Positions 1 through 64,000 of a stretch of 64,000 bases of DNA are shown in pieces. The stretch comes from Pseudomonadota bacterium (GTDB lineage Bacteria; Pseudomonadota; Gammaproteobacteria; Nitrosococcales; Methylophagaceae). The stretch's first letter is position 1, and the number at the start of each line of letters is the position of its first letter. The stretch covers positions 1-64,000 of the forward strand of contig JALIBN010000009.1 of the NCBI GenBank assembly GCA_030576275.1, written 5' to 3'. Position numbers and translations under genes: made by a program. A model generated the notes under the pieces. The model was not told where the DNA came from. It did no database searches and worked only from the letters and a program-made list of their open reading frames with translations.

Positions 1-431
1 ATAATATCAATCCAGCACTACTTAAATTGGAACTGACAGAAAGTCTATTGCTCAGCCATATCGAAGATACAATTACCAAAATGAAAACATTGGCAGACAT
101 CAATATTCAATTCTCATTAGATGACTTTGGTACGGGCCATTCGTCGTTACAATACCTGAAGAAATTACCGCTTTATCAACTCAAGATCTACAAATAATTT
201 ATAGACAATATTGTAGCTGATAGTGATGATCAGTCTATTGTTAGGACCATTATTGTAATGGCGCATAGTTTGGGATTGAACGTCATTGCTGAAGGCATAG
301 AAACACAATACCAACAGCAATTATTATTGACCGAAGGTTGTACTCACTATCAAAGCTATCTATATAGTAAGCCTGTGCCAGTTGAATAATTCGAAGTTTT
401 GCTTCGACAACTTCATCAACACGTCGTATAG
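1..431 (+). pseudogene. Decayed EAL-domain (c-di-GMP phosphodiesterase) gene, 3' part
   Basis: Reading codons from base 3 gives the second half of an EAL domain: LKLELTES, then LDDFGTGHSSL (the metal-binding DDFGTG motif is intact), LKLPLYQLKI, a VIAEGIET motif and a YLYSKPVPVE ending. The frame carries an in-frame TAA at 195-197, where the family usually has a Ser (LKID.SF), and a second TAA at 387-389, where it has a Glu (PVEEF). Each stop is one substitution from a sense codon (TCA, GAA). The frame then runs to TAG at 429-431. The Asp of LKID is also changed to Tyr. The 5' part, including the EAL signature and any GGDEF or sensor domain, lies outside the window. Active EAL proteins hydrolyse cyclic di-GMP; this one should not make a complete domain. 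Confidence 0.85.
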
Positions 432-926
432 CTCAAACAACCATCACTGATTAATCATACTGACGGTGTGAAGTGAGTTAAAGCCAAAGTTATGATCCGT
501 AGAAACATCGTTGCCAACGATTTTTCTACTCTCATTTTCTAGCTTATAACCCTATCATTAGCTCGAGAACAAAATGGTGTCTGGGGGTAAATATTTGGCC
601 ATTAGATCAGTAAAATAGCAGATTTTGGGGAAGGTAGTGAAAGCCCAAATGCTAGGGGTCGATTTTTTATTATTTTTTGACTATGCTAAAATAAACTCCG
701 CAATAACAACGTGGTTATTGCTTTAAACCAAATTGATACATATCAACAACTCAACGCTACAAGATAATTCGGGGTTGATTGAATCGATATGTCACATCAG
801 ATACTTAATGGCTCATCAATAAAACTGTCTAGCATTTTTATTGAGTTATCAAACGCCTCAATCTCAATCACCATTGATATTTAAATGCCTTTAATAGGTA
901 TTAATTTAAGCAAGGATTTTCCCTAC
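432..926. other. Intergenic region before the DUF481 gene
   Basis: No coding sequence seen. It holds a perfect 8-bp inverted repeat, GCAATAAC at 700-707 and GTTATTGC at 714-721, with a 6-nt loop. Just upstream is a possible extended -10 element, TG-C-TAAAAT at 684-692, which would place the hairpin near the 5' end of a long leader of the DUF481 mRNA. No convincing -35 box goes with it, so the promoter is only a suggestion. Confidence 0.35.
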
Positions 927-1976
927 ATGAGAAAAACACTACTCGCACTCGTCTGCTCTATTACGATGCCTGCCTCTAGCTATGCCATTGATCAAGTCGA
1001 AACGCTCGATGGTGCTATATTAACTGGCACAATTAAGTCGATATCTGAAACCAGCATCACCCTATCAACTAGCTATGCAGGTGATTTAACGCTTAAGCGT
1101 AATCAAATAAAAGGATTTGATACCGATCAAACGGTATTTGTGCGATTAAAAAGTGGTACTACACTTGAAGGTCAAGTTCATCATGATGGTGATGGAAAAT
1201 TGGTTATCACTGGTCAAGATGCAACCATGACAACTAAAACCTCGTCCATTGCCGAAGGTTGGCAGCCAGAAGCACATGACCCTCAGCTTGTAAGATCCGA
1301 ACAAGAACGTGATGCGTTAAAACGCAAATGGTCTTATGAGGCCGCTCTCGACATCGTGGGTAAAAAAGGTAATTCAGATCAATTTGGCGCTAGTGTTAAA
1401 TTAGCGGCAGTACTTGAAAGCCGAGACGATACCTTGAAGTTTTACGCATCATTAGATAAAGAAAGTAAAAACGAGGTCGATACCGCTAACGAAATTATCT
1501 TTGGATCAGAATACACGGCTTATTTTGCTGATCCTTGGGGTTGGTATGTTCGTGGAGAAGTTGAAAAAGATGATTTCGAGAATCTTGAATTACGTACCAT
1601 ATTTGGTTCAGGTTTAAATTATCGCGTATTTAACGAAGATAAACATTCACTTGAATTGCGCTCGGGTCTTGGTTATCGCTATGAAAGCTTTACTGATGGT
1701 ACTAATGAGAACTCTCCAACATTAGATTTTGGTTTATCACATAAATGGCAATTTGTGGACTGGGCCAAGATGACTAATCATTTAACCTTTACACCGGCAA
1801 TTAATGATTTTTCAGATTTTCTGCTAACCCATGATTCAGGCATTAACATTCCAATTGGCTTCTCCAATTATTGGAACTTACGATTTGGTCTTCGTAACGA
1901 CTATAAAAGCTTGCCAGCTAGCAGTCGTGAGAAGCTAGATACCAGTTATTATTCTCGTCTTCAGTTGAAGTGGTAA
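927..1976 (+). CDS. DUF481 outer-membrane protein (YdiY-like, salt-induced family)
   Basis: Predicted outer-membrane beta-barrel of 349 residues. An upstream ATG at 885 is in frame, but the ATG at 927 has an AAGGA box upstream and opens directly into a signal peptide (MRKTLLALVCSITMP..SSYA), so 927 is chosen. The mature N-terminus (about residues 20-100) is a small beta-rich domain built on DG.IL.GTI and KSGTTLEG motifs. From about 125 the pattern is the alternating polar/aromatic strands of a DUF481 barrel, ending in the aromatic-rich strand SYYSRLQLKW typical of outer-membrane proteins. The family is often annotated as salt-induced (COG3137); its molecular function is not established. Its position next to the ectoine operon fits an osmotic theme, but a shared regulator is not shown. 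A terminator follows at 2042-2088. Confidence 0.85.
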   Translation: MRKTLLALVCSITMPASSYAIDQVETLDGAILTGTIKSISETSITLSTSYAGDLTLKRNQIKGFDTDQTVFVRLKSGTTLEGQVHHDGDGKLVITGQDATMTTKTSSIAEGWQPEAHDPQLVRSEQERDALKRKWSYEAALDIVGKKGNSDQFGASVKLAAVLESRDDTLKFYASLDKESKNEVDTANEIIFGSEYTAYFADPWGWYVRGEVEKDDFENLELRTIFGSGLNYRVFNEDKHSLELRSGLGYRYESFTDGTNENSPTLDFGLSHKWQFVDWAKMTNHLTFTPAINDFSDFLLTHDSGINIPIGFSNYWNLRFGLRNDYKSLPASSREKLDTSYYSRLQLKW

Positions 1977-2041
1977 ATAATATCAATCAACATCGATTAA
2001 TAATATGATGTTGCTCGATGCTCTAAAATCAGAATAAATGT

Positions 2042-2088
2042 AAACGTGGATCACTCAGTAAATCATTAGAGTGATTCACGTTTTATTT
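2042..2088 (+). terminator. Rho-independent terminator after the DUF481 gene
   Basis: Arms CGTGGATCACTC (2045-2056) and GAGTGATTCACG (2069-2080) pair over 12 bp with one G-U pair, around a 12-nt loop. AAA before the stem pairs with the TTTT that follows, and the T-rich run continues to 2088. It separates the DUF481 gene from the ectoine operon. Confidence 0.75.
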
Positions 2089-2551
2089 ACCGTTCACATT
2101 GCTATAGTTTTTACCCTGCCATAGATATAAAGATACTTCGTTTAAATGCACCATTTTGGCTAGAATTAGCTGGCAAACCATCCTTCAAAACCTTTATACA
2201 AAACAACTGCTTATAATCCATCCGCAACACTTAAAAACCTAACATGTTGATAAATAAATATATTTTTGCTATAATAACCGCATATGTCACAACATTTATA
2301 GGTCAGTTTTATCTTTTCCACAGTAGTTCATACACTGTCACAAGCACATTTCCTCTCGCTCCGACCATTTTGGTCAACTCAAATCCAATCACTCGTATGG
2401 CTCCCCTCAAGCACCTCAAATCAACATGATTTGGCGCGGTCGCCACTCACATATAATTCATCGTTGCTATACTCGGCTACACACAGGCTATTAGTGGCTT
2501 CGACTGATTTAATTCTTCACCATAAACTTTAAAAGCATGGCATAATTAATA
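2089..2551. promoter_or_regulatory. Upstream region of the ectoine operon
   Basis: About 460 bp with no convincing gene. A 61-codon open frame at 2244-2429 lacks a ribosome site and family features. A short GC hairpin (TGGCG, loop CGGT, CGCCA) lies at 2432-2445. AT-rich sequence with -10-like hexamers (for example CATAAT) sits immediately before ectA. Ectoine operons are usually osmotically induced and in some methylotrophs are repressed by a MarR-type EctR, but no ectR gene is present in this window and I could not identify an operator with confidence. Confidence 0.35.
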
Positions 2552-3091
2552 ATGGAGAAAAAAATCCAAAACTCGCATAACGAACTCAATTTTCGCAAGC
2601 CCGTACTGAACGATGGCTACGCCATATATCAGCTGATAAAATCATCCCCACCATTAGATCTGAATTCGAGCTACTTGTATTTTTTACAAGCCTCGCATTT
2701 TTCAGATACCTGTATCGTCGTTGAACAAGAGGACGTGATCATTGGCTTTATTTCTGCCTACTATCAACCCGACAAACCTCAATCACTTTTCGTTTGGCAG
2801 GTTGCAATCGCAGAAAACGCGCGTGGAAAAGGTTTAGCTAAGGCAATGTTACTCGCTCTAATTAAGAATCAACCAAGCGACTCAGCAATGACTGAGCTCG
2901 CCTGCACTATCAGCCCATCTAATAAGGCATCACAAGGCCTCTTTGGCTCGTTTGCAAAAACGCACGGACTCATAATGCAAACCTCACCCTTCATAAATGA
3001 AACACATTTTGGTGAGGATAATCACGAGGCCGAAGACCTCTACATTATTAGCGCTGCTGACAATACAAAATTAATCCCTTATTTTTCTTAA
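2552..3091 (+). CDS. ectA: L-2,4-diaminobutyrate N-acetyltransferase
   Basis: Acetylates L-2,4-diaminobutyrate with acetyl-CoA to N-gamma-acetyl-diaminobutyrate, the second dedicated step of ectoine synthesis in the cytoplasm. The 179 residues form one GNAT fold: strand-helix start FRKPVLNDGYAIYQLIKS, the acetyl-CoA-binding motif A at about 94-102 (ARGKGLAKAML), and the EctA-type ending with ACTISPSN.AS..LF. Length is normal for the family. The ATG at 2552 has no strong ribosome site; no better in-frame start is seen. It is the first gene of ectABC-ask, 11 bp before ectB. EctA normally acts after EctB although it is encoded before it. Confidence 0.95.
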   Translation: MEKKIQNSHNELNFRKPVLNDGYAIYQLIKSSPPLDLNSSYLYFLQASHFSDTCIVVEQEDVIIGFISAYYQPDKPQSLFVWQVAIAENARGKGLAKAMLLALIKNQPSDSAMTELACTISPSNKASQGLFGSFAKTHGLIMQTSPFINETHFGEDNHEAEDLYIISAADNTKLIPYFS

Positions 3092-3102
3092 AGGAATACA
3101 AC

Positions 3103-4386
3103 ATGACATTATCAATATTCAACAAATACGAATCTGAAGTTCGTGGTTACATCCGTTCTTTCCCCGTTATTTTCAACAAAGCTAAAATGGCTGAAATTTG
3201 GGATGAATCAGGAAAGCGCTATGTAGACTTTTTTGCTGGTGCCGGTGCGTTAAACTACGGCCACAACAATCCTAAAATCAATGAAGCGATCATTACCTAC
3301 CTTAATAACGATGGTATCGGTCATGCTTTGGATATGGGTACGGTTGCTAAACGCGAATTCATAGAAAGCTTTGTTTTCAAAATACTCAAACCTCGTGACT
3401 TAGATTATAAACTGCAATTTGTTGGTCCGACAGGAACCAATGCCATTGAATCGGCGCTTAAAATTGCTCGTAAAGTTAAAGGTCGTAAGCAAATCATGTC
3501 ATTTACCAACGGCTTTCATGGTATGTCATTAGGCTCATTGAGCATCACAGGTAACAGTTATTACCATGATGACAGCTACGGTGTTCCTGGCTACACTACC
3601 CAGATACCTTTTCATGATTATTTAGGTGATAAAGTCGACACGATTGCATATCTAAGAAAGATTTTAGGTGATGACTCTAGCGGTACCGAGCTACCTGCAG
3701 CTATCGTTTTGGAAACCATCCAAGCTGAAGGCGGAATTAATGTCGCCGGTGAACAGTGGCTGAAAGATTTGCGTCAAATCTGTAATGATTTCGACATCTT
3801 AATGGTTGTCGATGACATTCAAGTAGGTAATGGCCGTTCAGGTGATTTCTTCAGCTTTGAAAGAGCGGGAATCAAACCGGACATCGTCACCCTATCGAAA
3901 TCTATTGGTGGTGGTCTACCAATGGCAATGGTACTTCTCAAACCGGAACTTGATAAATGGAGTCCTGGTGAACATTCTGGAACGTTCCGTGGTTATAACC
4001 TTGCGTTCGTGGCTGCTACTGTTGCCATTGATACCTATTGGTCAGACGATTCCTTCTCAAAAGAAATCAAAGTTAAAGCAACACTTGTCGAGAAACGTAT
4101 GCAGAGTCTGGCGCTACGCTTTGCCGAGCAAATTCGTGAAATACGTGGCCTCGGTATGATTTGGGGGGCTGAATTCAAAGACCCTGAAATCACCTCAGCC
4201 ATTTGTGCACAATCTTTTGAGGATGGTCTGATAATTGAAACCGCTGGTGCGTCTGGCGATGTTATTAAATTCTTAGGCTCGTTAATCATTACTGAAGATT
4301 TGATTAACGAAGGCTTTGATATTTTAGAAAATGCCATTGTCAAAGTGCTAAAAAACTCAAATAGCACTAATGACGAGGTTGCTTAA
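3103..4386 (+). CDS. ectB: Diaminobutyrate-2-oxoglutarate transaminase
   Basis: Converts L-aspartate 4-semialdehyde and L-glutamate to L-2,4-diaminobutyrate, the entry step of ectoine synthesis. It is a class-III PLP aminotransferase of 427 residues, normal for EctB. Visible signatures are GPTGTNAIESALKIAR (cofactor phosphate region, about 107-122), the Asp pair in VVDDIQVGNGRSG that contacts the pyridine nitrogen, and the Schiff-base Lys266 in LSKSIGGGLP. An AAAGGA ribosome site lies just before the ATG. Its TAA overlaps the ATG of ectC by one base (TAATG), indicating translational coupling. Confidence 0.97.
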   Translation: MTLSIFNKYESEVRGYIRSFPVIFNKAKMAEIWDESGKRYVDFFAGAGALNYGHNNPKINEAIITYLNNDGIGHALDMGTVAKREFIESFVFKILKPRDLDYKLQFVGPTGTNAIESALKIARKVKGRKQIMSFTNGFHGMSLGSLSITGNSYYHDDSYGVPGYTTQIPFHDYLGDKVDTIAYLRKILGDDSSGTELPAAIVLETIQAEGGINVAGEQWLKDLRQICNDFDILMVVDDIQVGNGRSGDFFSFERAGIKPDIVTLSKSIGGGLPMAMVLLKPELDKWSPGEHSGTFRGYNLAFVAATVAIDTYWSDDSFSKEIKVKATLVEKRMQSLALRFAEQIREIRGLGMIWGAEFKDPEITSAICAQSFEDGLIIETAGASGDVIKFLGSLIITEDLINEGFDILENAIVKVLKNSNSTNDEVA

Positions 4387-4784
4387 TGATTGTTAAAAAT
4401 CTTTATGATGATGTAATTGGTACTGATGCTGATGTAGATGCCGAGCAATGGACTAGCCGTCGTTTATTACTTGCCAGTGATGGCATGGGATTTTCACTTC
4501 ATGACACGCTGATAAAAGAAGGTGAAGATCTTAACCTTTGGTATAAAAACCACCTTGAAGCCGTATATTGCATTGAAGGTCGAGGCGAAATAATCGAAAA
4601 GAAAAACGGTAAAGTTCACCCTATTCGTGAAGGGACGGTATATGCGCTGAATGATAATGATCAGCATACCCTGCGTGCTAATAAAGGTGTTGGTATGCGT
4701 ATGGTATGCGTATTTAACCCGCCTGTTACTGGTCGTGAAACCCATGATAAAGATGGTTCCTACCTATTACCTGAAACAGATTAA
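4386..4784 (+). CDS. ectC: L-ectoine synthase
   Basis: Cyclises N-gamma-acetyl-diaminobutyrate to ectoine by water elimination, the last step of the pathway. The 132-residue protein is a single cupin: the HLEAVYCIEGRGEI segment (about 57-70) and the YALNDNDQHTLRA segment (about 85-97) contain the acidic, Tyr and His residues known in the family for metal and substrate binding. The start overlaps the ectB stop by one base. No ectoine hydroxylase (ectD) follows, so this locus alone would make ectoine and not hydroxyectoine. A long palindrome separates it from the aspartokinase gene. Confidence 0.97.
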   Translation: MIVKNLYDDVIGTDADVDAEQWTSRRLLLASDGMGFSLHDTLIKEGEDLNLWYKNHLEAVYCIEGRGEIIEKKNGKVHPIREGTVYALNDNDQHTLRANKGVGMRMVCVFNPPVTGRETHDKDGSYLLPETD

Positions 4785-4807
4785 GTACCTTAGAATATTC
4801 ATTAACT

Positions 4808-4845
4808 GCATTTAAGGATGGTCAAACTTGACCATCCTTAAATGC
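4808..4845. repeat. 38-bp intercistronic palindrome between ectC and ask
   Basis: Arms GCATTTAAGGATGGTCAA (4808-4825) and its exact reverse complement (4828-4845) are separated by only two bases (AC). In mRNA this would form an 18-bp perfect hairpin about 24 nt after the ectC stop and 28 nt before the ATG chosen for ask. There is no U-tract after the stem, so it is not a standard intrinsic terminator. It could adjust expression of the aspartokinase relative to ectABC by stabilising or processing the mRNA, or be a protein-binding site. Confidence 0.85.
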
Positions 4846-4872
4846 CAAACAGAGATAAATACTGCAAATAGC

Positions 4873-6318
4873 ATGTCAAATACTCCAAATAGAAAGTTAA
4901 GCATAGAAAAAATTGGTGGCACTTCAATGAGTGACTACCCCGCCGTACGAGATAACATTGTTCTCTATTCGAATAATCCTTATCATCGTGTACTCGTTGT
5001 GTCCGCCTATAGTGGGATCACGGATGATCTCTTAGAGCATAAGAAAACCGGACAGCCCGGCGTCTATGGACTCTTTGCACATAATGATAATAAAGATGAT
5101 TGGTTGCTCGCCTTTCAACAGCTTGGTTTAAAGCTCACTCAAGTCAACAAAACACTCTTTACAAATATAGAGCAACTGGCGTTAGCCAATGACTTTATCA
5201 ATGAACGTATCGCCAAGACCAAGCAACTACTAAATCATCTCCACATTTTGTGTAATCATGGCCATTTTTCATTAGATGACCATTTACTTACGGTTCGTGA
5301 ATTATTGGCCAGTATAGGCGAGGCACACAGTGCCTGGAACTTAAGTCAATTACTCAAAAATGAAGGCGTCAACACCTGCTTTATAGATTTGACCGGCTGG
5401 GAGTCAGAAGAAAAACAGCCATTGGATAACGTTATTACTGAACATCTCGAGGGAATAGACTTCAGTGAAGTATTACCGATTGTGACCGGTTACACTCACT
5501 GTCGTGAAAATCTAATGAATAGCTTTGATCGAGGCTATAGTGAAATGACCTTTAGTCGAATTGCAGTTATTTTAAACGCAACCGAAGCCGTTATTCATAA
5601 AGAATATCATCTCAGTAGTGCAGACCCACGATTGGTCGGGGAAGAGCAAGCTATTCCCATTGGTAAGACCAACTACGATATTGCCGATCAACTGGCTAAT
5701 CTCGGTATGGAGGCAATCCATCCCCATGCGGCGAAAGGTCTGCGTCAAGCTAAAATCGCCCTGCGAATAAAAAATACCTTTGAACCAGAGCATCATGGAA
5801 CACTTATCACTGATGATTACATTAGTGAATCACCACAGGTAGAGATCATCGCTGGAATGCATCATTTAATTGCATTGGAAATGTTTGATCAAGAAATGGT
5901 CGGGCAGCAAGGTCTCTACGAAAAAGTGCTGATTGATATGGCTGCTCGCTTGAAATGTAAGGTCATTACTAAAGACTTTAATGCCAATACCATTACAGTT
6001 TTCTTGGACATCTCCCTCAAGAGAGCTAAACTTCTTGCAGAGCAATTTAAACAGCACTTTCCGACTACGGCGGTTAATACCAGAAAAGTATCACTAGTTT
6101 CAGCGATGGGTAGTGATATGCGAATCAAAGGTTTATTAGCAAGATCGGTGCAAACACTGTACAACCATAAGATAAATGTCGAAGCCATGCATCAGAATAT
6201 TCGCCAAGTGGAAATGCAGTTTTTCGTCAATCAAAGTGACTATGAGATAACCGTTAAAGCCCTGCATACCAGCTTAATTGAAATACATGACCACGGAAAA
6301 GCCATATGCGAACATTAA
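4873..6318 (+). CDS. ask_ect: Ectoine-type aspartokinase
   Basis: Phosphorylates L-aspartate with ATP to supply aspartate 4-semialdehyde for ectoine. A TTG start at 4828 is possible in frame but lies inside the palindrome. The ATG at 4873 gives 481 residues, in line with the specialised Ask of ectoine clusters, and places the kinase motif KIGGTSMSDY near the N-terminus. The middle has SFDRGYSEMTFSR in place of the GRGGSD loop of ordinary aspartokinases, and HLSSADPRLV. The C-terminal 150 or so residues carry paired ACT domains (VSLVSAMGSDMRIKGLLAR, then NIRQVEMQFFV). In known ectoine clusters this isozyme is relatively insensitive to amino-acid feedback, which would uncouple ectoine supply from lysine and threonine regulation. 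Its 3' end overlaps the next gene by 13 nt. Confidence 0.92.
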   Translation: MSNTPNRKLSIEKIGGTSMSDYPAVRDNIVLYSNNPYHRVLVVSAYSGITDDLLEHKKTGQPGVYGLFAHNDNKDDWLLAFQQLGLKLTQVNKTLFTNIEQLALANDFINERIAKTKQLLNHLHILCNHGHFSLDDHLLTVRELLASIGEAHSAWNLSQLLKNEGVNTCFIDLTGWESEEKQPLDNVITEHLEGIDFSEVLPIVTGYTHCRENLMNSFDRGYSEMTFSRIAVILNATEAVIHKEYHLSSADPRLVGEEQAIPIGKTNYDIADQLANLGMEAIHPHAAKGLRQAKIALRIKNTFEPEHHGTLITDDYISESPQVEIIAGMHHLIALEMFDQEMVGQQGLYEKVLIDMAARLKCKVITKDFNANTITVFLDISLKRAKLLAEQFKQHFPTTAVNTRKVSLVSAMGSDMRIKGLLARSVQTLYNHKINVEAMHQNIRQVEMQFFVNQSDYEITVKALHTSLIEIHDHGKAICEH

Positions 6319-7190
6319 TATTGTTTACTATTCTCTGTTTTTTCTCTCCATTCAGCTATGCTGCACAAGTGCATGACAAGGAGACTCAAGACGTAACAAA
6401 ACTCACTGAGCCTATGTACAATCCTTTTGTAGAGCGATACGTGATGGATGAGCTCAGGCAGTTACGTGTCGACATGAATACTATGCATGTTGACATGACT
6501 AAGGAAGTGGTTAATCGTGAGCTAACCGCGACAACGCGTGCGGTGGGTTATGCAACCGATACCGTTACCTACTTCTTCTATTTAATAGCCGGAATAAGTT
6601 CCGTGTTACTTTTAGTTGGTTGGAACTCCATCCGCGAAATCAGAGATAAAGTACTGAACCTCGCAGATAATAAAGTCAACAAAGTCATTTCAGAATATGA
6701 AGACCGACTCGAAAAATTTGAAAAAGAGTTGCATAGCAAATCAATCGGTATCAACCGTGCCCAAAAACTATTGTCACGGCATCAAGATATTCATAGTCTA
6801 TGGTTAAAAGCTGGGCAGGAACAAATCCTCAGCAATCGTCTCAATATTTATGATCAGATTTTAGAAATTGACGCAGAAAATACAGAAGCCATGACCTATA
6901 AAGCAGATTTGGCCTTAGAGATGAATGAACCGCAATGGGCTATTAACTTATCTAATCAAGCCTTAGTCATTGATCCTGAGAATAAACACGCTTTCTATCA
7001 ATTAGCTGGCGCCTATGCCTTACTCAATCAGCCTAATGAAGCACTATTAAACCTAGAAAAAGTTATTAATGATGCCGAAGGCATGGCTGCAGAAGAAGTG
7101 CTTAATGATCCTGTTTTCAAATCACTGCTAGACAATCCGCAGTTTCAGAAACTCTTGCAACAAGATCAAGAGCTACCACCTCACGCTTAA
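6306..7190 (+). CDS. Membrane-anchored TPR protein at the end of the ectoine operon
   Basis: Function unknown. The 294 residues begin with a signal-like segment (MRTLILFTILCFFSPFSYAA). A periplasmic stretch follows, then one membrane helix at about 87-106 (VTYFFYLIAGISSVLLLVGW), a charged probable coiled coil at about 108-142, and tetratricopeptide-type helices at about 160-250 (IYDQILEIDAENTEAMTYKA, ALVIDPENKHAFYQLAGAYA). The topology suggests a short periplasmic N-terminal part and a cytoplasmic TPR scaffold. Its start lies 13 nt inside ask and a strong terminator follows its stop, so it belongs to the ectoine transcript. A link to osmosensing, ectoine traffic or enzyme organisation is inference from position only; it could also be an unrelated passenger. 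Confidence 0.8.
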   Translation: MRTLILFTILCFFSPFSYAAQVHDKETQDVTKLTEPMYNPFVERYVMDELRQLRVDMNTMHVDMTKEVVNRELTATTRAVGYATDTVTYFFYLIAGISSVLLLVGWNSIREIRDKVLNLADNKVNKVISEYEDRLEKFEKELHSKSIGINRAQKLLSRHQDIHSLWLKAGQEQILSNRLNIYDQILEIDAENTEAMTYKADLALEMNEPQWAINLSNQALVIDPENKHAFYQLAGAYALLNQPNEALLNLEKVINDAEGMAAEEVLNDPVFKSLLDNPQFQKLLQQDQELPPHA

Positions 7191-7197
7191 TCAAAAT

Positions 7198-7228
7198 AAA
7201 GGGGATAGCACCATCGCTGTCCCCTTTT
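7198..7228 (+). terminator. Terminator of the ectoine operon
   Basis: AAAGGGGATAGC (7198-7209) and GCTGTCCCCTTT (7216-7227) pair over 12 bp with one G-U pair around ACCATC. TTTT runs from 7225 to 7228. It closes ectABC-ask and the TPR gene. Confidence 0.9.
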
Positions 7229-7449
7229 AATATCAGGTGAAACTAGATCTCTTTTCGCCATAAAAACCTCACCATATACCCCATACTCCTTAAGACATAA
7301 AAAAAGTTAATGCGTATAGCTACTTAGGTTTTAATTTGATGATTATTTACTAGTCGTAGGAAAGCATTCCAAGGTTTATCTACTATTACGCCATCTTATT
7401 CTGCAGGTATATAAGGTGTCATTATGACATCGCTATCTAATTTTTCTAT

Positions 7450-7764
7450 TTAGCCATCTAAGCTTGTTTTAACATCGGGAAATAAGATATCCATACTTCT
7501 AGCATCGCCAACAAGTAATGCTAAGTCTTGATCAACAAAATCACCTTCAAAACTGATCGCCCCAAATCGCATTGCTAAACTCTGTGCTTTTGGTGAAAAA
7601 TACAGTGTCCATGTATTTGATGCTAGATCGTGACTAGAAAACACGGCCATATCCAATGGTCTACCTGCGCCTATATATTTGGGCATGAAGGCATCCATTA
7701 TTCTTTGCATCGTTGTTTTTGCTACATCACCACCAGTTATTTCTAATGAATACCACATTTCCAT
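7450..7764 (-). CDS. Hypothetical protein, 104 aa
   Basis: Family not recognised. A further ATG lies upstream at 7788, but the ATG at 7764 has a perfect AAGGAG box 6 nt before it, so the shorter form is chosen (start MEMWYSLEITGG). The product is a soluble mixed alpha/beta protein with no signal peptide, membrane helix or cysteine cluster. The good ribosome site supports a real gene. It stands alone on the minus strand, downstream of the SOS cassette by about 150 bp and facing the end of the ectoine operon. Function cannot be inferred. Confidence 0.6.
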   Translation of the reverse strand: MEMWYSLEITGGDVAKTTMQRIMDAFMPKYIGAGRPLDMAVFSSHDLASNTWTLYFSPKAQSLAMRFGAISFEGDFVDQDLALLVGDARSMDILFPDVKTSLDG

Positions 7765-7918
7765 CACAAGCTCCTTAATTGTTGTCATACAATCCTAGCA
7801 ACATTCATTAAATAATCAACATGAAATTAAGATTGTCGCTAAATAAGAGCCTTATACACCAGTTCAAGACTTAGTCTGCACATTACAATAGTAGGGAACT
7901 CTTGGTTAAGTTTTTAAT

Positions 7919-8359
7919 TTAAATTAGGCGCCTTAGGCTCTTTTCACCCTGTTGAATGACCCTTGGCCAGCGGTTATGAATATTGGCATCTTCCATTTCG
8001 GGTTCAATAGTCACTACGTAAATACGATGTTCGTTATTGTCTCTAGCCAGTAACCCTTGTAGATATTGCCCTTTATTAAGGTCATACCAATGACTATTGC
8101 CTTCAAGGTCCTTTTCCATAAAACTAAGCACAGGTATTTTAAGTGGTTGCGGGAAATATTTATCCCAACGTCCACCATAAATGGAATCTAGTCTTGCCCA
8201 GCCGCCCAGAGGTAGATTGCCCATCTGGCTTTGTCGTCTCCCCCATGGTATTAATATCAGACTACCATCTTTTTTTTGCACGGGAAGTACTGCTTTGGGA
8301 TTGGGAAAATACTGTCTAAGTACGTCACCCTGATGTTCAAAATACACGCCACCGCACAT
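7919..8359 (-). CDS. Compact SRAP-like (YedK/HMCES-related) protein
   Basis: SRAP proteins form thiazolidine cross-links with abasic sites in single-stranded DNA through Cys2. This 146-residue protein starts MCGG, so Cys2 is exposed after Met removal. Segments that align by eye to SRAP are GGWARLDSI (family NAR.ET), VLSFMEKD (family GFYEW, Glu82) and ANIHNRWPRVI (family IH.RMPVI, His128). It is much shorter than YedK (about 220 residues), and the family Asn of NAR is Trp54 here. The ATG overlaps the stop of the polymerase gene by one base (TAATG), so the two are translationally coupled. This supports a role in damage tolerance. It may be a divergent active SRAP or a binding-only variant. Confidence 0.7.
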   Translation of the reverse strand: MCGGVYFEHQGDVLRQYFPNPKAVLPVQKKDGSLILIPWGRRQSQMGNLPLGGWARLDSIYGGRWDKYFPQPLKIPVLSFMEKDLEGNSHWYDLNKGQYLQGLLARDNNEHRIYVVTIEPEMEDANIHNRWPRVIQQGEKSLRRLI

Positions 8360-9594
8360 TAAATTGTCTTCCTATGCCCTGATGGTTTCCAAGATGGGGC
8401 GATGACATTAGGCATGGCGCTACGATCGATTAATCTGCTCGGCGCTACAGCAAATTCACCATAGCGTTGGTTAATTTGATCTATAGCTAGATTAAGCTTT
8501 TCGCGTTGTTTATATTGATTAGTTTCTGCAAATAAATCAGCTTGTTGCTCACGATCAGGATTAAGTGCGGTCACTTGTACTTGCCATACGCCCTGCCCTT
8601 GCCAGTGTTTCATGGTGAACTGACGGCATTGTGTAAACAGCGTTTGTCCATCATCAGTGGATTGGCTTAACCTAGCTTTTGTTTGTAACCAGCCTTGCTC
8701 TGTTTTGAGTCCAATATAAAAATGACTGGCCTTAAAATGATGTTTTCTGAGCCTTACCGCTACCTTTTCACTCATGTGTTGGAAATAGGTCAGGATAGTA
8801 GTTAAATCTTTTGTTTGTGGTGGCATGACTTTACCGTGACCAATTGTTTTAGGCGCTTGTACATTGCTTTGTACAACATCAGGATCTTTGCCTTGTGCCA
8901 TCAACCATAGTCGTCGGCCTAAGTTACCAAAACGTTTAGCTGGAATACTGATTGGAATGCGTTTCATGTCACCACAGTTAATCACGCCATATTGGGCTAA
9001 GAAACCTGCTGTACCCTTGTTGATACCGCTTAGTTCGGTAACATGCAATGGTGCCAAGGTGGCTTCAGCATGCCACGGTTCAATGACCGTAAGTCCGTCA
9101 GGTTTATGGAGTTTAGCGGCATACTTAGCCGTCGTTTTGTCACCACTAACACCAACACTGCATGTTAAGCCTGATACCTTGCTGACCGTCTGTTTAACTA
9201 ACTGCCCGATCTCAAAAGGCGTGCCTAATAGGCTTTGGCAATGGGTCACGTCCAGAAAGGCCTCATCAACGGAATAAACCTCTAAATCAGGAGTAATACT
9301 TTCCAACGCCGCCATAATCTTGGTTGATATTTCTGCATAACGATGTGGCCGCGAGGGCGCTTGGATCAGTTCAGGGCAGAGTTGCCATGCTTCTTTGAGT
9401 CGCATCCCTGTTTTGATGCCATAGCTTCTAGCCTCATAACTCGAGGTAATAATAGTCGTGCCTTGTCCACCGTTAGTTACGGCTATAGGTCGATTACGCC
9501 AAAAAGGATTATCTTGTTGTTCTATTTGGGCAAAGAAACAGTTCATATCGATAAGGATTATGCACCTTTGCCATGGTTGAGATGCCTGTTCCAC
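8359..9594 (-). CDS. Y-family (translesion) DNA polymerase
   Basis: Error-prone polymerase of the DinB/UmuC superfamily, 411 residues. Catalytic carboxylates sit in LIDMNCFFAQIEQ (Asp16) and YSVDEAFLDV. Between them are the fingers motifs TIITSSYEARSYGIKTGM and RPHRYAEIS. Helix-hairpin-helix and little-finger regions follow (LSGINKGTAGFLAQYGV, GHGKVMPPQT). The start is GTG at 9594, 25 bp after the lexA-like gene, with no strong ribosome site. SVDEAFLD and the neighbourhood look more UmuC-like than typical Pol IV, but the C-terminus is short, so I give no symbol. It sits between a LexA-type repressor and an SRAP-like gene and is therefore probably SOS-induced. Confidence 0.88.
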   Translation of the reverse strand: MEQASQPWQRCIILIDMNCFFAQIEQQDNPFWRNRPIAVTNGGQGTTIITSSYEARSYGIKTGMRLKEAWQLCPELIQAPSRPHRYAEISTKIMAALESITPDLEVYSVDEAFLDVTHCQSLLGTPFEIGQLVKQTVSKVSGLTCSVGVSGDKTTAKYAAKLHKPDGLTVIEPWHAEATLAPLHVTELSGINKGTAGFLAQYGVINCGDMKRIPISIPAKRFGNLGRRLWLMAQGKDPDVVQSNVQAPKTIGHGKVMPPQTKDLTTILTYFQHMSEKVAVRLRKHHFKASHFYIGLKTEQGWLQTKARLSQSTDDGQTLFTQCRQFTMKHWQGQGVWQVQVTALNPDREQQADLFAETNQYKQREKLNLAIDQINQRYGEFAVAPSRLIDRSAMPNVIAPSWKPSGHRKTI

Positions 9595-9619
9595 TCGCGT
9601 TAAGAAACGTTAAGAGACA

Positions 9620-10228
9620 TTAGGAATAAGTACGGAGTTGGCCAACCACCACACCTTGGATCATTACCCGTTCGGCAGGCAGTGTAACTGGCTCGTAATC
9701 AGCGTTGGCTGGTTGTAATGTGACTGTTCCATCGTTATTGATAAGCAATGTTTTTAAGGTGGCATCATGAAAATCAACAAGCGCCAACACAATATCACCA
9801 TGATTCGCTGTACGTTGTTCCTGAAGCACGACATAGTCACCTGACATGATGGCTTTATCTATCATCGAATCACCATTTACCTTCAACACAAAGCGACCAC
9901 TACCGCTAAACATCTCACCTAAATCTATTTCTGATTCATCAGGTACTGCTTCGATTAACCGGCCTGCAGCAACCTTACCTAATAAAGGTAAGATGACCGA
10001 CAGCCTTTCCGACTCATTATGTTGTTCGATTAAACGTAAGCCACGAGATCTACCTACAGCACGTTCAATCAATCCTTCATTAACGAGCGCTTGAATGTAG
10101 TTATGAACGGAGCCCTGAGAAGATAAGCCAATACCATGAGCAACTTCGGATAATAAGGGTGCACGTTGATGCTCTTCAAAGTAATGAACAATAAAATTGT
10201 AAGTGTCTTGTTGACGATCAGTTAACAT
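9620..10228 (-). CDS. lexA: LexA-family SOS repressor with a divergent DNA-binding domain
   Basis: Self-cleaving transcriptional repressor, 202 residues. Residues 1-65 are a winged helix (MLTDRQQDTYNFIVHYFEEH, then LSEVAHGIGLSSQGSVHNYI). The C-terminal S24 domain has the cleavage bond Ala88-Gly89 (KVAAGR), catalytic Ser121 (VNGDSM) and Lys159 (DATLK), so autoproteolysis should work. The recognition helix (SSQGSVHNYIQAL) is unlike E. coli LexA (SPNAAEEHLKAL), so the operator is probably not the CTG-N10-CAG type. This may be the genome's LexA or a second, cassette-specific copy. It leads lexA-polymerase-SRAP and presumably represses them and itself. A GAGG box lies 9 nt before the ATG. Confidence 0.85.
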   Translation of the reverse strand: MLTDRQQDTYNFIVHYFEEHQRAPLLSEVAHGIGLSSQGSVHNYIQALVNEGLIERAVGRSRGLRLIEQHNESERLSVILPLLGKVAAGRLIEAVPDESEIDLGEMFSGSGRFVLKVNGDSMIDKAIMSGDYVVLQEQRTANHGDIVLALVDFHDATLKTLLINNDGTVTLQPANADYEPVTLPAERVMIQGVVVGQLRTYS

Positions 10229-10596
10229 TTTCTTGCCTCGCAGATTAATGAGAACATACTGAGAAGAAAATATAGAGAATATTTATTGTTTGGTCAATAG
10301 GTTTTTTATTTAGCCCAGAATATCAACCGTTTTGTTGAAGAAATTATTTTTACTTCAACGCTATCTGGAACAAATTACCGCGTAATATTCTAATAATTAA
10401 GATTATTAACTTTAATTAATGGAGAAAATTACAGCAATAAGTAACAGATAACTTGTTGTAATCGTGAAGCTAATCAGTCACGATAAGGCAAGAAAAATAG
10501 TTAGGATAATAATCCACAGTTTTCGCTTTATTATCTGCTTACAGAAATTTCTATTCCCGTTATTGCCGACAGCTATTAGGTACACAAGGACAGAAT
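10229..10596. promoter_or_regulatory. Divergent control region between lexA and ynfA
   Basis: No gene supported. It contains GTTGAAG at 10334-10340 facing CTTCAAC at 10353-10359 (7-bp arms, 12-nt spacer), a smaller TCAAC...GTTGA dyad just before it, and AT-rich tracts. No canonical gammaproteobacterial LexA box (CTGT-N8-ACAG) was seen, which agrees with the unusual recognition helix of the repressor. The dyads are only candidate operators. Confidence 0.35.
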
Positions 10597-10929
10597 ATGG
10601 AAATAATAAAAACCCTCGGCCTTTTCACTATCACAGCAGTAGCTGAAATCATTGGCTGTTACCTGCCTTATCTCTGGCTCAAGCAGGGTCAATCAATATG
10701 GTTATTGATTCCCGCGGCAATCAGCTTGGGAGCTTTTGCTTGGTTGCTCACTCTGCACCCTCAAGCTGCTGGTCGAGTGTATGCGGCCTATGGCGGAGTA
10801 TATGTGAGTGTTGCACTGCTTTGGTTGTGGGCTGTTGAGTCAATTCGGCCCACGGTAACTGATTGGGTTGGTGTAGGAATCATCCTAATCGGCATGACTA
10901 TCATCATGTTTGGCCACCGTCATGCCTAA
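10597..10929 (+). CDS. ynfA: YnfA/UPF0060 family small membrane protein
   Basis: Small integral membrane protein of 110 residues with four predicted helices, related to small multidrug resistance transporters. Family marks are [15 protein letters not shown] (helix 1, conserved Glu), [18 protein letters not shown] (helix 3 region) and the [14 protein letters not shown] helix. An AAGGA box lies 6 nt before the ATG. Length is normal. The substrate is not established; some members have been linked to efflux. It is transcribed alone, divergently from lexA. Confidence 0.92.
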
Positions 10930-11010
10930 CAATGCGTTCGTCAAGACGCAAGCTAATCATAAATAAACTCATAACAAAAGCTCAAACTATCAGCTAACTG
11001 ACTCTTCAAT

Positions 11011-12300
11011 CTATGATCGATTATCATTACCTGCTTGAATGCTTTTTTCAATCATCGGTCCAATCGTTGAGCCTTGCACTACAATTGAGAAAATAACCAC
11101 CACATAAGTCATTATCAATAATAAGGTGTGGTAATCAACGCCATTAACCATGACCCCTCCCGTAGGGATAGAGGCCGCCATTGCTAATGCCAAACCACCA
11201 CGCAAGCCACCCCAAGTTAGGATCTTGACTGAATGCGCGTCGTATTTACGAAAACGACGAAACCCTAAATAAGGTAAAGAAACACTAATAAATCGTGCCA
11301 GTAAGACCAATGGAATCATCACCAAACCCAACCCGACTTGTACCCAAGTAACCGGCATAATGACCAGCATCAAACCAATCAACAGGAATAATAAAGCATT
11401 TAGAAAAGCATCGACGGTATGCCAGAAATGAGACAAGGTTTGTTGGCTGTGTTCAGAAAAGCCAACCGTACGAGTGACATTACCAATCACAATACCACTG
11501 ACTACCATTGCCAATGGCCCTGAAATCTCGAGTACGTTAGCGAGGGCATAACCAGCGGTAGGAATACATAATGTGATTAATAGTTCGATACTAGAGTCAA
11601 CAGTGCGGCAGATCAACCAATGAGCAACCAAGGCTAACACGGCTCCGAATACGATACCGCCACCAGCCTCTATTAGAAATATTTCAGTTACACCATAAAA
11701 CGTTGGTTCTTTACCAGAGAATGCTAAAGCGAAAATCGTAGTAAACACCACCAAACCGACACCATCATTGAATAAAGACTCACCCTCAACCTGAACAGAA
11801 ATATTCTCCGGTGCACGCATTTTCTTGATAATAGCCAAGACTGCAATCGGATCGGTTGGACTAATCAATGCACCAAACAACATGCAGTAAAGTAACGGCA
11901 ATGGCCATCCCAATAGACCTAATACCCAATAACTGAAATAACCAATCAATATGGTAGATATTAGGGTTGAGCCTACTGCCATGATGGTGATTTCCCATCG
12001 CTGTTTTCTGAGTAAGTGCAAATCGATTTCCAATGCTCCGGCAAACAACAAAAAGCCCAGCATGCCTTTCAACAACAGTAAATTAAAATTTAATCCTGCA
12101 AATGACTGCCTAATGGATTCTGCAACTTCATTACCAGAAAACTTGATCAACACCATCAGCAACAGTGACATCACTACTGAGCCAGAGGTAATTGCAATGG
12201 TTGTCTGTAATCTCAGTAAATATTCATTAGCGAAGGCAAGAAATATCGACACTGCCGACAAAAAACAAAGAAAATACCAAGCGTTCAAGTTGTGCTCCAA
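11011..12300 (-). CDS. CPA1-type cation/proton antiporter (NhaP-like)
   Basis: Exchanges Na+ or K+ for protons across the inner membrane. The 429 residues form about 12 membrane helices. CPA1 hallmarks are GALISPTDPIAVLAII (about 145-160, with the transport Asp), VEGESLFNDGVGLVVF (about 171-186) and the TWGGLRGGLALAMA segment near the C-terminus. There is no long cytoplasmic regulatory tail. Ion selectivity cannot be read from the sequence. A function in salt or pH tolerance would match the ectoine genes nearby, but the two are not in one operon. It is a single minus-strand gene. Confidence 0.9.
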   Translation of the reverse strand: MEHNLNAWYFLCFLSAVSIFLAFANEYLLRLQTTIAITSGSVVMSLLLMVLIKFSGNEVAESIRQSFAGLNFNLLLLKGMLGFLLFAGALEIDLHLLRKQRWEITIMAVGSTLISTILIGYFSYWVLGLLGWPLPLLYCMLFGALISPTDPIAVLAIIKKMRAPENISVQVEGESLFNDGVGLVVFTTIFALAFSGKEPTFYGVTEIFLIEAGGGIVFGAVLALVAHWLICRTVDSSIELLITLCIPTAGYALANVLEISGPLAMVVSGIVIGNVTRTVGFSEHSQQTLSHFWHTVDAFLNALLFLLIGLMLVIMPVTWVQVGLGLVMIPLVLLARFISVSLPYLGFRRFRKYDAHSVKILTWGGLRGGLALAMAASIPTGGVMVNGVDYHTLLLIMTYVVVIFSIVVQGSTIGPMIEKSIQAGNDNRS

Positions 12301-12790
12301 ATGTAAAGTATTACGTCAATTCTCAAATCGGCATTACTGCCCTATTCTGTGCCACTCTTACATTACAAAAGCGACGACAACAAAACATTCATTTATTAAG
12401 GCGCAAGCTTAGAGTTTTATCTCAATCCGTCAGATTAAGTACAATATTTCCAAGTCAAAATACAGCGCCTCGATCCACAGCAAAGTCAGTAAATTAAACA
12501 CGCCAAAACGACATTATCAGAATATCAAAAACATGTTGGTCATTGAGAAAAGCTAGGGATTTTATCACTGATTAAATAAAAAAATCGTAAAATTCAACTA
12601 GATAATCGACATTTCTATTTTCATCAAAAATAACCCATCAAAAGACAACAGCTTTATTTAGTCGACTCCCGATATTTATTCATTCTTCTCAACTATCGTT
12701 GCAACAATAAAACAAATAGCTTATTGCCGCTTAATTTATAATCGATGCTTGATTTATCCCATAAGCCTCTATAGAATGCGCCTTCTCTTG
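12301..12790. promoter_or_regulatory. Intergenic region with tRNA-Val promoter
   Basis: No gene seen in about 490 bp. A clear sigma-70 promoter for the tRNA lies at 12749-12777: TTGATT, 17-bp spacer, TAGAAT. It is followed by a short G+C-rich stretch (GCGCC) near the expected start point, as is common for stable-RNA promoters. The remainder is AT-rich and also contains the upstream region of the antiporter gene on the other strand. Confidence 0.65.
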
Positions 12791-12866
12791 GGGTGGTTAG
12801 CTCAGCTGGGAGAGCATCGCCCTTACAAGGCGAGGGTCACAGGTTCGAACCCTGTACCACCCACCA
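12791..12866 (+). tRNA. tRNA-Val (UAC anticodon)
   Basis: Complete cloverleaf of 76 nt with encoded CCA. The acceptor stem GGGTGGT pairs with ACCACCC. The anticodon stem TCGCC/GGCGA encloses loop CTTACAA, giving anticodon TAC. The T-arm has GGTTCGAACC. A good promoter lies directly upstream. Confidence 0.97.
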
Positions 12867-13407
12867 AGACGACTTCTCAAAAATCCTAAATCACTTTTAA
12901 AAATGCGTCCTCCGTCGATGTCCTTATCTCATTAAGCCACATAAAACTCCTTGAATTATTTATTATAAATGGCTCCAGAATAAAATAGAGCGTTCATTTA
13001 CAAAAAATTCAAGCACTTGTGACCATGAAAGCGTCACCCAGAAAGAGATTAATTAATCTCCGTCTGTCGACAACCTTTTTCTCCCTGGCGTCCTATTCAC
13101 CTCGTTAATACTTCGGCTCTCAAATGACTGACGATGTAATTACTGCACTACTTCAATACTTCACTCTTCGCTACAAAAGCACTGTAACTAGCAACGTCTA
13201 CTCGCGGCGTGCACTAAGTACTCGCTAACATATTGTTCAAAATAAACCACACCTAAAATTCATAAGGTCAAAATGACAACATTGTTGCACCATGTAAATA
13301 TTGTTGCACAGTAATTAAAATCAAAATTTTACATTGAAATTGGACCGGTAGTGTTAGATGATTAAGAACAAAATATTAGAAATGCTTCATATACATATAC
13401 TCTAAAC
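12867..13407. other. Gene-poor region after tRNA-Val
   Basis: No supported gene. Two direct copies of ATTGTTGCAC (13281-13290 and 13300-13309, 19 bp start to start) are the only ordered structure noticed. No copy of the tRNA 3' end was found downstream, so there is no evidence for an integrated element at this tRNA. The terminator of the tRNA is not obvious. Confidence 0.4.
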
Positions 13408-13851
13408 CTATAACCTCATCTCAACATGTGAAATCCCAGCATCCAAAAACTCATCACCCTGTGCTGTAAAGCCATGCTTTTTATAAAACTCTTGAGCATC
13501 AGTTTGTGACCAGAGTTTAATTTCTTGTAGCCCACGTTGCTTGGCGGCTTCAATCAACTTAACGAGTATCATTGATCCTATGCCTTGCTGGCGATGGGCT
13601 TTTAACACCGCCATACGGCCAATTTTTCCCATTTGTGTCAGTCTCGCAGTGGCTACAGCTTCGCCATCCTTAAACGCGACAATATGGAGTGCCGTGCTGT
13701 CTTCAGCATCCCATTCGTCGAGTTCAGGAACGTGTTGTTCTTGAATAAATACACTGGTACGAATAGGCTTTGCTAATGCCTGAGCATCAGCCCAGTCTAG
13801 TAGCATTAGTTTTACCTTTGCTTGTGTTGCATGTTCAATTTTAGATGTCAT
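13408..13851 (-). CDS. GNAT-family N-acetyltransferase
   Basis: Acetyl-CoA-dependent acyltransferase, YjcF/ElaA-like by pattern, about 147 residues. It has IRTSVFIQEQHVPELDEWD near the N-terminus (the usual V.EQ.VP..EWD signature), LTQMGKIGRMAVL, the acetyl-CoA loop RQQGIGSMIL and the ending EFYKKHGF. The start is uncertain: ATGs exist at 13869, 13851 and 13806. The last has the best ribosome-like site (AAAGG 8-9 nt upstream) but would cut the first beta strand, so 13851 is used. The substrate is unknown. It is monocistronic on the minus strand. Confidence 0.85.
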   Translation of the reverse strand: MTSKIEHATQAKVKLMLLDWADAQALAKPIRTSVFIQEQHVPELDEWDAEDSTALHIVAFKDGEAVATARLTQMGKIGRMAVLKAHRQQGIGSMILVKLIEAAKQRGLQEIKLWSQTDAQEFYKKHGFTAQGDEFLDAGISHVEMRL

Positions 13852-14041
13852 AGATATTAAGCATAACAAGTTAGTAGAGTCAGCTCTACAAATAAAAACA
13901 TTTTAATTAGTGTACAAATTTTTTCTATATCTTCTTATTTTCTTGGGGGCATATTATGCATAGTGGCATTCAAAAAAGATGAATAATGCTCTTATAAGGC
14001 TTTAATAAAAGTCTAATTCAACCCTTTGGGATAGCGGTTTT

Positions 14042-14404
14042 ATGAGTACAACTGGGCTAAGGTGAATAGCAATTTTTGAGGCATTTAAAGGATTAGTGGT
14101 ACTACTTGTCAGCTTAGGTATTCACCAGCTGGCAGGTGATAGTGCTAAACAAGCTATAGAGAAACTAGTGGCTCATCTGCATCTGAACCCTGCCAATCAT
14201 ATTCCAAGTATAATTATTAGAGCGGCTGGTGAACTCAATAATTCAAGGCTCATGCTTCTCGCTTTTGGGGCGTTTGCCTACTCAATTATAAGATTTATAG
14301 AAGCATATGGTCTCTGGAATCAGTTACGATGGGCAGAGTGGTTTGAGTTACTGAGTGGAGCAATCTATCTCCCCTTAGAAATTTATGAATGTTATATAAA
14401 ATAG
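14042..14404 (+). pseudogene. DUF2127 membrane protein gene with an early in-frame TGA
   Basis: From ATG 14042 the frame reads MSTTGLR, then TGA at 14063-14065, then IAIFEAFKGLVVLLVSLGI and on to TAG at 14402-14404. The part after the stop matches DUF2127 closely (helix 1 F.A.KGL..LL, a HLHLNP segment, then FIEAYGLW and a RWAEWFELLSG.IYLPLEIYE block). GTG at 14096 could restart translation but would lose half of the first helix. The C-terminus is also about 20-30 residues shorter than usual, so the last membrane helix may be missing. Either a pseudogene, a sequencing error at the TGA, or expression from a non-standard start such as ATT 14072. Function of the family is unknown. Confidence 0.65.
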
Positions 14405-14742
14405 ACATAAAACAAAAAATTAACAGGATTAACAATAAAGTGGTTATGTTAAATACAAATTTAGATGAGATACCAAACTATAAGGCTTTTGTGATGGCTG
14501 GCAGTGATATGTTCCCGACTATTAACGAAGGCGATCATGTTGTAGTTGATCTAGCTCAACGCTTTATTCGCAGTGGTGATATTTATGTCATTGACTATAA
14601 AAATTCGACTATTGTATGCAGATTGTTATTAGATATGAATAAGGTCAAACTCATTTTTGATGGTGCGTCACATGAATTCGATGCGTTTGTCAGCGCCATC
14701 ACTATTTTTGGTCGCGTTATAGAAATTAAAAGCTTAAATTAG
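14389..14742 (+). CDS. S24 (LexA/CI C-terminal)-like protein lacking catalytic residues
   Basis: The core matches the S24 fold: VMAGSDMFPTINEGDHVVVD, then RSGDIYVIDYKNSTIVCRLL, ending FGRVIEIKSLN. Active LexA/UmuD/CI proteins have GDSM with a catalytic Ser and a Lys about 37 residues later. Here the motif is GSDM, so Asp40 stands at the Ser position, and Cys77, 37 residues on, stands at the Lys position. Autoproteolysis is therefore not expected. There is no helix-turn-helix domain. Starts at 14389 (overlapping the DUF2127 frame by 16 nt), 14440 (GTG) or 14446 are possible; the domain proper begins near residue 30. It may bind other S24-domain proteins, or be a remnant. Confidence 0.65.
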   Translation: MLYKIDIKQKINRINNKVVMLNTNLDEIPNYKAFVMAGSDMFPTINEGDHVVVDLAQRFIRSGDIYVIDYKNSTIVCRLLLDMNKVKLIFDGASHEFDAFVSAITIFGRVIEIKSLN

Positions 14743-14804
14743 TTAGTTTATGACTCGAGGGCTAATTGCCGCTAGTAAGTTAACTTAATTTATAAGGAAT
14801 TATC

Positions 14805-16826
14805 ATGAATATGGCGATAAAAATAGTTGCCGGTTTAGTGGCGGTAGCTTTGGTTACTGTTGTAGTCATTATAAACACGACAGATATTAATCAATATAAA
14901 GGTCAAATCATCGATCTTGTTGAGGATACTACTGGACGAAACTTACAAATTGGCGGTGATTTAAAGTTTGCTTTGTCCTTGGTGCCTACTGTAGTCGTTG
15001 AAGATGTTAAATTCAGCAATGCCAGTTGGGGTTCTAAACCCGAGATGATGAGTCTGAAAAAATTTGAGCTTAGAGTCGCTTTTTTACCATTAATCACTGG
15101 TAATATTCAGGTTAATAAAATCATTTTAATTGACCCTGAATTTTTGCTAGAAACCAATAAAAAAGGCACAGGTAACTGGGAGTTTTTTGCTCACAAAAAA
15201 CAAAAGAAAACAGCAGAATATAAAGGTAGTGCTCCCAGTGTAGTGGTCAATGAAATACACATTGAGAATGCTACTATTACCTATATAGATGGTGTGTCAG
15301 GACAACAAACCAATCTGCTTATTGCTCAAATAACCGCAGAATCTGATGGTGTTAATGATCCACTTTCTTTGATCATTGAGGCCGCTTACAATGAGCGACC
15401 TATTTCAGTGACCGGCCATTTAGGCTCGCTGAATCAATTCACCAGTAATAATAATTACCCCTTAGATTTAGTTATCGAAATGAGTGATGCCAAGTTAGCA
15501 TTAAACGGACAGATCAATAAACCAATGGATGCTAAAGGGCTTAATATCGCGATGAAGTTTGATGTTGATTCTTTAGCTAAATTATCAACATTGCTAGGTA
15601 GTGACTTGCCAGATTTTGGCCCCATCAACATAGCAGGCACAATCACCGATGAGAAAGACAGTTATTCAATTAAATCTTTAGTTTTAATAGCAGGCAATAG
15701 CGATTTATCAGGTGATGTAACTGCAAATATGGCAACGAAACATCCCACAATCACCGCGACGTTAAATGCTAACTTAATTGATTTAGCAGAACTTACCGGT
15801 GATGAAAAGGAACAAAAGGCAACTAAAAATACGCGTCTGTTTTCATCAGCGCCAATCCCACTTCATGCATTAAAATCAATCAATGGCAAGCTGTCGCTTA
15901 ATGCCAAAAAAATAAAAACCAGTAGTATGATGTTAGCTGAGACTCAGGCCACCGTATCCTTAGAAGAGGGTGTGCTAGCCATTAAGCCACTTAATAGCTT
16001 AATGGCAGGTGGTAAGTTAGCCGGAAGTATTGATTTGAATGCCAGTGGAAAATCAGCCGTATTATCTACAACCATTAGCCTTACTGGACTTGATCCAAAT
16101 CAATTAAACGATCTGAATGGCAAGCTAACTGGCGCCAAGACCGACGTGAATTTTAACGTTAGAGGAAGTGGTAATAGTGTCAGCCAAATTATGACTAATT
16201 TAAACGGTAAATTATTAATCCAAGTAGATAAAGGCGTAATCACTGACTCAATTACAGGTGCGTTGGGCGCAGATGCATTTACTGAATTAGTCAGCATGCT
16301 AAACCCATTTTCACAAAGTAGTGACAAGATCCAACTGCAGTGTGCAGTGGTTAATTTTGATATTAAAAATGGCATCGCTACAACAAATAAAGGCATTGCC
16401 ATTTCAACCAATCAGATGAATATCATTGGCAGTGGTGTTATTAACTTAGAGACTGAAGGCTTAGATATAGCTATAAAACCAGAACCCAAAGAAGGTTTAG
16501 GTATCAATGCGGCAAAATTTTCTTCTTTTGTTCGAGTGGGAGGCACCTTAGCTTATCCTCAACCTACTGCCGATTTAACGGGTGCACTTTCAACCGGCTT
16601 ATCGGTGAGCACGGCATTTGCAACAGGTGGTTTGTCTTTATTAGCTGAAGGTTTATTCGATCGTGCAACGGCAGATGCAGATCCTTGTGCAACAGCATGG
16701 CAACAAAATTCAACTACAACTCAAACCACAAAACAACCAGAGAAATCGACTGCCACCAAAGCCGTCGACTCAGTTAAAGATGCAGGTGAAGCAGTAAGTA
16801 ATACTATAAAAGGATTATTTAACTAA
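14805..16826 (+). CDS. AsmA-family envelope protein
   Basis: Large inner-membrane-anchored periplasmic protein, 673 residues. One N-terminal membrane helix (about 4-25) is followed by the AsmA N-terminal signature: NQYKGQIIDLVEDTTGR, then VEDVKFSNASWGSKPEMMSL. The remainder consists of long amphipathic beta repeats, and the conserved AsmA-like C-terminal module (about 430-600: LTGLDPNQLNDLNGKLTG, then GEGV-type LDIAIKPEPKEGLG) precedes a low-complexity Thr/Lys-rich tail. AsmA-like proteins belong to the bridge-like lipid-transfer superfamily and affect outer-membrane lipid composition. The AAGGA box 7 nt before ATG supports the start. It is separated from its neighbours and probably monocistronic. 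Confidence 0.88.
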   Translation: MNMAIKIVAGLVAVALVTVVVIINTTDINQYKGQIIDLVEDTTGRNLQIGGDLKFALSLVPTVVVEDVKFSNASWGSKPEMMSLKKFELRVAFLPLITGNIQVNKIILIDPEFLLETNKKGTGNWEFFAHKKQKKTAEYKGSAPSVVVNEIHIENATITYIDGVSGQQTNLLIAQITAESDGVNDPLSLIIEAAYNERPISVTGHLGSLNQFTSNNNYPLDLVIEMSDAKLALNGQINKPMDAKGLNIAMKFDVDSLAKLSTLLGSDLPDFGPINIAGTITDEKDSYSIKSLVLIAGNSDLSGDVTANMATKHPTITATLNANLIDLAELTGDEKEQKATKNTRLFSSAPIPLHALKSINGKLSLNAKKIKTSSMMLAETQATVSLEEGVLAIKPLNSLMAGGKLAGSIDLNASGKSAVLSTTISLTGLDPNQLNDLNGKLTGAKTDVNFNVRGSGNSVSQIMTNLNGKLLIQVDKGVITDSITGALGADAFTELVSMLNPFSQSSDKIQLQCAVVNFDIKNGIATTNKGIAISTNQMNIIGSGVINLETEGLDIAIKPEPKEGLGINAAKFSSFVRVGGTLAYPQPTADLTGALSTGLSVSTAFATGGLSLLAEGLFDRATADADPCATAWQQNSTTTQTTKQPEKSTATKAVDSVKDAGEAVSNTIKGLFN

Positions 16827-16856
16827 GCAAACTGAATTCGAGATAATAAAAACACA

Positions 16857-16953
16857 GTCATTCCCCCCAGGCTTTTAGCGGAAATCTATGCCAAAATTGC
16901 TTATTAATCGTCGTCTCAGCATGGATTCCGGCTAAAAATAACACCGGAATGAC
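16857..16953. repeat. Dispersed-type imperfect palindromic repeat (97 bp)
   Basis: The element begins GTCATTCC (16857-16864) and ends GGAATGAC (16946-16953). Internally, AGCGGAAATCTATGC (16877-16891) faces GCATGGATTCCGGCT (16919-16933). This nested inverted-repeat layout is typical of small non-autonomous repeats (REP/MITE-like) that occur in many copies between genes in proteobacteria. Only this copy is visible in the window. It lies 30 bp after the AsmA gene and could fold in mRNA from either side. Confidence 0.65.
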
Positions 16954-17144
16954 GATGCTTTTTAAGTTTGTGTGGCGAGTAATGTTAGGAATAATTTGTT
17001 TTCAATATGCAAGGCCACACTCTCATTTTGCTATCAGTGAACAAAATTAGCGCTAATTACTTTAACTAGCTATTGGCAAGGTACTTTTTCCTTATTTCTT
17101 GCACAATCGTTCAACAATTATCATGCTCAACTCATTAATCAATA

Positions 17145-17777
17145 TCACGGTGCAAGACGACTAATTACCCAGTGACCATCAATATTTTCATAGATGAATC
17201 GATCATGAAGTCGATTGTCTCTGCCCTGCCAGAACTCTATGGTTTGAGGCACAATACGATAGCCTCCCCAGAAATCAGGTAGTGGCACCTCACCATCTTT
17301 AAACTTGTTTTTCATAGCCTCAAACTGACTGGTTAATAATTGTCGGGATGACACATGACTAGATTGTTGTGATGCCCAGGCACCTAATTGTGAATCTTTG
17401 GGTCTACTTGCAAAGTATTTAAGCGACTCAAGTGTTGATACTTTCTCCGCCCTACCGGTTATTTTAATCTGTCGTTCTAATGTCAGCCACGGGAATAACA
17501 AGGCGACCTGTGGATTTACCGCTATTTGCTTGGCTTTTGTTGAACCATAATTAGTGAAAAAAACAAACCCTTGATGATCAAAGTATTTCAATAACACAGT
17601 ACGGATACTGACATCGATACCATCTGTAGTTGCCAAACTCATTGCACTAGGTTCAATGATATTTTCTTGTTCCGCCTGATGGAACCATAATTCAAATTGT
17701 TTAAAAGGATCGTCGTCAAGCTCTGAGCGAGTTAAACCTTTTTTTAAAAATTGTTTTTGGTGATGCGTTAAATCCAT
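17145..17777 (-). CDS. pdxH: Pyridoxamine/pyridoxine 5'-phosphate oxidase
   Basis: FMN-dependent oxidase that makes pyridoxal 5'-phosphate from pyridoxine or pyridoxamine phosphate. The 210 residues carry the complete family pattern: [13 protein letters not shown] near the N-terminus, [34 protein letters not shown] (FMN phosphate), [37 protein letters not shown], and the C-terminal signature [18 protein letters not shown] is the cofactor of EctB, the probable OvoB and IlvA in this window. Single minus-strand gene with a normal length. Confidence 0.97.
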
Positions 17778-18174
17778 GATTGTATTCGTCCTATAGATTT
17801 AGATTGCTTTTCAACAAGAAAAACGTTCAAGTATGGGCGGCCTTTTCAACAGACTAAACATATTCTAAACCAAACGGCTAAAGTAATGACAATGTCGAAT
17901 TTCATTGATAAAGCAATGCTACACATTCCACCACATAATACGGCGCATTGATTAAAAAATTCACCTCGTTTCAAAAAAACCTTAAAGCTGAATAATCAAA
18001 CGCTAATATAAATCAGCAGAACAAATTCATTCTGGTTACAATTAATTACATGAAAATAATTCACGATAAAATACTTCTTTGCGAAATAATAATATTATTC
18101 GTCAAACTCGTTCTATTGTTTTTTATTTGGCATAGTTTTTTTAATGATAACACCACGCCACGTAACAGCGAATC

Positions 18175-18202
18175 CTATTGCAGATAAATTTATCTGCGAT
18201 AG
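18175..18202. repeat. 28-bp near-perfect palindrome
   Basis: The core GCAGATAAATTTATCTGC (18180-18197) is a perfect 18-bp palindrome. CTAT on the left (18175-18178) and ATAG on the right (18199-18202) extend it with a single mismatched pair at 18179/18198. With no loop it is a better candidate for a dimeric protein binding site than for an RNA terminator. Confidence 0.75.
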
Positions 18203-18271
18203 CAATTTAAGCGACAGCCGTTGATTTCTTAACATCTGGTTGATGTTCGGCATAATGATTGGATTTATACA

Positions 18272-18344
18272 CGGAATTGGATTCCGAGCTAAGTCAGCCT
18301 TAATGGTCTATATAACCATTACTGGCTTGGCCTCTAATGCTCGG
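18272..18344. other. Candidate structured RNA element with alternative stems
   Basis: CGGAAT (18272-18277) pairs with ATTCCG (18281-18286) around TGG. In competition, CCGAGC (18284-18289) pairs with GCTCGG (18339-18344), closing a larger structure with AGCC/GGCT (18296-18299 with 18324-18327) and TAATGGT/ACCATTA (18301-18307 with 18315-18321). The two outer pairings share bases 18284-18286, so they exclude each other. No known riboswitch or sRNA family is recognised, no gene begins just downstream on the plus strand, and the strand is unknown. Confidence 0.4.
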
Positions 18345-18517
18345 TGGAGTATTCATGATAATAGATAAAACAACTATTTTGTAACAATAGTGAATTATTT
18401 TGATTGCATTATCCAGAGTTGTCGAGAAGATAAATCAGGCATAGTCTATACTCTATAGATAAAAGGCCTTCGCAGATATCTCACTCTACAAAGGCTTTAT
18501 TTGAATCTTTGGCAATA

Positions 18518-18715
18518 TTATTTCAATGAAATAGTTTCTGTACGACCTTTCATTTCAATGTTCAATTTATTTTCATTTGCTAACCAACCAATGGCGCGTT
18601 GTACAACTTTAGCATCTAAAGCTGAGTCTTTTGTTACTTTTGCAACGCTACTCGCACCATTTAAATCAAGATATTTCCACACCACACCAGCAGCTGCACC
18701 AATTACGTCTGACAT
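18518..18715 (-). CDS. DUF2582 winged-helix protein
   Basis: Small 65-residue winged helix-turn-helix protein. The pattern MSDVIGAAAGVVWKYLDLNG, then VAKVTKDSALDAKVVQRAIGWLA and the wing MKGRTETISL follow the DUF2582 family. A GGGAG box 7 nt before ATG fixes the start. Members are found in bacteria and archaea; a DNA- or RNA-binding role is assumed from the fold, not demonstrated here. It is transcribed alone on the minus strand, ahead of a structured intergenic region. Confidence 0.85.
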   Translation of the reverse strand: MSDVIGAAAGVVWKYLDLNGASSVAKVTKDSALDAKVVQRAIGWLANENKLNIEMKGRTETISLK

Positions 18716-18897
18716 TATTTACTCCCTATACACCTGAAACCAGCATTAACATTAAGGCATAGATCATGCCAACGAAAAAACTGCATCATTACAACACTAT
18801 AACCACTTTACATACAGGGAATATTTCCCGATTTGCACCTTAAAGGGCCAAATAGTTTATGGGTCGCTCCAAATTGGTGAAAACGCGTATAAAAAAC

Positions 18898-20088
18898 TTA
18901 TCTCAATGCCTTTTTAATGTTTTCTAATGCCTGAATAATAACGGCTCTTGGTGAGGCAATATTCATTCGCATGAAGCCGCTACCGCCTTCCCCAAAACTA
19001 ATACCTGTATTCATCCCTACTTTAGCTTTATTGATGAAAAATAATTTAAGTTCTTCATCATTTAAAGCCATTGATCGACAATCCAACCATAATAAATAGG
19101 TGCCTTGTGACCCTATCACCTTAATATTCAGGCTATTAGTTTCAAAATAGTCGATAACTTGACGATGCGTACCGTCAATATAAACCATCAACTCATCTAA
19201 CCACTTTTCACCACCTAGATAGGCGGCTTCAAAGGCGGTAATGCTAAACGGATTACATGCGCTGATATGCAAGCTTTCAAATACGCCATTAATCGCTTTG
19301 CGATGATGCAACTCATTCACAACAAGGCAAGACAAACCTAAACCAGCAATATTAAACGATTTGCTCGGTGATATTGCCGTCACAATCACCACGTCATCGG
19401 CGAGAGTAGCTAAGGGGATATGGCGATAATCTGGATAAATCAAATCGGCATGGATTTCATCGGAGATAATGGTTAATTGATAGCGCCGAGCGATATCAAG
19501 CACTCTTTCTAACTCATCTCGCTGCCACACTCTACCTACCGGGTTGTGTGGCGAACATAACAATAACAACTTAGCACCTGATGCCGCACACTGTTCCAGA
19601 TGTTCGAAATCAATACTATATTGCCCTTCACTTAGTTTGAGTGTGTTTAGCAGTATTTCACGGCCTGTTTCTTTTACTGCTGAATAGAAAGGTGGATAAA
19701 CAGGCGGTTGTACAATTACTTTATCCCCAATTTCCGACAATGCCATAATCGCGGCGTGCATAGAAGGAACGACACCAGGACACATCACGATAGTTTCACG
19801 TTTAATAGCCCAGTCATGACGGCGAAGAAACCATGCTTGCATTGCCGTAAACATAGTCTCTGGATATAAGCTATAACCATAAATAGGATGCTGAGCACGT
19901 TGAGTTAACGCATCGCTCACAGCTTTAGGGGCGGCGAAGTCCATATCGGCAACCCATAACGGAATAACATCTTCAGTGGCAAATACGGCCTTGCAAGCGT
20001 CTAATTTAACACTGGCGGAGCCTGCTCTATCGATTACCAAATCGAAATCAGTCACGATCGCTTTATCTTTTAACCCAAAGCGTGACAT
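18898..20088 (-). CDS. ovoB: PLP-dependent C-S lyase of the PatB/MalY family, probable ovothiol lyase OvoB
   Basis: Fold-type I aminotransferase-like enzyme of 396 residues. Signatures: PLWVADMDFAAPKAV near residue 45, HPIYGYSLYP, the LCSPHNPVGRVWQRDEL region, SDEIHADLIY (PLP pyridine Asp) and SPSKSFNIAGL with the Schiff-base Lys. PatB/MalY proteins cleave C-S bonds, as in cystathionine beta-lyase. Here the gene overlaps the end of ovoA by 26 nt in the same direction. In ovothiol synthesis a PLP lyase (OvoB) cleaves the 5-histidylcysteine sulfoxide made by OvoA to give 5-thiohistidine. The OvoB assignment rests on this coupling; a generic cystathionine lyase is the alternative. Confidence 0.85.
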   Translation of the reverse strand: MSRFGLKDKAIVTDFDLVIDRAGSASVKLDACKAVFATEDVIPLWVADMDFAAPKAVSDALTQRAQHPIYGYSLYPETMFTAMQAWFLRRHDWAIKRETIVMCPGVVPSMHAAIMALSEIGDKVIVQPPVYPPFYSAVKETGREILLNTLKLSEGQYSIDFEHLEQCAASGAKLLLLCSPHNPVGRVWQRDELERVLDIARRYQLTIISDEIHADLIYPDYRHIPLATLADDVVIVTAISPSKSFNIAGLGLSCLVVNELHHRKAINGVFESLHISACNPFSITAFEAAYLGGEKWLDELMVYIDGTHRQVIDYFETNSLNIKVIGSQGTYLLWLDCRSMALNDEELKLFFINKAKVGMNTGISFGEGGSGFMRMNIASPRAVIIQALENIKKALR

Positions 20089-22168
20089 CCGATAAGGTAT
20101 GTTGGAATTTACGACTTGTTTCTCTGATCACAAACGGTACTTGTTGAGGTGCTTGCATTAAATCAAAATGATCACCCAGTACGCTCTTTAATCCGTCTAA
20201 GGTGGTGACATTCTCACCATCTTTTTTAAATCCGCCCACCCAGTTTTCTTTTTTAGTGTGTTCTTCTAACCATGTGTATGGCGAAGCTATCAATAACACG
20301 CCACCCACATTCATTCGCTGATGAATCGTAGACAAAAACAAAGCGGGATCATAGAGACGATCAATCAGGTTAGCGGCTATCACGAGGTCGTAACCCGTAA
20401 AATGTGGCATTAAGTTACAGGCATCACCCTGTAAAAACTCAACTTTTTCTGCAACGGAGGCTAAGCCAAGATCATCCAAGCGACGTTCGCGATGAAGCAT
20501 CAATTCACCTTCATCGGCGATGCTATATCTAATAAGCCCTTGTGTAGCTAATTGTACACCGAGATTAATCAAACGTGCTGAAAAGTCGATACCAGTAACA
20601 TGGTCAAAATGTTTAGCTAATTCAAAACTTGATCGGCCGACAGCACAGCCAATATCTAATGCTTTTCCAGCAGGCTTATCACCTAAGGCCTTAATCGCTA
20701 TATTGGCTAATGTTTCAGGGAAGTTTGCCACATCATAATAGGTATCCCCATAATGAAATTCGGCATATTCGGATAACATTTTATCATTTTCATAATTTGA
20801 CACAGGTTGTTCCTCAAGTTCATCTGCCACAACATAACGAAAACCCGCATGCTGAAAAAAGTGTTTACGGAAGGCATAACGTGCAGCCTTACGACTTTCA
20901 TTACCGTTTGATATCCAAGAGCCACCTTTGAATAGATTATGTCGACCATCAAATGTCGGCATTGTGAAATCATCGTAAAGAGGATGCACCTCAAAACCCT
21001 CAAGTGGATAAATGGGTGTTTCAGTCCATTGCCATACATTCCCGATCACATCATATAAGTCACCATGTGCAAAATAATTAACAGGGCAAGATGAGGCGGC
21101 ATAATCGCAATGAATATTGGCTGGAGCTTTTGTTGCTGTTAATTCTTCTACACCAGCAAAATCATAAATCCGTAACCATTCATCTTCTGTAGGTAAACGT
21201 ACTGATAAACCTGTTTGAGTAGCTTTCCAGTTACAAAAAGCTTTAGCTTCATGATAATTAACTTCTACCGGCCAATCCCATGGCATAGCAACCATCTCAG
21301 TCATTAATCGCAATTGCCAACCTTGTTCAGATGGGTGCCAAAAAGTCGGATGAGTCGCTTTAGAAAAGTTTTTCCACTGCAGGCCTTCTGCTAGCCAATA
21401 ATCATCATTTTCATATCCACCCGCCTCTGCAAAAGCGAGAAACTCATGATTACTCACTAAGAACTTACTGGCTTGAAATGCATTTATGTCCGCTTGATGA
21501 GACCCATATTCATTATCCCAACCATAAATCGGATCATCAGTAGATTTACCAACATTAACAGTACCCGATGAAATAGAGACCAACTCATTAGTCGGTGCAG
21601 CAGCAGTTTTCGTCCATGGTTGCCACGCATCATGTTTGCGGACTAGATCTAGGGCTTGCTGACGAATTAAGACTGAAGAGGTTTCAATGTGAATATGTTC
21701 ATGCTCAATCCCCATCATGATCGTCCACCAAGGGTTTTGCCAATTTATCGGCAATACCAATGGTGCATTGGCGATGATGTCATTAATGACTACTTTTACT
21801 TGTTGCCGATAAGCCGCTACCTCTGCAACGGTTGGCCAAGCATAATGCGCATCATTAAGATCATCCCAACTCATCTCATCAACACCAATAGCAAACATCG
21901 ATTCAAACTTAGGATCTATTCGCTTATCAATCAAGCCAGCTAACAACAGTTTATTAACAAAAAATGTGGCAGTATGTCCATAATAAAAAATCAGTGGGTG
22001 GCGAAGTGCAATCGATTTTTGATAATAAGCCTGATCATCAGCCAATGTTTCAAACAATGATTCATAACGCTCAAATGTAGCATTAAAATAAGCGGCTATT
22101 TCTACTCGTTTGGAATAAACATTATCACCCGTTAGTAAAGGCGTCCTTAAATACTGTTCGGCTGACAT
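20063..22168 (-). CDS. ovoA: 5-histidylcysteine sulfoxide synthase / N-methyltransferase (ovothiol synthase)
   Basis: Iron enzyme that joins L-cysteine and L-histidine with O2 to give 5-histidylcysteine sulfoxide; its C-terminal domain methylates the thiohistidine to ovothiol A. The 701 residues hold three parts. A DinB-like N-terminal helical domain (about 20-165) has the HX3HXE iron motif at His156, His160 and Glu162 plus an earlier YYGH. An FGE-sulfatase domain (about 195-445) has SISSGTVNVGKS, VRLPTEDEWLR, DVIGNVWQWTETP and FKGGSWI. A SAM methyltransferase domain (about 480-700) has ALDIGCAVGRSS. An AAGGA box precedes the ATG. The full three-domain length distinguishes OvoA from EgtB-type enzymes. 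Coupled to the downstream lyase gene. Confidence 0.95.
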   Translation of the reverse strand: MSAEQYLRTPLLTGDNVYSKRVEIAAYFNATFERYESLFETLADDQAYYQKSIALRHPLIFYYGHTATFFVNKLLLAGLIDKRIDPKFESMFAIGVDEMSWDDLNDAHYAWPTVAEVAAYRQQVKVVINDIIANAPLVLPINWQNPWWTIMMGIEHEHIHIETSSVLIRQQALDLVRKHDAWQPWTKTAAAPTNELVSISSGTVNVGKSTDDPIYGWDNEYGSHQADINAFQASKFLVSNHEFLAFAEAGGYENDDYWLAEGLQWKNFSKATHPTFWHPSEQGWQLRLMTEMVAMPWDWPVEVNYHEAKAFCNWKATQTGLSVRLPTEDEWLRIYDFAGVEELTATKAPANIHCDYAASSCPVNYFAHGDLYDVIGNVWQWTETPIYPLEGFEVHPLYDDFTMPTFDGRHNLFKGGSWISNGNESRKAARYAFRKHFFQHAGFRYVVADELEEQPVSNYENDKMLSEYAEFHYGDTYYDVANFPETLANIAIKALGDKPAGKALDIGCAVGRSSFELAKHFDHVTGIDFSARLINLGVQLATQGLIRYSIADEGELMLHRERRLDDLGLASVAEKVEFLQGDACNLMPHFTGYDLVIAANLIDRLYDPALFLSTIHQRMNVGGVLLIASPYTWLEEHTKKENWVGGFKKDGENVTTLDGLKSVLGDHFDLMQAPQQVPFVIRETSRKFQHTLSDVTLWVKR

Positions 22169-22395
22169 GCAATATCCTTATGTAAAATTCAAATTGATTA
22201 GACTCATTAACAGTATAAACGTTACAAATAATGCGAAGTTAATTTAAGAAATTCAATTGGAGAAAATATATCTTGAATTAGCTTCTCATTGCTCGAGCTT
22301 GTTGAGACTAAGAATTCTTCAAATGGTTCGTATTTATTTAAAATGAGAATTAGGGAGAGAGAGTATCAATATAAATTGTATCGAACTGACATTAT

Positions 22396-22434
22396 AAAAA
22401 AAAAGCCGAAGTACATTACGTACTTCGGCTTTTT
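22396..22434 (-). terminator. Bidirectional terminator below the tRNA cluster
   Basis: GCCGAAGTAC (22405-22414) and GTACTTCGGC (22420-22429) form a perfect 10-bp stem with loop ATTAC. It is flanked by an A-run on the left (22396-22404) and TTTTT on the right, so it can act on either strand. On the minus strand it ends the pgsA-tRNA transcript before ovoA. Confidence 0.9.
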
Positions 22435-22439
22435 AAATC

Positions 22440-22515
<76 letters not shown>

Positions 22516-22541
22516 TAGGGTTGTTACAACTTTCTTTAATA

Positions 22542-22615
22542 TGGAGGCTGCGGTCGGAATCGAACCGGCGTAAACGGAGTTGCAGTCCGGTGCATGACCA
22601 CTCTGCCACGCAGCC
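22542..22615 (-). tRNA. tRNA-Cys (GCA anticodon)
   Basis: 74-nt cloverleaf on the minus strand with encoded CCA. The acceptor GGCTGCG pairs with CGCAGCC. The anticodon loop contains CTGCAAC, giving GCA. It lies between two identical tRNA-Gly genes; the pgsA-tRNA-Gly-tRNA-Cys order matches E. coli pgsA-glyW-cysT. Confidence 0.97.
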
Positions 22616-22669
22616 CTCGTTGATCTAGACTAAAAAGACGTAGTTATTGTACCACGGCTTTTTGGAATT

Positions 22670-22745
<76 letters not shown>

Positions 22746-22783
22746 TGAGAAAGACGTGCATTATAGGCACTTTATTTTTTGTG

Positions 22784-23338
22784 TCAACCCTTCGTAAGCA
22801 ACATCGGAAGCGCAGCTTTAAGATAACTGAACATAGAACTCAGTGTCAGGGCCGAGGCAACGTAAAGCAATACAAGACCGATATCAAATATTGGCAATCC
22901 AAATAATGGCTTAAAGTAAATCAGGCATCCGATGGATATCATTTGAAAAGCCGTTTTAAGCTTACCTATAGACGAGACCTTAACCGCATTCCTTTGCCCT
23001 AATTCAGCCATCCATTCGCGTAATGCGGAAATTGTTATTTCTCGACTAATGATAATTACGACAGGGATTAACACAAACCATTGTGGCGTTTTATAAACAA
23101 CGAGTACTAAAGCGACGGCGACCAGTAATTTATCTGCAACTGGGTCAAGAAAGGCACCAAAAGCTGAGGTTTGTTGCCATTTTCTTGCCAAGTAGCCATC
23201 TAACCAATCCGTCAATGATGCAATTGTAAACACAATGGTAGCCCACAATGGAGCTGATTCATAAGGTAAGAAAAACATGCCGATTAACACTGGTATAAGT
23301 GCAATTCGAAGCAAACTCAAGATATTGGGTAAATTCAT
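22784..23338 (-). CDS. pgsA: CDP-diacylglycerol-glycerol-3-phosphate 3-phosphatidyltransferase
   Basis: Makes phosphatidylglycerol phosphate, the committed step to phosphatidylglycerol and cardiolipin, in the inner membrane. The 184 residues form about five membrane helices and begin MNLPNILSLLRIALIPVLIG. The CDP-alcohol phosphotransferase signature is complete: DWLDGYLARKWQQTSAFG followed by FLDPVADK (D-G-x2-A-R-x8-G-x3-D-x3-D). It follows uvrC by about 50 bp on the minus strand and leads into the tRNA cluster, as in many gammaproteobacteria. Confidence 0.96.
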   Translation of the reverse strand: MNLPNILSLLRIALIPVLIGMFFLPYESAPLWATIVFTIASLTDWLDGYLARKWQQTSAFGAFLDPVADKLLVAVALVLVVYKTPQWFVLIPVVIIISREITISALREWMAELGQRNAVKVSSIGKLKTAFQMISIGCLIYFKPLFGLPIFDIGLVLLYVASALTLSSMFSYLKAALPMLLTKG

Positions 23339-23389
23339 TATAAATTCGACTTTAAATAAGTAGTTAGCGTGAATAGTAGCATCTTGTGT

Positions 23390-25234
23390 TTAATTGTCAC
23401 TATGAAAAACGTCGTATATTTTTTGTGCCAAGGCCTTACTTATACCGTCCACTCGCATCATATCTTCTACACCAGCACGTTTAATTTCTTGTAAGCCACC
23501 AAATTGTTGCAGTAATTTTTGACGACGTTTTGGCCCCATGCCAGCAATGCCTTCTAGTGGCGATGTATTACGCGCCTTAGCACGACGCTGTCGATGTCCG
23601 GTGATGGCAAAACGATGAGCTTCATCTCGCACTTGCTGTAACAAGTGCAGGGCCGGTGAATCCGGGGGTAAATTGACTTCACCTGCCCGCCCCACTAAAA
23701 ATAATGTTTCTTCACCCGGTTTACGCTCTGGTCCTTTAGCGATACCCAATATCTCGATATCGAGTTGCAAATTAGCCATCACCGCTTTGGCTTCTGTTAA
23801 TTGCCCTTTACCACCATCAATCAATAATAAATCTGGTCGCTTGCCTTCACCTTTTTGTAAACGGGTAAAACGGCGAGTTAAGGCTTGATTCATCGCCGCG
23901 TAATCATCACCGGGCGTAATCCCTTCGATATTAAATTTACGATAATCACTCTTAATCGCACCTTCTAAACCGAAAACCACACATGAAGCGACTGTTCTTT
24001 CACCACTGCTATGACTAATATCAAAACATTCCAAGCGTTTAGGCATTTCTTCCAAACCTAATGCCTCCTGTAGCAGTTCGAAACGTTGCAATAAATTCGC
24101 ACGGCTACTCAAGCGCTGACTTAAACTGACATCGGCATTAGTGGTCGCCATTGTCATCCAACGTACGCTAGTGCCACGCTGAGGACAGCGTAACTGTACG
24201 CGGTGTTTGGACTCTGTTTTTAATACCTCTTCTAAAAGCGCCATATCTTCAGGTACATGGCTGACCAGAATTTCGGTCGGCACGTCTTTACCCAAATAAT
24301 ATTGAGGAATAAAAGCAGACAATAATTCTTCTGGCGTACTTTCTGATGATCCTTTAGGGAAATAACTTTTATTGCCTAAACTACGGCCACCTCGAATAAA
24401 ACACACTTCGACAATAGCAATACCATCTCGCACAATGGCGGCAAGCACATCCAAATCACCTTGCTCAGAACTGACATACTGACGTTCTTGAATACGCCGT
24501 AGACTAATAATTTTATCTCTAATAGAAGCGGCTAACTCAAAATTCAGTTGTGATGATGCCACTTCCATTTGTTGTGATAATTCATCCATCACTTGTTGAT
24601 TTTTGCCTTGCAGAAACAAAATTGTATGTTGCACATCTTTTTGATAATCTTCTTCAGAGATCAATCCTACGCAAGGGGCTGTGCATCGTTTTATTTGGTG
24701 CTGCAGGCAAGGTCGAGATCGATTGTGATAATACGTTTCATCACACTGGCGAACGGGAAATAGTTTCTGTAATAAATTAAGGCTTTCTCGTACTGCACCG
24801 GCACTAGGATAGGGGCCGAAATAATTACCTGTGCTACGTTTAATGCCGCGATGCAAACTAAGTCGAGGGAACTTATGTCCTGAAATCATCAAATATGGAT
24901 AGGTTTTATCATCACGTAACAAAATATTGTAACGAGGCATCCATTCCTTAATTAAATTATTTTCAAGGATAAGTGCTTCATTTTCAGTATGCGTCACCGT
25001 AATGTCGATCGAGGCTATTTGCCCCACCATAACACGCGTTTTTGATGTTAAGCCGGTATTCCGAAAATAACTCGACACCCTATTTTTTAGATTTTTGGCC
25101 TTACCAACATAAATCACCGTGCCATCACTATCTATCATTTGATAGACACCTGGACGACTGGTTAATGTTTTTAGAAAAGCGGCAGAATCGAATCGATTAT
25201 CTACTGCCTCTGCCTGCCCATTTTTTTCGGTCAT
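23390..25234 (-). CDS. uvrC: Excinuclease ABC subunit C
   Basis: Nuclease of nucleotide excision repair that cuts on both sides of a lesion in the UvrB-DNA complex. The 614 residues show a GIY-YIG nuclease at the N-terminus (PGVYQMIDSDGTVIYVGKAK), a Cys-containing linker (CLQHQIKRCTAPCVGLI), a UVR motif at about 213-248, the RNase H-like endonuclease domain (DISHSSGERTVAS and LLLIDGGKGQL) and tandem helix-hairpin-helix motifs at the C-terminus (LEGIAGMGPKRRQKLL). Length is normal. It is 10 bp after a small membrane-protein gene and is followed by pgsA. Confidence 0.97.
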   Translation of the reverse strand: MTEKNGQAEAVDNRFDSAAFLKTLTSRPGVYQMIDSDGTVIYVGKAKNLKNRVSSYFRNTGLTSKTRVMVGQIASIDITVTHTENEALILENNLIKEWMPRYNILLRDDKTYPYLMISGHKFPRLSLHRGIKRSTGNYFGPYPSAGAVRESLNLLQKLFPVRQCDETYYHNRSRPCLQHQIKRCTAPCVGLISEEDYQKDVQHTILFLQGKNQQVMDELSQQMEVASSQLNFELAASIRDKIISLRRIQERQYVSSEQGDLDVLAAIVRDGIAIVEVCFIRGGRSLGNKSYFPKGSSESTPEELLSAFIPQYYLGKDVPTEILVSHVPEDMALLEEVLKTESKHRVQLRCPQRGTSVRWMTMATTNADVSLSQRLSSRANLLQRFELLQEALGLEEMPKRLECFDISHSSGERTVASCVVFGLEGAIKSDYRKFNIEGITPGDDYAAMNQALTRRFTRLQKGEGKRPDLLLIDGGKGQLTEAKAVMANLQLDIEILGIAKGPERKPGEETLFLVGRAGEVNLPPDSPALHLLQQVRDEAHRFAITGHRQRRAKARNTSPLEGIAGMGPKRRQKLLQQFGGLQEIKRAGVEDMMRVDGISKALAQKIYDVFHSDN

Positions 25235-25244
25235 TATTTAGCTA

Positions 25245-25457
25245 TTACTCGCCCGTCTCAGTGTCGTTTCTAGGTGAATATTGACGCAAATAACATTTAT
25301 GAGCTTGTACAAAACTATTTACAGCTAGGCCCAATAAAATCACCGCGCCAATCAATGCCGGTATATTTTCTCTAAAAAACCAAAACATGGCCAAAGCGGC
25401 TAATAATTCACCACTACCAATCACCTTTAGTAAGATAACGTTTTCAATTCGTCTCAT
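25245..25457 (-). CDS. Small membrane protein, 70 aa, upstream of uvrC
   Basis: Family not recognised. It contains two hydrophobic helices (IGSGELLAALAMFWFF and ALIGAVILLGLAVNSF) with a short turn and a polar C-terminus. A GAGAGA sequence precedes the ATG, and the stop is 10 bp before uvrC, so co-transcription is likely. The regular helix pattern and ribosome-like site favour a real gene. Nothing in it suggests a role in DNA repair. Confidence 0.6.
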   Translation of the reverse strand: MRRIENVILLKVIGSGELLAALAMFWFFRENIPALIGAVILLGLAVNSFVQAHKCYLRQYSPRNDTETGE

Positions 25458-25767
25458 TTTTATTCTCTCATTTATTATGTTAAATGTAACTTATTATTAT
25501 CACACATTTAGCAAGGTCAATACATGTTATCTAGTGACCCGATATTTTTTAAATTGCCACTATTTTGTTATTGCTTTTTATACTAACAGCCTAGTAAATT
25601 GAATCTCCATAAAGCGTAAACAATTCATTCCAATTACACGATCTAATGATAGTTAGACCTAAAATTATTTTCTAATAATCATTAATATAACGTTTTACAA
25701 TCATCTAACAACTCATTGGCTGTGTTTTCAATCATGATTTGTGTGAAAATGGCATGTCTATACTAAA
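25458..25767. promoter_or_regulatory. Divergent upstream region of mfd and the uvrC operon
   Basis: About 310 bp of AT-rich DNA without a gene. A -10-like TATACT lies at 25759-25764, only a few bases before the first mfd ATG. If used, translation of mfd would begin at the ATG at 25783 or from a nearly leaderless mRNA. No firm -35 element is visible. Confidence 0.3.
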
Positions 25768-28700
25768 ATGTACCTCAATAACATGGCCTCATCAGAATTA
25801 TCAAACCCACTCGCACCACAATTACCAAGTCGCCCCACCGACGTGTTTCAGGCAGGACAGCTTTATGGTAGTTCGCAAGGCTTGTTATTAGCCAAAACAG
25901 CACAACAGCATACGGGACCTATTTTAGTATTAACAGATGATACGGCAGCAGCGCATCGTTTAGAGTTGGAAGCCAAGTTTTATCTCGGCGAAAATTCCTT
26001 ACCGATTATGCATTTTCCCGATTGGGAAACCCTACCCTACGACACGTTCTCTCCACACCAAGATATCATCTCTGAACGCTTAGAAGCATTACATAAACTG
26101 CCCGACTTTAAACGGGGTATTTTATTAGTACCCATCGCCACGTTAATGCACCGTATAGCACCGCGTGATTTTTTAGCGGGCAATACACTAATGCTTTCCA
26201 CTGGCGATCAGTTTGATATTGAAATATGGCGTCTTAAGCTAGAGAAAGCCGGCTATCGTTACGTTTCACAAGTGATGGAGCATGGCGAGTTTGCCGTGCG
26301 TGGTGCCATTATCGATCTATTTCCAATGGGTAGTAAGCACCCCTACCGCATTGATTTATTTGATGATGAGATCGATACCTTAAGAACCTTTGACCCAGAA
26401 ACACAACGTTCTATCAATACGATTGATACCATCCAATTATTACCGGCACGCGAATTCCCTGTAACCGAAGATAGTATTCATCTTTTTCGCCAACAATTTC
26501 GCCGTCATTTTGAGGGTGATCCACAGCGTAGCTTCATCTATCGAGAAGTCACTGACGGCAATATGCCTGGCGGTATTGAATATTATTTGCCACTATTTTT
26601 TGAAAAAACACAGGGCTTAATCGACTATTTACCAAGTGATACCCTACTTTTTAATATCAATGAACCCCATCATGCCGCCGCATCTTTCTGGCAAGAAATA
26701 AACCAACGTTATCAACAACATCATGTCGATAGAGAACGGCCGTTACTCGCTCCCAATGAGATGTTTTTCCCAGTTGAAGAGTTATTTTCTCGCTTTAAAA
26801 ACTACCAACGCCTTAACATTCAAACCTTTGAGCTTGAACCAAAACAAGGCTCGTATAACTACAACACCGCCATCCCACCCCAACTTACCTTAAATGCACG
26901 TCATGACCATCCTTGTGATGCCCTGATTCAGTTTATTAATAATTTTGATGGCCGTATTTTATTCGCTGCAGAAACAGCTGGTCGACGCGAAACTTTGTTG
27001 TCCTTATTGCACGAGAATGCAATACAACCTGAAAAATATAAAAATTGGGATGATTTTCTCCAAGGTGATTCACCGTTAGGGATCACCATTGCCCCGCTCG
27101 AACACGGTTTAATCTTACAATACAATAATATTGCGCTTATTGCTGAACCTCAATTATTTGGTCAACAGGTCATGCAACGCCGGAGGAGAAGTCGTAAAAA
27201 ACGTGATGCTGATGCCGTTATCCGTAATCTGGCTGAACTTAATATCGGTGATGCAGTTGTTCATGAAGATCATGGTGTCGGCCGTTACCTTGGTTTACAA
27301 ACCTTAGATATCGGCGATGTTCATACTGAGTATGTCACCTTAGAATATGCCAAGGGCGACAAACTGTATGTGCCTGTTGCCGCATTAGATTTGATAAGTC
27401 GTTATTCTGGGGCGGCACCTGAGCTTGCCCCACTCCATCGACTTGGCTCGGGACAATGGGAAAAAGCTAAACGTAAAGCCTCTGAAAAAGTGCGAGATGT
27501 AGCTGCTGAGTTACTCGATATTTATGCGCAACGGGCTGCTCACAAAAAGCCGCCAATGGATCAGCCTGATGAACAATATGCCGCATTTACAGCAGCCTTT
27601 CCTTTTGAAACCACACCCGACCAACAAGATGCCATTGATGATGTAATCAAAGATATGACATCAGATAAACCTATGGATCGTCTCATTTGTGGTGATGTCG
27701 GTTTTGGGAAAACAGAAGTGGCCATGCGTGCCGCCTTCCTTGCGACTCAATCAGGCAAACAGGTGATGGTATTAGTACCTACAACACTATTAGCCCAACA
27801 ACATTACGAGAATTTCAAAGATCGCTTTGCCGATTGGCCAATTCACGTAGAAGTCATGTCGCGCTTTCGTTCAAAAAAACAACTTGATACTGTTAAATCA
27901 TCTATGAGTGATGGTACCGCCGACATCATTATCGGTACCCATAAACTATTACAGCAAGATATTGATCCTAAACGTCTAGGCTTGTTTATTTTGGATGAAG
28001 AACATCGATTCGGTGTTACTCAAAAAGAACAAATCAAAAAATATCGCAGTGAAATTGATATTCTCACCCTAACGGCTACGCCGATACCACGTACCTTAAA
28101 TATGTCAATTTCAGGTATCCGTGACTTATCGATTATCGCCACGCCACCAGCGCGCCGTCTAGCCATTAAAACCTTTGTACAAGAGTGGAAGCCGGATAAT
28201 ATCCGTGAAGGGATGTTGCGTGAAATTAAACGTGGCGGCCAAGTTTATTTCTTACACAATAGAGTAGATGATATCGATCGTATGGCGCGTGAGATTGAAT
28301 TACTGGTGCCAGAAGCTAAAGTCGCCGTCGCCCATGGTCAAATGCGTGAACGTGAGCTAGAACAAGTCATGCTCGACTTTTACCACCAACGTTTTAATGT
28401 GCTGGTCTGCACCACGATTATCGAAACTGGTATCGATATTCCATCCGCCAATACCATTTTTATAGATCGCGCTGACAAACTCGGCCTAGCCCAGCTTTAT
28501 CAAATTCGTGGACGCGTCGGTCGCTCGCATCATCGAGCCTATGCCTACCTCATTGTACCACCACAAAAAGCGATGACCAAAGATGCTATCAAACGACTTG
28601 AAGCGATCGAATCACTCGAAGATTTGGGTGCTGGCTTCACCTTAGCGACTCATGACATGGAAATTCGTGGCGCAGGTGAATTATTAGGTGATGACCAAAG

Positions 28701-29256
28701 TGGTCAAATGCAAGAGATCGGCTTTGGTTTATATAATGAATTGCTGGAACGTGCGGTTAAAGCACTGAAATCAGGCAAAGATCCAAGTCTAAATCTTACC
28801 GATCGTCACTTTATAGAAATCGACTTGCATGTACCTGCGTTAATTCCAAGTGACTATTTACCTGATGTTCACACCCGACTTGTCTTGTATAAACGTATCT
28901 CTGCAGCCGCTGATAATGAAGCATTACGGGAGTTACAAGTCGAGATGATTGATCGTTTTGGTCTATTGCCGGAACAAGTACATACCTTATTTGCCATCCA
29001 TGAACTTCGATTCAAAGCCAAAGCTATAGGTATTCGTAAAATTGATGTTTATGAGCAAGGTGGTCGTATCATCTTTGACAAAACACCCAATATTGAACCT
29101 ATTGTGATTATTCAATTAATTCAAACTCAAGCGGCAAGATATAAACTCGATGGCCAAGATAAATTGCGTTTCATAGCAAATATGCCCGATGCAGACAGTC
29201 GACTCATCGCCTTGAATACTCTACTCGAGCTACTTGCCCCTGCCCACCAGCTGTAA
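25768..29256 (+). CDS. mfd: Transcription-repair coupling factor
   Basis: ATP-driven translocase that removes RNA polymerase stalled at DNA damage and recruits UvrA. The 1162 residues are full length: UvrB-homology N-terminus (FPDWETLPYDTFSPHQ), CarD-like RNA-polymerase interaction domain (about 490-550, GDAVVHEDHGVGRYLG), Walker A ICGDVGFGKTEVAMRA, DEEH box (LDEEHRFGVTQ), motif III TATPIPRTL, motif VI GRVGRSHHRAYAYL, and the TRCF C-terminal domain (FIEIDLHVPALIPSDYL). The ATG at 25783 is an alternative start; neither has a clear ribosome site. Divergent from uvrC, whose product acts in the same repair route. Confidence 0.97.
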   Translation: MYLNNMASSELSNPLAPQLPSRPTDVFQAGQLYGSSQGLLLAKTAQQHTGPILVLTDDTAAAHRLELEAKFYLGENSLPIMHFPDWETLPYDTFSPHQDIISERLEALHKLPDFKRGILLVPIATLMHRIAPRDFLAGNTLMLSTGDQFDIEIWRLKLEKAGYRYVSQVMEHGEFAVRGAIIDLFPMGSKHPYRIDLFDDEIDTLRTFDPETQRSINTIDTIQLLPAREFPVTEDSIHLFRQQFRRHFEGDPQRSFIYREVTDGNMPGGIEYYLPLFFEKTQGLIDYLPSDTLLFNINEPHHAAASFWQEINQRYQQHHVDRERPLLAPNEMFFPVEELFSRFKNYQRLNIQTFELEPKQGSYNYNTAIPPQLTLNARHDHPCDALIQFINNFDGRILFAAETAGRRETLLSLLHENAIQPEKYKNWDDFLQGDSPLGITIAPLEHGLILQYNNIALIAEPQLFGQQVMQRRRRSRKKRDADAVIRNLAELNIGDAVVHEDHGVGRYLGLQTLDIGDVHTEYVTLEYAKGDKLYVPVAALDLISRYSGAAPELAPLHRLGSGQWEKAKRKASEKVRDVAAELLDIYAQRAAHKKPPMDQPDEQYAAFTAAFPFETTPDQQDAIDDVIKDMTSDKPMDRLICGDVGFGKTEVAMRAAFLATQSGKQVMVLVPTTLLAQQHYENFKDRFADWPIHVEVMSRFRSKKQLDTVKSSMSDGTADIIIGTHKLLQQDIDPKRLGLFILDEEHRFGVTQKEQIKKYRSEIDILTLTATPIPRTLNMSISGIRDLSIIATPPARRLAIKTFVQEWKPDNIREGMLREIKRGGQVYFLHNRVDDIDRMAREIELLVPEAKVAVAHGQMRERELEQVMLDFYHQRFNVLVCTTIIETGIDIPSANTIFIDRADKLGLAQLYQIRGRVGRSHHRAYAYLIVPPQKAMTKDAIKRLEAIESLEDLGAGFTLATHDMEIRGAGELLGDDQSGQMQEIGFGLYNELLERAVKALKSGKDPSLNLTDRHFIEIDLHVPALIPSDYLPDVHTRLVLYKRISAAADNEALRELQVEMIDRFGLLPEQVHTLFAIHELRFKAKAIGIRKIDVYEQGGRIIFDKTPNIEPIVIIQLIQTQAARYKLDGQDKLRFIANMPDADSRLIALNTLLELLAPAHQL

Positions 29257-29309
29257 GCTATGATAATACGGTCTTTATACAGTACAATGTACAATAATTT
29301 AGACATGAG

Positions 29310-29612
29310 ATGAGCAAGCCCACCATGAGTATTTCTGGCAAAGTCATTATCCAAGGCATTACTGAGAGTGGTGGTACGTTCCGCCCAAGTGACTGGGCTG
29401 AGCGCCTGTGTGGTGCAGTCGCTAGCTACGGGCCAGGACGACGAATCATCTTTCATCCCCACGTAAAACTAGCCGCAATGGAAGGCATTAAATGCGTGGT
29501 GATTGATGCATCTCTCGAAGAAGAAGATGAAATGCTATTTGAATTTCTCACTGATTTTGCTCATGAAAATAAATTACAAATTTTACGCACGGACCAATTC
29601 CCACTTAATTAA
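29310..29612 (+). CDS. DUF3579 family protein
   Basis: Small soluble protein of 100 residues matching DUF3579: GKVIIQGITESGGTFRPSDW, AERLCGAV, then a KCVVIDASLEEEDEM..FEFL block. The function of the family is unknown. It begins 53 bp after mfd on the same strand. The ATG at 29310 follows a GAG, and a second ATG five codons on is possible. No terminator is obvious after the stop. Confidence 0.85.
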   Translation: MSKPTMSISGKVIIQGITESGGTFRPSDWAERLCGAVASYGPGRRIIFHPHVKLAAMEGIKCVVIDASLEEEDEMLFEFLTDFAHENKLQILRTDQFPLN

Positions 29613-29977
29613 CTTGGTATGTAAGTCAACGTCAAATAATCTCAGTAAAATATTTTTTATCTGTTTGATATAAAGTAAATCTTGGTTACATGTGGATTAA
29701 GAGCTTTTCTCATACCCACTAATCATAGCTTTTGCTGTAATTTCAAGTATAAATTGCGATTTAAAACTCTAAAATAAAAGTAATAACTGTGCTTTAGACT
29801 TAAAAATACTACCTTGCCGTAATGTATTTTCTATTTTCTTCGACCAAGTAAGAATCTTGGCATTTAATCTGTAGCGCCCAAGTTAGAAATCTTTGCTCTA
29901 CCCTACTGACACGCTTAACAACATAGTATGTTGCTATCTTGTTAGACTCCGCTAAGAGCTAGGCCTAACAAGATTTG
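29613..29977. other. Intergenic region between convergent genes
   Basis: About 365 bp AT-rich sequence between the DUF3579 gene and the end of the Yip1-family gene. No gene, strong hairpin or repeat was seen. Confidence 0.5.
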
Positions 29978-30571
29978 CTAAACAACTATACTCCAGATAA
30001 TAACGGTGGCAACATTAAAGCAAACCATCATGCACAAGCCTGCAGATACAATCGAAGTGGCGACAATAAAACCTTTACCTTCAGGTATATTCATATATAT
30101 AGGTATACCTATATATAATAAGTATAGGCTGTAGAACACCGCCGCCATTAGCACCATCATACATAACCATACAATCGGTAAGAAGCCGACTAATCCGGCC
30201 ATATACATGGGTGTAGCCGTGTAGGTGACAAAGATGAAACAACGTTCAAAACTAGCCTCTGTTCCAAAAGCTCTTTCCATTGCAAAGGTAAAATAAGCCA
30301 TTAATAATGTTGCAACAACGATCAGTACATAGAAAGCCACAGCCATAAGAAAGGCATAGCCCATTGCCACTTTATTATAGTCTGTGCCCGACAGACTCCA
30401 GCCTACTTGGGTAAGACCTATAAGGAATGAGATGGCAGGAACTGCGGCAAAAAAGATTAATCGTGTAAGACCGAATTGAGTTAGATCCGTTTTTTCATCA
30501 CTGATAGATTTCCACTCGACTCGCGGGACTGAGAACAAACCAAAAAAATGTTTTTTATGACGTGTATACAT
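29978..30571 (-). CDS. Yip1-domain membrane protein
   Basis: Integral membrane protein of 197 residues with five hydrophobic helices spaced as in the bacterial Yip1 (DUF1282) family; a short N-terminus with a W.SI motif (VEWKSISDEKTDLTQF) precedes helix 1. Function unknown. An AAGGGA box before ATG supports the start. It is downstream of cyoE by about 110 bp on the same strand and may be read from the oxidase operon, but it is not a known oxidase factor. Confidence 0.8.
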   Translation of the reverse strand: MYTRHKKHFFGLFSVPRVEWKSISDEKTDLTQFGLTRLIFFAAVPAISFLIGLTQVGWSLSGTDYNKVAMGYAFLMAVAFYVLIVVATLLMAYFTFAMERAFGTEASFERCFIFVTYTATPMYMAGLVGFLPIVWLCMMVLMAAVFYSLYLLYIGIPIYMNIPEGKGFIVATSIVSAGLCMMVCFNVATVIIWSIVV

Positions 30572-30684
30572 AAACTTTTCCCTTAAATAATGTAACTAAA
30601 AATAAACATATCTAGGCAACCACAACTTTATGCCTTTTTATAAGTAGATACAAGCTACTTACAGCATATTATTGCGTTGTAACT

Positions 30685-31593
30685 TTAGATTAAACTCATT
30701 ATAAAATGGTCACTAAACAGCAAAATAAACAACCAAAACAGATACTTAATCGAGTACTTAAATAATTGGAAAGGTGCTTGTACTTGTTCTCTATCAAACA
30801 ATTGCTTCACCATCCATAATTGGCGTAAATTCAGCACTAATACACCCGCCAAATATAATAAACCACTCATACCTGAAACAAATGGCAGTAATGTCACCGC
30901 AAAGAGTAAAAGGCTATACAATAAAATCTGTATCCGAGTGTATTGTTCGCCATGGGTAACAGGTAACATTGGAATGTCGGCCTTGGCATATTCATCCTTT
31001 TTATGCAGTGCCAGCGCCCAAAAATGCGGTGGAGTCCAGATGAAGATGATAATAACCAGTAACAATCCATTCGAATCTACCTGTCCTGTCACTGCTGTCC
31101 AGCCCAAGAGTGGTGGCATCGCACCAGCCAAACCGCCGATGGTTATATTTTGTGGGGTTGCTCGTTTTAAAAACAACGTATAAATCACCGCATAACCGAT
31201 CAAGGAAAACAGCGTTAGCCATGCCGTAGTATGGTTGACTTTAAACCACAATATGCCAAGCCCAATCATAGCTAATAGGCTTGCGAACAATAAAGCTTGT
31301 AGTGGAGTAATAAGCCCTTTCACTATGGGCCTATGTTTGGTTCTAGCCATTTTGGCGTCAAGGCGATGATCGATAATATGATTAATAGCCGCGCCACTGG
31401 CCGCACACATACCTATTCCCAATAAGGCAAGATTCAATTGCATGAGATCAGGCAAAGCAGGTGTCGCCAAAAAAGCACCCACTAAAGCAGTGATCAACAT
31501 CAGCAACACGACTTTAGGTTTACATAATGCTAAATAGTCTTTCCAATTCGCCTTAATTGAAGTACCCATTAAACTCATTAACTCTTCCATCAC
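30685..31593 (-). CDS. cyoE: Protoheme IX farnesyltransferase (heme O synthase)
   Basis: Transfers a farnesyl group to heme B, giving heme O. UbiA-type prenyltransferase of 302 residues with about nine membrane helices. Signatures are LALCKPKVVLLMLITALVGA near the N-terminus and the Asp-rich motif NHIIDHRLDAKMARTKHRP (about 91-109), plus a second loop HKKDEYAKADIPMLPV. It works with CtaA, encoded upstream, to make heme A for the aa3-type oxidase. Several Met codons occur near the start; the second or later ones are possible. Last assembly gene of the oxidase locus (ctaB in other nomenclature). Confidence 0.95.
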   Translation of the reverse strand: MMEELMSLMGTSIKANWKDYLALCKPKVVLLMLITALVGAFLATPALPDLMQLNLALLGIGMCAASGAAINHIIDHRLDAKMARTKHRPIVKGLITPLQALLFASLLAMIGLGILWFKVNHTTAWLTLFSLIGYAVIYTLFLKRATPQNITIGGLAGAMPPLLGWTAVTGQVDSNGLLLVIIIFIWTPPHFWALALHKKDEYAKADIPMLPVTHGEQYTRIQILLYSLLLFAVTLLPFVSGMSGLLYLAGVLVLNLRQLWMVKQLFDREQVQAPFQLFKYSIKYLFWLFILLFSDHFIMSLI

Positions 31594-31633
31594 ATTCCCC
31601 TATGACTTACCGACATCGGAACAAACATTATCT

Positions 31634-32590
31634 CTAGTGGTTATTGCTATTCATTTTGGATAGCAAAATATAATTAATATAAACAACATTCAGCAACAAG
31701 ATTGCTGCGCCCGTATTGTGTGCTAATGCAAGTGGCAACGGTAATAATAACAACGCATTTGCGATGCCTATCCCTATCTGCACAAACGTTAATGCTAGTA
31801 ATATTGCAACTGGAATTCTGGCGTCAGAAAATGACCATAATCGCGCACATAAAGTGACGACAGTAAGCAATAACACTAAAGCAAAAATCCGATGTACAAC
31901 CTGTATCGTTACTACTGATTGTGCTGACAGCAAGCCACCACCTAGATAATTGTGATCGTGTATTTGAGTAATATTAAACGCTACTGCCAGATTCATATCA
32001 GGTAACCATTGCTGCTGACAGGTAGGGAAATCCGGACATGCTAGCCCTGCATAATTACTACTGGTCCAGCCTCCAATTGCTATTTGAACACTTAATAAAA
32101 TTAGCACGACTAAAGCCAGTGATTTTAGTTTTGCTGGTATCGTGACTGGTTTCACCGATCGCAACTGTAATACCAATAAAAATAACAATGCTAATGTCGC
32201 CATACCACCGAGCAGATGTAACGTCACTACCTGTGGTAACAGTTTCATGGTGACCGTCAACATACCAAATAGCCCTTGCACAATAACCAATGCCAACAAC
32301 CCTAGACTAAGTAGCTTTACGGTACTGCTTAATGCTTTATCAACTTGGATTTTTACTGCGATGATCAAAATGGCTAATCCCAAAGCAGAAGCCAGATAAC
32401 GATGTATCATTTCCATCCAAGCCTTAGCATTATCTTCGGCCAGCAAACCACTTTTAGGTGGCGTTATTTGTCCATAACAACCAGGCCAATCAGGACAGGC
32501 TAAACCAGCATCTAACAAACGTGTTAATGCACCTAATGTCACAACCACAAAGGCCATCACCAATGTTATTTTGCATAAGGTTTTTGTCAT
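31634..32590 (-). CDS. ctaA: Heme A synthase (COX15/CtaA)
   Basis: Oxidises heme O to heme A in the inner membrane. 318 residues with eight predicted helices in two similar halves. The first half has the RLLDAGLACPDWPGCYGQ motif and a WMEMIHRYLASALGL heme-ligand helix; the second half has YAGLACPDFPTCQQQWLPD and a VVHRIFALVLLL helix. The paired Cys motifs after each first helix are family marks. It lies 40 bp before cyoE and 9 bp after the thioredoxin-like gene. Its presence means the oxidase uses heme A. Confidence 0.95.
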   Translation of the reverse strand: MTKTLCKITLVMAFVVVTLGALTRLLDAGLACPDWPGCYGQITPPKSGLLAEDNAKAWMEMIHRYLASALGLAILIIAVKIQVDKALSSTVKLLSLGLLALVIVQGLFGMLTVTMKLLPQVVTLHLLGGMATLALLFLLVLQLRSVKPVTIPAKLKSLALVVLILLSVQIAIGGWTSSNYAGLACPDFPTCQQQWLPDMNLAVAFNITQIHDHNYLGGGLLSAQSVVTIQVVHRIFALVLLLTVVTLCARLWSFSDARIPVAILLALTFVQIGIGIANALLLLPLPLALAHNTGAAILLLNVVYINYILLSKMNSNNH

Positions 32591-32599
32591 CTCTATCCC

Positions 32600-33157
32600 T
32601 TAGCCTATCCTTGATATTTTCAATAACCACTTTAAATCAGACATGACCTGCCTAGCTGTTAGCTCTGGTGGAAAGCGCATCACTAATGTGCCGGTTGGAT
32701 CAATCAACCATACACTCTGATCTTGCCAAGACAATGCTTGTTTATTAAACCAACTTAAAATATTGTTGTTATGTATTACTGATACTTCAGTAAAATCAAT
32801 ATAGCTTGTTAAATTTTCGGTTTCAAACTCGTTCTGCGTGGTTAACCAGATTGGTTGTATCCGCTCATAAAATTTACCCATCGACTTATGTAATTGCTGC
32901 ATCCGATAAACCTGCTGTTGGCATAAGCTATTACAGTCTTCACTAATCACTAATAAGCCCCATTTGCCTTGTTGTATATTGGTCAAGGTCTCCGGAACAT
33001 GAATGCCAGATGGCGCTAATATGCCATTGTTTTTAGTAGCGTTGGGCATGCCAATCACAGAATAGGCCATAGCCAATGCAATCACGACAGGCAATAAGGT
33101 GATTATCCAAATGGCATTAAATGACCATTTTTTAGATATTTTATTAACTATGTTCAT
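32600..33157 (-). CDS. SCO-like membrane-anchored protein of the oxidase locus
   Basis: One N-terminal membrane helix (about 14-34) anchors a periplasmic thioredoxin-like domain; total 185 residues. A CXXXC pair occurs in SEDCNSLCQQQVYRMQQLH (about 73-91), as in the copper chaperone SCO1. The later QSVWLIDPTGTLVMRF strand resembles the end of a peroxiredoxin-type fold. The second conserved His of SCO proteins is not obvious. It overlaps the SURF1 gene by 14 nt and precedes ctaA. Proteins of this kind are common but poorly characterised in oxidase clusters. A role in CuA or CuB insertion is inference. Confidence 0.75.
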   Translation of the reverse strand: MNIVNKISKKWSFNAIWIITLLPVVIALAMAYSVIGMPNATKNNGILAPSGIHVPETLTNIQQGKWGLLVISEDCNSLCQQQVYRMQQLHKSMGKFYERIQPIWLTTQNEFETENLTSYIDFTEVSVIHNNNILSWFNKQALSWQDQSVWLIDPTGTLVMRFPPELTARQVMSDLKWLLKISRIG

Positions 33158-33896
33158 TGTCTTTGCGCTCTTGTCGACAAATATAAATAAAACCCCATAT
33201 ACATAAGGCGGCGATCATCAACCACTGAACGGCATATCCCACGTGCATCGGATATTTATTTTCTACCGCACTAGCTACCGGCATCAAGTTAGCAATAGAA
33301 TCATCAGCATATAAAACCCATGGTAATAAATCATAACCATAATGCTCACTTAATAAGGGTATTTGAACTTGCTGTAACACATGAGGCCAATTTGGATCCT
33401 CATTAGCCGCTTGTAGCATAAATCCAGGTTGCGGATTTTTTAGCATTCCTGTCACTTGAATTGGATTAGGAAGCTGCTCAAGCTCTGTCACCGCACTTCG
33501 CTTGGGTTGCCAACCTAAATTTACCAAGATCAGTACTTGCTTGCTTTGTACTGCAGCCAAAACATGCCAACCAACAGCACCGTTATAGATCTGATTATCT
33601 AGTAAAAAAAGCTGTTTTATTTCGCCTGTTATTGATACTTTTTGATACTGTTCAGAGCTTGCAGATAATGGTGTTGTTGGTTGTGATACTAATGTTAAAT
33701 AATGAGCATAACGTGCCGCTGAGGTCTGAGCCCGCTGCCACTGCCAATTAGATAATAAAAGACATAACAAGATGACACCGCCGACGAACACTAAATACGA
33801 CCACTGTATAGAGAGTTTCCAATTAAAAAATGACCCTATAAAACGCTGCGTTGCCACCGAATTACTCCCTAGTGTTAATGCTGTTATTTTCAACAT
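33144..33896 (-). CDS. SURF1-family oxidase assembly protein
   Basis: Inner-membrane factor that assists heme A insertion into subunit I. 250 residues with the SURF1 layout of two membrane helices flanking a periplasmic domain: helix 1 before LSNWQWQRAQTSAARY, middle motifs LLDNQIYNGAVGWHVL and VNLGW, a YAVQWLMIAALCIWGF helix 2 at the C-terminus. It lies between ctaE and the SCO-like gene in the same operon, overlapping the latter by 14 nt. Confidence 0.9.
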   Translation of the reverse strand: MLKITALTLGSNSVATQRFIGSFFNWKLSIQWSYLVFVGGVILLCLLLSNWQWQRAQTSAARYAHYLTLVSQPTTPLSASSEQYQKVSITGEIKQLFLLDNQIYNGAVGWHVLAAVQSKQVLILVNLGWQPKRSAVTELEQLPNPIQVTGMLKNPQPGFMLQAANEDPNWPHVLQQVQIPLLSEHYGYDLLPWVLYADDSIANLMPVASAVENKYPMHVGYAVQWLMIAALCIWGFIYICRQERKDNEHS

Positions 33897-33920
33897 TACT
33901 TACGACATTTTCTCACGTTG

Positions 33921-34811
33921 CTAAAGCACATACACCACCGTAAACAGTATTATCCAGACCACATCTACAAAATGCCAATACCAAGCTCCTGCTTCAAAGG
34001 CAAAGTGTTTTTCTTTGGTGAAATGGCCTTTGAAGACCCGAATTAATAAAACAAATAAAATAATACTGCCGATGGTGACATGCACCCCATGAAAACCAGT
34101 CAGTAAGAAAAATGTGGCGCCATAAATACCTGATCTTAGCGTGAGATCAAGATGTTGATACGCTTCTAAATATTCAACAACTTGTAAAGCAAGAAAGCTC
34201 AGACCAAGCATTAATGTAATGGTCAACCACAACTTAATCATGCCGCGCTTACCGAGTTTAAGTGCTTTATGTGCCAAGGTTAAGGTCAGGCTTGAAGTCA
34301 GTAGAAGCACGGTATTAATCACCGGCACATGCCATGGATTGATAATCTCTTTTATTGGTGGAAATTGTTCGGTATCAGGTGCACTCAATAATGGCCATAC
34401 TGCTGTAAAATCTGGCCATAACATATGGGCAATGCCTTTATCCCCCTCGCCGCCTAGCCAAGGCAGGGCAAAAAATCGCACATAAAATAAAGCACCAAAA
34501 AAAGCGAAAAAGAACATCACCTCAGAAAAAATAAACCAAGACATGCCAAACCGAAATGAAAAATCTAATTGTCGTGAATATAAACCTTTACGCGTTTCTG
34601 CAATGACATTAGCAAACCATCCATACATCATGCCAGCCATAATCATCACACCTGAATATAGTATGATCTGGCTAAATAGGCTTACCTGTCCTTGCTGCAT
34701 GCTATGCAGTGTTAGCGCTGTGCCACCGAGCGTACAGAACAATCCAACCGCACCAATAATAGGCCAATGGCTTTGCGGTGGGACGTAATAGTGTTCTGGA
34801 GAATGGTCCAT
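33921..34811 (-). CDS. ctaE: Cytochrome c oxidase subunit III
   Basis: Core subunit without metal centres, 296 residues and seven helices. Family marks: HYYVPPQSHWPIIGAVGLF at the N-terminus, RFGMSWFIFSEVMFFFAFF (conserved Glu of helix III), FLLTGFHGVHVTIGSI and FAFEAGAWYWHFVDVVWI at the C-terminus. It follows ctaG by 29 bp and precedes the SURF1 gene. The order ctaC-ctaD-ctaG-ctaE is standard. Confidence 0.97.
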   Translation of the reverse strand: MDHSPEHYYVPPQSHWPIIGAVGLFCTLGGTALTLHSMQQGQVSLFSQIILYSGVMIMAGMMYGWFANVIAETRKGLYSRQLDFSFRFGMSWFIFSEVMFFFAFFGALFYVRFFALPWLGGEGDKGIAHMLWPDFTAVWPLLSAPDTEQFPPIKEIINPWHVPVINTVLLLTSSLTLTLAHKALKLGKRGMIKLWLTITLMLGLSFLALQVVEYLEAYQHLDLTLRSGIYGATFFLLTGFHGVHVTIGSIILFVLLIRVFKGHFTKEKHFAFEAGAWYWHFVDVVWIILFTVVYVL

Positions 34812-34840
34812 GGTCTGCCCCCTATTTTCCTTTGTATCAT

Positions 34841-35383
34841 TTACATATCGACCAGGTCGGTGCCGGTGATATCAGACAAGGTATAAGATAACGTTAGCTT
34901 GGTAATATCCCCAGGCAGCGACGCATCGATAAAAAATATCAATTCCATATCTTTGCTTTCACTTGCCCCCAAAGCTTGTTGCTGAAAACAAAAACATTCA
35001 ATTTTATGCAAATGTGATGCAGCTGCAGCTGGCGATACGCTAGGTATAGCCTGTGCAACTACAGCCTTATCATAAGTATTAACAACGCGAAATGACGTTA
35101 CTTTTCTCTCTCCTAACATTAGTTCCATAACCTCTTGCTTCGGAGAAAACTGCCAAGGAAGATTATCATTTCGATTAGCGATAAATTGCACGGTTACTGT
35201 TCGCGCATTATCACTCACCTCATTGGTTAACTCTCCTTGGTATTGGCCACTGGTTTTACCATTTAATCCCGTCACTTCACAAAATACTGTGTACAGTGGC
35301 ACCAACATAAAACCGAATACAAACATCAGCACAACAATAGAAATTAATCCTGCTGGTGATGAAGGTTTCAGAAAAAGTTTCAT
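34841..35383 (-). CDS. ctaG: Cytochrome c oxidase assembly protein Cox11/CtaG
   Basis: Copper chaperone that delivers Cu to the CuB site of subunit I. 180 residues: one membrane helix at the N-terminus (about 13-31), then a periplasmic immunoglobulin-like domain with the copper-binding IECFCFQQQALG motif (about 128-139) and the conserved VFCEVTGLNGKTSGQ segment after the helix. The ATG overlaps the ctaD stop by four bases (ATGA), so it is translationally coupled to subunit I. Confidence 0.95.
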   Translation of the reverse strand: MKLFLKPSSPAGLISIVVLMFVFGFMLVPLYTVFCEVTGLNGKTSGQYQGELTNEVSDNARTVTVQFIANRNDNLPWQFSPKQEVMELMLGERKVTSFRVVNTYDKAVVAQAIPSVSPAAAASHLHKIECFCFQQQALGASESKDMELIFFIDASLPGDITKLTLSYTLSDITGTDLVDM

Positions 35384-36957
35384 TTTTCGCTAGCCGCAGG
35401 AGGAGTGGTAAAGGTGTGATAAGGTGCTGGTGATGGCACTGTCCACTCAAGTCCTTCAGCACCTTCCCATGGTTTTTGTGGTGCTTTTTTACCACTACGA
35501 ACCGTATGGATTACGTTGTAAACAAACAGTAATTGTGTAGCGCCAAATAAGAATGCCCCAATACTAGTCACCATATTAAAGTCAGCAAATTGCAATGCGT
35601 AGTCGGGTATACGTCTAGGCATGCCAGCTAAGCCTACAAAGTGCATTGGGAAAAAGGTTAAATTAACCCCAATAATGGATAACCAAAAATGCAGTTTTCC
35701 CATAGATTCTTTATACATATTGCCGCACCATTTCGGTAACCAGTAATAAACCGCCGCAAAGATGCCAAACACCGATCCAGGTACTAACACATAGTGAAAA
35801 TGGGCCACCACAAAATAGGTATCCTGATATTGAAAATCAGCAGGCGCGATGGCCAACATCAAGCCAGACAAACCACCAATGGTAAACAGAACGATAAAGG
35901 CAATTGCAAATAACATCGGAGTTTCAAAAGTCATCGAACCTTTAAACATGGTACTTATCCAGTTAAAGACTTTTACGCCCGTCGGAATGGCAATTAACAT
36001 GGTGGAATACATAAAAAATAGCTCTCCACCCAATGGTAGACCTACTGTGAACATATGGTGTGCCCACACCACGAAAGACAAAATAGCAATAGACGCAGTT
36101 GCATAGACCATCGATGCATAACCAAACAGAGGTTTACGGGAAAAGGCGGGGATGATCTGGGAAACCACACCAAAAGCGGGCAACACCATGATGTACACTT
36201 CAGGATGAGCAAAAAACCAGAATACATGCTGGAATAGCACCGGATCGCCACCACCAGCCGCATTGAAAAAACTAGTACCAAAATGAATATCCATCAACAT
36301 CATGGTGACTACCGCCGCTAATACCGGCATAACAGCAATCAATAAAAATGCGGTGATAAGCCAAGTCCAGACAAACATCGGCATCTGCATCAAGTCCATA
36401 CCAGACGTTCTCATATTGAATATGGTGACGATAATATTAATTGCCCCCATAATTGATGAAATGCCCATCATATGAATCGCGAAAATAAAGAAGGTTACGC
36501 TTGGTGGAGCATAGGTAGTGGATAACGGAGCATAAAATGTCCAGCCGAAGTTGGGCGCACCTCCATCCATAAATAATGTCGAGAGCAACATCAAAAATGC
36601 AAATGGTAAGATCCAAAAACTCCAGTTATTTAGCCGAGGTAAGGCCATATCTGGAGCGCCAATCATCAACGGTACCTGCCAATTTGCCAAACCAACAAAA
36701 GCGGGCATCACCGCACCGAACACCATGATAAGGCCATGCATCGTGGTCATTTGATTAAAGAATTCAGGCCTTACTAATTGCAGTCCGGGCTGAAATAACT
36801 CAGCTCTGATGACAAATGCCATTGTGCCGCCGATAAAGAACATCATCAAGCTGAACACCAGATACATAGTGCCTATATCTTTATGATTAGTCGTTAATAT
36901 CCAACGCATGAGTCCCTTGGCGGGTCCGTGATGTGCTGTCTTTGTTTGCTCGTACAT
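35380..36957 (-). CDS. ctaD: Cytochrome c oxidase subunit I
   Basis: Catalytic subunit carrying heme a, heme a3 and CuB. An in-frame ATG exists at 37074, but that would overlap ctaC by 104 nt. The ATG at 36957 has a GAGGGG box 6 nt upstream and starts MYEQTKTAHHG, giving 525 residues. Ligand motifs: TTMHGLIMVFGAVMP (heme a), WFFAHPEVYIMVLPAFG (CuB His and cross-linked Tyr, plus the D-channel Glu), VWAHHMFTVG (CuB) and VVAHFHYVLVPGSVFG (hemes a3 and a). These are the marks of an A-type heme-copper oxidase. It pumps protons while reducing O2. Confidence 0.97.
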   Translation of the reverse strand: MYEQTKTAHHGPAKGLMRWILTTNHKDIGTMYLVFSLMMFFIGGTMAFVIRAELFQPGLQLVRPEFFNQMTTMHGLIMVFGAVMPAFVGLANWQVPLMIGAPDMALPRLNNWSFWILPFAFLMLLSTLFMDGGAPNFGWTFYAPLSTTYAPPSVTFFIFAIHMMGISSIMGAINIIVTIFNMRTSGMDLMQMPMFVWTWLITAFLLIAVMPVLAAVVTMMLMDIHFGTSFFNAAGGGDPVLFQHVFWFFAHPEVYIMVLPAFGVVSQIIPAFSRKPLFGYASMVYATASIAILSFVVWAHHMFTVGLPLGGELFFMYSTMLIAIPTGVKVFNWISTMFKGSMTFETPMLFAIAFIVLFTIGGLSGLMLAIAPADFQYQDTYFVVAHFHYVLVPGSVFGIFAAVYYWLPKWCGNMYKESMGKLHFWLSIIGVNLTFFPMHFVGLAGMPRRIPDYALQFADFNMVTSIGAFLFGATQLLFVYNVIHTVRSGKKAPQKPWEGAEGLEWTVPSPAPYHTFTTPPAASEK

Positions 36958-36970
36958 AAAAGACCCCTCT

Positions 36971-38089
36971 TCACTTATTGTCAATGACAGCCTGAATATC
37001 GGCAGGAGTAACAATATCACCCGTTTTGTTATCCCAGCTATTACGTTCATAGGTAATAACCGCAGCAATTTCAACAGCCGATAATTGTGTATCCCAAGCA
37101 GCCATCGCCGTGCCTTGGCGACCGTTAACGACTATGTCAATATGTTCAGCTGCATCACCTTGCACAATCGCGCTACCGTTAAGTGCTGGAAATACAGGAG
37201 GTATGCCTAAGCCATTGGCCTGATGACATGCCGCACAGTTTTTTTCATAAACCACTGCACCAGTCGTCATCAGCTCATCCATACTCCACTGTTTTTGTGC
37301 TGAAGCTGTTTCAGCAAGTTTTGCTGTTTTTTGATTTTGTAACCATGCTTCATATTCCGATTCAGTGACTGCCTGAACAACAACCGGCATAAAACCATGA
37401 TGCATACCACATAATTCAGCACACTGCCCACGGTAAGTTCCGACTTTATTAATGCGAGTCCACGATTCATTAATAAAACCCGGAATGGCATCTTTTTTAA
37501 TAGCAAGATCAGGTACCCACCAAGCATGAATTACGTCATTGGAAGTAAATAAAAAGCGAATCTTTTTATTTATTGGGAGCACTAAAGCATTATCAACTTC
37601 AAGCAAATAATTTGGGTTTTTCCGTACTTTATTATCAATTTCTTCCTGTGGTGTCGTTAAAATACTGAAAAAACTAATATCTTCACCAATGTATTTATAA
37701 TGCCATTTCCACTGATAACCAGTTATTTGAATGTCGATATCCGACTCCGTAGAATCGTACATATCAATAAGCGTGTTGGTCGCAGGAATTGCCATGGCAA
37801 CCAGAATGACAAGGGGGATAATAGTCCATATTATTTCTACTAGAACATTGCCATGGAATTGTGCTGCTTGAGCCCCTTTCGATTTCCGATGATGAAAAAT
37901 TGACCAAAACATCACGCCGAAAACAACAACAGCAATCGCTACACAGATATAGAAAATAGTCATGTGCAACCCATATATATCTTGACTGGTATTGGTCACA
38001 CCTATCGGCATATTGAAATCCCAAGCGGCTAAAACATTACTTGAGTAAACAATGAGATAAATAAGGACAAACCTCAGAAAATATCGCAT
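36971..38089 (-). CDS. ctaC: Cytochrome c oxidase subunit II with fused cytochrome c domain
   Basis: Entry point for electrons. 372 residues: signal sequence, two membrane helices, and a periplasmic cupredoxin with the binuclear CuA site (GQCAELCGMHHGFMPV, about 220-235). A C-terminal extension of about 100 residues is a class I cytochrome c with the heme motif KNCAACHQANG (about 286-296) and a later Met in TAMAAW. This makes the enzyme of the caa3 arrangement, with a tethered electron donor. It is the first gene of the oxidase operon and ends 13 bp before ctaD. Confidence 0.95.
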   Translation of the reverse strand: MRYFLRFVLIYLIVYSSNVLAAWDFNMPIGVTNTSQDIYGLHMTIFYICVAIAVVVFGVMFWSIFHHRKSKGAQAAQFHGNVLVEIIWTIIPLVILVAMAIPATNTLIDMYDSTESDIDIQITGYQWKWHYKYIGEDISFFSILTTPQEEIDNKVRKNPNYLLEVDNALVLPINKKIRFLFTSNDVIHAWWVPDLAIKKDAIPGFINESWTRINKVGTYRGQCAELCGMHHGFMPVVVQAVTESEYEAWLQNQKTAKLAETASAQKQWSMDELMTTGAVVYEKNCAACHQANGLGIPPVFPALNGSAIVQGDAAEHIDIVVNGRQGTAMAAWDTQLSAVEIAAVITYERNSWDNKTGDIVTPADIQAVIDNK

Positions 38090-38945
38090 AAATACTTCCT
38101 TTTACTGCTTTAGTAACACCTTTTCAGGCAATATCCTGCAAAATTATTTTTCTTAAACTACTTTTGATTTTCCCAATTTGTAGGCTTATTTTAAACATTG
38201 GATAGAAAAGGAGTTTCTCCCACTGGCAGCAAGGTCTTCGATTGATTATTTTGTCCCAGCTTATGCTATCTGTAGCTCACCATATAAATTTAAGCCTGAG
38301 TGTCTTTCGGTTAAAGTTTGTTTGTAGGCGAATGTTGGATCTAGAACTAGAAAGCCTGCTCACTGATAAATAATATTCACCTATAAACAAAATACTTTTT
38401 AATCAATACTTAATCTACTCACGCTAAATATCTATAGCAAGTTTAAGCGTTCAAGACTTCCCGGACATCAAAAATTCAGCGTTAGCAGCTAAGACATTTC
38501 AGTCTAATCCGTTACTGCTGAGTTTCATTTTGATGTCTACTTGGTTAGTTGTGCGACAGTGTGAAGGTTATTCGAACTTACTTTAAAGCTATTACATTCA
38601 GTTACTTAAAAAAGTTAAGTGTAATAGCAGGGTAATGTGCTTAATTAATCACTCCTCAAAGCACCCTCAGTATAAGGTCTAATATCTATGAATAAAGCTA
38701 AATCCAACTTTTTAACCCACACCAATTCCGTTGAATCCATAGCGACGAGCATTGTCTAAAAGAGGAATAGATTCCTCACCGCTGATAGAAATGATGATTC
38801 CGGAGGAAAGCTGTTGAGATGTTTTCACATGTGAATATCAGGGTAGTAGCGGCGTAATGAAAAACCATTTCTAACTACACCTGACCGGACCACCACTATA
38901 TGCTGTGGCTCATCCAATCTCTAACTACTATATGTAGTGTTTTAT
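38090..38945. other. Long intergenic region upstream of the oxidase operon
   Basis: About 850 bp without an intact gene. GCTATTACA (38588-38596) and TGTAATAGC (38620-38628) form a 9-bp stem with a smaller ACTT/AAGT stem inside, not followed by a U-tract. Reading the minus strand from about 38837 to 38721, a frame gives a coding-like string (GIIISISGEESIPLLDNARR, then YGFNGIGVG and stop) that may be the end of a lost gene. The oxidase promoter must lie near 38090-38250 but no clear boxes were assigned. Confidence 0.4.
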
Positions 38946-39022
38946 TGGTCGGAACAGCAGGATTCGAACCTGCGACCCCTTGTCCCCCAGACAAGTGCGC
39001 TACCAGACTGCGCCATGCCCCG
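38946..39022 (-). tRNA. tRNA-Pro (GGG anticodon)
   Basis: 77-nt cloverleaf on the minus strand with encoded CCA. It starts CGGGGCAT; the anticodon stem CTTGT/ACAAG encloses CTGGGGG, giving GGG. The T-arm has GGTTCGAATCC. It stands alone between the MerR gene and the oxidase upstream region. Confidence 0.96.
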
Positions 39023-39487
39023 ACTGTAATAAAATTAAACACTTAGTTGCTTAACTGGTTGTAAAAGCATTATTAGCCAAAACAACAGAAGGTTAAGAAG
39101 TGCCTATTATACATTGGCCAGATGGAATCGAGTAGTAATATATGGCTGAAGTGCAAGGGTTATGTGACGATTACTTGAGCCTTTTAGTTAAGAACAAATA
39201 ACTCTGAAACCAGATAAAACCCTAACATTACTGCTTTTATAATTAGGTATTGATAATGGAGGAATGCGGGAAGATTTGGAATTTTATTCGTGTTAACACA
39301 TAACCAGCTAAACTCAGCTTATATGATTATTTTTTCAATTAGACAACAATGAAACTGCTTATTACATTTTCCATCATAATTAATGACACTAGGAAATCAG
39401 AATGGTCAGATATGCTGACTAGCGAGGTTGAAAATCAAGCCTCAACTAGTCAATATAAAATATAGGTATGCAGTTTGGAACTTTATT
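39023..39487. other. Intergenic region between the MerR gene and tRNA-Pro
   Basis: About 465 bp AT-rich sequence. It must contain the tRNA-Pro promoter on the minus strand and the end of the ihfA-merR transcript, but no convincing terminator, promoter pair or small gene was found. Confidence 0.4.
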
Positions 39488-39844
39488 TTATGCTAATAAA
39501 GCACGAATCTGCTCTAACTCTTCCAACATCTCATGAAGAATGTGCTTTTTATCGTTTTGTACAGGCTGTGGTTTAACTTCAGCTTCAAGACGTTGGCGAG
39601 CGCCACCGATAGTGAAACCTTGTTCGTATAATAATCCGCGAATTTCACGAATTAATACCACATCATGTCGTTGATAATAACGTCTATTACCTCGACGTTT
39701 AACCGGTTTAAGCTGTGAGAACTCTTGTTCCCAATAACGTAAAACGTGCGGTTTTACACCACATAACTCGCTCACTTCACCGATGGCAAAGTAGCGTTTA
39801 CCAGGAATAACCGGTAATTCGTTATTATTACTCGCTTCTAACAT
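39488..39844 (-). CDS. MerR-family regulator next to ihfA
   Basis: 118-residue transcription factor with a MerR winged-helix N-terminus: [20 protein letters not shown] and WEQEF, then [13 protein letters not shown] and [16 protein letters not shown]. The C-terminal part is a short helix with no conserved Cys, so metal sensing of the classic MerR kind is unlikely. Its ATG lies 17 nt inside the end of ihfA. This pheST-ihfA-merR arrangement is common in gammaproteobacteria; target genes are not established. Confidence 0.9.
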
Positions 39845-40124
39845 AATTATCCACCCTAGCTTTTAGCTTTTGCCCTGGACGAAAGGTAACTACACGGCGT
39901 GCTGAAATAGGAATTTCTTCACCTGTTTTTGGATTTCTGCCTGGTCGTTCACTTTTGTCTCTTAACTCAAAGTTACCGAATCCCGATAATTTGACATGCT
40001 CTCCAGATTCTAATGCACCACGAATTTCTTCAAAAAACATTTCTACTAATTCTTTAGCTTCACGTTTGTTAAATCCCAACTCGTCGTATAGTTGCTCTGT
40101 CATGTCGGCTTTTGTCAATGCCAT
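39828..40124 (-). CDS. ihfA: Integration host factor subunit alpha
   Basis: DNA-bending protein that pairs with IhfB. 98 residues, with [20 protein letters not shown] at the N-terminus, [20 protein letters not shown], where the beta-ribbon arm carries the intercalating Pro ([12 protein letters not shown]), and [11 protein letters not shown]. Length is normal. It is 33 bp after pheT, as in E. coli where ihfA follows pheST. Confidence 0.97.
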
Positions 40125-40157
40125 GGTAACCCTCTAAAATATCTTTTTTTATACAGC

Positions 40158-42536
40158 TTACGATCTAATCGTTGCACCGACGTGTTGTTCTAATTTTTGT
40201 GTCACAGTATTCATCACAGCATCAACATCTTCATCAGTTAATGTGCGCTCAGCATGTTGAAGCTGGAATGCGACGGCTATACTCTTCTTGCCGACCTCGA
40301 CACCTGCTCCACTATAAACGTCAAACAGTTGAATTGACACAAGAATATCAGATTCTATACTATTCAAGCAATGGTCAATTTCACCAGCAGTTGTCTTATC
40401 ATCTACAACTAATGCTAAGTCTCGACGAAGAGCGGGAAAACGTGATAAAGATGTAAATGAAGGTACTTTAGCGGCTAGTACCGCCGACAATACCAATTCA
40501 AATACATATACCCTACAATTGATCTCTAAAGGCTTGTTGAGTCGTGGATGCAGAGCGCCTATCCAACCAATTGCTTGTTCATTCTTATAAATGCGCGCTG
40601 ATTGTCCTGGATGTAGGGCGGGATGTGATTCAGCAACAAAATGAATATTATCTTCATTTCCCAAATCCAATAAGGCTTCAACATCTGCTTTTGCGTCAAA
40701 AAAATCAACCGGTCGTTGTTTTTCTGACCATTGTTCAGCATAACGACTGCCACATACTGCCCCTCCAATATGACGGTGTTGTTCAACATTATCAGTGGTG
40801 CCTGTGAAAATACGCCCAACTTCAAATAAACGTACACGTTCATGCTGTCTATTGAGGTTGTAGACCATGGCTTGTATAAGTCCTGGCCACAATGATGTTC
40901 GCATCACTGATAAATCAGCAGAAATTGGATTTGCTAAAGCAATCGCCTGCTCGCCTTCAACGGCTAAATGTTGTTGAATTGCTGGGTCAACGAAACTGTA
41001 GGTAATGGCTTCTTGATAACCTCGATCAACAAGTAATGCCTGTAAGCGGTGAGTTGCCAATGTGTATTCTGAAATATCTGCGCTCAGAACAGTTCCCTGC
41101 GGGCGTGTTTTGGGTAATTTATCGTAACCATATAAACGTCCAAGCTCTTCAATCAAATCAACTTCAATTGCGATATCGAAACGGAAACTTGGTGCCGTTA
41201 CTTGCCAACCCTCATCATTAGCGACAACGGTTAAGCCTAAACGTGTAAGTTGATCTTCAACCTGCGTAGCATCAATATGAATGCCTAATACCCGTTTAAT
41301 TCTAGCTGCACGTAATGTTATGACTCGTGCTTGTGGTAAATCAGATTCTGAAACAACTTCGGTAATTACACCTGCTTGACCACCAACAATGTCTAACAAT
41401 AAAGCAGTGGCACGTTGAATTGCTAATTTAGCTAACTCAGGATCAACACCACGTTCAAAACGATGTGATGAATCAGTATGTAAACCATATTCACGTGCAC
41501 GACCAGCAATTGCTAAGGGCGTAAAGAATGCCGCTTCTAAAAACAAATTAGTGGTTTGATTACTGACACTTGAAGCCTGCCCACCCATAATACCTGCGAG
41601 CGCTATTGGCGATGCTTGATCAGCGATAACTAAACTAGTCTCGCTAATAGTCACTTCCTGACCATCTAATAAGGTTAATTTTTCACCTTGCTTGGCCATT
41701 CTTACTTTAATACCACCGTTTAGGGTGTTTAAGTCAAAAGCGTGCATCGGTTGGCCTAGCTCTAACATCACATAATTAGTGATATCGACCACAGGACTAA
41801 TTGAACGCAAACCGCTACGACGCAATTTTTCTTGCATCCATATCGGTGTTGTTGCTTTGACATCAATATTTTCAATGACGCGTCCTACATAACGTGGGCA
41901 AGCACCAGTCGCTTCAACCTCTACCGTTAGTTGTGCAGCGCTTTGTTCATTGGTTGCTTCTTGTGGCCAGCTAGTATGATCACAACCCGTCAGTACACCT
42001 ACTTCACGCGCTATGCCAGCAATGCCTAAACAATCACTGCGATTAGGGGTTAAATCAACATCGATTGACACATCATCAAGATCTAAATATTTTCTGAAAT
42101 CTTCACCAACAGGTGCATCTGCAGCGAGTTCCATTAAACCATCAGCATTTTCAGCCATGCCCAGTTCTTTTGCTGAACACAACATGCCGAAGGATTCAAC
42201 ACCGCGCAATTTGGCTTTCTTAATTTTAAAGTTGCCCGGTAATACTGCGCCAATTACTGCCACAGGGATCTTTAAATCTAAGCGTACATTTGAAGCACCA
42301 CAGACTATAGAAAGTAATTCATCTGCTGCCACATCAACTTTACATAGACGTAATTTATCAGCATCGGGGTGTGACTCGACAGAAACAACTTGCCCTACAA
42401 GCACACCACTAAAATCACCTGCAACAGGCTCAACGGCATCCACTTCTAAACCAGCAAGGGTTAACTGAGCAATCAATGTTGCCGTATCGACGTCAGGATT
42501 TACCCATTCACGTAACCATTTTTCACTAAATTTCAT
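40158..42536 (-). CDS. pheT: Phenylalanine-tRNA ligase beta subunit
   Basis: Large subunit of the alpha2-beta2 enzyme. 792 residues with the bacterial domain order: N-terminal MKFSEKWLREWVNPDVD, a tRNA-binding OB domain (VVSVESHPDADKLRLCKVDV, about 50-70), the B3/B4 editing domain (about 210-385, VVDITNYVMLELGQPMHAFD), B5 domain (about 400-470), catalytic-like core (ELGRLYGYDKLP onward) and the C-terminal anticodon-binding FDX-ACB domain (LSRFPALRRDLALVVDD). It follows pheS by 15 bp. Confidence 0.97.
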   Translation of the reverse strand: MKFSEKWLREWVNPDVDTATLIAQLTLAGLEVDAVEPVAGDFSGVLVGQVVSVESHPDADKLRLCKVDVAADELLSIVCGASNVRLDLKIPVAVIGAVLPGNFKIKKAKLRGVESFGMLCSAKELGMAENADGLMELAADAPVGEDFRKYLDLDDVSIDVDLTPNRSDCLGIAGIAREVGVLTGCDHTSWPQEATNEQSAAQLTVEVEATGACPRYVGRVIENIDVKATTPIWMQEKLRRSGLRSISPVVDITNYVMLELGQPMHAFDLNTLNGGIKVRMAKQGEKLTLLDGQEVTISETSLVIADQASPIALAGIMGGQASSVSNQTTNLFLEAAFFTPLAIAGRAREYGLHTDSSHRFERGVDPELAKLAIQRATALLLDIVGGQAGVITEVVSESDLPQARVITLRAARIKRVLGIHIDATQVEDQLTRLGLTVVANDEGWQVTAPSFRFDIAIEVDLIEELGRLYGYDKLPKTRPQGTVLSADISEYTLATHRLQALLVDRGYQEAITYSFVDPAIQQHLAVEGEQAIALANPISADLSVMRTSLWPGLIQAMVYNLNRQHERVRLFEVGRIFTGTTDNVEQHRHIGGAVCGSRYAEQWSEKQRPVDFFDAKADVEALLDLGNEDNIHFVAESHPALHPGQSARIYKNEQAIGWIGALHPRLNKPLEINCRVYVFELVLSAVLAAKVPSFTSLSRFPALRRDLALVVDDKTTAGEIDHCLNSIESDILVSIQLFDVYSGAGVEVGKKSIAVAFQLQHAERTLTDEDVDAVMNTVTQKLEQHVGATIRS

Positions 42537-42551
42537 TATGTTATCTCAAAA

Positions 42552-43652
<1,101 letters not shown>

Positions 43653-43696
43653 CTATCAACACACTGCTATATTACTTGATTCTAAGTAAGATAGTA

Positions 43697-44056
43697 TTAC
43701 TCAGCTAGAGCCGCTTTCGCTTTTTCGGCGATAACAGCAAATGCTGCTGAGTCATGCATTGCGATATCAGCAAGTACTTTACGATCGATTACGATATTAG
43801 CTTTTTTCAAGCCATTGATCATACGACTGTAAGATAATCCACATTCACGTGCACCAGCATTAATACGTGCAATCCATAATGTACGGAAAGTACGTTTTTT
43901 CTGACGACGATCGCGGTATGCGTATTGTCCTGCTTTCGTGATAGCTTGAATAGCTACACGATATACATTTTTACGACGACCTTGATAGCCTTTGGCCTGA
44001 TCGATAACTTTCTTATGTCGCGCATGAGCGACTACACCACGTTTAACTCTTGGCAT
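43697..44056 (-). CDS. rplT: 50S ribosomal protein L20
   Basis: 119-residue 23S rRNA-binding protein needed for early 50S assembly. It shows the full family sequence pattern: [35 protein letters not shown], then [19 protein letters not shown] and [14 protein letters not shown]. In E. coli L20 represses rpmI-rplT translation. It is 18 bp after rpmI. Confidence 0.98.
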
Positions 44057-44074
44057 GAGATAACTCCTTAATAT

Positions 44075-44272
44075 TTATAGATTTGGCAACATTTTACGAA
44101 CTGATCGATGATCGGCTTTACAAACCATCAATGTCGAACGCAATTGGCGTTTCCGCTTTGTGCTCTTCTTAGTAAGGATGTGGCTGGTAAACGCTTGTGA
44201 GCGTTTAAACTTACCGCTACCAGTAAGTTTGAAGCGCTTTGCAGCACCTCTATGTGTTTTTAATTTTGGCAT
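44075..44272 (-). CDS. rpmI: 50S ribosomal protein L35
   Basis: 65-residue basic protein, [20 protein letters not shown] at the N-terminus and [20 protein letters not shown] toward the C-terminus, both standard for L35. It lies between infC and rplT in the conserved translation operon. Normal length. Confidence 0.98.
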
Positions 44273-44310
44273 TATTTCGAACTCCGCATTCGTATTTTTA
44301 TTAAGTTAAT

Positions 44311-44826
44311 TTATTTTTTACTTGGCGCTAAAACCATGATCATTTGACGTCCTTCTTTCTTAGGGCGTTGCTCGACAACAGACAGTTCTTTAAGATCTTC
44401 AGCTACTCGTTCAAGTAACTTTAATCCTAAGTCCTGATGTGCCATTTCGCGTCCACGGAATCTAAGACTGACTTTAGTTTTATTACCCTCTTCCAAGAAA
44501 CGTATCAGGTTGCGTAGTTTTACCCGATAATCCCCATCTTCTGTGCCCGGTCTGAACTTAATCTCCTTGACCACTATTTGTTTTTGTTTCTTTTTAGCAA
44601 TTGCTTTTTGCTTATTAGTCTCAAATACAAACTTACCGTAATCCATAATACGGCAAACTGGTGGCGTTGCTTGCGCAGATATCTCCACCAAATCCAGCTC
44701 TGCTTCTTCAGCAAGTGTTCTAGCTTGCGCCAGTGGCACTACGCCTAATTGTTCACCATCTGCGCCTGTTAGGCGAACTTCTTTGGCGGTAATCTCACCA
44801 TTCAGTTTTTTGTCATCAGTAGCGAT
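44311..44826 (-). CDS. infC: Translation initiation factor IF-3, start codon AUC
   Basis: Prevents premature 50S joining and checks start-codon fidelity. An ATG/GTG-only reading would start at the GTG at 44739 and lose the first 29 residues. In frame upstream the sequence reads [19 protein letters not shown], the normal IF-3 N-terminal domain (family form ..R.N.EI.A.EVRL), beginning at ATC 44826-44824 with GAGG 9 nt before it. This gives 171 residues. infC in many bacteria uses a rare AUU/AUC/AUA start that IF-3 itself discriminates against, making a feedback loop; the present AUC fits that. The C-terminal domain ([30 protein letters not shown]) is typical. It starts 4 bp after the thrS stop. 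Confidence 0.92.
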
Positions 44827-44830
44827 TGCG

Positions 44831-46756
44831 TTATTCCTCTAAAATAATTCGGCCGCGGCTAGCAATATCTGTCCTTAAGGTACTAACGAAATCATCAAGT
44901 GTCATAACACCTAAATCGTCACCCTTACGAGTTCGTACTGCCACGGAGTTTTCTTGTGCTTCACGATCCCCAAGTATAATCAGATAAGGAACGCGGCGCA
45001 ATGTGTGTTCGCGTATTTTAAAGCCTATCTTCTCATTTCTCAAGTCTATATCAGCTCTAAAACCTTTATCTTGTAATTCTTTAGTGATTTTTTTGGCGTA
45101 TTCAGACTGATTTTGGCTAATTCCCATGACGACAACTTGGCGCGGCGCCAACCAAGCAGGGAAAAATCCTGCATATTCTTCTATTAGTATACCAATAAAT
45201 CTTTCTAGTGAGCCAAGAATTGCACGGTGCAACATCACTGGCACTTGCTTGCTACCATCGTCTGCAACATAAGTAGCATCTAAACGGCCAGGCATTGAAA
45301 AATCAACCTGTATAGTGCCGCACTGCCACACTCGACCTAGACAATCTTTTAATGAGAACTCAATTTTAGGGCCATAAAAAGCACCTTCGCCAGGTTGCAA
45401 ATCCCATGCTAAACCCTTGTCATTTAAAGCGCGCTCAAGTGCATGTTCGGCTTTATCCCAGACCTCATCACTACCCACTCGGTTTTCTGGTCTTGTAGAT
45501 AGTTTGACTATAATTTCATTAAAGCCAAAGTCAGCATAAACATCTTTTAACAAATCCATAAATGTTGAGACTTCAGACTGAATTTGATCCTCAGTACAGA
45601 AAATGTGCGCATCATCTTGGGTAAAACTACGTAAACGCATCAAGCCATGTAAAGTACCCGATGGTTCGTTACGATGGCATGATCCAAACTCAGCCATACG
45701 TAAAGGTAAGTCACGGTAACTTTTCAAACCTTGATTGAAGATTTGTACATGACATGGGCAGTTCATTGGTTTAATTGCAAAGTCGCGATTATCTGAATGA
45801 GTGGTAAAAATCATCTCACCAAACTTATCCCAGTGACCTGATTTTTCCCACAACGAACGATCTACAACTTGCGGCGTACGTACTTCTTGGTAATCATTTT
45901 TTTGCAAAACATCACGAATGTAGTTTTCTACTTCACGATAAATTCGCCAGCCATTATCATGCCAAAACACCATCCCTGCGGCTTCTTCTTGATGGTGAAA
46001 TAAATCAAGTGCCTTACCAATTTTACGATGGTCACGTTTTTCGGCTTCTTCCAAGCGGAAAAGATATTGTTTTAACGCTTTTTTGTCAGTCCACGCTGTG
46101 CCGTAAATACGTTGCAACATTTCATTATCAGAATTACCGCGCCAATAGGCACCGGCAAGCTTCATCAATTTAAACGCTTTTAATTTACCCGTACTCGGTA
46201 CATGAGGACCACGGCATAAGTCGATGAAATCACCTTGCCCATATAACGACAATGTTTGTCCTGTTGGAATATCTTCTAAAATCTCAGCCTTATAAGCTTC
46301 GCCCATACCACGAAATTTTTCGATACCCGCTTCACGCGATATTTCTTCACGAATAATTGGCAAATCTTGTTTTACCAATTCTTCCATCCGCTTTTCAATT
46401 TTAGTTAAATCTTCCGGTGTGAAGCCTTTAACATATGAAAAATCGTAATAAAAGCCATTTTCAATCACAGGGCCAATTGTCACTTGCGCTTCAGGGAACA
46501 ATTGCTTCACTGCTTGCGCCATCAAATGCGATGTTGAATGACGGATAATATCTAGCCCTTCTTCATCTCTTTCTGTAATGATCGCAATATTTGCATCTTG
46601 GTCAATGACGTGAGAAGTGTCGACTAATTGGCCGTTTACCTTGCCAGCTAATGCAGCACGGGCCAAACCGGCACCAATATCGTTGGCCACATCAAAAATA
46701 GACACAGGGTGATCAAATTGGCGTTGACCGCCATCGGGAAGCGTTACAGTAATCAT
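44831..46756 (-). CDS. thrS: Threonine-tRNA ligase
   Basis: Charges tRNA-Thr and edits mischarged Ser. 641 residues: TGS domain (about 1-61), editing domain with [16 protein letters not shown] (about 72-87) and [14 protein letters not shown], class II core with [20 protein letters not shown] (zinc Cys), [19 protein letters not shown] (motif 2) and [18 protein letters not shown] (motif 3), then an anticodon-binding domain ([12 protein letters not shown]). It is the first gene of thrS-infC-rpmI-rplT, the conserved gammaproteobacterial order. No clear operator hairpin was assigned upstream. Confidence 0.97.
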
Positions 46757-46803
46757 CTAATTTATTATTCCGGTTGTGGCCGATACAAAGGGCCGTAAAA
46801 ACC

Positions 46804-46826
46804 AAAAAAGCACCCGAAGGTGCTTT
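46804..46826 (-). terminator. Terminator of tRNA-Val(GAC)
   Basis: AAAGCACC (46807-46814) and GGTGCTTT (46819-46826) pair around CGAA. Read on the minus strand the stem is followed by a run of T (complement of 46804-46809). It lies 12 bp beyond the tRNA 3' end and isolates it from thrS. Confidence 0.88.
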
Positions 46827-46838
46827 CTATAATTCGGC

Positions 46839-46915
46839 TGGTAGGCACGAGTGGATTCGAACCACCGACCCCTACCATGTCAAGGTAGTGCTCTAACCAA
46901 CTGAGCTACGCGCCT
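46839..46915 (-). tRNA. tRNA-Val (GAC anticodon)
   Basis: 77-nt cloverleaf on the minus strand with encoded CCA. The acceptor AGGCGCG pairs with CGTGCCT (one G-U). The anticodon stem CTACC/GGTAG encloses TTGACAT, giving GAC. Together with tRNA-Val(UAC) at 12.8 kb it covers the Val codon box. Confidence 0.96.
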
Positions 46916-47043
46916 GCCGTAAGCGATGGAATTATACAGCCCTTAATATTTTACGCAAGCGAAAATATTGTCTAAAACTAAGTCTGTAAATAAACAATCT
47001 ATCTCGTATATCAACAACAAATTTAAAGACTCGGCTTTTTCTA

Positions 47044-48558
47044 CTATTTTAGAAACAAATCGTAAGCTGGATTATCGGATTCTTGCCAATATTGATAGCC
47101 AAGCGCATCTAAAAACCCTTGGAAGTCTGCTTGTTGTGCATCTGGCACTTGTACGCCAACCAAAACACGACCATAAGCGGCACCATGATTACGATAATGA
47201 AATAAACTAATATTCCAGCGTTGACCGATGCGCGTTAAAAATCGCAATAAGGCTCCTGGACGCTCAGGGAATTCAAACCGAAATAATCGTTCATTTTCAA
47301 TTTGCGGCGCATGACCACCTACCATGTATCGAACATGGAGTTTTGCCATTTCATTATCACTGAAATCAGTCCACTGATAACCCGCCTTATCAAGACTAGC
47401 GAATAAGGCCTGACGCTCGATATCACCACCTGTTAATCTAACGCCCACAAAAACTCGTGCCTGCTGTTCATCTGCGTAGCGATAGTTAAATTCAGTGATG
47501 CCTCGGTCTGATAATGTTTGGCAAAATACTTGGAAACTGCCCGGCCTTTCATCAATTGTGGCTGCAAACAATACTTCACGTCGCTCACCTAATTCGGCTC
47601 GTTCTGCCACATGGCGTAGCCGGTCAAAGTTGATATTCGCGCCACTATCAATCACTACGAGGTGTTCATTCTTTATCTTTTCTCGGGCAATATATTTTTT
47701 AGCTCCGGCGACGGCTAGTGCTCCTGATGGCTCGGCAATTGATCGCGTATCATCAAAAATATCCATGATGGCGGCACATAATTCATCACTGTCGACTAAG
47801 ATCACTTCATCTACGGTTTCGCGAGCGATTCTAAATGGTTCAGCACCGACTTGCCGCACAGCAGTGCCATCGGCAAACAAACCAACCTGGTCAAGCACCA
47901 CGCGTTCATCGGCTTCTAATGCCGCTTTCAAACTAGCCGCGTCCGCTGGTTCAACGGCGATAATTTTGATTTCAGGCCAGAAAGCTTTTATATAGGCGGC
48001 TACCCCCGCAATAAGACCACCACCACCAACCGGTACAAAAATCGCATGTATATGATCGGGATGTTGTCGCATGATTTCCATGGCGATAGTACCTTGGCCT
48101 GCAATCACTTCAGGATCATCGTAAGGATGAATGAAGGTACGACCTTGTTCCTTAGCGATGTTAATGGCATAAGCGCAAGCTTCATCATAACTATTGCCAT
48201 GTAAGATAATCTCGGCGCCATAAGAGCGCACCGCTTCAACCTTTATCGGTGGGGTAGTTTTCGGCATAATAATAAGGGCAGAAATACCCATTTTTTCTGC
48301 TGAGAGTGCAACGCCTTGCGCATGATTACCAGCAGAAGCGGCAACTACCCCTTGCACTCGCTCTTCCGCGGATAATTGACTCATCCGGTTATATGCACCA
48401 CGCACTTTGAATGAAAACACCGGCTGTAAGTCTTCGCGTTTTAACAGTAAGGTATTATTTGTTTTCTTAGATAATCGCGGCATTATATCAAGCGGCGTTT
48501 CAATGGCCACATCGTACACTCGCGCTTTCAGGATTTTTTCGACATATTCAGTCAGCAT
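47044..48558 (-). CDS. ilvA: Threonine ammonia-lyase, biosynthetic
   Basis: Deaminates threonine to 2-oxobutanoate, the first step of isoleucine synthesis. From the ATG at 48558 the product is 504 residues (GTG starts at 48576 and 48564 are alternatives; none has a strong ribosome site). The PLP domain has LKREDLQPVFSFKVRGAYNR with the Schiff-base Lys, ASAGNHAQGVALSA, and the phosphate loop VPVGGGGLIAGVAAY. The C-terminal 160 residues are two ACT-like domains (FPERPGALLRFLTRIG), the isoleucine/valine allosteric region, which marks the biosynthetic rather than catabolic enzyme. Divergent from rpiA. Confidence 0.95.
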   Translation of the reverse strand: MLTEYVEKILKARVYDVAIETPLDIMPRLSKKTNNTLLLKREDLQPVFSFKVRGAYNRMSQLSAEERVQGVVAASAGNHAQGVALSAEKMGISALIIMPKTTPPIKVEAVRSYGAEIILHGNSYDEACAYAINIAKEQGRTFIHPYDDPEVIAGQGTIAMEIMRQHPDHIHAIFVPVGGGGLIAGVAAYIKAFWPEIKIIAVEPADAASLKAALEADERVVLDQVGLFADGTAVRQVGAEPFRIARETVDEVILVDSDELCAAIMDIFDDTRSIAEPSGALAVAGAKKYIAREKIKNEHLVVIDSGANINFDRLRHVAERAELGERREVLFAATIDERPGSFQVFCQTLSDRGITEFNYRYADEQQARVFVGVRLTGGDIERQALFASLDKAGYQWTDFSDNEMAKLHVRYMVGGHAPQIENERLFRFEFPERPGALLRFLTRIGQRWNISLFHYRNHGAAYGRVLVGVQVPDAQQADFQGFLDALGYQYWQESDNPAYDLFLK

Positions 48559-48603
48559 GGCCACACAATTCTTCACTATAATTAATCAATAATACTGCTT
48601 ACG

Positions 48604-48633
48604 TTAACACTGCCGCTGATTTATCTCTATAAT
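48604..48633 (+). promoter_or_regulatory. Probable rpiA promoter
   Basis: TTAACA (48604-48609) and TATAAT (48628-48633) are separated by 18 bp. Transcription would start near 48640, giving a leader of about 35 nt with the ribosome site AAGGAAG before the ATG at 48675. Confidence 0.55.
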
Positions 48634-48674
48634 TGCTAGGATAATTTACCAAATCAAATAATAAGGAAGATCTA

Positions 48675-49337
48675 ATGACTGCTGATGAAATGAAGAAACA
48701 AGCTGCTTACGCTGCACTAGAGCACATTGATACGAATGGTATCGTTGGCGTTGGTACAGGTTCAACGGTTAATCATTTTATTGATGCATTAGCGACTATT
48801 AAACATAAAATTGAAGGTGCAGTTTCTAGCTCTATCGTTTCAACTCAACGTTTAGAAGCTCATGGCATTCAAGTATTTGATTTAAATTCAGTGGGCCAAA
48901 TTGCAATTTATGTTGATGGTGCCGATGAATCTAACCACAATTTGCAATTAATCAAGGGTGGCGGCGGAGCATTAACACGCGAAAAAATCATCGCAGCCGC
49001 TAGTGACAAATTTGTATGTATCGCCGATGAAAGCAAATTAGTTGATATCTTAGGTACATTCCCATTACCAGTTGAAGTCGTTCCCATGGCACGCAGTTAT
49101 GTGGCTCGTGAAATTGTCAAAATGGGTGGCCAACCTGTTTACCGCGAAGGTTTTATCACCGATAACAGTAATGTAATTTTAGATGTTCATGGTTTGGAAA
49201 TCATGGAGCCAATTACACTAGAAAAAGAATTGAATAATATCGTTGGTGTTGTTTCCAACGGTTTATTTGCTATGCGCCCTGCTGATGTATTGTTACTAGG
49301 TAGCGAAAGCGGCACAAAAACAGTTTATGCTAAATAG
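48675..49337 (+). CDS. rpiA: Ribose-5-phosphate isomerase A
   Basis: Interconverts ribose 5-phosphate and ribulose 5-phosphate. 220 residues, with [18 protein letters not shown] (about 23-40, substrate loop), [20 protein letters not shown] (about 80-99, catalytic Asp and the KGGG loop) and [19 protein letters not shown]. The ribosome site is strong (AAGGAAG). Divergent from ilvA, as found elsewhere in gammaproteobacteria. A 10-bp hairpin follows the stop. Confidence 0.97.
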
Positions 49338-49354
49338 CTAAACCTTTAAGATAA

Positions 49355-49376
49355 CCTCACACTTTCAAGTGTGAGG
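49355..49376 (+). terminator. Hairpin after rpiA (weak terminator candidate)
   Basis: CCTCACACTT (49355-49364) and AAGTGTGAGG (49367-49376) pair perfectly over 10 bp around TC. The following bases (TATCGCCTCTTC) are only modestly T-rich, so termination may be partial, allowing read-through to the lol genes or simply protecting the rpiA mRNA end. Confidence 0.5.
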
Positions 49377-49409
49377 TATCGCCTCTTCACAAAGTAGTAA
49401 TTAAACGCC

Positions 49410-50657
49410 ATGTTTAAACCTTTAAGTGTCTACATCGGTTTGCGGTATACCCGCGCCAAACGTCGTGATCACTTCATTTCATTCATATCCTTGTCATCCA
49501 TGCTTGGCGTTGCTCTAGGTGTAGCTGCATTAATCACGGTGTTATCAGTGATGAATGGTTTTGAAAAAGAATTACGTACTCGTATATTAGGCATGACATC
49601 GCACGCCTTTATTACGGGTGCCAATGGCACACTCCAAGACTGGCAAAGTCTACAAGGCTTAATTGGGGAGCGTCCCCATGTACTAGATTCTGCGCCATTC
49701 GTTGAAGGTCAAGCAATGCTGAGTCAAGGTAGCAATGTTCGTGGCACGCAAATCCGTGGTGTTAATCCCAACTTAGAAGGTCGAGTTTCCACTATTGGTG
49801 AAAAAATTATTCAGGGGCAATTTGCTGCCCTAAGCCCAGGTAGTTTTGGCATTATTCTCGGTAAAGATTTAGCTATTGCAATGGGCGTAGGCACTGGCGA
49901 TAAAATAACCTTGATCACACCTGATGTTAGCCCAACGCCGGCAGGGATAATCCCGCGCCTAAAACGCCTTGAAGTAGTCGGTATTTTTGAAATTGGCATG
50001 TATGAATATGATAGCGCCTTAGCCATTATGAATATTGAAGATGCCGCTAAGCTATTTCGTATACCTAACGCTGTAACCGGATTACGCCTCAACTTAGATG
50101 ATATCTATCAGGCACCCAATATTACACGCGAATTGATGATGACCTTACCCACACATTATCGTGCCGCAGATTGGACTTATCAGCATGCTAACTTTTTCCG
50201 TGCACTGAAGACTGAAAAAATCGTGATGTTCGTCATTTTGCTTTTGATTGTTGCCGTGGCGGCATTTAATATTGTATCGACCTTGATCATGATGGTGACA
50301 GACAAACAATCCGATATCGCAATATTAAGAACCTTAGGTATGACGCCCAAAAATATCATGACTATTTTCATGGTGCAGGGGACTTTAATTGGCTTGTTTG
50401 GCACGCTAATAGGTGTCGTTGGCGGGGTGACATTGGCCCTTAATGTCGAATCGATTATTGCGGGTGTAGAAAGCATATTAGGCTATCAATTCCTGCCTGC
50501 TGATGTTTATTACATTAGTAGCTTACCTTCTGATTTACAATGGAATGACGTCACAGTAATAGGCTTGACCGCTTTTGCACTGTCATTACTATCGACTATT
50601 TATCCTTCATGGCGTGCAGCTCAAATACGTCCAGCTGAGGCACTACGTTATGACTAA
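49410..50657 (+). CDS. Lipoprotein-releasing ABC transporter permease (LolC/LolE family)
   Basis: Membrane subunit of the Lol complex that releases lipoproteins from the inner membrane to LolA. 415 residues: helix 1 at about 22-48 (FISFISLSSMLGVALGVAAL), a large periplasmic domain (about 50-265), then three helices (MFVILLLIVAVAAFNIVSTL and two more) and the C-terminal motif YPSWRAAQIRPAEALRYD. Only one permease gene accompanies lolD here, so it may act as the hybrid LolF form or pair with a paralogue elsewhere. It overlaps lolD by 8 nt. Confidence 0.93.
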   Translation: MFKPLSVYIGLRYTRAKRRDHFISFISLSSMLGVALGVAALITVLSVMNGFEKELRTRILGMTSHAFITGANGTLQDWQSLQGLIGERPHVLDSAPFVEGQAMLSQGSNVRGTQIRGVNPNLEGRVSTIGEKIIQGQFAALSPGSFGIILGKDLAIAMGVGTGDKITLITPDVSPTPAGIIPRLKRLEVVGIFEIGMYEYDSALAIMNIEDAAKLFRIPNAVTGLRLNLDDIYQAPNITRELMMTLPTHYRAADWTYQHANFFRALKTEKIVMFVILLLIVAVAAFNIVSTLIMMVTDKQSDIAILRTLGMTPKNIMTIFMVQGTLIGLFGTLIGVVGGVTLALNVESIIAGVESILGYQFLPADVYYISSLPSDLQWNDVTVIGLTAFALSLLSTIYPSWRAAQIRPAEALRYD

Positions 50658-51330
50658 ACCAGCAGTAATTAAATGCAGTCAGCTTACCAAGCGTTTTAGT
50701 GATGGTGGCTTAGAAACTGACGTTTTAAATGACATTAATCTAACCATTAATAAGGGCGATAAACTTGCCATAGTGGGGAGTTCTGGCTCGGGAAAAAGCA
50801 CTCTATTACATTTACTGGGTGGCTTAGATGTACCTAGCAATGGTAAGGTGGAAATTCATGGTCAAGACATTAATGCACTATCAGTCAATGACTTAAGTAA
50901 ATTACGCAACCAGAGTTTAGGATTCGTTTACCAGTTTCATCATTTATTACCTGAGTTTACGGCTGTCGAAAATGTTGCTATACCACTGGTTATTGGTGGT
51001 ACATCTCCGAAAGATGCACAGCAACAGGCTGAAGAGCTACTCATCAAAGTGGGTTTAGGTCATCGTCTGAGTCATAAACCTAGTGAATTGTCAGGTGGTG
51101 AACGTCAACGTGCCGCGTTAGCGCGAGCTTTAATCACTCAGCCTGACTGTTTGCTGGCTGATGAACCGACCGGCAACCTAGACCATCGAACAGCACAGGC
51201 AATTTTTGATTTAATCTTGGAGTTGAATGAGACGCTTGGTACCGCATTGGTGATAGTTACTCATGACACTGAGCTTGCGAGTAGAATGGACAAAACATTT
51301 AACTTATTAGATGGCAATCTTAGTCATTAG
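50650..51330 (+). CDS. lolD: Lipoprotein-releasing ABC transporter ATP-binding protein
   Basis: ATPase of the Lol exporter. A longer frame begins at 50575, but the ATG at 50650, eight bases inside the end of the permease gene, gives the normal start MTKPAVIKCSQLTKRF and 226 residues. Walker A is GSSGSGKSTLLHLLGG, the signature is LSGGERQRAALARAL and Walker B LLADEPTGNLD. The lolD-type motif FVYQFHHLLPEFTAVENV follows the Q-loop. Its 3' end overlaps the convergent DUF2062 gene by 11 bp. Confidence 0.96.
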   Translation: MTKPAVIKCSQLTKRFSDGGLETDVLNDINLTINKGDKLAIVGSSGSGKSTLLHLLGGLDVPSNGKVEIHGQDINALSVNDLSKLRNQSLGFVYQFHHLLPEFTAVENVAIPLVIGGTSPKDAQQQAEELLIKVGLGHRLSHKPSELSGGERQRAALARALITQPDCLLADEPTGNLDHRTAQAIFDLILELNETLGTALVIVTHDTELASRMDKTFNLLDGNLSH

Positions 51331-51844
51331 GTTTTGACTTGTGCTTTCTTTGTAGCCAACTACGTATCACTATTAGACGCCAAAATAACCGAACAAATAA
51401 GATGGCTGACAAAGCCGCGATTACACCACAAATAAAACTCCCGAGTAACAAGGGTTGCCAAATTGCTAAAAACTCATGGGTGAACCATTCCCATGTCATA
51501 GTGAATGCATATTGTTCTACGGGAACATCAAGTACCCATGCGCCGATCTTGTAAGTAAAGAAATAAATGGGGACAGTTGTCAATGGATTGGTAATCCATA
51601 CGCCCATTGCAGCAATAGGCAGATTAACACGGAAAAAAATCGCTAGTGCTGCGGCTATAAACATTTGCCCCAATATAGGCATAAAGCCAACAAATAAGCC
51701 AAGTGCAGCGCCACCCGCAATGGTTCGCCGATTTAAGCACCAGAGCTTAGGATCGGTAAGACGTTGACCAAACTTTTGCAGATGGGGATGCTGCTGTATT
51801 GTTTTATGATCAGGCAGAAAGCGTTTAAGAAATTTACGAGGCAT
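51320..51844 (-). CDS. DUF2062 membrane protein
   Basis: 174 residues with the DUF2062 pattern: a basic N-terminus, LWCLNRRTIAGGAALGLFVG and FMPILGQM, FRVNLPIAAMGVWITNPLTT, and a C-terminal helix (GSFICGVIAALSAILFVRLF) before a basic tail. Three membrane helices are predicted. Function unknown. Convergent with lolD and divergent from comEC, so monocistronic. Confidence 0.9.
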   Translation of the reverse strand: MPRKFLKRFLPDHKTIQQHPHLQKFGQRLTDPKLWCLNRRTIAGGAALGLFVGFMPILGQMFIAAALAIFFRVNLPIAAMGVWITNPLTTVPIYFFTYKIGAWVLDVPVEQYAFTMTWEWFTHEFLAIWQPLLLGSFICGVIAALSAILFVRLFWRLIVIRSWLQRKHKSKPND

Positions 51845-51888
51845 AGCGTCTCATATTATATTTAAGTCGGCCGTTATTATAGGGATAT

Positions 51889-54168
51889 ATGATTAAAACT
51901 GCCATTTCATTTACGTTAGGTTGCTTGTTGTTTTTACAATTGCCCAGTTTACCTGATTCAGTCTGGTTGTGGGTGATGATCGTTTCGGCAATCGCCCTAC
52001 TCATCTTTGCTAAAACTCGATTATTAGCCTATGTATTATTAGGTGGTTTCTGGGTATTAATACAGGCTACTAGTGTACTCAACGACCGGCTATTACCAGA
52101 ATTAGAAGGCCAAGACGTAATCATCACCGGCAACATTGCAAGCGTACCCGAGCACGGTAGCCAAACAATCCGGTTTGAATTCACCCCCGATAAAACAACG
52201 GAGATGGTGCTTCCCCGCAAACTTCGCCTCAACTGGTATAAACCCTTGCCATTAGCATTGCGGGCGGGCGAACGCTGGCAATTAACGGTAAGACTGAAAC
52301 AAATTCACGGCATGGCAAATCCAGCTAGTTTTGATTATGAAGGCTGGTTATTTCAGCAAAGGATTAATGCTACAGGCTATGTTCGTAATCATAAGGATAA
52401 TAGACGACTCGATGTAGCACCATTTTATTCGATCAACGCCTTACGGCAAACTCTGCTTGCCAAATTAAACCGTCATCTTCAATCCAGCCCACAATTAGGT
52501 TTGATTCAGGGATTAACCACTGGTATTCGTGACAATATTAGTCTTTCCCAATGGCAAACCTTACGGCTTTCTGGCACCAATCATTTACTCGCCATTTCTG
52601 GATTACATATTGGTCTAGCGGCAGCCATTGGCTTTTTCAGTGTTCGATGGTTATGGTCACGTCGGGCTAACAATTTATTGTTACTACCCGCTATGGAAGC
52701 CGCGGCAATAGCAGGCTTTATTGCCGCCTTATTTTATGCTGCGTTAGCAGGCTTCGCAATTCCGACGCAACGTGCACTGATTATGCTTGCTACGGTAATG
52801 ATTGCAGTGCTTATTCGCCGGCCAGTGGCACCATCCTATGTCCTAGCATTCAGTTTGTTATTGGTATTGATTTGGGATCCGTTTGCTGTATTAGCAGCAG
52901 GATTTTGGCTGTCTTTTTCGGCGGTAGCCATCATCCTGTTCACCAGCCAGAATAGATTTCCATCACCACACTGGCAATGGTTAAAAATTCATACTCTTAT
53001 TGCATTTGGTCTTACCCCTTTATTGCTGTTATTTTTTATGCAGACCTCGCTCATTGCGCCTATCGCCAATATTATTGCCGTACCCTTTATCAGTTTAATT
53101 ATCGTGCCACTGTTATTGCTGGCAAGCCTAATGTTATGGCTATATGAACCGATAGCATCAGGACTACTTCACTTAGCTGATAGCTTATTAACATTATTCT
53201 GGCCGCTACTTGAGTATCTTGCGGCCTTACCTTTCTCGCACTGGACGGTCCCACATCTGCCTTTTTACTATTACCTCGCGGTAGTCATTGGTACATTATT
53301 ATTGTTATCGCCTCGTGGATTTCCTGCAAAATGGCTGGGTGTCATTGGTCTGTCTCCCCTACTATTATTTCATTCTGTTCGCCCTGAGCAAGGCGAGTTT
53401 TGGTTTACATTATTAGATGTAGGCCAGGGCTTAGCAACAGTTGTGCAAACGAAAGATCACACTCTCGTATTTGATGCTGGTCCTAAATATAGTGATAGTT
53501 TTAATGCCGGCACAGCCATTGTTCTGCCATTTTTACAAGAGCAAGGCATTAAGAGTATTGACACCCTTATGATCAGTCATGCAGACAATGATCATATTGG
53601 TGGTGCAAAACCATTAATGAAAAAGATAGCCGTCGATACCTTATTGACGAGTATGCCAAATCATAAACTACCCGATGCGTTACCCTGTCTCGCAGGTCAA
53701 TCATGGCAATGGAATCAGGTTTATTTCACCGTGCTTTACCCTACTGAACAAGATAGTGGCAGTAAAAATAATCTCTCTTGCGTATTAAAAGTCAGCAATA
53801 ACGCTGGCAGTGTTTTGCTGACGGGGGATATCGAAAGTCAAGCCGAACAGCAGTTAATTTTAAGGCATAATAACGATCTACATTCCACCATACTGGTTGC
53901 CCCACATCATGGTAGTAAAACCTCATCTAGCGTAGCATTTATTGATGCAGTTCAGCCTGAGGTTGTTTTATTTCCAGTTGGTTATCATAACCGTTATCAT
54001 TTTCCAGCAAACATTATCACTGAACGTTATCAACAAAGGGATATTGGACAATACAATAGTGCTGACCATGGTGCAATTCAATTTAAAATGGGCATTAATA
54101 TAATGTCTGCGCCGCTGCTCTATCGCCAACAGTTCAAAACTATTTGGTCTGCTGACAATACTGACTAA
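51889..54168 (+). CDS. comEC: ComEC/Rec2 DNA-uptake channel protein
   Basis: Inner-membrane channel for single-stranded DNA in natural transformation. 759 residues, full length: N-terminal helices, an OB-like periplasmic part (VIITGNIASVPEHGSQTIRF), the competence core (LLAISGLHIGLAAAIGFFSV and ALAGFAIPTQRALIML) with about ten helices, and a C-terminal metallo-beta-lactamase-like domain (about 500-740: LLDVGQGLATVVQ, ISHADNDHIGGA, LVAPHHGSKTSSS). An AGGGA box precedes the ATG. The same gene order comEC-exbB-exbD-msbA occurs in other gammaproteobacteria. Other competence genes are not in this window. Confidence 0.95.
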   Translation: MIKTAISFTLGCLLFLQLPSLPDSVWLWVMIVSAIALLIFAKTRLLAYVLLGGFWVLIQATSVLNDRLLPELEGQDVIITGNIASVPEHGSQTIRFEFTPDKTTEMVLPRKLRLNWYKPLPLALRAGERWQLTVRLKQIHGMANPASFDYEGWLFQQRINATGYVRNHKDNRRLDVAPFYSINALRQTLLAKLNRHLQSSPQLGLIQGLTTGIRDNISLSQWQTLRLSGTNHLLAISGLHIGLAAAIGFFSVRWLWSRRANNLLLLPAMEAAAIAGFIAALFYAALAGFAIPTQRALIMLATVMIAVLIRRPVAPSYVLAFSLLLVLIWDPFAVLAAGFWLSFSAVAIILFTSQNRFPSPHWQWLKIHTLIAFGLTPLLLLFFMQTSLIAPIANIIAVPFISLIIVPLLLLASLMLWLYEPIASGLLHLADSLLTLFWPLLEYLAALPFSHWTVPHLPFYYYLAVVIGTLLLLSPRGFPAKWLGVIGLSPLLLFHSVRPEQGEFWFTLLDVGQGLATVVQTKDHTLVFDAGPKYSDSFNAGTAIVLPFLQEQGIKSIDTLMISHADNDHIGGAKPLMKKIAVDTLLTSMPNHKLPDALPCLAGQSWQWNQVYFTVLYPTEQDSGSKNNLSCVLKVSNNAGSVLLTGDIESQAEQQLILRHNNDLHSTILVAPHHGSKTSSSVAFIDAVQPEVVLFPVGYHNRYHFPANIITERYQQRDIGQYNSADHGAIQFKMGINIMSAPLLYRQQFKTIWSADNTD

Positions 54169-54220
54169 CGGCCACCATTCACGTATGATAACGACAGTTT
54201 TTTAAATCGAGATTAACATT

Positions 54221-54856
54221 ATGTTAGAGATATTTAAATCTGGTGGCTGGCTGATGATACCGCTGTTTGCCTGCTCTATTATTGCCATCGGCATTATTGC
54301 TGAACGATTTTGGAGTCTGCAAACTAAACGTATCGCCCCACCAGAATTGGTGACTCAAATTTGGCAGTGGTTACGCTTTAAACAAGTTGACGAAAATCGT
54401 ATTAAAGCCTTACAAACAAACTCACCCTTAGGTCGAATTTTAGCCGCGGGTTTAATTAGCCGTAACAATTCCCGTGATATCACTAAAGAAAGTATTGAAG
54501 ATATTGGTCGCCACGTCACCTTATCTTTAGAACGAAACCTCAATACCCTCGGTACCATTGCCGCAATCTCGCCACTATTGGGTCTGCTAGGTACCGTCTT
54601 CGGTATGATTAAAGTATTTGCTGTTATAACAACTGAAGGTGTAGGTAATCCTGAAACACTAGCCGGTGGTATTTCTGTTGCATTGATTACTACAGCTACA
54701 GGTCTTATCGTCGCGATTCCAAGTCTCATTTTTTACCGCTATTTTCGAGGCAGGATTAATGCCTTAGTGGTTGATATGGAACAAGAAGCTATGAAATTAA
54801 TTGAAATTTTGCATGGCGATCGTGAGTTTAATATTGATGAGGAACAAAACAAGTGA
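54221..54856 (+). CDS. exbB: MotA/TolQ/ExbB proton-channel family protein
   Basis: Inner-membrane protein of 211 residues with three helices (about 12-30, 108-130, 155-175). The family core LNTLGTIAAISPLLGLLGTV, then GMIKVF and GGISVALITTATGLIVAIPS, is intact. It pairs with the ExbD-like protein encoded next to form a proton-driven stator. In this locus type (between comEC and msbA) the energised partner is unknown; no TonB gene is nearby. The name describes the family, not a proven TonB role. Confidence 0.9.
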   Translation: MLEIFKSGGWLMIPLFACSIIAIGIIAERFWSLQTKRIAPPELVTQIWQWLRFKQVDENRIKALQTNSPLGRILAAGLISRNNSRDITKESIEDIGRHVTLSLERNLNTLGTIAAISPLLGLLGTVFGMIKVFAVITTEGVGNPETLAGGISVALITTATGLIVAIPSLIFYRYFRGRINALVVDMEQEAMKLIEILHGDREFNIDEEQNK

Positions 54857-55278
54857 ACCTCTCACCACAAAAATCAGATGAGCCTGATGTTAATCTGACG
54901 CCGATGATTGACGTGGTATTTTTATTGTTATTATTTTTTATGGTTTCCACTAGTTTCATCCGAGAAAGCTCCCTTAAAGTTGATTTACCTGAGGCAACGG
55001 GTCAAGCATTTGTGGAACAAGAAAAGCCTGTCGACATCATCATTAATGCTGATGGCCAGTTTATCGTCAACAATATTTCACTAGGAACGCCAAGTAAAGC
55101 CGAGTTATCTGCACAACTTAAACTCGCCGTCGGTGAAATTGCTGATCCACATATCATTATTACTGCCGATGCCAAAGCAGACTATCAAAATATCGTCACT
55201 GCAATGGATAGCGCACAACAGCTAGGCTATTCCAGATTGACACTAGCTACACGACAAAAAACTAACGACAAACCATGA
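54853..55278 (+). CDS. exbD: ExbD/TolR family protein
   Basis: 141 residues: a short cytoplasmic part (DEPDVNLTPMIDVVFLLLLF), with the helix holding the conserved Asp of the proton path, then a periplasmic domain ending YSRLTLAT. The start is GTG overlapping the exbB stop (GTGA), which couples the two. It overlaps msbA by 4 nt. Probably works with the preceding ExbB-like protein in the lipid A export operon context. Confidence 0.93.
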   Translation: MNLSPQKSDEPDVNLTPMIDVVFLLLLFFMVSTSFIRESSLKVDLPEATGQAFVEQEKPVDIIINADGQFIVNNISLGTPSKAELSAQLKLAVGEIADPHIIITADAKADYQNIVTAMDSAQQLGYSRLTLATRQKTNDKP

Positions 55279-57029
55279 TTGATAATACTAGAAGCATTAG
55301 CGCAGGCGAAGTTTATGGGCGTTTATTAAATTATGTAAAGCCATATTGGCCCGCATTTTCTGCGGCCGTTTTTGCAATGGCTATCTTTGCTGGTACCGAA
55401 ACAGGTTTGGCCGCCATGATGAAGCCATTGATGGATGGCAGCTTTGTAAATAAAGATCCCGCCACCATTAAATTCATCCCTTTAGCGCTTATTGGTTTAT
55501 TTTTAATCCGCGGCGCTGCAAATTTTGTCACATCTTATGGGCTTGGATGGGTAGCGCGTAATGTTATTAAACAATTACGCACTGAAATGTTTGAGCGTCT
55601 AATCACCCTACCCGCTAGTTATTACGACCAAAGCACCTCTGGGCAATTAATGTCCAAACTCCTCTACGATGTCGAGCAAGTAGCGGAAGCCGCTACAGAT
55701 GCCGTATTAACGATGATTCGTGACACACTTACCATCATTGGTTTATTAGCATGGATGATATATCTCAATGGCATGTTGTCTTTAATTATTCTGCTAACCG
55801 TGCCGCTTATTGCACTACTCGTCTACAAAGTAAGTTATCGTTTTCGTCGCATAAGTAAAACCATTCAAGATTCTATGGGCGATGTTGGTCATGTCAGTAA
55901 TGAAGTAATCGAGGGCCATCGTGAAGTCAAAACCTTTGGTAGCCAAGATTATGAACTGAAACGTTTTGACGTCATCAATCAACAAAATCGTCGCCAACGG
56001 ATGAAAATGATTACCACTGATGCTATTAGCCAGCCTATTATTCAACTTATTTCGGTATTAGGACTTTCAGGCGTAATTTATATTGCCACATTACCTGAGA
56101 TGTTGGATAAGATTTCCGCTGGTAGCTTTATTTCTTTTATCACAGCCATGTTCATGCTGCTTACCCCGCTCAAACGTCTGACTAAAGTTAACGGTAAAAT
56201 TCAAGCTGGTATTGCTGCCGCACAAAGTGTTTTTAGCTTACTTGATCAAAATGCCGAGTCGGATACCGGAACTAAAATAATCGGTAGATCACGGGGTGAC
56301 ATTGAATATCAAAATGTCGGTTTCAGCTACAACGCCAGCAAAGGTGACGTTTTAGAAGATATTTCATTTCACGCTAAACCTGGACAGACTATTGCTTTTG
56401 TCGGTCACTCAGGTAGTGGTAAAACAACATTAGTCAGTTTATTAGCCCGATTTTACCCCAGTACTACGGGTCATATTCTGATCGATGGCATTGATATTAA
56501 TGAACTCAAATTATCTGAATTACGCGATCAAATCTCGCTAGTTAATCAGCAGGTTGTTTTATTTAATGACACTATTGCCAATAATATTGCTTATGGTCAG
56601 AAACAACAGGTCAGTAATGACCAAATCATTGCAGCAGCTAAAGCTGCCCATGCTTGGGACTTTATCCAACGACTACCTGAAGGTTTAGCTACCCATGTAG
56701 GGCAAAATGGGGTGCTATTATCCGGCGGTCAGAGACAAAGGCTAGCCATTGCACGCGCATTGTTACGTGATGCTCCAATACTGATATTAGACGAAGCTAC
56801 CGCCTCGCTAGATTCAGAAGCTGAACGCCACATTCAAGCGGCATTAGAAGCCTTGATGAAGCAACGCACAACCCTAGTCATTGCTCATCGATTATCTACT
56901 ATTGAGAAAGCAGACCTCATTATCGTGATGCATAATGGTAAAATTTTAGAAACGGGAACGCACACAGATTTACTCGCTAAGGGCCAACACTATGCTGAAC
57001 TGTATCGCCTGCAGTTTCAGGAAAAATAG
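55275..57029 (+). CDS. msbA: Lipid A export ATP-binding/permease protein
   Basis: ABC half-transporter that flips lipid A-core across the inner membrane. 584 residues: six membrane helices in the first 320 (EVYGRLLNYVKPYWPAFSAA at the start), then the nucleotide-binding domain with Walker A GHSGSGKTTLVSLLAR, Q-loop ISLVNQQVVLFNDTI, signature LLSGGQRQRLAIARAL and Walker B ILILDEATASLD. It overlaps exbD by 4 nt and is followed by lpxK, the usual msbA-lpxK pair. Confidence 0.96.
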   Translation: MIDNTRSISAGEVYGRLLNYVKPYWPAFSAAVFAMAIFAGTETGLAAMMKPLMDGSFVNKDPATIKFIPLALIGLFLIRGAANFVTSYGLGWVARNVIKQLRTEMFERLITLPASYYDQSTSGQLMSKLLYDVEQVAEAATDAVLTMIRDTLTIIGLLAWMIYLNGMLSLIILLTVPLIALLVYKVSYRFRRISKTIQDSMGDVGHVSNEVIEGHREVKTFGSQDYELKRFDVINQQNRRQRMKMITTDAISQPIIQLISVLGLSGVIYIATLPEMLDKISAGSFISFITAMFMLLTPLKRLTKVNGKIQAGIAAAQSVFSLLDQNAESDTGTKIIGRSRGDIEYQNVGFSYNASKGDVLEDISFHAKPGQTIAFVGHSGSGKTTLVSLLARFYPSTTGHILIDGIDINELKLSELRDQISLVNQQVVLFNDTIANNIAYGQKQQVSNDQIIAAAKAAHAWDFIQRLPEGLATHVGQNGVLLSGGQRQRLAIARALLRDAPILILDEATASLDSEAERHIQAALEALMKQRTTLVIAHRLSTIEKADLIIVMHNGKILETGTHTDLLAKGQHYAELYRLQFQEK

Positions 57030-57038
57030 TTAGAACTC

Positions 57039-58028
57039 ATGTCGCAATGGCTTATTAATAGCTGGTATCAACGCCAGCCAGTCAGATGGCTATTATGGCC
57101 CTTGTCATTAATCTATCAGGCAGTGCTTAAACTAAGACGGGAACTTTTTAGGCTTGATATATTGAAGCAACGTTTTTTACCGGTGCCCGTTATTATTGTC
57201 GGTAATATTACGATTGGTGGCACAGGGAAAACGCCTTTTGTGATCTGGCTTGCCAAGCAATTACAACAAGCAGGCTACCGTCCCGGTATTATTAGCCGAG
57301 GTTATGGCGGTAAAGCAGAGTATTATCCACAGAAAGTTATGTCAGATAGTGATCCAAGCATTGTCGGCGATGAGCCCATCATTATTAGCCGTCATACTCT
57401 ATGCCCGATGGTGGTTGCCCCTGACCGGCTCGCCGCAGGTATGATGTTATTACGAGACTATGACTGTAATATTATTATTGCCGATGATGGTTTGCAGCAC
57501 TATGCCTTAGGCCGCGATATTGAAATTGTCATTATTGATGGGCAACGCCAATTTGGTAATCAGCTTTGTCTACCTGCAGGTCCATTGCGGGAACCATTGT
57601 CACGTTTACAAAACGTCGATTTTATTATTGAAAATCATGGTTCAGGCTCTGCAAATTACACCATGACGCTATCCCAACTCCACGCCATTAATTTAGCTGA
57701 TCCTACAAAGATACTAGCGCTAACAACTTTTACGGGAAAAAGCGTTCATGCCATTGCCGGCATCGGTAATCCTCAACGCTTTTTTGACCAGTTATCTTCA
57801 CATGGTTTGCTGGTTATTAGCCATGCATTCGACGATCATCATCGATTTCAAACTAATGATCTCGACTTTAATGATAACAAACCAATACTGATGACCGAAA
57901 AAGATGCGGTAAAATGCCAAAAATTTGCTAACAGCAACACATGGTATATTCCCATTGAAGCCTCAATAAGCGGTAAACTTGACCAACATATTTTACAAAA
58001 ACTAGCAGGAATAACATCTCATGGATAA
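57039..58028 (+). CDS. lpxK: Tetraacyldisaccharide 4'-kinase
   Basis: Phosphorylates the 4' position of the lipid A disaccharide precursor. 329 residues: N-terminal membrane-associated helix, P-loop [19 protein letters not shown] (about 51-69), [17 protein letters not shown], and the catalytic [20 protein letters not shown]. The C-terminal third contains [12 protein letters not shown] and [10 protein letters not shown]. It follows msbA by 9 bp and overlaps the next small gene by 8 nt. Confidence 0.96.
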
Positions 58029-58200
58029 AGCTCTACTCGACATTCTCGCCTGTCCTAACTGTAAAGGCAGCCTGATCTACCGAAAATCTGAACAAGAATT
58101 GGTTTGCCCTATTTGTAGATTAGCTTACCCCATTCGTGATGACATTCCGGTGATGCTTACGGATGAAGCTCGCGAACTCGGTTCTAGTGAAGATATATAG
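58021..58200 (+). CDS. Trm112/YcaR-family zinc-ribbon-like protein
   Basis: Small gene of 59 codons between lpxK and kdsB. The product begins [20 protein letters not shown] and contains a second pair, [20 protein letters not shown], matching UPF0434/YcaR: two CPxC pairs that can bind one zinc. The ATG is 8 nt inside lpxK and the TAG directly abuts the kdsB ATG, so all three are translationally linked. In E. coli ycaR also lies next to kdsB. Function is not firmly known; related Trm112 proteins activate methyltransferases. Confidence 0.92.
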
Positions 58201-58953
58201 ATGTCATTTAAAATAATCATCCCTGCTCGCTATGCATCCACTCGACTTCCAGGTAAACCACTATTGGATATTGCAGGCAAACCGATGATTCAACACGTCT
58301 ATGAGCGGGCGAAAGAAAGTCTAGCCAGTGAAGTTATTATTGCCACTGATGATGTCCGAATTGAAAAAGCGGCTAAAGCCTTTGGTGCCGATGTGTGTAT
58401 GACTCGATCAGATCACATTTCAGGCACTGATAGACTAGCGGAAGTAGCTAGACACCGTTCTTTTGCTGATGATGACATTGTTATTAATGTTCAGGGGGAC
58501 GAACCTTGTTTACCTGCCAGCCTAATCAATCAAGTAGCTGAAGATTTGGCACAACATTCAGATGCAGATATAGCGACGTTGTACGCTAAGATTACCGAAG
58601 AAAAGCAAGTCTTTGACCCTAATACCGTCAAAGTAGTGATGGATAGTAAAGGCTATGCACTCTATTTTAGCCGAGCACCTATTCCGTGGATGCGAGACCA
58701 TTTTGACAAAGAATCACCGTTACCACCTATCTTGCCACATTATCGCCATATAGGCTTGTATGGCTATCGTGCAAGCTTCTTAAAGCACTATACAGAACTT
58801 AGTCCCTGTATTTTGGAGCAAGAGGAGTCGTTGGAACAATTACGTGCTTTATTCCATGGCAAAAAAATTCACCTCACCGCAGCACAAATTAATCCTGGTC
58901 ATGGCGTTGATACCGAACATGACTTAATTGCAGTACGTAAATTGCTGGCTTAA
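58201..58953 (+). CDS. kdsB: 3-deoxy-manno-octulosonate cytidylyltransferase
   Basis: Activates Kdo to CMP-Kdo for attachment to lipid A. 250 residues: nucleotide-binding N-terminus IIPARYASTRLPGKPLLDIA, VIIATDDVRIEKAAKAFGA, INVQGDEPCLP (metal-binding Asp) and YFSRAPIPWMRD, ending in NPGHGVDTEHDL. Normal length. Last gene of the operon; a strong terminator follows. Confidence 0.97.
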   Translation: MSFKIIIPARYASTRLPGKPLLDIAGKPMIQHVYERAKESLASEVIIATDDVRIEKAAKAFGADVCMTRSDHISGTDRLAEVARHRSFADDDIVINVQGDEPCLPASLINQVAEDLAQHSDADIATLYAKITEEKQVFDPNTVKVVMDSKGYALYFSRAPIPWMRDHFDKESPLPPILPHYRHIGLYGYRASFLKHYTELSPCILEQEESLEQLRALFHGKKIHLTAAQINPGHGVDTEHDLIAVRKLLA

Positions 58954-58980
58954 ATTAAGTTTAAATTACCAGAGGATGAA

Positions 58981-59020
58981 AAAAAACCCAGATATCTTTA
59001 ATAAAATATCTGGGTTTTTT
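58981..59020. terminator. Bidirectional terminator between kdsB and the rne operon
   Basis: AAAAAACCCAGATAT (58981-58995) and ATATCTGGGTTTTTT (59006-59020) pair over 15 bp around a 10-nt loop. It serves kdsB on the plus strand and the gene downstream of rne on the minus strand. Confidence 0.93.
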
Positions 59021-59027
59021 ATAATGC

Positions 59028-59315
59028 TTATTTTAATACCAATAACGGCTCTAGGCCTGCAATAATAAGCTCAGGATGTAGCTCACCTTCACCATCAAAA
59101 ACCGGTAAAACATAGGTCTTAGGTGCTGCGCGATGACCTTCGCCATATTGCGATGCTTGAATGTTACTATCGGCTTCTAACACCTCTAACACCTGCAACA
59201 CCAACTCACAACCATCCAACAGCTCAATAATTTCACATCGCTGTTGTTGATAAACAAGTTGGTGACCCATTAAGGTCAACAACTGCTCAGATCTAAGATT
59301 AGGATTCGCTGGCAT
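59028..59315 (-). CDS. Hypothetical protein downstream of rne, 95 aa
   Basis: Family not recognised with certainty. Soluble and acidic, with leucine-rich helices ([20 protein letters not shown]) and no motif that I can assign. Its ATG lies 17 nt inside the end of rne and a terminator follows, so it belongs to the rne transcript. The overlap and terminator make it a probable real gene. Whether it acts with RNase E is unknown. Confidence 0.7.
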
Positions 59316-61791
59316 CTTCTTTAAGTTTCACTTCCTTAACTATACGTTTTGGTCGTACCACTTTTACTTTCACTTCTGCATTATCTGCCACTGCTGGTTT
59401 TTTTGCCACACTTTCTACTGGTGCTTCTACCGCAGGGGGTGGAGTAGCCTTACTATCATTCGTATTAGCAGGTGCGCGACGACGACGTGGGTTGCCAGCT
59501 GTTGGCGCTCTTCCACGGCGTGGCTTGGCTTCCTCAGTCGGTTTATTGCCATCGATTTCTTTAGCTTCCTGACGTGGAACATTACCATTCACTTCAGGTG
59601 CTTCTTTAGGAATTAGATTGCCTTCCACTTCTTTCTTTTCAGGCGGAAGCTTATTACCAGCATCATCTGGAATGGTGACTTCAGTTTGAAGTACATTTGC
59701 CTCACCATCAGTGCGCCCTGCGCCTGTACCAGCACCCGCTGGACGACGACGACGTCCACCGCGACGTGCTCGTTTGGCATTCGGATTACGTGCTGTAGAT
59801 TGATCATCATCATTCGTTGATGCTACTGCTGGTGATGCTACTGGTGATGCTGTTGCTACTGGAGCCGCTGTACGTGGTTGAGCATTGCTATTGTCTGCTG
59901 TTTTAGCTGGCGTAGCAGTCGTCTGTTCAGAATTTTCCTGATCAGGACGGCCACGTGGACCTCGACGATTGTTGTTATTGTTGTTATTACGATTACGCGG
60001 ACGACGGTTTTGATCGCGAGCAGGTTTATCTTCCACTTTTGGTTCAACTTCAGCCGCTACCTCAGCTTCAGGTTCATCAGCGGCTTTACCGGTCAACACA
60101 TTGAATAATCGTTTTAATAAATTTGGTTTTTTCTCTTTAACAACAACGACTGGTTCTTCTTTTGGTTTTGCTTCAGCAGTGATCACTGGCGCAGGTGCTG
60201 CCGGTGAAACACCCGTTACTGCGGCTTGTTCGACAATAGGCTTATCTTTCAATGCATCAGGTGTTATCGGTTCAGGCGTTATCATCAAATGATGACTGGT
60301 TTTTCCTTGTTCACCGCCATCTTTCACACGCTCGATATCGTAATGTGGCGTATCTAAATGTGGATTTGGAATTAACAGCAATTTCACACTATGGCGACGT
60401 TCAATCGTATCCAATTGATTACGTTTTTCGTTCAACATAAACGTAGCGACAGAAACAGGCAGTTGCACGACTAATTGCACAATGCCATCTCTGGTTGCTT
60501 CTTCTTCTAGTAATCTTAAAACAGCTAAACCTAATGATTCAACACCACGTACATGACCTAAACCAGCACAACGAGGGCAAACTTCCTCATGAGCATCACC
60601 CAATGAAGGACGAATACGCTGACGTGACATTTCCAATAAGCCAAAACGTGAAATACGACCGACCTGAACACGTGCTCGATCAGCTTTAAGATGGTCGCGA
60701 AGGCGGTTTTCAACTTCACGTTGATGACGACTTGGTCCCATATCGATGAAATCGATCACCACCAAACCACCTAAATCACGAATACGTAATTGACGGGCAA
60801 TTTCTTCAGCGGCTTCTAAGTTAGTATTAAAAGCTGTTTCTTCAATATCGCCGCCTTTATTTGCACGGGCAGAGTTAACGTCGATTGAAATCAACGCTTC
60901 TGTTGGGTCGATAACTAAAGCACCACCAGAAGGCAGGCGTACTTCATGACGAAATGCCGTTTCAATCTGACTTTCAACTTGGTAGCGTGTAAATAGAGGA
61001 ACTTTATCTTGATATAGTTTGAATTTACTCAACTCATGCGGCATAACCATGCGCATAAAGTCATAACCCGTTTGATACATTTCAGGTGAATCGACTAAGA
61101 TTTCACCAATATCTTTACGCAAGTAATCACGTAAGGCACGGATGATGATATTGCTTTCTTGGTAAACTAAAAACGGTGCTTTACGCTCTTTAGTCGCGTT
61201 ATCAATCGCTGTCCAGAGTTGCACGAGATATTCTAAATCCCATTGCAATTCTTCGGTTTGTTTACCTACACCAGCAGTACGCACGATCATGCCCATGCCT
61301 TCAGGCACCGTCAACGAACGTAAAGCTTCTTGTAATTCAGCGCGTTCATCACCTTCAATACGACGTGAAATTCCGCCTGCACGAGGGCTATTTGGCATTA
61401 ATACTAAATAACGACCAGCAAGGCTGATCATCGTTGATAATGCAGCGCCTTTATTGCCACGTTCTTCTTTTTCAATTTGAATAACGAGTTCTTGGCCAAC
61501 AGACAGTACATCTTGCACGTTAATACGGCCAGATTCATTGTCACCATTTTTTTGTTTGAAATAACTTTTTGAAATTTCTTTTAGCGGTAAAAAACCTTGA
61601 CGCTCTGAGCCATATTCAACAAAAACGGCTTCTAAACTCGGTTCTACTCGAGTAATTTTGCCTTTGTAAATGTTGCCTTTCTTTTGTTCCCTTGACGGGA
61701 TATCGATATCCAAATCGAATAAACGTTGGCCATCAACCATCGCTACACGCAACTCTTCATCATGCGTTGCGTTAATTAAAATTCGTTTCAT
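59299..61791 (-). CDS. rne: Ribonuclease E
   Basis: Endonuclease for mRNA decay and rRNA/tRNA processing. 830 residues. The catalytic half is standard: S1 domain ([20 protein letters not shown], about 39-58), 5' sensor region, the DNase I-like site with [12 protein letters not shown] and [13 protein letters not shown] (two metal-binding Asp), and the zinc-link [10 protein letters not shown] (about 402-411). The C-terminal half is shorter than in E. coli (1061 residues), disordered, and holds an Arg/Asn-rich RNA-binding-like stretch near 580-610, an RRGGRRRR patch and four tandem 12-residue repeats at 712-759. The ribosome site is hidden in a leader hairpin. Confidence 0.95.
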
Positions 61792-62373
61792 GCACTAACC
61801 TCTTGTTGAGGTTCTCACGCTGGTTTATTCCTAACTTTTATTAGGCTTCAGCTACTTAGTCAGTCATTAAAATCTGATTTCTACAGGACAATATTATTTA
61901 TTTTGTGCAATTAATAGTCACAACGCGTCTTACATTTGCACATTGTTTAATCCTACGTGTAGTGTGTGCCTTATAGACACTTTCTACTGTCGCAATAATA
62001 TTCTGCGACGATCCACTCAATATCAGCGCTTCACCCCCTGGTGTAGCTGGCCGGATATTTCTCTTTATTAATTGCCTGTCATTGCCCTGCTTGGCACTGT
62101 ATTTATTCACTATCACCAAGACATGAGAACTACTTAATTTTTTGCTCACTATTGAGCACCAATCACGTCTAACCTGAGTCAAACGTGTTAAATCAAAACT
62201 TGTTGGACCTAGCCGCATCAACTTCTATATTATCTATTTTAAGTGAAGGCGCGACTATGCCATTTCAGGTTACCTTGTATAAAAGTCGGTATACTGACTC
62301 CCTTTAACGCAATGACCACCGACTGAATATAACAGTACGCAATCATATCAGCAATAGCCAACCAGACATTTTT
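61792..62373. promoter_or_regulatory. rne-rluC divergent region with structured rne leader
   Basis: About 580 bp without a supported gene; a 107-codon minus frame at 61898-62221 lacks family features. On the minus strand just before the rne ATG, AACCTC and GAGGTT (61808-61813 and 61797-61802) form a 6-bp stem that holds the GAGG ribosome site. A second stem, CCTAA/TTAGG (61830-61845), lies upstream. E. coli rne is autoregulated by RNase E binding to leader hairpins; the layout here is compatible. The rluC promoter must lie toward 62300. Confidence 0.55.
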
Positions 62374-63345
62374 ATGACAAGCAGCGATACAAAAACTAAT
62401 CTCATCTCTAATCCAGTTCAATTCATTGATATCAGCGCCGCACAAGCTGGCCAACGAATTGATAATTTCCTACTGACGTTGGAAAAAGGCGTACCTAAAA
62501 GCCGAATTTATCGTGCCATTCGAAAAGGCGAGGTTAGAGTTAATAAAGGGCGTATCAAACAAACCTATAAAATTCAGGCTGGTGACTCTGTCCGCGTCCC
62601 GCCGCTACATGTTTCCGAAGATACTACTCCGACAACGGTAAGTGAATTTTTACGACGCCAACTTACTGAAAGTATCTTATTAGAAGACGATGATCTACTG
62701 GTATTAAATAAGCCCTGTGGACTAGCGGTACATGCTGGCAGTAACATTCAGCAAGGTATCATCGAAGCACTCAGAGTTATTCGTGCTGAATTACCCTTTT
62801 TAGAGTTAGTGCATCGGCTCGATCGTGATACCTCTGGGTGTTTATTATTAGCAAAAAATCGTGATGCTTTACTTAATTTGCAACAACAAATGATCAATCA
62901 CGACCTCAATAAACGTTATCTCACTTTACTAAAAGGGTCTTGGGGTAGCGAAGAACGTCTTATTGAACAACCTTTGTTAAAAAATACCGTCTCATCTGGC
63001 GAACGTATGGTCCGTGTTGATCCTGAAGGCAAATACGCTAAAACGGTATTTATTCCTGTTGAATCATTTAAACAAGCTCAACTAACAGAAGTGGTGCTTT
63101 ACACCGGTCGTACTCATCAAATCCGTGTTCATGCTCACTTCATGCAAACACCAATGGCGGGCGATGATAAATATGGCCAACGTAACTTTAATAAAGACAT
63201 GAAGAAGTTTGGCTTAAAACGTATGTTTTTACACGCATGGAAATTAGGCATTACCCATCCAACGACCAACCAAGCCATCATGCTAGAAGCACCATTACCA
63301 GAACAATTAGAAAATGTTCTCTCTAAATTAAGACAACAAGTATGA
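62374..63345 (+). CDS. rluC: 23S rRNA pseudouridine synthase RluC
   Basis: Converts U955, U2504 and U2580 (E. coli numbering) of 23S rRNA to pseudouridine. 323 residues: S4 RNA-binding domain (AQAGQRIDNFLLTLEKGVPK, about 20-85), then the RluA-type catalytic domain with VLNKPCGLAVHAGS, the motif HRLDRDTSGCLLLAKN carrying the catalytic Asp, and YTGRTHQIRVHAHFMQTPMA. It is divergent from rne, as in E. coli, and its stop overlaps the next ATG by 4 nt. Confidence 0.95.
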   Translation: MTSSDTKTNLISNPVQFIDISAAQAGQRIDNFLLTLEKGVPKSRIYRAIRKGEVRVNKGRIKQTYKIQAGDSVRVPPLHVSEDTTPTTVSEFLRRQLTESILLEDDDLLVLNKPCGLAVHAGSNIQQGIIEALRVIRAELPFLELVHRLDRDTSGCLLLAKNRDALLNLQQQMINHDLNKRYLTLLKGSWGSEERLIEQPLLKNTVSSGERMVRVDPEGKYAKTVFIPVESFKQAQLTEVVLYTGRTHQIRVHAHFMQTPMAGDDKYGQRNFNKDMKKFGLKRMFLHAWKLGITHPTTNQAIMLEAPLPEQLENVLSKLRQQV

Positions 63346-64000
63346 GCCATTACGACCTTATCGTCTTTGATTGGGATGGTACCTTGATGGATTCCACTGG
63401 CCATATCGTCACTTGTATGCAGCAAGCTATCACTCAATTAGAATTAGCGCCGTTAGATGACGCTGCCATCAGTCATATAATAGGTCTGGGTCTTAGTGAA
63501 GCCGCTTATGTACTTTATCCTAATGCTAGTCCGGAAACCATTAACTTACTAGCCGATACCTACCGTGATATTTGGCTCAGCAATCCGCTCGATACTCCTT
63601 TATTTGCCAATGCCTATAACTTGGTTCAATCACTGAATGATCAAAATTATTTTCTCGGTGTAGCAACAGGGAAAAGTCGCCGAGGTTTAGACAAAGTATT
63701 GGTCAGTAGCAAATTAGGGCCTTTATTTCACGCTACCCGCTGTGCAGGTGAATGCCATTCAAAACCACACCCACAAATGTTAGAAGAGTTGATTACTTAT
63801 TTTGGGGTTGATGCTAACAAAACACTGATGATTGGTGATACTGAATATGACTTACAAATGGCTCATAATGCCGGCGCTGATAGCTTAGGCATCAGTCATG
63901 GCGCCCATGGCGTAGAGACACTACAAGCTTGTTCGCCAAAAGGGATAGTAGCTGACCTACATCAGGCGCAACAATGGTTAATCAACTTGTCGTCACCGCG
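63342..64000 (+). CDS. HAD-family hydrolase (phosphoglycolate phosphatase-like), cut by the window end
   Basis: The frame is open from ATG 63342 to the last base, giving at least 219 residues. HAD motif I is VFDWDGTLMDST near the N-terminus, motif II ATGKSRRGLDKVL, motif III Lys in HSKPHPQML and motif IV IGDTEYDLQMAHNAG. A helical cap domain (about 15-90) places it with phosphoglycolate phosphatase/YjjG-type enzymes. The ATG overlaps the rluC stop (ATGA), so the two are coupled, as for rluC-HAD pairs in other gammaproteobacteria. Only the C-terminus is missing. The substrate is not determined. Confidence 0.92.
   Translation, partial: MSHYDLIVFDWDGTLMDSTGHIVTCMQQAITQLELAPLDDAAISHIIGLGLSEAAYVLYPNASPETINLLADTYRDIWLSNPLDTPLFANAYNLVQSLNDQNYFLGVATGKSRRGLDKVLVSSKLGPLFHATRCAGECHSKPHPQMLEELITYFGVDANKTLMIGDTEYDLQMAHNAGADSLGISHGAHGVETLQACSPKGIVADLHQAQQWLINLSSP

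Follow-up and report, generated by a model that had tools for sequence, protein, structure and literature searches.

The ectoine operon in the 64,000-nucleotide stretch of DNA analysed here (the window) ends in a gene for a membrane TPR protein that, in many marine bacteria, looks like a true component of the ectoine system, so far overlooked, with a putative role. Its link with ectoine is genuine and broad, and it is not exclusive. The gene keeps a conserved overlap with the aspartate kinase gene ask, co-occurs with ectC, shares with ectABC-ask an exchange as one cassette that can be read from protein identities, and encodes a membrane and TPR architecture legible in its sequence. We think it likely that the gene serves ectoine or osmoadaptation in the source organism, and we give about even chances to the whole explanation, in which the protein is an accessory membrane adaptor of the ectoine osmoprotection system. 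The pathway of ectoine synthesis, which gives osmoprotection, has been studied extensively and is used industrially. The conserved membrane gene that closes the operon in many marine methylotrophs and chemolithotrophs seems undescribed in the open-licence literature, in which we found no paper tying a TPR gene to ectoine loci, a provisional result.

The four enzyme genes of the operon all score above curated cut-offs and lie 5' of the TPR gene on the same strand. The features of the operon and its flank are:

2552..3091, + strand, ectA, diaminobutyrate acetyltransferase (TIGR02406, 180.7 bits, cut-off 120.6)
3103..4386, + strand, ectB, diaminobutyrate transaminase (TIGR02407, 621 bits, cut-off 552)
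4386..4784, + strand, ectC, ectoine synthase (PF06339, 185.9 bits)
4828..6318, + strand, ask, ectoine-type aspartate kinase (NF006614/PRK09181, 715 bits, cut-off 536); the start at 4828 is a mechanical TTG call and the real start is possibly further in
6295..6298, + strand, GGAA, a ribosome-binding-like stretch within the end of ask, 8 nt 5' of the TPR start, read from the sequence
6306..6318, + strand, 13-nt overlap of ask and the TPR gene, from the ORF ends
6306..7190, + strand, membrane TPR gene, ATG start, 294-aa ORF
7198..7227, + strand, terminator-like hairpin of 12 bp 3' of the operon (-20.2 kcal/mol, z -6.5)

An earlier note on this DNA had placed the TPR gene at 6306-7190 with its start 13 nt inside ask, which is exact, as ask ends at 6318; the source genome has one copy. 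The same note's strong terminator is plausible: the hairpin is stable, but just four U lie downstream, and it is absent from the output of a consensus promoter and terminator scan whose counts in the window equal those of shuffles.

Is this arrangement kept elsewhere? Nine loci from close relatives (Methylophaga, Thiomicrorhabdus, Thiomicrospira and Hydrogenovibrio) all have ectC, ask and the TPR gene in this order, with ectA matched in eight and the remaining locus, L029, starting inside ectB. Among 70 distinct homologues (loci identical over the last 200 TPR residues were counted once, and the set was picked as open frames, in which broken copies could not show up), 37 lie directly 3' of ask on the same strand, a positive outcome for the search for the gene pair that the earlier note had proposed. 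The overlap is 13 nt in 30 of these linked homologues, 16 nt in five, 10 nt in one and 4 nt in one, and they span nine family-rank groups (f1, f54, f87, f126, f139, f151, f158, f188 and f198). A ribosome-like site within ask and the string ATATG are common to the linked loci, and purine stretches similar to GGAA are found in most ask ends of the homologous loci. On the tree of TPR proteins, from which a bare TPR match (L010) was removed beforehand, the linked state changes 7 times, against a mean of 23.6 after shuffling. Since both the order of the genes and their overlap are shared by homologues from many genomes, the arrangement goes beyond chance, and the proposed membership of the gene in the ectABC-ask unit stands. 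The overlap suggests that the TPR protein would be translated in coupling with the ectoine aspartate kinase.

The presence of the gene also follows that of ectC where the two are unlinked, which upholds the coupling to ectoine proposed in the earlier note. An even draw of 369 Gammaproteobacteria holds 13 genomes with the TPR gene, 51 with ectC and 11 with both; the gene stands beside ect genes in 9 of the 13 carriers, while ectC is elsewhere in the genome of G098 and G231 and was not found in G149 and G179. At G288 the TPR gene lies about 0.7 kb 3' of ectC with ask absent there, and at G307 it occupies a contig end, where a fragment of ask is present. A draw of 398 genomes across the phylum gives 19 carriers, 58 genomes with ectC and 15 with both; four of the 19 carriers (G179, G520, G657 and G699) have no ectC, and two of the 15 (G587 and G622) have ectC with no ectA or ectB within about 6 kb on either side. 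Within the Hydrogenovibrio/Thiomicrospira family, f54, the TPR gene is present in 31 of 62 genomes and ectC in 43; all 31 carriers are ectC-positive, none of the 19 ectC-less genomes carries the TPR gene, and in seven of the 31 (G231, G432, G434, G436, G456, G460 and G462) it sits away from ect. With relatedness ignored, this co-occurrence exceeds background in the class (Fisher 8e-9), the phylum (1e-10) and f54 (7e-8), and likewise, relatedness again ignored, in the class draw taken at genus level (10 of 12 carriers with ectC vs 40 of 271, Fisher 9e-8). An rpoB tree built from 54 genomes out of the 62 in f54 (seven of the eight omitted have no match, and G407 has a partial one) yields two independent pairs on supported branches and four in total, few pairs with a median p of 0.5; none is contrary, and the supported pairs show the TPR gene with ectC or no difference.

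In the 30 of the 51 class-draw ectC genomes for which ask presence was scored, ask is present in 6 of 9 carriers vs 3 of 21 non-carriers (p 0.008), and reassigning G396 to ask-present gives 7 of 9 carriers (p 0.0017), a one-sided change in a comparison where the non-carriers were read over only about 1.5 kb. In the stretches read from carriers G288, G460 and G462, ectABC is present and ask is not, so ask is not obligatory for carriers. A draw of relatives that includes the source genome has a TPR gene match in 9 of 59, full-length in seven (G000, G001, G006, G024, G030, G034 and G035) and a weak TPR-only match in G045 and G051; ask is present in 11 of the 59, with no TPR gene match in G021 and in four g7 genomes of the same order.

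One reading that would dismiss the association is that the gene is a passenger, adjoining by descent and carried along with ectABC-ask, with no ectoine role. Most ectC genomes are indeed without it (40 of 51 in the class draw, 43 of 58 in the phylum draw), which means that ectoine synthesis does not need the TPR gene. Its loss in G021, of the same genus as the source, points the same way: this genome keeps ectABC-ask (ectB 73, ectC 84 and ask 70% identical to the window) and also the overlap region, and the TPR frame stops about 20 codons in, leaving a stub, so the gene is dispensable in at least one carrier of ectoine genes. A passenger would not, however, be expected to retain frames free of internal stops in 12 of 13 matches (class), 31 of 31 (f54) and 19 of 19 (phylum), to conserve its overlap, or to stay with ectC after leaving the operon. 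It also reaches the ectoine neighbourhood through different arrangements: 3' of ask, divergent from ectA in G772 of the Vibrio family, and, in G587 and G622, divergent from a MarR-type gene resembling one upstream of ectA elsewhere, which from its position we take to be ectR-like (its NCBIfam matches are to MarR models, all below cut-off). We regard the passenger reading as very unlikely.

The five genes of the cassette share a history. RecA of the source genome is 89-91% identical to that of the sister genus g3 vs 83-84% to that of G427 and G440 in f54. Between the window and G427, identities are 74 (ectA), 85 (ectB), 94 (ectC), 80 (ask) and 80% (TPR protein), vs 41-43, 51-52, 48-54, 54-57 and 47-50% between the window and g3, and the TPR tree nests the window protein beside G427 and G440. 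Because RecA is closer to g3 but all five cassette proteins are closer to G427, the five genes evidently moved as one block between the window lineage and f54, as judged by these identities. Linked genes move together anyway, so the extra weight comes from the retention of the gene and from its unlinked carriers.

The description of the product as a membrane-anchored coiled-coil and TPR protein is borne out by its sequence, whose segments are:

6306..6365, + strand, signal-peptide-like segment, residues 1-20 (..SYAA), from hydropathy and a small-x-Ala pattern
6402..6479, + strand, conserved periplasmic motif LTEPMYNPFVERYVMDELRQLRVDMN, residues 33-58, with a mean commonest-residue share of 0.72 over 30 sequences
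6555..6623, + strand, transmembrane helix, residues 84-106, at the hydropathy maximum
6624..6818, + strand, long helix or coiled coil, residues 107-171, from the AlphaFold2 model and from PDB sequence matches that are mostly coiled coils
6828..7067, + strand, TPR solenoid, residues 175-254, from Pfam, AlphaFold2 and Foldseek matches that are mostly TPR domains (SGT, HOP, CHIP)
7089..7160, + strand, TPR end-of-group helices, residues 262-285, from the NF047558 match to residues 229-285 and AlphaFold2 helices

Of the 70 homologues, 65 show a loose small-x-Ala pattern ahead of the conserved motif. In the alignment of 30 sequences the motif has the signature EP-Y-PF-ERY--DEL-QLR, with P40, E43 and Y45 invariant. 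K and R average 3.1 after the transmembrane helix vs 1.1 before it, so the C-terminus is predicted to be cytoplasmic, and there is a good case for a single-pass inner-membrane protein with its C-terminus inside. The protein has two to three TPR units; it scores as a member of the TPR superfamily (TPR_17, 27.0 bits, cut-off 24.4; TPR_19, 25.8 bits, cut-off 25) and of the TPR end-of-group family NF047558 (54 bits, cut-off 32), and its C-terminal piece matches only TPR proteins in the PDB. AlphaFold2 places a helix at 40-101 and another at 107-171 ahead of the solenoid at 175-254 and the end helices, in a model from 10 sequences (mean pLDDT 68.5, pTM 0.45) that is of low confidence outside the TPRs. 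No known family accounts for the N-terminal half, which gave coiled coils and scattered weak matches: in the window protein nothing exceeded a Pfam cut-off (best E 0.042), the same halves of 11 other members gave scattered weak Pfam matches (best E 0.00045, intermediate filament), and PDB sequences returned mostly coiled coils (best E 0.014) and no convincing family.

What might such a protein do? By this layout the TPR protein would be a single-pass inner-membrane protein with a signal peptide, a short periplasmic helix, a transmembrane helix, a cytoplasmic coiled coil and the TPRs, and it would most likely act as an adaptor, with the coiled coil making it an oligomer. Its TPR domain may bind at least one ectoine-supply protein, with Ask as the first candidate and, in those relatives that have it, a linked sodium/solute symporter as the second; the conserved periplasmic helix may anchor the protein to the envelope or report on envelope state, and the net effect would be to tie ectoine provision to the membrane. 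The osmotic neighbours of the gene speak for this reading: the symporter gene in several relatives, opgG and opgH in G634, ectA in G772 and the ectR-like gene in G587 and G622. The two roles suggested in the earlier note, osmosensing and enzyme localisation, are conjectural.

Alternatively, the TPR protein could be a general envelope or osmotic-stress adaptor of salt-living Proteobacteria that makes no contact with ectoine enzymes; some lineages would have drawn its gene into the ect operon because co-expression under salt is useful. The periplasmic motif and the transmembrane helix are among the most conserved stretches of the protein, besides the TPRs, and in G634 the operon runs on into opgG and opgH, genes for osmoregulated periplasmic glucans, 3' of the TPR gene (in G249 the 3' gene is a DUF502 gene). 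Relatives, all below 60% identity, occur on 20 plasmid or megaplasmid records of Pseudoalteromonas, Vibrio and Salinivibrio. Of five of these records, four have no annotated ect gene within 6-8 kb (the fifth, H20, is unannotated), and a tblastn search of all five with the ect proteins of the window gave no match; the plasmid-record Vibrio sequences group on the TPR tree with f185, probably the Vibrio family. The earlier note had held that wide occurrence away from ectoine genes, together with a lack of salt-linked expression, would count against the coupling, and such occurrence is found in part, in these stand-alone relatives and in full-length relatives from five genomes without ectC (G149, G179, G520, G657 and G699). 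Against a general adaptor stand the strong ectC association, the ask overlap fixed over nine family-rank groups and the retention of ectC by unlinked carriers in the Hydrogenovibrio family, and we hold this reading possible and somewhat doubtful.

If the TPR protein is an adaptor of the ectoine system, is Ask its partner? In linked genomes the C-terminal tail of Ask is uninformative on docking, since its conservation can be imposed by the start codon and ribosome site that overlap it, and only five unlinked f54 genomes count. There the tail, LIEVH[DN]HG.AIA.H, is kept though the TPR start codon is gone, and its 14 codons show 58 silent vs 18 replacement differences in pairwise comparison. This pattern hints at a role for the tail, of which a TPR-docking peptide is one reading. 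The tail is intact in G021, which has no TPR partner, and it is absent from Ask of the g7 genomes (same order), of the Vibrio family including its unlinked carriers, and of f242 genomes; its presence in G021 and its absence in Vibrio-type carriers argue against the docking-peptide reading. Specific docking of Ask by the TPR protein is a tentative candidate, possible and somewhat doubtful. We find unlikely a bolder version, in which the protein would be a membrane receptor that reports on turgor or the envelope and recognises the Ask tail (H[DN]HG.AI..H). It would dock Ask at the inner membrane, and through Ask the enzymes of ectoine synthesis, to form a membrane-bound production complex; its periplasmic and transmembrane part would set the flux, and in genomes that have the linked symporter, that protein would provide uptake.

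That symporter suggests another function, as partner or regulator of an ectoine or osmolyte transporter: the TPR protein would control the symporter encoded downstream and so balance synthesis and uptake. Of the 25 loci that were compared, 10 have a PutP-like sodium/solute symporter gene 3' of the TPR gene and in the same orientation (nine genomes, as L030 and L270 come from one; L030, L034, L035, L036, L053, L057, L059, L268, L270 and L271), over the groups f1, f54, f126, f151 and f169; the order in G414 is ectABC-ask-TPR-symporter. Against this, neither the symporter gene nor an ectR-like gene is in the window, and ten loci (L025-L028, L031, L054, L056, L062, L147 and L148) have no symporter in the stretches read. 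The linked symporters are just 42-77% identical to the L034 query, their family scores fall below curated cut-offs, from which no substrate can be assigned, and in G024 a symporter gene follows ectC on its 3' side without the TPR gene. A transporter partner is, on balance, quite unlikely.

The preferred reading, an accessory membrane adaptor of ectoine provision, would have practical consequences. If the TPR protein does sense the envelope or gather enzymes, ectoine flux would be linked through it to the sensing of salt, and the protein would offer a handle on yield. Hydrogenovibrio marinus has already been used to make ectoine from CO2, according to the part of PMC12129253 drawn on here.

Among known systems, several share pieces of this design. 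LapB/YciM and YfgM of E. coli combine a single membrane anchor with a TPR domain and act as adaptors; their domain order and location are unlike those of the window protein, and their family models are not among its Pfam and NCBIfam matches. The magnetosome protein MamA, a membrane-coating TPR module, gives a weak sequence match and a structural match; to our knowledge it has no transmembrane or periplasmic part of the kind seen here, and at 26.7 bits the window protein is far under the equivalog score of 200 for MamA (NF040959). It is likewise far under the equivalog score of 312 for the XrtA/PEP-CTERM protein PrsT (TIGR02917), at 26.6 bits. A search of phage families gave one weak match, phrog_7590, over the coil/TPR part only. 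NF047558 proteins have the C-terminal domain in common with the window protein (residues 229-285), and their model is silent on the signal peptide, the motif, the transmembrane helix and the coil. RcbA and RcbB, c-di-GMP proteins of Vibrio, are set apart by their description in the part of PMC12282931 used: they combine several TPRs with a cyclase or other C-terminal domain, a different layout.

The closest comparison is with the ectABC-ask cluster itself. The part of review PMC5924519 drawn on here names ectAB, ectD, ask_ect and ectR as ectoine-related genes, and the term TPR is absent from its text. The window has the same enzymes in the same order as that cluster, including the specialised aspartokinase, and some relatives have an ectR-like gene upstream, as the cluster does. 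As far as that part of the review describes it, the window and its relatives differ from the reviewed cluster by a conserved extra gene, for a membrane TPR protein.

The TPR gene that overlaps ask in the window has left a trace in a congener of the window genome (G021, locus L032:8440-8640), where ectABC-ask and the overlapping ATG are retained and the TPR frame stops about 20 codons in. This truncated frame is a relic, the gene having been deleted. About 0.7 kb, packed with short near-identical repeats, separates ectC from the TPR gene in G288 (L053:9823-10539), and a 301-aa ORF, by its place a putative ectoine hydroxylase gene (ectD), lies between ectC and ask in G197 (L054:12162-13067).

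Two further genomes, G587 and G622, carry the TPR gene divergent from an ectR-like MarR gene (L155:8789-10441 and L269:5723-7332, respectively); despite this neighbor, neither ectA nor ectB turned up close to ectC in either genome.

On its outer flanks, the window operon has a DUF481 outer-membrane-type gene upstream of ectA (885-1976), as do its two closest relatives beside ect (L023, L024), and past its end, on the minus strand (7450-10228), lexA, a Y-family polymerase gene of the umuC type, and ORFs of 146 and 112 aa, neither with a Pfam match. In G634 (L148:10504-14035), ectABC-ask-TPR is succeeded in the same orientation by opgG and opgH, genes for osmoregulated periplasmic glucans. At ten loci from relatives (L030, L034-L036, L053, L057, L059, L268, L270, L271), the gene 3' of the TPR gene encodes a PutP-like sodium/solute symporter, possibly a transporter of ectoine or another osmolyte within the same operon as the TPR gene.
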